A stretch of DNA of 22,104 bases from a virus: positions 1-22,104 of the IMG/VR virus record IMGVR_UViG_3300025467_000083; one strand, 5' to 3'. This document shows, piece by piece, positions 1-22,104 of this stretch. The position numbers were made by a program, and so were the translations under genes. Under the pieces are notes generated by a model. The model was not told the DNA's origin, did no database searches, and saw only the letters and a list, made by a program, of their open reading frames with translations. Position 1 is the stretch's first letter. Each line of letters opens with the position of its first letter.

Positions 1-670
1 CCCTACCAATGCCAGGGCCAAATGTCTTTCGCTCCCGCTTACCGCCGCGCTGCTTAACGTCGTAGCCACCAACTGCTAATCGTTGCATAGCTTGGGTACG
101 TTTGGCATCTGGGTTCTTGATCTTGTGACTTTCATCTACTACCATAAACTTGAAGCCCTGTTTCTCTAGATCTTCACAGTTGGCAGCTAAGGTATCATAG
201 TTGATGATATAGATATCACAACCGTGAGCAGGAGTCTTGCTATAAACTACGTTAGAATTTTTAGCAGCACGCTTTTCAGTTTGTCGCTTGCTGTAGCTCT
301 TGCCAATAATATTGATCTTGTACCGCTGGCCTGTCATTGCAACAATTTCATTGCGCCAATTCAGTTTCAACGTGTTAGGCACAACGATTAGCGCAGGCAC
401 CATTTGACACTTGTGGATGTAGGCCATTACCTGCACCGTTTTCCCAGTACCTTGTTCATCAGCCAACAAAGCTCGACCATCTTGCTTTTCAAGCCAAGCA
501 ACACCTTCAGCTTGAAAATCCTTAAGGTGGAATGCAAAGCCTGGCAGTGCTTGCACACGCGGGATACTGTCTAAGATTGCTTCAACACCAGAGTCAACCG
601 TCAGGCCGTGCTTGGTGCTCAAACGGAGTACCTTACGCACATTATCTAGTGTTGCTGGCACTGATAGCAT
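1..670 (-). CDS. SNF2-family (SF2) DNA helicase/ATPase, C-terminus cut by window edge
   Basis: This is the N-terminal 223 codons of an ATP-dependent DNA translocase read leftwards off the window. Visible motifs in order are a Q-motif-like stretch HLKDFQAEGVAWL (residues 48-60), Walker A DEQGTGKT (71-78), motif Ia ALIVVPNTLKLNW (93-105) and the Walker B box VVDESHKIKNP (177-187). A DESH box followed by KIKNP is typical of SNF2 proteins. The ATG at 670-668 has a GGAG Shine-Dalgarno with a 6-nt gap (GGAGATTGAA-ATG) and a good promoter about 20 nt upstream. Only about 47 residues precede the Q motif, so no HARP or other accessory domain is fused to it; such a domain lies in the gene ending at 1027. 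The likely role is fork regression, annealing or branch migration, as for T4 UvsW, though the SNF2 motifs set it apart from UvsW itself. A basic stretch (residues 204-216) follows motif II just before the edge; motif III and the helicase C-terminal lobe are not in view. GC is about 50%, above the structural genes. Confidence 0.9.
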   Translation of the reverse strand, partial: MLSVPATLDNVRKVLRLSTKHGLTVDSGVEAILDSIPRVQALPGFAFHLKDFQAEGVAWLEKQDGRALLADEQGTGKTVQVMAYIHKCQMVPALIVVPNTLKLNWRNEIVAMTGQRYKINIIGKSYSKRQTEKRAAKNSNVVYSKTPAHGCDIYIINYDTLAANCEDLEKQGFKFMVVDESHKIKNPDAKRTQAMQRLAVGGYDVKQRGGKRERKTFGPGIGR

Positions 671-695
671 TTCAATCTCCTTGCGTTACACGCCT

Positions 696-723
696 ATAGT
701 AGCATAATTTACACAATGGTCAA
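696..723 (-). promoter_or_regulatory. sigma70-like extended -10 promoter for the helicase gene
   Basis: On the minus strand there is TTGACC (718-723), a 16-bp spacer and TACTAT (696-701), with TGC immediately before the -10 forming an extended -10 element. The predicted start is near 689, giving a leader of about 20 nt before the helicase ATG. The same architecture occurs upstream of the HARP-like gene, which supports a shared early promoter class recognised by host polymerase. Confidence 0.6.
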
Positions 724-727
724 GAAT

Positions 728-743
728 ATAGTATGTTTACTAT
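728..743. repeat. Small inverted repeat beside the helicase promoter
   Basis: ATAGTA and TACTAT form a perfect 6-bp stem with a 4-nt TGTT loop between the end of the zinc-protein gene and the -35 box of the helicase promoter. It is AT-rich and has no U-tract, so it is a poor terminator candidate. It could be an operator or a chance palindrome. Confidence 0.25.
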
Positions 744-749
744 CAGACT

Positions 750-1043
750 TTAGTGGACTCTTTCAAATGGAATCTCATCAGCAATATCGTCATCTGTTAA
801 CAGCCCGTTAACAACCATTTCAATATATTCTGGCCAAAGACTTGTACATTCTGAACAAGTTTTGTCTGCCCACATATTGCCATCAACTGCGGCACACATT
901 AGTCTAGGAGATTCGCACACACAACACCAGCGCCGGCCATCATCAAATATTTCTCCATGATTAATAGGCATTGTTGCAAACAAATCTACTAATTCTCGTC
1001 GAAATTGAGAATCAGTTTCAATATTATCAATAGGTAAGTTCAC
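750..1043 (-). CDS. Small cysteine-rich protein, putative zinc-binding; GTG start preferred
   Basis: This 97-aa protein is not recognised as a named family. It carries C-x2-C pairs at Cys40/Cys43 and Cys63/Cys66, with extra cysteines at 41 and 50, spaced like a zinc ribbon; the C-terminal third is acidic. An ATG lies 27 nt upstream at 1070, but nothing resembling a Shine-Dalgarno precedes it. The GTG at 1043-1041 has AGGAG exactly 7 nt upstream and reduces the overlap with the preceding gene from 44 to 17 nt, so I prefer GTG. It lies between the HARP-like gene and the helicase gene with no promoter of its own in view, so it is probably co-transcribed with the former. A nucleic-acid binding or protein-interaction role in the same process is inference from cysteines and context only. 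Confidence 0.7.
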   Translation of the reverse strand: MNLPIDNIETDSQFRRELVDLFATMPINHGEIFDDGRRWCCVCESPRLMCAAVDGNMWADKTCSECTSLWPEYIEMVVNGLLTDDDIADEIPFERVH

Positions 1044-1725
1044 GTTCAAACTCCTCAAGAATCCTAGCATCTGCTACGGAAATAGTTATAGTATCGCCAG
1101 ATATAACAACATGGCGGCATTCATTTAGGGCCAACATAGTCCTACTTTCAGCTGTCTTTTCTCTTATTTTTTCTAGGTAGTCTATAAAACGCTGTTCAAC
1201 GTCAAATGCAAATCTTTCAGCCACATCCATGATAAGACTGATACTAGCTTCGTTCACTGGAACTGACCACGTACGGGTAGTATTGTCCCATGCTGCCCAA
1301 AACTTTTTATTTCGGTGTTCACCTCTTATAGATTTGATAGCCGATACTACATCAGGATCATAGCCAAATGTAAAAACCGCGGTTGTGTCACGACTGCTTA
1401 GAACCCTAGAATGTTCTAGCCGGTTGTTGAGTTGATCAACCAGTTGATTCTTAAAAATTGGACAATTGAGCCAATTGTCCATAAAATCTTTACCTCCAAG
1501 CTGACGCTGATACTTTCTCAGCAATTTCAGCGCAGCTGACGCTTGTTTATGTGTCCAAGGTTTTCCTAACATAGCTGTTTTGGCCAAACTATGACCAAAT
1601 TCTGTGTCAAACTTATTAAAACCGTTGCCATCTGTTATATAAGCACCGTCGCACATGTTAGCCAAAGAACAAATTAGCCCCTCAGCAGTGAGGCTAGAAG
1701 TGGAGTCGACACTATATGCAGACAT
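1027..1725 (-). CDS. HARP-domain-like protein, probable detached accessory subunit of the SNF2 helicase
   Basis: This 232-aa protein has two recognisable parts. Residues about 15-80 contain GAYITDGNGFNKFDTEFG (27-44), followed by a helical Q/K/R-rich stretch; from memory this resembles the N-terminal region of some phage helicases. Residues about 116-175 contain FTFGYDPDVVSAIKSI (118-133) and WDNTTRTWSVPV (146-157). This fits the HARP domain of SMARCAL1-type annealing helicases: a Tyr, then hydrophobic-x-x-hydrophobic-K, a basic gap, D-x-x-T-R-x-W and a short beta strand. HARP normally sits next to a SNF2 motor in one chain, but here it is a separate gene two genes upstream of a SNF2 motor that lacks it. 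The first in-frame ATG (1746) would fall on the predicted transcription start; the ATG at 1725 has GAGG 8 nt upstream and is preferred. The last 17 nt overlap the next gene. Confidence 0.8.
   Translation of the reverse strand: MSAYSVDSTSSLTAEGLICSLANMCDGAYITDGNGFNKFDTEFGHSLAKTAMLGKPWTHKQASAALKLLRKYQRQLGGKDFMDNWLNCPIFKNQLVDQLNNRLEHSRVLSSRDTTAVFTFGYDPDVVSAIKSIRGEHRNKKFWAAWDNTTRTWSVPVNEASISLIMDVAERFAFDVEQRFIDYLEKIREKTAESRTMLALNECRHVVISGDTITISVADARILEEFERELTY
1051..1055 (-). promoter_or_regulatory. Ribosome binding site that decides the GTG start of the zinc protein
   Basis: AGGAG on the minus strand lies 7 nt before the GTG at 1043. It is inside the end of the upstream gene, consistent with coupled translation. 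Confidence 0.6.
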
Positions 1726-1733
1726 TTCTGCTT

Positions 1734-1737
1734 CCTC
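1734..1737 (-). promoter_or_regulatory. Ribosome binding site that decides the Met8 start of the HARP-like gene
   Basis: GAGG(AAG) on the minus strand lies 8 nt before the ATG at 1725. It falls inside the longer reading that starts at 1746, which argues that translation begins at 1725. Confidence 0.55.
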
Positions 1738-1752
1738 ATTATTCATTTAAAC

Positions 1753-1780
1753 ATCATAGCACATTGTATTAACATGTCAA
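1753..1780 (-). promoter_or_regulatory. Strong sigma70-like extended -10 promoter for the HARP-like gene
   Basis: The minus strand reads a perfect -35 TTGACA (1775-1780), a 16-bp spacer ending in TGC, and -10 TATGAT (1753-1758, one mismatch to TATAAT). The predicted start is near 1746, giving a leader of about 21 nt to the ATG at 1725. The -35 overlaps the last codons of the upstream 72-aa gene. This is the best promoter in the window. Confidence 0.75.
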
Positions 1781-1995
1781 GAAGGAAAGTGTCTAAATAG
1801 GTTTTTATTTTTTAATAGGTCTATAACTGCCCTAGCTTGACCTCTACAAAATGTTCGTTGGGTCTCGCTAGTTTTCTTCCAATGATCAATACTGCATGTT
1901 CCATATTGTGTATAGCTATCACAATAAATCGTCCTAGCAACTTCTTCAACGAGCTCATACAATATAATTGTTGGTTCTTTTTCGGGTAAACGCAT
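1777..1995 (-). CDS. Small phage hypothetical protein (72 aa)
   Basis: The chain has an N-terminal helix LVEEVARTIYCDSYT (residues 15-29), then HWKKTSETQRTFCRGQARAV (38-57) and a Leu/Lys-rich tail. A 'VAR-A-I ... W ... S ... Q R ... R . QARA-V-I . L' pattern is common in small phage proteins of unknown function, which is why I choose this frame over the overlapping 79-aa frame at 1821-2060. The start ATG is preceded by GGA at a 6-nt gap, a weak Shine-Dalgarno. A promoter with an extended -10 lies about 24 nt upstream. It is the first gene of the leftward cluster. No function can be assigned. Confidence 0.65.
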   Translation of the reverse strand: MRLPEKEPTIILYELVEEVARTIYCDSYTQYGTCSIDHWKKTSETQRTFCRGQARAVIDLLKNKNLFRHFPS

Positions 1996-2025
1996 AATTG
2001 TTCCATGTATTTTAATAAGATTGTA

Positions 2026-2034
2026 ATCATAGCA
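2026..2034 (-). promoter_or_regulatory. Extended -10 promoter candidate for the 72-aa gene
   Basis: TGC-TATGAT on the minus strand is the same nonamer as in the promoter at 1753-1780 and would give a leader of about 24 nt. No acceptable -35 lies 15-18 bp upstream (the nearest TTGGCA is 23 bp away), so activity would rest on the extended -10 or on an activator. Confidence 0.4.
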
Positions 2035-2086
2035 GTATCTTCATCTGCTATGGCTGCCAAACAGAAAAATCAGCGTTCTTTAGTAG

Positions 2087-2094
2087 TATAAATA
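2087..2094 (+). promoter_or_regulatory. T4-type late promoter, exact TATAAATA
   Basis: This is an exact match to the T4 late promoter consensus, which in T4 is read by polymerase carrying gp55 with gp33 and the gp45 clamp. It is the only intergenic signal in front of the structural operon. The next ATG (2100) starts 5 nt after the box, about where T4 late transcripts begin. Confidence 0.75.
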
Positions 2095-2099
2095 CCTTT

Positions 2100-2483
2100 A
2101 TGGCAACCATAACAAGCAAGAACCTATTCAAAGGATATACTACTGTAAATACTTTTGGCAGTCAACAGCTTGCCGATTTACAGTTGGTAAATCAAGATCT
2201 GCTGAATGCGTTTTATACCAAAAAGAACGAACGAGTAATGATGCCAGGGTATGGATTTGGCGGTTGGGAATATCTGTTTGAGCCCATTGATCAAGTTAGA
2301 GATTTGATCATTTACGAGGCACAACAGGTAGTAAACAATGATCCAAGAGTGCAGTTAAATTCAATTGATGTAACTCAACAGCAAAATGGGTTACGGATAG
2401 ATATGCAACTTTACTATGTACCGTGGAATGCTATCGGTTCATTCCAAATAGACTTTGATAATAGAAGCGCCGCAATGGCGTAA
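2100..2483 (+). CDS. 25: Baseplate wedge / sheath initiator, gp25-like
   Basis: This 127-aa protein is close to T4 gp25 (132 aa) in length and matches the GPW/gp25 family. It has the ERVMMPGYGFGGWEYLFEP block (residues 44-62), where family members read 'ER.M.P.YG....+FEP', then NDPRVQLNSIDV (79-90) and the closing pair of strands LRIDMQLYYVP (97-107) and GSFQIDFDNR (112-121). In T4-like and related contractile systems this protein joins the baseplate wedge to the first sheath ring and starts sheath assembly. The ATG sits 5 nt after a late promoter box and has no Shine-Dalgarno; the next in-frame ATG lies inside the conserved block and cannot be the start. It is the first gene of the late operon, 14 nt before gp6, the same pairing seen in many marine T4-like phages. 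Confidence 0.92.
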   Translation: MATITSKNLFKGYTTVNTFGSQQLADLQLVNQDLLNAFYTKKNERVMMPGYGFGGWEYLFEPIDQVRDLIIYEAQQVVNNDPRVQLNSIDVTQQQNGLRIDMQLYYVPWNAIGSFQIDFDNRSAAMA

Positions 2484-2497
2484 TTGGAAAAATATTC

Positions 2498-5400
2498 ATG
2501 GCCACTACGCAACAGGTAAGACAAAGTCAGCTATTTGCCGCCCAGGATTGGCAGGTAATATATACTGCCTTTACACAGGTAAATTTTAATGCGTACGATT
2601 TCCCTACGATTCGTACAGCAATGGTTAATTATATTAGATTAAATTATCCAGAAGATTTTAATGATTGGATTGAAAGTTCTGAATTTGTTGCTTTAATTGA
2701 TTTATTAGCGTATTTAGGACAAAGCCTTGCATTTAGGATGGACCTCAATACAAGAGAAAACTTTATTGAAACTGCTACCAGACGAGATAGCATATTCAAA
2801 TTGGCTCGTATGCTTAGCTATCAACCACAGCGTAGTATACCTGCTAGCGGACTATTACAAATTACAAGCATTATAACTGACCAACCAGTAATAGATTCAG
2901 ACGGCAACAATCTACAAAATATTCAAATCAACTGGAATGATCTTAATAATCCAAATTGGTATGAGCAATTTATCATAGTCCTTAACGCTACTCTCAACAG
3001 CACAAATACTTTTGGCAATCCTTCACAATCTGGCATAGTAAATGGCATTTCTACACAACTATATGAAATGAATAACACATCTATTCCAACCAGTGTAATT
3101 CCGTTTACAGCAAATGTTAGCGGCAACAGCCTTAGTATGGAATTGGCTAACGCAGGATTTAATTCTGGCACAGAATACAATCTGTTAAATTCGGGAGGAT
3201 TTTATGAAATTAATCCTAATCCGCTTAATAGCTGGAACATTATATATCAAAATGACGGTAACGGATTTGCAAGTGCAAATACTGGATTCTTTTTGTATTT
3301 TAAACAAGGCAATATGCAGTACCAAGATTATGCCTGTGACCAACCAATTGCAAATCGCATAATCGACGTAAATGCAAATAATGTAAATCAAACAGACGTT
3401 TGGGTTCAAAATATAGATACAACCGGTCTAGTATCTACACAATGGACGCAAGTTCCAGCCGTAGTTGGATTTAATATCATTTATAATAGCCTATCAAATA
3501 ATGTGCGTAATATTTTTAGTGTTATAAGTCGAAATGTCGCTGGCAGTGATCAAATTAGTATACGGTTTGCAGATGGCACATTTGGCAATGTACCTGTAGG
3601 AATAATTAGAGTATGGTACCGAGTTAGTAACGATCTCACATATCAGATTGCACCAGCTGATATTACCAATCAAGTATTTGCGTTCAGCTATGCCGATAAT
3701 CTTAACAATATCTGGAACGTAGCATTCACAACAAACCTGCAATATACCGTAGCAAATGCACAAGCAGGTGAAACTGATGACCAAATAGCTCTCAATGCAC
3801 CCCAAACATACTACACGCAAGATAGAATGGTCAACGGCGAAGACTACAACCTGTTCCCGTTGTCAAATGCGTCTATATTGAAAGTAAAGGCTGTTAATAG
3901 ATTTTATAGCGGGCAAAGTAGATATTTAGATTTAAATGATCCAACTGGCAGTTATAATAATTTAAATGTTGTCTGTACAGATGGCATTTTTTACAGTGAA
4001 AATGATCTAAACACTAACCTAGTTCAAAACTCTTCTGGTATAAATCTTACAGTGGTGGTTAATACAAAAATACAACCACTGATCAATGGCAGTTTGGGGG
4101 AACAAATCGACGCGACAGAACTTGAAAATTTTTACTATTACAATTACCCAAGAATCGCAGTACCTACAAATTATATATGGAATACCATAACTAGCTCAAC
4201 TAAAAGTTGTACAGGCGCATTTTATGTGGGCGCTAATGCAGTACAGCTAGGATCATACGCGCCTGTTAATAGTTTTCTGAGATATATTACGCAAGGCGCA
4301 CTAATTAAATTCGCAAGTGGTGCAGTAGTGTCTGTTGTAGGAGTAATAGGCGACGGAACCGGAACCAATCTTACAGGTTCTACAAATGGCATAACTGTTG
4401 GACCTAACGCGGGGCCGGGAGCTGTGACATTAAGCTTGCCTCTAGCATCTACTGATACTCCTGTAGAAATAATACCTGCTTGGAATACAACCTTATCGAC
4501 ATCAGCTGTGTCAGCAATTGCAGTTGCTATGGCAGCACATACAACATTTGGCATAAGATACGTACAAAACGGAATACCAGATTATTGGGCAGTAATATCA
4601 ACTGCTAACTTGAATTCGGCAAACACTTTTAGTATGGCATATGCAGGCGACAAAAGTAACACAAATAAAGACAACAGCTGGCTGATTTTGGTTACATGGA
4701 ATGGCGAAGGATGGACGGTGAATAGCCGATCACTTCGTTACATTTTTGAAAGTGCCAATCAGAATCAGTTCTATTTTGATAATTTAGAAAAATCCTATAA
4801 CCCAACTACTGGATCTGCAGAATATGATTCTATCAATATTCTAGGCACCAACCCAAATAGCCAAACTACAGTTGTCCAAACAACCGCTCTAGTCCTTAGT
4901 GTTGGATCATACACCTTTACTGTAAACAATGCTGTTAATATAGCTGTTGGTCAAATTGTAATAGGTAACGGTATTCCTGCGGGTACAATCGTTTTAGCCA
5001 TATCTTCTAACACAGTGACCTTGAGCACAGCAATAACTGCCTATGGCACAAATGTATTGATCAACTTTTATCCATCCCCAAGTTTAGGTAGAGATTATCT
5101 ATGGCAAATAATTGGCCAACAAATAGATCCAGACGGTTATTCAAACCCTTCGAGCGTACGTGTTACCATGTGGCAGAGCCTAAACTATGGGGTACCAAAC
5201 GACCCAGACGAATATAATCACGTTGTTAACCCTAGTTCAAATCCACAATTATTACTTTTTTGGGTGAGTATCACATCTTCAGATGGTTATCAATACTGGC
5301 AACCAATTGAAATACCTCTTACACAAATTTTCCAAGATGTATCTTTGGTTCCTTCTATAACAATTACTGTAAACGGTCAAACCATTGTAAATCCATATTG

Positions 5401-6157
5401 GACTATAGGAAAAATAGTCTATGTAATCAATCAACAAATTATGTACAAATATCAAAGTATTTCTTCTGGTGTAATTGGCTCTCTCGTTAATGTTACATCA
5501 AATTACAAAGTAAGGATAGGTCGTAACAATTTATCATTTACATGGGTACACTATGCTCCAACAGATCAGAGAATCAATCCGGCTGTAACTAATGTTATAG
5601 ACATGTATGTGTTAACCGCATCGTATAATCAAAATCTCCGTAATTGGATAGCCACTAACGGTAGTTTGTCAACAATTCCTTTGCCCGAAACAAGTGCTCA
5701 ACTTGCAGCTACGCTTAGCAATCTTGATCAGTATGCAATGATGACAGATCAAATGGTATGGCATCCTGTGAGTTATCTATTATTGTTTGGTCAACAAGCT
5801 GCTCCGGAACTGCAGGCCAACTTTTTGGTTGTCCCCGTTCCTGGTACAATTTACACAAATAATCAAATACAAAGCCTTGTCGTTCAGGCAATCAATCAAT
5901 ATTTTGCATTAGTTAACTGGGATTTTGGAGATAGTTTTTTCTTTACGGAAATGGCAGCCTATATACACCAAAATCTAGCTACTATTGTTGGATCAATCGT
6001 AATGCGCCCAATAAGTGCGCAAGCCGTATTTGGCAATCTATTCGAAATACAATGCAATCCAGATCAAATACCAATCAGTTGTGCAACAGTTAACAATGTG
6101 CAAATAGTGCAAAGTCTAACTGACACAGTATTAGGGATAACAAACAGCAATGGCTAA
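2498..6157 (+). CDS. 6: Baseplate wedge protein gp6-like, enlarged
   Basis: At 1219 aa this is nearly twice T4 gp6 (660 aa). Residues about 15-115 are the typical gp6 N-terminus, including FPTIRTAMVNYIRLNYPEDF (36-55), ESSEFVALIDLLAYLGQSL (59-77) and DLNTRENFIETATRRDSIFK (82-101). A baseplate-J-like core lies around residues 424-495, with the recognisable run ending in RMVNGEDYNL. The C-terminus (about 1097-1215) has the expected W-D-F-G block and RPISAQAVFGNLFEIQC. The extra length includes a glycine-rich stretch around 571-666 and a small module around 790-855 (VGQIVIGNGIPAGTIV) typical of phage decoration domains. In T4, gp6 dimers link neighbouring wedges and form the inner ring of the baseplate. 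The ATG has GGA 9 nt upstream, a weak site, and the gene overlaps the next by 8 nt. Confidence 0.92.
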   Translation: MATTQQVRQSQLFAAQDWQVIYTAFTQVNFNAYDFPTIRTAMVNYIRLNYPEDFNDWIESSEFVALIDLLAYLGQSLAFRMDLNTRENFIETATRRDSIFKLARMLSYQPQRSIPASGLLQITSIITDQPVIDSDGNNLQNIQINWNDLNNPNWYEQFIIVLNATLNSTNTFGNPSQSGIVNGISTQLYEMNNTSIPTSVIPFTANVSGNSLSMELANAGFNSGTEYNLLNSGGFYEINPNPLNSWNIIYQNDGNGFASANTGFFLYFKQGNMQYQDYACDQPIANRIIDVNANNVNQTDVWVQNIDTTGLVSTQWTQVPAVVGFNIIYNSLSNNVRNIFSVISRNVAGSDQISIRFADGTFGNVPVGIIRVWYRVSNDLTYQIAPADITNQVFAFSYADNLNNIWNVAFTTNLQYTVANAQAGETDDQIALNAPQTYYTQDRMVNGEDYNLFPLSNASILKVKAVNRFYSGQSRYLDLNDPTGSYNNLNVVCTDGIFYSENDLNTNLVQNSSGINLTVVVNTKIQPLINGSLGEQIDATELENFYYYNYPRIAVPTNYIWNTITSSTKSCTGAFYVGANAVQLGSYAPVNSFLRYITQGALIKFASGAVVSVVGVIGDGTGTNLTGSTNGITVGPNAGPGAVTLSLPLASTDTPVEIIPAWNTTLSTSAVSAIAVAMAAHTTFGIRYVQNGIPDYWAVISTANLNSANTFSMAYAGDKSNTNKDNSWLILVTWNGEGWTVNSRSLRYIFESANQNQFYFDNLEKSYNPTTGSAEYDSINILGTNPNSQTTVVQTTALVLSVGSYTFTVNNAVNIAVGQIVIGNGIPAGTIVLAISSNTVTLSTAITAYGTNVLINFYPSPSLGRDYLWQIIGQQIDPDGYSNPSSVRVTMWQSLNYGVPNDPDEYNHVVNPSSNPQLLLFWVSITSSDGYQYWQPIEIPLTQIFQDVSLVPSITITVNGQTIVNPYWTIGKIVYVINQQIMYKYQSISSGVIGSLVNVTSNYKVRIGRNNLSFTWVHYAPTDQRINPAVTNVIDMYVLTASYNQNLRNWIATNGSLSTIPLPETSAQLAATLSNLDQYAMMTDQMVWHPVSYLLLFGQQAAPELQANFLVVPVPGTIYTNNQIQSLVVQAINQYFALVNWDFGDSFFFTEMAAYIHQNLATIVGSIVMRPISAQAVFGNLFEIQCNPDQIPISCATVNNVQIVQSLTDTVLGITNSNG

Positions 6158-9100
6158 CACTAATACATCATATATTAAACGACAACCAATTGAACTTCTT
6201 CCAAGCTATTTTCAAACAGATAGTTTGAAAAAGGTATTCAATGCTACAGTAAATCACCTTTTTCAACCAGAAAGTGTTGAATTTTTAGATGGATACGTGG
6301 GTCATATTCCACCCTGGTACAACTCTGCTACTGATTTTTATATACCAGAACCAGATGCTAACAGAAAAAATTATCAACTAGATCCAACGGTTGTTAGTAA
6401 TCCATATCAAAACCCAGAACTTACTAACGCAATGTTCTATGAAGATTTGATCGGCCAATTGGCATTTCAAGGAGCGTTGACCAACAACCATAACAGGCTT
6501 TTTAGCCAGGAGTATTACAGTTGGAGTCCTCCAATTGATCTTGATATGTTTGTAAATTATACAAACTATTATTGGTTACCAAACGGACCCGATGCAATTG
6601 TATTATATAATACAACTGATTTGGCTAATACAGCAGTAGGAAAAACTTCCTATTCATATGTAGGTACCGTTTTATACATATCAACTGGTACAACCGCGGT
6701 TTTTACCAGCGATTCACCGTTGGTTTTTACAACTGGTCTCAAGATTACACCCACGCATGATCTTACAACATCTTTAAACGACCAAGAATTAATCATAGGT
6801 GGTGTAGGTAGATCCATACAACTTATTAATTTTACAGACAATAGTTCTAGAAGCTGGTCAACAAATGGATGGGATCTTTTTGCTTGGGATACAGCTCCTC
6901 TAACACAACCACTATATATTACAATTGCTAGAGGTAGCCAAGATGGTAATCAATGGAGTACAGGTAACTGTTGGTTTCACATAGACATTATAAAGTTATC
7001 AAACTCATTCGTAGTTGACTTATATTCACAACAAGCATTTCGACCAATCTTGCAGTTTGATGAGAATATTGAACTGTATAATTATGGTAACAATAATAGA
7101 GGTATAATAACAGTTGTCGACACTACGAATACAGATCTTCTTGGTACTATAGTTGGACAACCTTCTTGGGAAATACAGGGAATACCGTTGCAATCTGGTA
7201 TGCGTATACTAGGCTTAGCGGATACCCATGCTAATGTAGCAGGAAAAATATTTATTGTAAGTATAACCGATACTGTGGTAAATGGACAAACAGCACCAAC
7301 GATAGAACTTACTGTTGATACATTTGGTTGTCAAGGAGCAAATGCCAATACAGGATCTCCAATACACGGCGACCGAGCTACTGTTCAGTATGGATCACTA
7401 CCGTTACTTCAAGGTGAGGCTCCTATTAATTGCCCTGCAAACATATATTATAACAACGGAGTATGGTCAGCAACAGGTCAACAACAGATTGGATTAGAAC
7501 CGCCATTGTTTCAATTGTACGATGTTAATGGCAATTCACTGAGCGATCCAAGTGTATATCCAAACAGCAGCTTTGCGGGTAGTCGCGTGTTCTCCTATGC
7601 AACCGATCCTACACAACCTGTAGACCCATACATAGGACAATCACTTGAGCTAGATCAGTTTGGCGATTGGATATTTGACAATAATCTCGCAACAGACGTT
7701 GTAACATACGTAGTAAACTCAACTAGAGTTCCATATTACGGGTACCTTTTCTCAAAAATTGGAACTGCATCAACCCCAACATATATAGATTCTTGGTACA
7801 CAGCTCCGCAGCTAAGTAGACAATATATTATAAACGAATTTGTTGTAACAACCCCTACATCGTCATTCACAATAGATCAAACTCCAGCTATCCAAGAACC
7901 AAACACATTACCTCCAATATTTGTCTATATTAACAAGAATCAAAGCGAAACGTTACTGACGAATGGTGTTGATTACACCGTGAACGGTACAGTTGTAACG
8001 CTAACTGTGCCTGCACAGGCTGGCAGTATTATTGAAGTTGCATCATGGAATCCGGTAGCCCCATTGACGCTAACAGGATATTATCAGATACCATTGAATA
8101 TCAGTGCCAATCCTAACAATTTACCGATAACAACCGTAAGTCGCAGTCAATTCTTACAACAATTTACCGAAATTATCGAAAATCAAACTGGTATCACTGG
8201 CCCTGCGCTTGGTAATAATAATTACAGAGATACCGCACAACAGCGCGGCCTAGGTTTAAGTATTCTCCAACATAGAGCTCCAATGTTAAAGTTAAGCCTT
8301 CTTAACTCGGTGCCTTTGTCAAATATTAACCTAACCACTGCACCTACAGATCCTATGCAAGCTATGCAGTATGCTGAAAATAGCTACACAAGGTTTTACA
8401 ATAGATTTTTACGAGCATTGTTTTCTATTGCTACACAGCAAGGATTCAGTGCTAGCAGTAATGAATCTGTGTGTGATCCTTATAATACAGCATTGTGGAT
8501 AAGCACTGCATTAACACAAATCAATGTTGGTAAAACTCTGGCGTCTCCGTGGGCCAACACAGGATACGGTGGAGTTCCAGGATCGTATGGCCTAACACAA
8601 TCTACAAACCCATTATATATTCCGGCAACCGCTACTCGTCTTGGCATAACATCTGCCTTCTATCCAATTGTATATTATGACACAGCATATATCACCCCAT
8701 TGTTAACGATACAAACACACGATGGTGCAAGAATCGTTATGACTGACAATCAAGGTTCACAACTAGGTACAATACTTCACAATCAAAGCTCAACATCTAA
8801 CCCAGAACAACTATCAAATCCTATCGCAGCAGCTTGGTTACAGTTTGAACTTAATATGTTCAACAATTTACCTCCAACTTATTCCGACTCTCAAGCTGAG
8901 TTAGTATTTGATGTAACTACATACGCCCCGGGTCGTTGGAGATCATCTGATTACACTGCACAAGAATATTTAAATTTACAGCGAGCATCTTTTGATAAAT
9001 GGGTAATCAATAGTCAAGTTGATTACACCTCTAATACAGGCTATAATGCACAAGACCAATTTAGTTTTAATTATAGTACGGTATTCGACCCGCAAGGCAA

Positions 9101-12100
9101 TCCAATTCCTGGACACTGGCAAGGAATATATCGTTGGTTCTACGACACAGATCGGCCACATTTATGCCCATGGGAGATGCTAGGATTTTCGCAAGAGCCG
9201 CCGTGGTGGACATCACAGTATGGTGCTGCGCCATACACAAATGGCAATACCGCCATGTGGCAGGATCTAACAAGTGGCACTATACAACAAGGACCCAGAG
9301 CAGGGACCTACGCAGTTTGGGCACGCCCGGGTCTTATGAGTTGTATACCAGTTGATAGCCAAGGTAATTTACTGCCCCCAGTAGAGGCTAGATGTGCGGT
9401 ATCGCTACCAACTGTGCTCTCTGCACAAGCTGCATGGGTATTTGGTGACGGTGCTCCAGTTGAGTCTGCATGGGTGCATTCTCAGTATTATCCGTTTGTT
9501 GAAGCAATGACAGGTTATCTGATGAAACCTGCTGCATTTATCGAATACACTTGGGATAGTTTACGAACTGAAGAAATTTACACAGATACTACAGAAAGTC
9601 AATGGATTTATACAGATACTAACTCGCGCAGAAGCAGTAATCAGTTCTACATCAATAGAGAATCTCCATCATCGTTAGTTACTGGAGTTATGGTACCAAA
9701 CGAATCAAACCTAAGTTACTTTGCTAGTGCAGGGTTTCAGGTATGGATAACTGAATATGTAGTATCTCAGGGTCTAAATGTTACTAATTATATTGGTAGT
9801 ATGATACGCGGCGGAAATGTGCAGTTGGCACATAGAATGGCAGGATATGTAAATGCATCTAATTTTAGAGGCGTAGTTGATAGCTTTGGACAACTTGGTT
9901 ATAACAGTCAAATTATACCTACTGAAAATATAAACGTATATCTATATCGTAGTACAAGCACCGGAATTTATGTTTATAGCGGAGTAATTGTAGAAAAGAC
10001 CAGTAAAGGTTGGCTGATATACGGCTATGATCCAGTTAGTCCATTTTTTACGGTTATACCGTCTAATACATCTGGTCCAAAAAATAATATTGTAGTTGGA
10101 AATGAACAGGTAACTGAATATACCACTGGTCTAAACGATACAACAAAGAACGTGCCATATAACACAATAATGACTACTTATCAACAGGTTTATGATTTTC
10201 TTATCAGTTATGGTAGATGGCTTACAAGTCAAGGATGGGTGTTTGATCAATATAATACTAATGTAGGGACAATATTAGACTGGGCACAGAGTGCTAAAGA
10301 ATATCTATTATGGGCACAAGGCTCTTGGGCCAACGGTACCATACTTGCTCTTAGTCCCAGTGCTAATTCTGTTCAATTCTATCAAAGTGTAGGAATGATA
10401 CAATATGTTAATGGTATAGTGTCAGGCACCTATCCTGTAGTAGATAGAGCCGGTAACCCAATTCAAGCGCAAAATATCAATGTATTACGCGACGCCGGAA
10501 GCATTACAGTTCAACCAAATAATTCTCAAGGTGTGTATGGTCTGCGATTGTTTACAACAACAATGGAACATGCAGTTTTCTTTGATAATTTAACTGAATT
10601 TGGCGATGTTGTATACGAGCCGTTGTATAATTTACAGCAACAACGTATAAAAATATATACCTACAGAGCTAATGGCTGGGATGGCACAATAGATGCCCCC
10701 GGTTACATTATAATTCAAGGTAACACAACAGTAAATGGTCAAACCATTGTTTCTAATACTTGGACAATGACCAATAACTTTGAAAAAACTGCTAGCGATT
10801 TTACAAGATATTTCAACATAGACGAACCTAAAAATTATGAAGTAATACAATATGGTGGTGTTAATACAGTTACCTCTACTACCACATTAGGTTCAATAGA
10901 TAATCAAAACATATCAAATCTATCACGGCATTTAATTGCATATCAGCCAAGAAATTACCTGCAGAATTTACTGCTAGACGATTCTGTAGAATTCCAGTTC
11001 TATCAAGGATTTATAAGGCAAAAGGGGACACTGGCATCAGTTAATGCACTGTTAAGAAGTTCAACTGTAATACCTACGTCAAGTACATTTAACTATTATG
11101 ACGAATGGATGATTCGTATTGGTGCATATGGCGCAACCGCTCTAAATATCGATTTGGAATTTATATTACCACAAAGTTTAATCAATAATGACCCACAATG
11201 GATACGATTCTTCAGTGCCACTAGCAATAATCCGTATTCTAATGTGTTTGATATTGTACCAAACGATCCATTAATTATAACAGCGCCTCCTACATATTCA
11301 ACAAATATATTTGGTCTAAGACAAACATATGCCCCCAATCCAGCTACAGACGTTCAAACAGCAGGATACGTGCAATTAGGGGAAACTGATTGGTATGCAA
11401 CAAATACTAACGAATTGTTGTCATTATACCTAACACAGAGCACTACAAGTAATCCTTTAAAAAGTTCTGATACTGTTTGGCAGTTTATCACCAATAATGG
11501 ATCTTGGATGGTATGGATCCTAGCAGAAACAACTACACAGATCTCTTATACTATACAAAGTCCTGTCTTTGGTGAGCCAACTACTATAGTAACAACAGAA
11601 CCGCACGGGTTACTGAACGGTGATATTTGTGTAATTTTTGGCGTATCAAATGTAACTGAAATAAATGATACATATATAATAGACGGTGTTACACCAACTA
11701 CCTTTAACATTGCGCTGAGTACGTTTTCATCTGGTTCAGGCGGTACAATATGGGTATACCGTCCTATGAGATTTTCAAACATATTTGATCGAGATACCAG
11801 TGCCCCACCGGGCGGATATGTAAACGGTAATTTAGTTTATGTAGATCAAGGTAACGTAGTATCAAATGCTTGGACAGTATATCTATATAACAATGGACAA
11901 TTTATACCGTTTAGACAACAACCATTGCAGGTTAATCCTAGCCTGTTACAATCTAGTCAAATATATAATCTAGTTACAGGTGTAAATCTTGCTAATGTAG
12001 ATTATTGGGATCCAGTTAAAGGAAAAATTCCCGGCCAGGCACAACAGGAAATAAATTATTCAACAGATTTTGATCCTGCTGTTTACAATAGTGGCGATAC

Positions 12101-15100
12101 TAGCGGATATTTGGTAAATCCAACCCTAGCCTGGAGTAGTGCGCAGGTAGGACAAGTATGGTGGGATTTATCACAGGTAAGGTACATAGATTACGAGCAA
12201 GGTGACGAGTCATATCGTTTGCGTACCTGGGGACAAATTGCACCTGGCACAGACGTTGTTGTTTACGAGTGGGTACAGAGCAGCATACCTCCAACCGATT
12301 GGGCGACAGCCGTAGCTAAAGGCGCGCCGATACTGGTAGGTAATAATCTTCTAGTACCATCTGGATTTGTAAAAGATCCGTATAATTGGTCTCAAATTGT
12401 AGAATACAGCGCTCAAAATATTCCTACCACTTATTACTATTTTTGGGTAGGTAATAGCGGTATGCCTCCTTCCGGCATATGGCGATCACTTGAAACATTG
12501 TCTATTTCAAATTTTATAAAAAATCCCAGCCTAACTAACACCCCTTGGTATGCAGCTATTAGCACAAACAGCATAATATTAGGCAATGCTAAATCGTTGC
12601 TAAATGGTAACAGAGTTGCACTCAAGATTAATTACACATCTCAAATAAACGACTCCAACATTTATAGTCAATGGGAGCTAATTCGCGAAGGAGATCCAGA
12701 TAGTCCTATTAATCCAATAGTTTGGTCAAAACTCAAGGCAAGTTTAGTAACTTTTGATGGATTAGGCAACGACGTACCAGACTATCACCTTAACGTATAT
12801 AACAAGTATGGTACATTAATTAGGCCACGTCAGACTTGGTTTGTGGATAGAGAAGGGGCTAGCAAGTTATTTGTAAATACATTTAATAGCTTAATTGCTG
12901 CAAGTACCACTCCGATCGTGTATGATGCTACCAAGACAGGATGGTTACTCTATTTCAACAAGGCAGAATCTATACCGTCTCAGTACACCACTACCTCAAC
13001 TGGCACTGTTGTAAACTGGAACTATCAGGTTTCTAATCTAGCACAGAGAGACGGTTTAATTGGAGCAATTGTTCCGGGTGAGCTAATTTTAGTTGATGCA
13101 ACTGTTACAACAAAAAATCTTTGGACTATATGGGAATATACTCCAACTGGTAATGAAATCTGGAGTCTTACTCAACAACAAGCATATAATACAGCAAACT
13201 TTTGGCAATATGTAAATTGGTATGCAGCAGGCTATAGCAGCTCAGATGTTCCAACAGCAACTGTTGCTACAATAGGTGATTTAGATGCACTATCTAATCC
13301 AACTGCCGGTCAATTAGTTGAAGTTTCAAATGGTGGTGACGGCAATTATCAATGGTATGCGTATATAGGTGCTGTTTGGAAACAAGTAGCACAACAAAAT
13401 GGTAGTATAGAAGTACTACCAAGCGTGTATCAATGGGCTGAAACTTTTGGAGGATTTGATGGTTCACCGTTTGATGGTGCAGGAACATCATTAGTTTTTG
13501 ATCCAAACCCAAGTTTTGATCAAACTGCTGCGGTTGATTTTGCTAACATAATCGATGGCATATATGCCGCTATATATCCGGGCCCAGCATCAATTGAACT
13601 TAATACGTTGTTCTTTGCAATGACAAACTACGTTGTGTCCGAGCAATTACAAGCCGATTGGATATTTAAAACCAGTAACATGGTCTTTACAGGTTTTAAT
13701 CAAACACTCCAACAGACACCATTATTAGCTGTAGACAACACCCAAAGCATATTATCATATATTAATGAAGCTAAACCGTATCATGCGCAGATACAAGAAT
13801 ATATCAACGGATATTCGACATTTGATCAAGGTAATATGTCAGTGGTTGATTTTGATGTGCCGTATTCTTACCTAACTGCAAACACTCCATTGTCCGCAGT
13901 TTCACCTAGTAACATAGTAGTAAGTTCATCAAATTTAAAAGGTATTGAGTATTACAATACCTACAATGCATGGTACCAAAATTATCAACCTGCTGTCAAC
14001 AAAACTGCACAGGCATACATAGATCCGGCTCTTGTACGACATCTTGCTACTAAAATTGTGTTTGATAGAATTAGTACCCAATCGTTGGTTATAGGCTGGG
14101 GGTCAAGTTGGTCGGTGTTTGGTTGGGACAACGAATCAGCCGGAATAAATTACGGAGCACAGACTCGCATCGAACAATTTTACACTCCATCTGCTGGTAT
14201 GATACCAAATATTCTTTCTGATCTCATGCAAGGCGTAGTTTACAAAGGACAGACTATTGGAAACTTAGGATTTAAAGCAAATCCTGGTTGGGATTTAGGC
14301 CCCTGGGGTGGATTGCTTGGGTGGGATGCAAATGCAGAGGTAGTTAATGCATATCTCGATCAAATTATACAAGGTGGACAAATACCTAACTACGACGTCG
14401 CAATAGGCGACGGAGTATCTGTTACTTTTCCATTAATAAAAGGCGCACAAAATCCTAATAATCTAGTAGTTTGGTCTGATAGTGACTTACGAATGTATGG
14501 AGTTGATTGGATTATTCCAACCTTTGCTCTCAGTGCATATGTAATAGATGGAGGTGTTGGATATTCTGTTGGTGATCAAATAAATGTTGTGGCAGGTGTT
14601 GGCATAATTCCTGTTAGACTGCAAGTTGTTGCAGTTCAAAACGGTAGCATTACATCTGTTACTATTTTGGGCAAAGGATCATATAACACCGTAACTCCGG
14701 GGCCATATCAAACAGTTTATCCTCCTCTATATCCGGGATTGGGTTCAAATGCAATTATTGGTATAAATTGGGATTGCAGCTATATACAATTCTTTAATCC
14801 TCCGGCCAGCAGCGCAACTCCAAACGTGTATATACTCTATGTAGGTACTACCTTTGAGCCTGCATCAGATGCAGAAAGTGACTCCATTTATGATGGGTAT
14901 CAATTCGTTGAACCATTTATCGACGATGGCCACCCAGAAGAGCTGTATCCGATGCGGGTACTTGATTGTTTAATGATGGATACATATTCGCTTAAGGTTG
15001 GTGGTAGACCAATAGTAAGTTCTAGGGTTTATCTAACAGATGGGGTGACTGATCAATATGATTTGTTAATTACACCTCAAAGCGATCAAGCTGTTATGGT

Positions 15101-17108
15101 TTATCTAAATAATTTGCCATTAACAGTTGGAATTGGAGGCGATGTAGTAATCAATTATACTACCAATCGGTTGGTTTTTATTACTACTCCGGTTGCTAAT
15201 CAAACGCTGTATATAACATCAATTGGATTTGGTGGCGCTAGTAGATCAGTTGCTCAAGCTTTTGTAGTTACAGGTGGCTCAGGGTATGCCATAGGAGATA
15301 CTATTAGTCTAGCAGCAGGTATGATGTTATCAACACCTATTGTGAAAGTTATAGATGTAGACAGCAATGGGGCTGTTATTTCAGTTTCTGTAACATCTGC
15401 TGGATTATATCCGCAGCTACCGGTTCAACCAGTAGTGCAGTCTGCTACATCAAATCACGGCTCAGGCGCAACATTTAATTTGTTATTCACAGATAATCTA
15501 CAATTATATACATACACAGGTGATGGTGTAGAAACCGATTATACTTTTCCAAATTTCAAATTTAATGTTACAGGAATAATGGTTGTAGTAAATGGTATAT
15601 TACAAGTTGCAGGTATAGGTAACGATTATTCATTCCTGTCTACTGGCATTCGGTTTAACGTTGCACCAGATTACGGGTCAACCATTATTATTGCAACATT
15701 TGATAATGATCAATTTTCTGCAGTAAAAGAGACTGTGATTACAGTATCTGATCCATCTGTGTTGACATATAGTCTTGCACAAGGTGCTGTTAGTACATCG
15801 CCGCAATATCAAACCACAATGGTTAGAAAGAATGGTAATTTAATGTCGCCGCCGTTGATGCAGATATTTGTAGGCAACGGCTCTACAACTAGTTTTAATA
15901 TTACTATTGATTTATCCGGAGCAATCTCTGGCTATCCTCAAGTGTATGTAAATGACATTTTATATAACACAGGATATACTATATCTAGCAATATTTTAAC
16001 TTTCACCAACCCCCCGATACTTGATGCGAACATTACAGTATTGTGTGTTACTTCTACTACAGAATATACGCTTTTTGATAATGTTATAAACTTTAATAAT
16101 AACATTATGTTGAACGATTTATTAGTGGTTACAACTTACAGTCAAGATATTGATTATGAATTCCGGACAGAAGAATTCGTAGAGAATATAAGTGGACAAT
16201 ATCAATTAACCAGTTGGCCTTATAATACATCTACAATACAAGTTTGGCGTGACGGCATATTACAAACTCCGCAATTAGACTATACACTACAGCCTGCATC
16301 ATACACAATAAGTTTGCAAACACCTGCTTATAGTGGATGGGGTGCGGTATGGAGTATTGAAGGTTGGGAACATGTTGGAAGTATAATAATCACATATATG
16401 CTTGGGTTGCCTGAGGCTCCGGCTATTTCATGGAGAACTACAACTGGTTGGGATGCTACTCTTTCAACATCAATCGATATAAAGAGAGAAACATCGCTGC
16501 TTAATAATGTGTATAACTTTAGTAACACTATAGAGATAGCCGATTTTACTGTTATTACAGCTCCTCAATTTGGTTCACCTGGATTGATCTATATTGACGC
16601 CGAGCTGATTAGTTTTACTGAGATACAGGTTGCTCCAACTATTGACAATCCTAATCGCGCATTTTTAGCTGGTATTGCTAGAGATAGACTGGGAACCAGC
16701 GGAGCCCCATTAACGCTGTATAACACTCTTTGGTACAACGGCGATGGCTCAAATATCTACTTTGCGACCGAATCTGCAACGCTGCCAATATCAACTTCAG
16801 TTTTTGTAGCAGGTGTTATTAAAGTTCAAACGGTTGACTATAACATTGTTAATAATCCCCCTGGACATGTAGGCAATTATGTAGTGTTTACTACTGCACC
16901 GGCAGTTGGAGTAAAAAATGTTCAAATAACAGCCCTAAATCAAATCAGCTATAATACTCAAGTTAGTCATATTAAGGGGGCAAATGTTATAGATGCAGGT
17001 ACAACTGTGCAGATACCCGGAGGGTATTCTTGGGTGCCAACACCAAATGGTCTGCAATATAGCTCTAGTGAACTAGCAATATTCCTTTTAGAGCATTCAG
17101 GTAGCTGA
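6150..17108 (+). CDS. Giant baseplate/tail structural protein (3652 aa) in the gp7 position
   Basis: This single frame spans half the window and starts inside the end of gene 6 (8-nt overlap). The N-terminus (residues about 10-140) has LPSYFQTDSLKKVF (17-30) and a 'FLDGYVG ... DFY-PEP ... YYSWSPPID ... NYYWLPNGP' series; I recall this layout in very large structural proteins of marine T4-like phages. A Trp/Pro-rich block at about 984-1140 (PHLCPWEMLGFS, AWVFGDGAPVESAW) looks like a conserved core. Around residues 2470-2580 lie FAMTNYVVSEQLQADWIFKT and SYINEAKPYH, also typical. The C-terminal third carries repeated small beta modules. Position after gp6 suggests a greatly extended gp7-like wedge protein, or a gp7/gp8 fusion; T4 gp7 is only 1032 aa. 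No signal peptide or membrane segment was seen. Structural role is secure; exact gp7 homology is inference. Confidence 0.85.
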   Translation: MANTNTSYIKRQPIELLPSYFQTDSLKKVFNATVNHLFQPESVEFLDGYVGHIPPWYNSATDFYIPEPDANRKNYQLDPTVVSNPYQNPELTNAMFYEDLIGQLAFQGALTNNHNRLFSQEYYSWSPPIDLDMFVNYTNYYWLPNGPDAIVLYNTTDLANTAVGKTSYSYVGTVLYISTGTTAVFTSDSPLVFTTGLKITPTHDLTTSLNDQELIIGGVGRSIQLINFTDNSSRSWSTNGWDLFAWDTAPLTQPLYITIARGSQDGNQWSTGNCWFHIDIIKLSNSFVVDLYSQQAFRPILQFDENIELYNYGNNNRGIITVVDTTNTDLLGTIVGQPSWEIQGIPLQSGMRILGLADTHANVAGKIFIVSITDTVVNGQTAPTIELTVDTFGCQGANANTGSPIHGDRATVQYGSLPLLQGEAPINCPANIYYNNGVWSATGQQQIGLEPPLFQLYDVNGNSLSDPSVYPNSSFAGSRVFSYATDPTQPVDPYIGQSLELDQFGDWIFDNNLATDVVTYVVNSTRVPYYGYLFSKIGTASTPTYIDSWYTAPQLSRQYIINEFVVTTPTSSFTIDQTPAIQEPNTLPPIFVYINKNQSETLLTNGVDYTVNGTVVTLTVPAQAGSIIEVASWNPVAPLTLTGYYQIPLNISANPNNLPITTVSRSQFLQQFTEIIENQTGITGPALGNNNYRDTAQQRGLGLSILQHRAPMLKLSLLNSVPLSNINLTTAPTDPMQAMQYAENSYTRFYNRFLRALFSIATQQGFSASSNESVCDPYNTALWISTALTQINVGKTLASPWANTGYGGVPGSYGLTQSTNPLYIPATATRLGITSAFYPIVYYDTAYITPLLTIQTHDGARIVMTDNQGSQLGTILHNQSSTSNPEQLSNPIAAAWLQFELNMFNNLPPTYSDSQAELVFDVTTYAPGRWRSSDYTAQEYLNLQRASFDKWVINSQVDYTSNTGYNAQDQFSFNYSTVFDPQGNPIPGHWQGIYRWFYDTDRPHLCPWEMLGFSQEPPWWTSQYGAAPYTNGNTAMWQDLTSGTIQQGPRAGTYAVWARPGLMSCIPVDSQGNLLPPVEARCAVSLPTVLSAQAAWVFGDGAPVESAWVHSQYYPFVEAMTGYLMKPAAFIEYTWDSLRTEEIYTDTTESQWIYTDTNSRRSSNQFYINRESPSSLVTGVMVPNESNLSYFASAGFQVWITEYVVSQGLNVTNYIGSMIRGGNVQLAHRMAGYVNASNFRGVVDSFGQLGYNSQIIPTENINVYLYRSTSTGIYVYSGVIVEKTSKGWLIYGYDPVSPFFTVIPSNTSGPKNNIVVGNEQVTEYTTGLNDTTKNVPYNTIMTTYQQVYDFLISYGRWLTSQGWVFDQYNTNVGTILDWAQSAKEYLLWAQGSWANGTILALSPSANSVQFYQSVGMIQYVNGIVSGTYPVVDRAGNPIQAQNINVLRDAGSITVQPNNSQGVYGLRLFTTTMEHAVFFDNLTEFGDVVYEPLYNLQQQRIKIYTYRANGWDGTIDAPGYIIIQGNTTVNGQTIVSNTWTMTNNFEKTASDFTRYFNIDEPKNYEVIQYGGVNTVTSTTTLGSIDNQNISNLSRHLIAYQPRNYLQNLLLDDSVEFQFYQGFIRQKGTLASVNALLRSSTVIPTSSTFNYYDEWMIRIGAYGATALNIDLEFILPQSLINNDPQWIRFFSATSNNPYSNVFDIVPNDPLIITAPPTYSTNIFGLRQTYAPNPATDVQTAGYVQLGETDWYATNTNELLSLYLTQSTTSNPLKSSDTVWQFITNNGSWMVWILAETTTQISYTIQSPVFGEPTTIVTTEPHGLLNGDICVIFGVSNVTEINDTYIIDGVTPTTFNIALSTFSSGSGGTIWVYRPMRFSNIFDRDTSAPPGGYVNGNLVYVDQGNVVSNAWTVYLYNNGQFIPFRQQPLQVNPSLLQSSQIYNLVTGVNLANVDYWDPVKGKIPGQAQQEINYSTDFDPAVYNSGDTSGYLVNPTLAWSSAQVGQVWWDLSQVRYIDYEQGDESYRLRTWGQIAPGTDVVVYEWVQSSIPPTDWATAVAKGAPILVGNNLLVPSGFVKDPYNWSQIVEYSAQNIPTTYYYFWVGNSGMPPSGIWRSLETLSISNFIKNPSLTNTPWYAAISTNSIILGNAKSLLNGNRVALKINYTSQINDSNIYSQWELIREGDPDSPINPIVWSKLKASLVTFDGLGNDVPDYHLNVYNKYGTLIRPRQTWFVDREGASKLFVNTFNSLIAASTTPIVYDATKTGWLLYFNKAESIPSQYTTTSTGTVVNWNYQVSNLAQRDGLIGAIVPGELILVDATVTTKNLWTIWEYTPTGNEIWSLTQQQAYNTANFWQYVNWYAAGYSSSDVPTATVATIGDLDALSNPTAGQLVEVSNGGDGNYQWYAYIGAVWKQVAQQNGSIEVLPSVYQWAETFGGFDGSPFDGAGTSLVFDPNPSFDQTAAVDFANIIDGIYAAIYPGPASIELNTLFFAMTNYVVSEQLQADWIFKTSNMVFTGFNQTLQQTPLLAVDNTQSILSYINEAKPYHAQIQEYINGYSTFDQGNMSVVDFDVPYSYLTANTPLSAVSPSNIVVSSSNLKGIEYYNTYNAWYQNYQPAVNKTAQAYIDPALVRHLATKIVFDRISTQSLVIGWGSSWSVFGWDNESAGINYGAQTRIEQFYTPSAGMIPNILSDLMQGVVYKGQTIGNLGFKANPGWDLGPWGGLLGWDANAEVVNAYLDQIIQGGQIPNYDVAIGDGVSVTFPLIKGAQNPNNLVVWSDSDLRMYGVDWIIPTFALSAYVIDGGVGYSVGDQINVVAGVGIIPVRLQVVAVQNGSITSVTILGKGSYNTVTPGPYQTVYPPLYPGLGSNAIIGINWDCSYIQFFNPPASSATPNVYILYVGTTFEPASDAESDSIYDGYQFVEPFIDDGHPEELYPMRVLDCLMMDTYSLKVGGRPIVSSRVYLTDGVTDQYDLLITPQSDQAVMVYLNNLPLTVGIGGDVVINYTTNRLVFITTPVANQTLYITSIGFGGASRSVAQAFVVTGGSGYAIGDTISLAAGMMLSTPIVKVIDVDSNGAVISVSVTSAGLYPQLPVQPVVQSATSNHGSGATFNLLFTDNLQLYTYTGDGVETDYTFPNFKFNVTGIMVVVNGILQVAGIGNDYSFLSTGIRFNVAPDYGSTIIIATFDNDQFSAVKETVITVSDPSVLTYSLAQGAVSTSPQYQTTMVRKNGNLMSPPLMQIFVGNGSTTSFNITIDLSGAISGYPQVYVNDILYNTGYTISSNILTFTNPPILDANITVLCVTSTTEYTLFDNVINFNNNIMLNDLLVVTTYSQDIDYEFRTEEFVENISGQYQLTSWPYNTSTIQVWRDGILQTPQLDYTLQPASYTISLQTPAYSGWGAVWSIEGWEHVGSIIITYMLGLPEAPAISWRTTTGWDATLSTSIDIKRETSLLNNVYNFSNTIEIADFTVITAPQFGSPGLIYIDAELISFTEIQVAPTIDNPNRAFLAGIARDRLGTSGAPLTLYNTLWYNGDGSNIYFATESATLPISTSVFVAGVIKVQTVDYNIVNNPPGHVGNYVVFTTAPAVGVKNVQITALNQISYNTQVSHIKGANVIDAGTTVQIPGGYSWVPTPNGLQYSSSELAIFLLEHSGS
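14406..16935 (+). repeat. Divergent tandem beta-module array in the C-terminus of the giant protein
   Basis: At least six copies share a pattern of G-D/N-G near the start, an aromatic-ended strand, a 'V-x-V-N/D-G/D' strand, 'D-Y' and a final 'I-x-F ... P ... I-x-I' hairpin. Approximate residues are 2753-2788, 2960-3028, 3120-3184, 3238-3302, 3347-3417 and 3528-3596; a lone copy lies at 588-634. Two G-G-x-G-Y-x-x-G-D loops (near 2799 and 3042) are interleaved. The copies differ too much at DNA level to be a simple nucleotide repeat, so they are old duplications. Confidence 0.6.
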
Positions 17109-17114
17109 TAAATA
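17107..17114 (+). promoter_or_regulatory. T4-type late promoter candidate, GATAAATA
   Basis: Seven of eight positions match TATAAATA. The box overlaps the TGA stop of the giant gene and ends 4 nt before the ATG of the 45-aa gene. A start site about 6 nt downstream would fall on or next to that ATG. Confidence 0.5.
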
Positions 17115-17118
17115 GAAG

Positions 17119-17256
17119 ATGACAAAAGAAACTGCAAAAACCCCTATAAATTCGTCTGACACGCAGAGAGACGAAGATCTCGGTATAATGATATACGGTA
17201 ATGTTAAAATACGTGACATTGATACAGGTAAGATCCTAGTAAACCAACGAGCATAG
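17119..17256 (+). CDS. Very small protein (45 aa) sharing the IRD motif of the 207-aa structural protein
   Basis: The frame reads ATG to TAG. Its second half, YGNVKIRDIDTGKILVNQRA, aligns by eye with residues near the start of the 207-aa protein at 17426 (IQGYIKIRDI ... VLLVSKK). The N-terminal half is hydrophilic (K, E, D, S, T). No clear Shine-Dalgarno is present; a late promoter box ends 4 nt upstream. It is either a real small gene carrying only the shared N-terminal module or a shortened relative of its neighbour. The tight packing (stop of one gene, promoter, start; then TAG-TAG-ATG) favours a real gene. No function is assigned. Confidence 0.55.
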   Translation: MTKETAKTPINSSDTQRDEDLGIMIYGNVKIRDIDTGKILVNQRA

Positions 17257-17259
17257 TAG

Positions 17260-17433
17260 ATGCCAAGCATACACAAAAATACTAATCATTTTAATAAAGA
17301 TTTTGGAATACTACCGTATCGATATAACTGCAAAGAAAATTGGGTATATTATCATCTATTATATAATTGTAAGGGCGGTTTTATTACTGTTAAATATGGC
17401 GTAGGAAACGGCGGAAGGGTTAAAAATGTTTGA
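17260..17433 (+). CDS. Small hypothetical protein (57 aa)
   Basis: The frame begins with ATG directly after two TAG codons and ends at a TGA that overlaps the first 8 nt of the next gene. The sequence is rich in Tyr, Asn, Lys and Gly, with YHLLYNCKGGFITVKYGVG (residues 31-49) the most structured-looking part and two cysteines at 24 and 36. It is not recognised. Ribosome entry may be by coupling to the upstream 45-aa gene, since only a weak GAG lies upstream. Without it, the 169 nt between its neighbours would be an unusually long gap for this operon. Confidence 0.5.
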   Translation: MPSIHKNTNHFNKDFGILPYRYNCKENWVYYHLLYNCKGGFITVKYGVGNGGRVKNV

Positions 17434-18049
17434 AGATGGATCAACAAATCGTATTCAAGGTTATATAAAAATTCGAGATATAACTGATCCTAATGATCCA
17501 GTATTATTAGTTTCCAAGAAAAACAGTATAAATTACGAGAACTTTTCAATCAGCTTGGCACAAACTATTGCCAACCGTCCAGATGGTTGGATTCAAAATA
17601 TGTGTTTTGGTAATGGTGCGGCAACCGTCAGCGGTACAGGAACTATTACGTACCTGCCTCCAAATGTTGTGGGCACATCTGCAGAGTTATACAACGAGAC
17701 ATATTTTCAATGCGTAGACGATCTTAGTCCACTTAATTCAAACCCATCGCAGAATTATATTACAACAGCGCATGTAACTGGTACTACATATAGCGATGTC
17801 ATTGTCACATGCACATTAGGATTAGGACAACCAGCCGGTCAAGAGGCATTTGATAACACTACTAATATAACAGGTACATATGTTTTTAACGAGCTTGGGT
17901 TAAAAGCTTACAATGCAACAGATGCAGCTAGTAATCCCCCAACAGATAAATTAGGTTTATTGTTGACACATGTGGTGTTTAGTCCAGTGCAAAAAAGCCT
18001 TAATAGACAAATTGAAATCGTATATACTATCAGGATTCAAACTGTATAA
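17426..18049 (+). CDS. Putative virion structural protein (207 aa), tail/fibre associated
   Basis: The N-terminus holds an IKIRDI strand (residues 13-18) and LLVSKKNSINYENFSISLAQ (28-47). I recall the pattern 'IRD ... V-L-V ... N-x-I-H/N-Y-E-N' from structural proteins of T4-like phages. The middle is Thr/Asn/Gly-rich beta structure with NETYFQCVDDL (89-99), and the C-terminus ends with a 'F-N-E-L-G-L-K-A' strand and LTHVVFSPVQKSLNRQIEIV (181-200). A good ribosome site, GGAAGGG, lies before the ATG. Its position between the giant baseplate gene and the fibre gene suggests a connector or fibre-attachment part of the baseplate. T4 has gp8-gp11 in this region, but I cannot equate it with any one of them. 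Confidence 0.75.
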   Translation: MFEDGSTNRIQGYIKIRDITDPNDPVLLVSKKNSINYENFSISLAQTIANRPDGWIQNMCFGNGAATVSGTGTITYLPPNVVGTSAELYNETYFQCVDDLSPLNSNPSQNYITTAHVTGTTYSDVIVTCTLGLGQPAGQEAFDNTTNITGTYVFNELGLKAYNATDAASNPPTDKLGLLLTHVVFSPVQKSLNRQIEIVYTIRIQTV

Positions 18050-18062
18050 ATATGGATAAATA
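18045..18062 (+). promoter_or_regulatory. Tandem T4-type late promoters: TATAAATA and GATAAATA
   Basis: An exact TATAAATA (18045-18052) overlaps the stop codon of the 207-aa gene, and a 7/8 copy (18055-18062) follows after 2 nt. They lie 27-44 nt before the ATG of the fibre gene, which has an AAGGG ribosome site. Two boxes could give strong or staggered starts for fibre genes, which are needed in more copies. Confidence 0.65.
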
Positions 18063-18088
18063 TACAATAATAGACAAGGGTAACATCA

Positions 18089-19318
18089 ATGGCCACTAAC
18101 ATTTATAATTACAATGGTACGTTAGCTACCACTATTGCAGACGGAGCAATTGATAATACTACATCTATTGCTATGCCTGGTAGAGGGTATTTAAATTACG
18201 GCGAACCAGTTAACCAAGATATGCTATGGATTATGCAAAACTTTGCAAATTCTAGCTCTCCTACAAACCCAACCACAGGTCAATTATGGTATAACACAGG
18301 TACAAATGTGTTAAGCGTATGGAGCGGAACTGCTTGGTTAGCGTCTAGTGGTGCATTGATTAGCGGTACAACTCCCGGCCCTGCTACAAGCCAAGGCGCA
18401 CTTTGGTTTAATAGTACTACGCAACAGTTATTTGTTTGGTCGGGCGCGGCTTGGATAGTTACAGGTCCATTAGGCAGCCCAGCCGGTCTTGATCCTGCAG
18501 GAAATACAGGTTGGCCAGGTTACAGTGCGCTAACAGCCGTTCGTATTACAGACTCTTCTAGTGCTGTTCATGCCGCCTGGGAACTTACAGTTGGTTCAGT
18601 GTTGTTAGCAATCATAAGTGGCACATCAACAGCATACACTCCATTACCAGCTATAAGCGGGTTTACATCAATACAGCCTGGTATCAATTTTAGTACAAAT
18701 GTTCCCAACGCCGGTGTAATAAGTACAAATGGATTTACAAATAATCAAAACAATCTTCCTGCAACAACTAATACATATAATTTAGGTAGTCCAACCGACG
18801 TTTTTGCCAACGTGTATGCTACAAATTTTATTGCTACCACAAGTGTACAGGTATCAGCGGGAACTATTACAGCTTCAGGTAATATTACAACCACTGCAGG
18901 AGTATTTTCTGGCAAGGCAACATCGGCAGAATATGCAGACGTTGCTGAACGATATGCAGCCGATATGCCGTTAGACCCAGGTACAGTTGTATGTTTAGGT
19001 GGTACTGCAGAAGTTACTGCATGTGTAACTATGGGAACTGATGATGTATTTGGTGTAGTTTCAACAGATCCTGCGTATCTGATGAATTCAACTGCAGGCG
19101 ATGATCGTACACATCCTGCTATAGCATTTCTAGGGCGTGTACCGTGTAAAGTAGCAGGTCCTGTTAAAAAGGGTCAACGATTAATGGCCAGCAGTGTATC
19201 AGGATGTGCATGTGCTTATGAAGCCAATTTTGGAATCCTTTCGATAATAGGCAGGTCGTTGGTTGACAAAGACACCTCAGGTATAGACACTATAGAAGTA
19301 GTAATAGGCAGGAATTAA
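18089..19318 (+). CDS. Tail-fibre-type protein (409 aa) with C-terminal maturation-like domain
   Basis: Residues 62-83 and 101-122 are two copies of a 'G-x-L-W-Y/F-N-x-x-T-x-x-L-x-V-W-S-G-x-A-W' repeat common in phage fibres. A Thr/Ser/Asn-rich shaft follows to about residue 270. From about 275 to the end is a conserved domain: SAEYADVAERYAAD, PGTVVCLGGTAEV, GVVSTDPAYLMN, FLGRVPCKVAGPVKKGQRL and a closing IEVVIGR. This resembles the C-terminal domains of phage fibres related to the Peptidase_G2 / intramolecular chaperone group, which help trimerise the shaft and may be cleaved off. Self-cleavage is not shown here. Start: ATG with AAGGG 8 nt upstream, after a tandem late promoter. It probably forms a receptor-contacting or short fibre. 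Confidence 0.8.
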   Translation: MATNIYNYNGTLATTIADGAIDNTTSIAMPGRGYLNYGEPVNQDMLWIMQNFANSSSPTNPTTGQLWYNTGTNVLSVWSGTAWLASSGALISGTTPGPATSQGALWFNSTTQQLFVWSGAAWIVTGPLGSPAGLDPAGNTGWPGYSALTAVRITDSSSAVHAAWELTVGSVLLAIISGTSTAYTPLPAISGFTSIQPGINFSTNVPNAGVISTNGFTNNQNNLPATTNTYNLGSPTDVFANVYATNFIATTSVQVSAGTITASGNITTTAGVFSGKATSAEYADVAERYAADMPLDPGTVVCLGGTAEVTACVTMGTDDVFGVVSTDPAYLMNSTAGDDRTHPAIAFLGRVPCKVAGPVKKGQRLMASSVSGCACAYEANFGILSIIGRSLVDKDTSGIDTIEVVIGRN

Positions 19319-19319
19319 T

Positions 19320-20264
19320 ATGACGTACGCCGTTGGCCAAACAATTGCAGCGGCCGATTATATGGGCTTCCGCGGTGCGGCAGCTCCTAATGTTGCCTAT
19401 CCATCTAGTTTGGCAGCCACAAATGCCGTAGCAGCACTAATTGGTGTTGGTTATGGTTCAAGAGGATATGGTCAAACATCAACAGTTATTCCTGCAGTAA
19501 CCACAGGGTCAGTAATCGCAGCCGCAGAATGGAATAATTTATATGCAGCTATGGCCAATATTAATACACAAACAGGCAGTGGGCTAACACTACCTGCAAA
19601 TGTATCAACAGGTCAAGTTATACAAGCACAAGACGGTACAAGCGGAAGACCAAATCTTCCAACTCTCATTTCAACATTAGATTCAAATAGATTAACCGCG
19701 GCTATTTCACAAGTTGCCGTTTCATCAGAATTAACCAGTGTTCGCACCACTTCTTGGACAACTTCAGTTACACATCAATTCACAATGACATTTGCTAGTG
19801 AAGATACTGCTAGGTATTTTTTTAATACAGGTGGTAACGCTTATCTATCTGGTAGCAGAACAGGTGGTTCTGCCACACACATAAATCAATCTATGACAGA
19901 CCTTTTAGCACAAATGGGAACGATTAAGGTAGGTGCAACAGCTACTACATATACCGGTTCAGGTGGTACTGCATATCCAATTGGTTATTATGGTCTAACA
20001 GGATCTTTCCAAACATTGTTTACACATTATGGTTCTACATATGGGTATACTACCATTAGCTACACAGTGCAAGCCAAAGTTACAGGCGTTGTCGGCTCAA
20101 ATGGCGGTAATGGTAATGTTGTCACGGTACAGGCTATATTTGCAACGCAGTTGTCAGGTCCTCAAGACGTTTTAGATGGCACTCTTACCAGTACTATACA
20201 GCAATTGAAGGCAGATGTGTTAACCGTTACTGCTCCAACGTGGGCTACCACTATATCACTTTAA
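19320..20264 (+). CDS. Putative virion structural / fibre protein (314 aa)
   Basis: The N-terminal part has three short repeats, GQTIAAADY (6-14), GSVIAAAEW (63-71) and GQVIQAQD (98-105), separated by Gly/Ala-rich linkers including VGYGSRGYGQ (43-52). After about residue 160 there is a separate domain, with ARYFFNTGG (164-172) and further Gly/Thr-rich beta strands, seen in tail proteins of other large phages as I recall. No enzyme motif was seen. AGGA lies 6 nt before the ATG, one nt after the stop of the fibre gene, so the two are translated together. It is likely a fibre or baseplate accessory part. The composition (Ala, Gly, Thr, few charges) is typical of virion proteins. Confidence 0.72.
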   Translation: MTYAVGQTIAAADYMGFRGAAAPNVAYPSSLAATNAVAALIGVGYGSRGYGQTSTVIPAVTTGSVIAAAEWNNLYAAMANINTQTGSGLTLPANVSTGQVIQAQDGTSGRPNLPTLISTLDSNRLTAAISQVAVSSELTSVRTTSWTTSVTHQFTMTFASEDTARYFFNTGGNAYLSGSRTGGSATHINQSMTDLLAQMGTIKVGATATTYTGSGGTAYPIGYYGLTGSFQTLFTHYGSTYGYTTISYTVQAKVTGVVGSNGGNGNVVTVQAIFATQLSGPQDVLDGTLTSTIQQLKADVLTVTAPTWATTISL

Positions 20265-20294
20265 TTTGTAATTATTTAAAAAAGCAGTAATAAT

Positions 20295-20313
20295 ATGGCA
20301 GGAGGTCTGCCAT
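20295..20313 (+). promoter_or_regulatory. Hairpin presenting the Shine-Dalgarno and enclosing the start codon
   Basis: ATGGCAG and CTGCCAT form a perfect 7-bp stem around a 5-nt GAGGT loop; a further U-G wobble pair is possible (20294 with 20314). The ribosome site AGGAGGT is split between the 5' arm and the loop, and the A and U of the start codon (20312-20314) are in the 3' arm. The structure could limit initiation of the 121-aa gene or serve as an operator for a translational repressor, as known for several T4 genes. Confidence 0.6.
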
Positions 20314-20677
20314 GGACGAAAAATTACAAAAAGCTCTTGATGCTTCAAATCATAGATTAAATCTTTTAAATTTAAAAGAAAATATCAAGATTAAGGTTGA
20401 TACGCTTATCACTTATGCAATTAACGGCGGGCTATTTAAAGCCACTCGCGAGCTTATAGTTTTTACAAAGTTAACGATAGATCTAGGTCATACGTCAGTT
20501 GTTTTAATAGATGAAAACGGCAATCCAATAGAAATTACGGATATTACTGCTTTCCACGCCGAGTTGTTAGACAGATATTTTCAAGCAACAAACTACTATA
20601 ATACAGAATATATTAAGATAAAAAAAATTAGATCTTCAACAGAATTATTTTCAGAAATTAGCAAGGAAGATAATTGA
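20312..20677 (+). CDS. Conserved-looking hypothetical protein (121 aa), possible fibre assembly helper
   Basis: The first 25 residues, beginning MDEKLQKALDASNHRLNLLN, are predicted helix; next come TLITYAINGGLFKATRELIV (32-51), a strand pair VVLIDENGNPIEITD (63-77) and a Tyr/Lys-rich helix (92-106). The mix of helix and a 'L-I/L-D-x-N-x-x-P-I-x-I' strand occurs in small phage proteins beside fibre genes, but I cannot name the family. The ribosome site is strong in sequence (AGGAGG, 6-7 nt spacing) but folded into a hairpin. The stop TGA shares its A with the ATG of the next gene (TGATG), so the two are probably coupled. A role as chaperone or accessory to the fibre genes is inference from position. 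Confidence 0.7.
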   Translation: MDEKLQKALDASNHRLNLLNLKENIKIKVDTLITYAINGGLFKATRELIVFTKLTIDLGHTSVVLIDENGNPIEITDITAFHAELLDRYFQATNYYNTEYIKIKKIRSSTELFSEISKEDN

Positions 20678-21555
20678 TGAATAGAGGATATCTAGTGCAT
20701 GCATATAATAATACACAAATTGACTACGGCGCTATGGCATTGTGCTGCTGTCTCTTAATTAAAAAACATTTACAATATAATAATACTGCATTAGTAACAT
20801 CCCAAGATACAATTGACTGGTTAGTAAATTCTCATGGCCAAGATCTAGTTAATCAAGCATTTGATTACATTATAATAACTGATATAGAGCGCGAAGTATC
20901 AGATAGAAAATTCCAAGATACAATGTATAGCAATCACACCGCACCATATTATAATACCAATAGATCAGACAGTTTAGAACTAAGTCCATTTGATGAAACA
21001 ATCCTGATAGATGCTGACTATTTGGTATTAGATACTAGTTTAGACACCGTGTGGGGATCATTAGAGGATATACTTGTTAATAAATCGGTAAAAGATTTAA
21101 ATCATTCTGAAAATTTAGGTGGGTTTGACAAAAGATTTAATGACATGAGCATACCTCTCTATTGGGCTACGGCAATGTATTTTAAAAAATCAGCTAGAGC
21201 TGAATGTTTATTTGATTTGATGAAATTTATTAAGAATAATTATCAATATTATCAAAATTTGTATCAATTTAAATCAAGTGGGTATTTTAGAAACGATTAT
21301 GCGTTGAGCATTGCTATACACATGATGAATGCGCAATTAGAAGGGAATACAGTAAAATCTTTGCCTAATCCGCACATTATGGTATCAACTGAATACGACG
21401 ACATGGTATATTTTAGTAGCGGTACAGCATTTTTTGTAAGCGAACGCAATCAAGGTGATTTTAAAATACACAAGGTAACCACCAACGTCCATGTAATGAA
21501 CAAATGGGCAATTGGTCGTATGGCAGAAAGGATTATAAAATATGCAGCCACCTGA
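20677..21555 (+). CDS. Putative GT-A-type glycosyltransferase-like protein (292 aa), first of two tandem paralogues
   Basis: The start is ATG at 20677, overlapping the previous stop; a TTG one codon earlier is less likely. The N-terminus GYLVHAYNNTQIDYGAMA (4-21) and LVTSQ (39-43) suggest a Rossmann-like first strand and helix. SPFDETILIDADYLVLD (103-119) has the hydrophobic strand plus D-x-D (Asp112-Ala-Asp114) that binds Mn2+ and nucleotide sugar in GT-A enzymes. ATAMYFKKSARAECLFDLMK (164-183) and FRNDYALSIAIHMMN (204-218) follow, as in nucleotide-diphospho-sugar transferase folds. No membrane segment or signal peptide was seen. It might glycosylate virion parts or host surface sugars; a non-enzymatic fibre role is possible. 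The next gene is a relative. Confidence 0.68.
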   Translation: MNRGYLVHAYNNTQIDYGAMALCCCLLIKKHLQYNNTALVTSQDTIDWLVNSHGQDLVNQAFDYIIITDIEREVSDRKFQDTMYSNHTAPYYNTNRSDSLELSPFDETILIDADYLVLDTSLDTVWGSLEDILVNKSVKDLNHSENLGGFDKRFNDMSIPLYWATAMYFKKSARAECLFDLMKFIKNNYQYYQNLYQFKSSGYFRNDYALSIAIHMMNAQLEGNTVKSLPNPHIMVSTEYDDMVYFSSGTAFFVSERNQGDFKIHKVTTNVHVMNKWAIGRMAERIIKYAAT

Positions 21556-22104
21556 ACGCACTCGTGGATTTTTTACATTTGCTCAAAATACCAACACAAC
21601 TGATTATATTAGATTAGCATACGGCTTAGCGTTAAGTTTGAAGCATAGCCAAAAAAATGTATCAAATCTTTCAATAGCAGTTACTCCCGGGACAATTGTT
21701 GACTCTAGATATAAATGGGCATTTGATCAAATTATAGAGATACCTTGGGGAGATCAAGCTGAGGATAGCAACTGGAAGCTTGAGAATGAATGGAAGTCAC
21801 CATGGATGTCGCCATATGATGAAACTATCAAATTAGACTGCGATATGCTGTTTTTAACTGATATTAGTTCTTGGTGGGATGCATTAGGCTTAGGCGACGA
21901 TGATATAGTTTGGACAAATTCAGTGTTAGATTGGCGGGGAGGGACCATTACCAACGATTATTATCGAAAGGTATTCACCGCTAATAGCCTACCTAACATT
22001 TATACAGCATTTTGTTATTTTCGTAAATCCCCAACAGTATTTGAAACATTCGAACTAGCAAAACTAATCACATGGAATTGGGAAAGATTCTTTGAGTTAT
22101 TTCT
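21542..22104 (+). CDS. Putative glycosyltransferase-like protein, second paralogue, cut by right edge
   Basis: An open frame runs from ATG (21542) to the window end without a stop (187 codons plus 2 nt). It overlaps the previous gene by 14 nt, and AAAGGA lies 9 nt upstream. It parallels its neighbour: GFFTFAQNTNTTDYIRLA (9-26) with GYLVHAYNN...DYGAMA; SPYDETIKLDCDMLFL (90-105) with SPFDETILIDADYLVL; YTAFCYFRKSPTVFETFELA (154-173) with YWATAMYFKKSARAECLFDL. The D-x-D motif is Asp99-Cys-Asp101. Identity is low by eye, so the duplication is old or the two were acquired separately. It is richer in Trp than its neighbour. It probably has a related but different acceptor or donor. Confidence 0.68.
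   Translation, partial: MQPPERTRGFFTFAQNTNTTDYIRLAYGLALSLKHSQKNVSNLSIAVTPGTIVDSRYKWAFDQIIEIPWGDQAEDSNWKLENEWKSPWMSPYDETIKLDCDMLFLTDISSWWDALGLGDDDIVWTNSVLDWRGGTITNDYYRKVFTANSLPNIYTAFCYFRKSPTVFETFELAKLITWNWERFFELF

Follow-up and report, generated by a model that had tools for sequence, protein, structure and literature searches.

A HARP-family protein and an SNF2 motor encoded by neighbouring genes of uncultured phages: a candidate two-subunit junction-remodelling translocase

Background

SNF2 motors translocate on duplex DNA and serve many different roles, and HARP domains are known from fork repair. In the eukaryotic annealing helicases SMARCAL1 and ZRANB3, a HARP-family recognition domain works with an SNF2 motor within one chain; SMARCAL1 has two HARP domains ahead of its motor, and it has been reported that the HARP domains dictate annealing and that the second of them suffices (PMC3409536). 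In phages, SF2 branch-migration enzymes are represented by T4 UvsW and T5 D10. UvsW carries out branch migration and helps to reactivate stalled forks in recombination-dependent replication (PMC5180179), a small, separate helical protein, UvsW.1, has been proposed as its partner (PMC7824862, PMC5180179), and other Snf2 helicases have been proposed as UvsW replacements in jumbo phages (PMC7824862). TFIIH offers a case in which a small domain sits in a chain of its own, apart from the SF2 motor: XPB works there with p52/p8, and the p52 clutch, which is structurally XPB-NTD-like, docks on the motor and controls its ATPase (PMC6422496, PMC7708078).

The DNA analysed here (the window) is a 22.1-kb piece of an uncultivated virus, with three minus-strand genes at its left end that encode a 232-aa protein, a zinc-like protein and an SNF2 motor. 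The 232-aa protein consists of a helical module (H), a HARP-family domain (X) and a C-terminal tail. The pair formed by this protein and the motor resembles SMARCAL1 and ZRANB3 in that a HARP-family recognition domain would work with an SNF2 motor, and differs from them in being encoded by two genes, in having the H module, in showing neither their RPA-binding nor their zinc-finger regions, and in that its annealing activity is putative. With UvsW and D10 it would share branch migration, but its motor is SNF2/Rad54-like and its partner bears a HARP-family recognition domain and not merely a helical bundle. As in TFIIH, a small domain lies in a separate chain from the motor, on which it would dock; however, TFIIH is a eukaryotic multi-subunit complex, and the similarity of fold that ties it to the phage domain is weak (Z ~4.4). 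The helicases of Thermus phages MN1 and phiLo and of Rhodothermus phage RM378 also combine an SNF2 motor with H, but in a single chain in which H is C-terminal and a DUF5710-like N-terminus takes the place of a clear HARP domain. Bacterial and phage single-chain HARP-SNF2 proteins (L249, L252, L253-L264) have HARP followed directly by the motor, and their segment from the HARP tryptophan to the motor matches the start of the two-gene motor; unlike the pair, they are unsplit and most are without H. In an incomplete literature search, we found no description of a two-gene HARP-SNF2 enzyme or of HARP domains in phages. Judged from their sequences, all parts of the pair belong to known domain families, and the division into two genes is what appears to be new.

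Results

As the earlier note on this DNA had described, the 232-aa product has a GYDPDVVSAIK...TRTWSVPV block and no ATPase motif, and two genes downstream lies an SNF2 motor with DEQGTGKT and DESH (Table 1). The motor scores E 2.9e-22 against PF00176, motifs I and II included, and a short stretch of about 50 residues precedes Q53 of its Q motif (LKDFQ). A good Shine-Dalgarno sequence, GAGGA, stands upstream of the ATG of the gene for the 232-aa protein. The 106-aa protein with two CxxC pairs probably starts at GTG 1043. Because the window's motor is cut by the edge, the question raised previously, whether a HARP copy is present at the motor C-terminus, was answered through complete relatives (518-548 aa): these have PF00176 and Helicase_C, their chains end soon after motif VI, and a C-terminal HARP copy is absent. 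Among solved structures, the Sulfolobus SWI2/SNF2 ATPase is nearest to them in sequence.

Table 1. Features of the three minus-strand genes at the left end of the window
Feature	Position	Strand	Basis or remark
Gene HX, 232-aa partner protein (H module, HARP-family domain, tail)	1027..1725	-	ORF 1725-1030; position includes the stop
H module, helical, residues ~14-78 of the 232-aa protein	1492..1686	-	Profile and sequence matches; elsewhere fused to SNF2 motors
HARP-family domain X, residues ~106-175	1201..1410	-	Predicted b-b-a-b-b-b-b-a, pLDDT ~95; profile links
8-residue insertion EHRNKKFW, residues 136-143	1297..1320	-	Before the WD strand of the HARP domain; typical of the two-gene family
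C-terminal tail of the 232-aa protein, residues ~195-232	1030..1143	-	Predicted b-b-a; candidate first HARP half, weak
106-aa CxxC...CxxC (zinc-like) protein	750..1070	-	ORF call; overlaps the HX gene
Shine-Dalgarno AAGGAG ahead of the motor ATG 670	677..682	-	Backs the motor start
SNF2 motor, first 223 residues	2..670	-	Open at the window edge; complete relatives 518-548 aa
Motor head, residues 1-38	557..670	-	Matches second half of HARP domain (profile-profile)
Walker A DEQGTGKT, motor residues 71-78	437..460	-	ORF translation
Walker B DESH, motor residues 179-182	125..136	-	ORF translation

Rightward of the three genes, the plus strand carries tail genes, including gp25-like and gp6-like baseplate wedge genes, and among isolates, jumbo myophages, for example Phosso, Atu_ph07 and PA5oct, have the nearest relatives of these baseplate genes. 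Neither of the two isolates that were looked at, Phosso and Paride, has an annotated helicase at the corresponding baseplate spot; in Sinorhizobium phage Phosso, an annotated exonuclease on the opposite strand (L335:4618-5235) is found where the window has the two-gene pair. Immediately after the gp6-like gene, a single ORF of 3652 aa (6150-17108 of the window) probably encodes a giant structural protein of the virion, like those of Phosso and Paride. Among 50,697 phage isolate records, none contained the full-length 232-aa family; two helicases of Thermus phages were the sole matches, and these in H alone. No relative turned up when bacterial genomes were scanned with the family, and direct look-ups of the 232-aa protein in Pfam, PHROGs, NCBIfam and PADLOC gave nothing useful. 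The two-gene arrangement is that of uncultured, mostly giant phages. An assembly artefact was considered and rejected, because many samples contribute to the 22 clusters that the H-X proteins form at 95% identity, and because a Shine-Dalgarno site precedes each of the two genes in the window.

The assignment of X to the HARP family did not come from Pfam directly, since no HARP (PF07443) match was obtained for the window's 232-aa protein, and PF07443 was not found in the records containing L001 and L002. Few bacteria have Pfam HARP, for which the gathering cut-off is 25 bits: in two phyla, it was found in 3 of 247 and 2 of 249 genomes. In the single-chain relatives it is the main non-motor match and falls exactly at the position of X, at 14.5-18 bits and thus under the cut-off (E 0.0085 for L081, 0.022 for L072, 0.027 for L076 and 0.0022 for L257); the region between H and motor of L164 also has a weak match (E 0.015). 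As an independent reference we used a profile of five bacterial HARP domains from unrelated genomes, with E-values normalised to one million sequences. This profile matched the window protein at E 0.005, two-gene proteins down to 1.8e-5, L072 at 2e-8 and L081 at 5e-7, and when it was compared with 346 ORFs of like length, the best 25 all came from the 232-aa protein's family. In the reverse direction, a phage X profile reached L251, a protein with HARP above the Pfam cut-off, at E 5.6e-7 on the same normalisation, while shuffled HARP domains gave E 210-360 at best against the phage profiles. A profile made of two-gene X domains alone reached L251 no better than at E 0.25, so that the single-chain forms provide the best route to HARP. 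When the two-gene family was compared, profile against profile, with a reference free of two-gene sequences, the probability was 97.8% (E 1.1e-12). The proposal that the block is a HARP domain thus stands on reciprocal profiles and on the profile-profile match, although Pfam itself misses it, and at the level of these profiles X is a member of the HARP superfamily with eight extra residues.

The AlphaFold model of X superimposed on the SMARCAL1 HARP domain 4o66 with a Z of 3.5 (2.5 A, 52 of 67 residues, 23% identity), on XPB 5tnu with 4.0 (2.2 A, 53 residues) and on TFIIH p52 with up to 4.4; taken alone, Z values of this size are low, and we read them as no more than consistent with the HARP identity. 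A Foldseek search with the model yielded nothing at E<=0.001. In bacterial genomes, HARP is also found fused to tyrosine recombinases (PF00589; L251:1465-2628 and L248:1426-2592), in one of them (L251) above the Pfam cut-off. This suggests that HARP is a portable module for branched DNA.

The second recognizable part of the 232-aa protein, H, matches the C-terminal region of the single-chain helicases of Thermus phages MN1 and phiLo with 40-42% identity, and also that of the Rhodothermus phage RM378 helicase. As to a kinship of H with UvsW.1, a search of PDB sequences with the H profile found no related entry. A wide search found H nearly always together with SNF2 motors: it yielded 61 distinct chains with the order motor-H, 35 two-gene-type H-X proteins, 6 chains of the form H-X-motor or H-X-X-motor, L164 as an additional H-motor chain, and H on its own in four cases, two of them truncated at contig ends. 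A DUF5710-like + H protein of 230 aa (L152:3623-4312) lies on an 80.7-kb contig, and an 89-aa protein consisting of H alone (L157:3935-4201) on a 210-kb contig, both contigs being without an SNF2 match; these possibly represent an independent split. The DUF5710-like N-termini of the Thermus-type helicases were considered as an equivalent of X, but the profiles gave weak hints only and the two were kept apart.

H-X proteins fall into at least 22 clusters at 95% identity and 8 at 60%; clusters and not loci are the counting unit, several locus identifiers denoting one and the same contig. At every locus that is not ended by a contig edge, the motor gene lies 0.06-1.25 kb from the H-X gene, either on the same strand, 60-1220 nt downstream, or on the opposite strand, as in L037-L049, at a distance of 299-1187 nt. 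Only L016, L069 and L070 have no motor, and in all three a contig end is close by (the L069 record, of 17.6 kb, contains no SNF2). Gene order, strand and intervening genes vary, and the linkage to the motor is kept. For instance, a RimK ATP-grasp gene (PF08443, 3e-46) stands in L007/L008 where the window has the zinc-like gene, a 198-aa protein of no assigned family lies between the two genes in L010, and most loci from L051 to L068 have no gene in between, just a gap of 60-99 nt. The zinc-like protein is therefore not constant and is incidental to the core. In L047:1-1512, the motor frame is split into three overlapping ORFs; it is intact in the sister contig L048.

Whereas SMARCAL1 has HARP and motor in one chain, the window and every two-gene locus encode them separately. 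Elsewhere the same modules occur in the same order in single chains: H-X-motor in L072-L077 and L257, most fused chains of this form having a single X, and H-X-X-motor, with two HARP domains, in L081/L082. Because of these fused chains (a Rosetta-stone pattern), the two genes can be viewed as one enzyme in two parts, and the claim that the domains of a one-chain enzyme are here split across two genes is borne out by the two-gene loci and the fused forms together. The domain identities, the two-gene state, the close linkage and the same-order fusions are all evident at the sequence level. The model of a 722-aa fused protein (pLDDT 73, below 50 in the second HARP region) did not have the quality needed to read contacts between domains.

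Where HARP and SNF2 share one chain, the motor follows immediately on the second half of HARP, which consists of the strand after the conserved tryptophan, a helix and an exit helix. The start of the two-gene motor, MLSVPATLDNVRKVLRLSTKHGLTVD, aligns gap-free with WSVPVNEASISLIMDVAERFAFDVE of the partner's own HARP domain, with residue 5 of the motor head at column 55 of the family's HARP alignment. In profile-profile comparisons with three references, the motor head matched HARP with a probability of 21-44%, always on the second half, and 0 of 200 column shuffles reached the observed score; the head windows were also the best among 167 windows along the motor. On these grounds it is quite likely that the motor head is half a HARP domain. 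The motor is therefore not wholly HARP-free, owing to this segment at its start.

The evidence for the tail of the 232-aa protein is of another degree. Its secondary structure in the model, predicted with low confidence (E206-209, E212-215, H220-231), has the spacing of the first half of HARP (E108-112, E115-119, H124-131), and in relatives it reads ADPxILxEF, compared with YDPxLVxAIK of HARP. In the right register, 9 and 5 of 200 shuffles reached its score against the first HARP half with two references, and 97 of 200 did so with the third, the family's own HARP. Joined tail and head profiles matched HARP no more strongly than the head alone, and the two halves together miss the central WD..K.W strand region. 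We therefore regard the tail as the other half of HARP only tentatively. Since the head corresponds to the second half and the tail may correspond to the first, the gene break probably falls inside a second HARP domain, and an ancestor like L081, with two HARP domains and broken within the second, explains both tail and head. The earlier reading of the gene pair was largely right at its core, for the HARP block and for the split over two genes, but it overlooked the H module and the half-HARP segment at the motor start.

Discussion

We propose, with a probability of roughly two in three, that the 232-aa protein and the SNF2 motor are the two subunits of one fork- or junction-remodelling translocase. 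In this enzyme, the 232-aa subunit, bearing the recognition modules H and X, would recognise branched DNA and gate the motor, and the other subunit would pump along duplex DNA; acting jointly, the two would bring strands back into pairing and shift branch points by fork regression and branch migration, a role like that of UvsW in T4. The recognition of branched DNA and the gating are derived from the functions of the families, the role of UvsW, the TFIIH precedent and the RecA-like genes on two of four large contigs that were checked. We also infer the physical contact of the two proteins, their DNA target and their activity in annealing and fork regression. The pair probably originated by fission of a single-chain H-HARP-HARP-SNF2 enzyme, and the HARP halves, one closing the 232-aa protein and the other opening the motor, may form a docking site, which suggests split-domain complementation as the mode of docking. 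That a HARP domain was cut at the gene level, and that its halves reassemble without the WD..K.W hairpin and dock the subunits, turning a recognition domain into an interface, is a conjecture to which we give somewhat less than an even chance.

Much the same standing, if marginally better, belongs to the view that head and tail are ordinary linkers, in which case the break would lie between domains, a second HARP would never have been present, and the enzyme would still have two subunits. The weak match of the tail, the lack of the central HARP strands at both ends and the single X of most fused H-X-motor chains agree with it. However, linkers would not be expected to give a head score that none of 200 column shuffles reached, with three references and in the correct register relative to the motor, or a tail with the predicted b-b-a spacing of the first HARP half, and two HARP domains do occur in L081/L082. 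Alternatively, the 232-aa protein, although of common ancestry with helicase domains, could be an independent DNA-binding protein, such as a junction binder or loader, which forms no stable complex with the motor, the gene linkage reflecting a shared pathway alone. This would accommodate the differing intervening genes, the motors on the opposite strand in L037-L049 and the contigs of L152 and L157, on which H occurs without a motor, and the fusion of HARP to tyrosine recombinases indicates that the module can serve other enzymes. We nevertheless consider it unlikely, in view of the same-order fused forms, a linkage that is kept in all but three edge-cut loci, and a motor head that resembles half of the partner's own domain type.

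A function outside replication and recombination was also considered, in which the pair would act in phage-host conflict, either in counter-defence or as a phage-borne defence helicase. The best match of the motor in the defence library PADLOC is ZorD (E 3e-47), and the DpdE profile matches at E 2e-35. These matches cover just the motor core common to SNF2 proteins: against the Zorya, Dpd and DISARM helicases, the SNF2 core alone matches, with no full-length match and scores far below the NCBIfam cut-offs. Furthermore, the 232-aa and zinc-like proteins have no PADLOC match at all, and fork repair is a known setting of HARP domains, so that a conflict role is very improbable. The two-subunit translocase is thus the reading that we retain.

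A split inside a domain would be its surprising part. Truncation is the only way to part the recognition domain of SMARCAL1 or ZRANB3 from its motor, whereas in a natural two-subunit version each half can be added, removed or titrated, and the effect of HARP on the motor, whether targeting, activation or gating, becomes directly testable. The pair also suggests what replaces UvsW in some jumbo phages, and it shows that the same modules, H, HARP and motor, have been reshuffled repeatedly in phages.

Two minor observations concern the single-chain helicases. In the motor-H helicases of L078, L079 and L084, a cysteine segment with the look of a zinc finger (CSVC...PGD...H..C) is present instead of the DUF5710-like N-terminus. 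The SNF2-H helicase of a Binatia MAG (L168:2085-5597) contains an insertion with LAGLIDADG and weak Hint matches, which is probably an intein.
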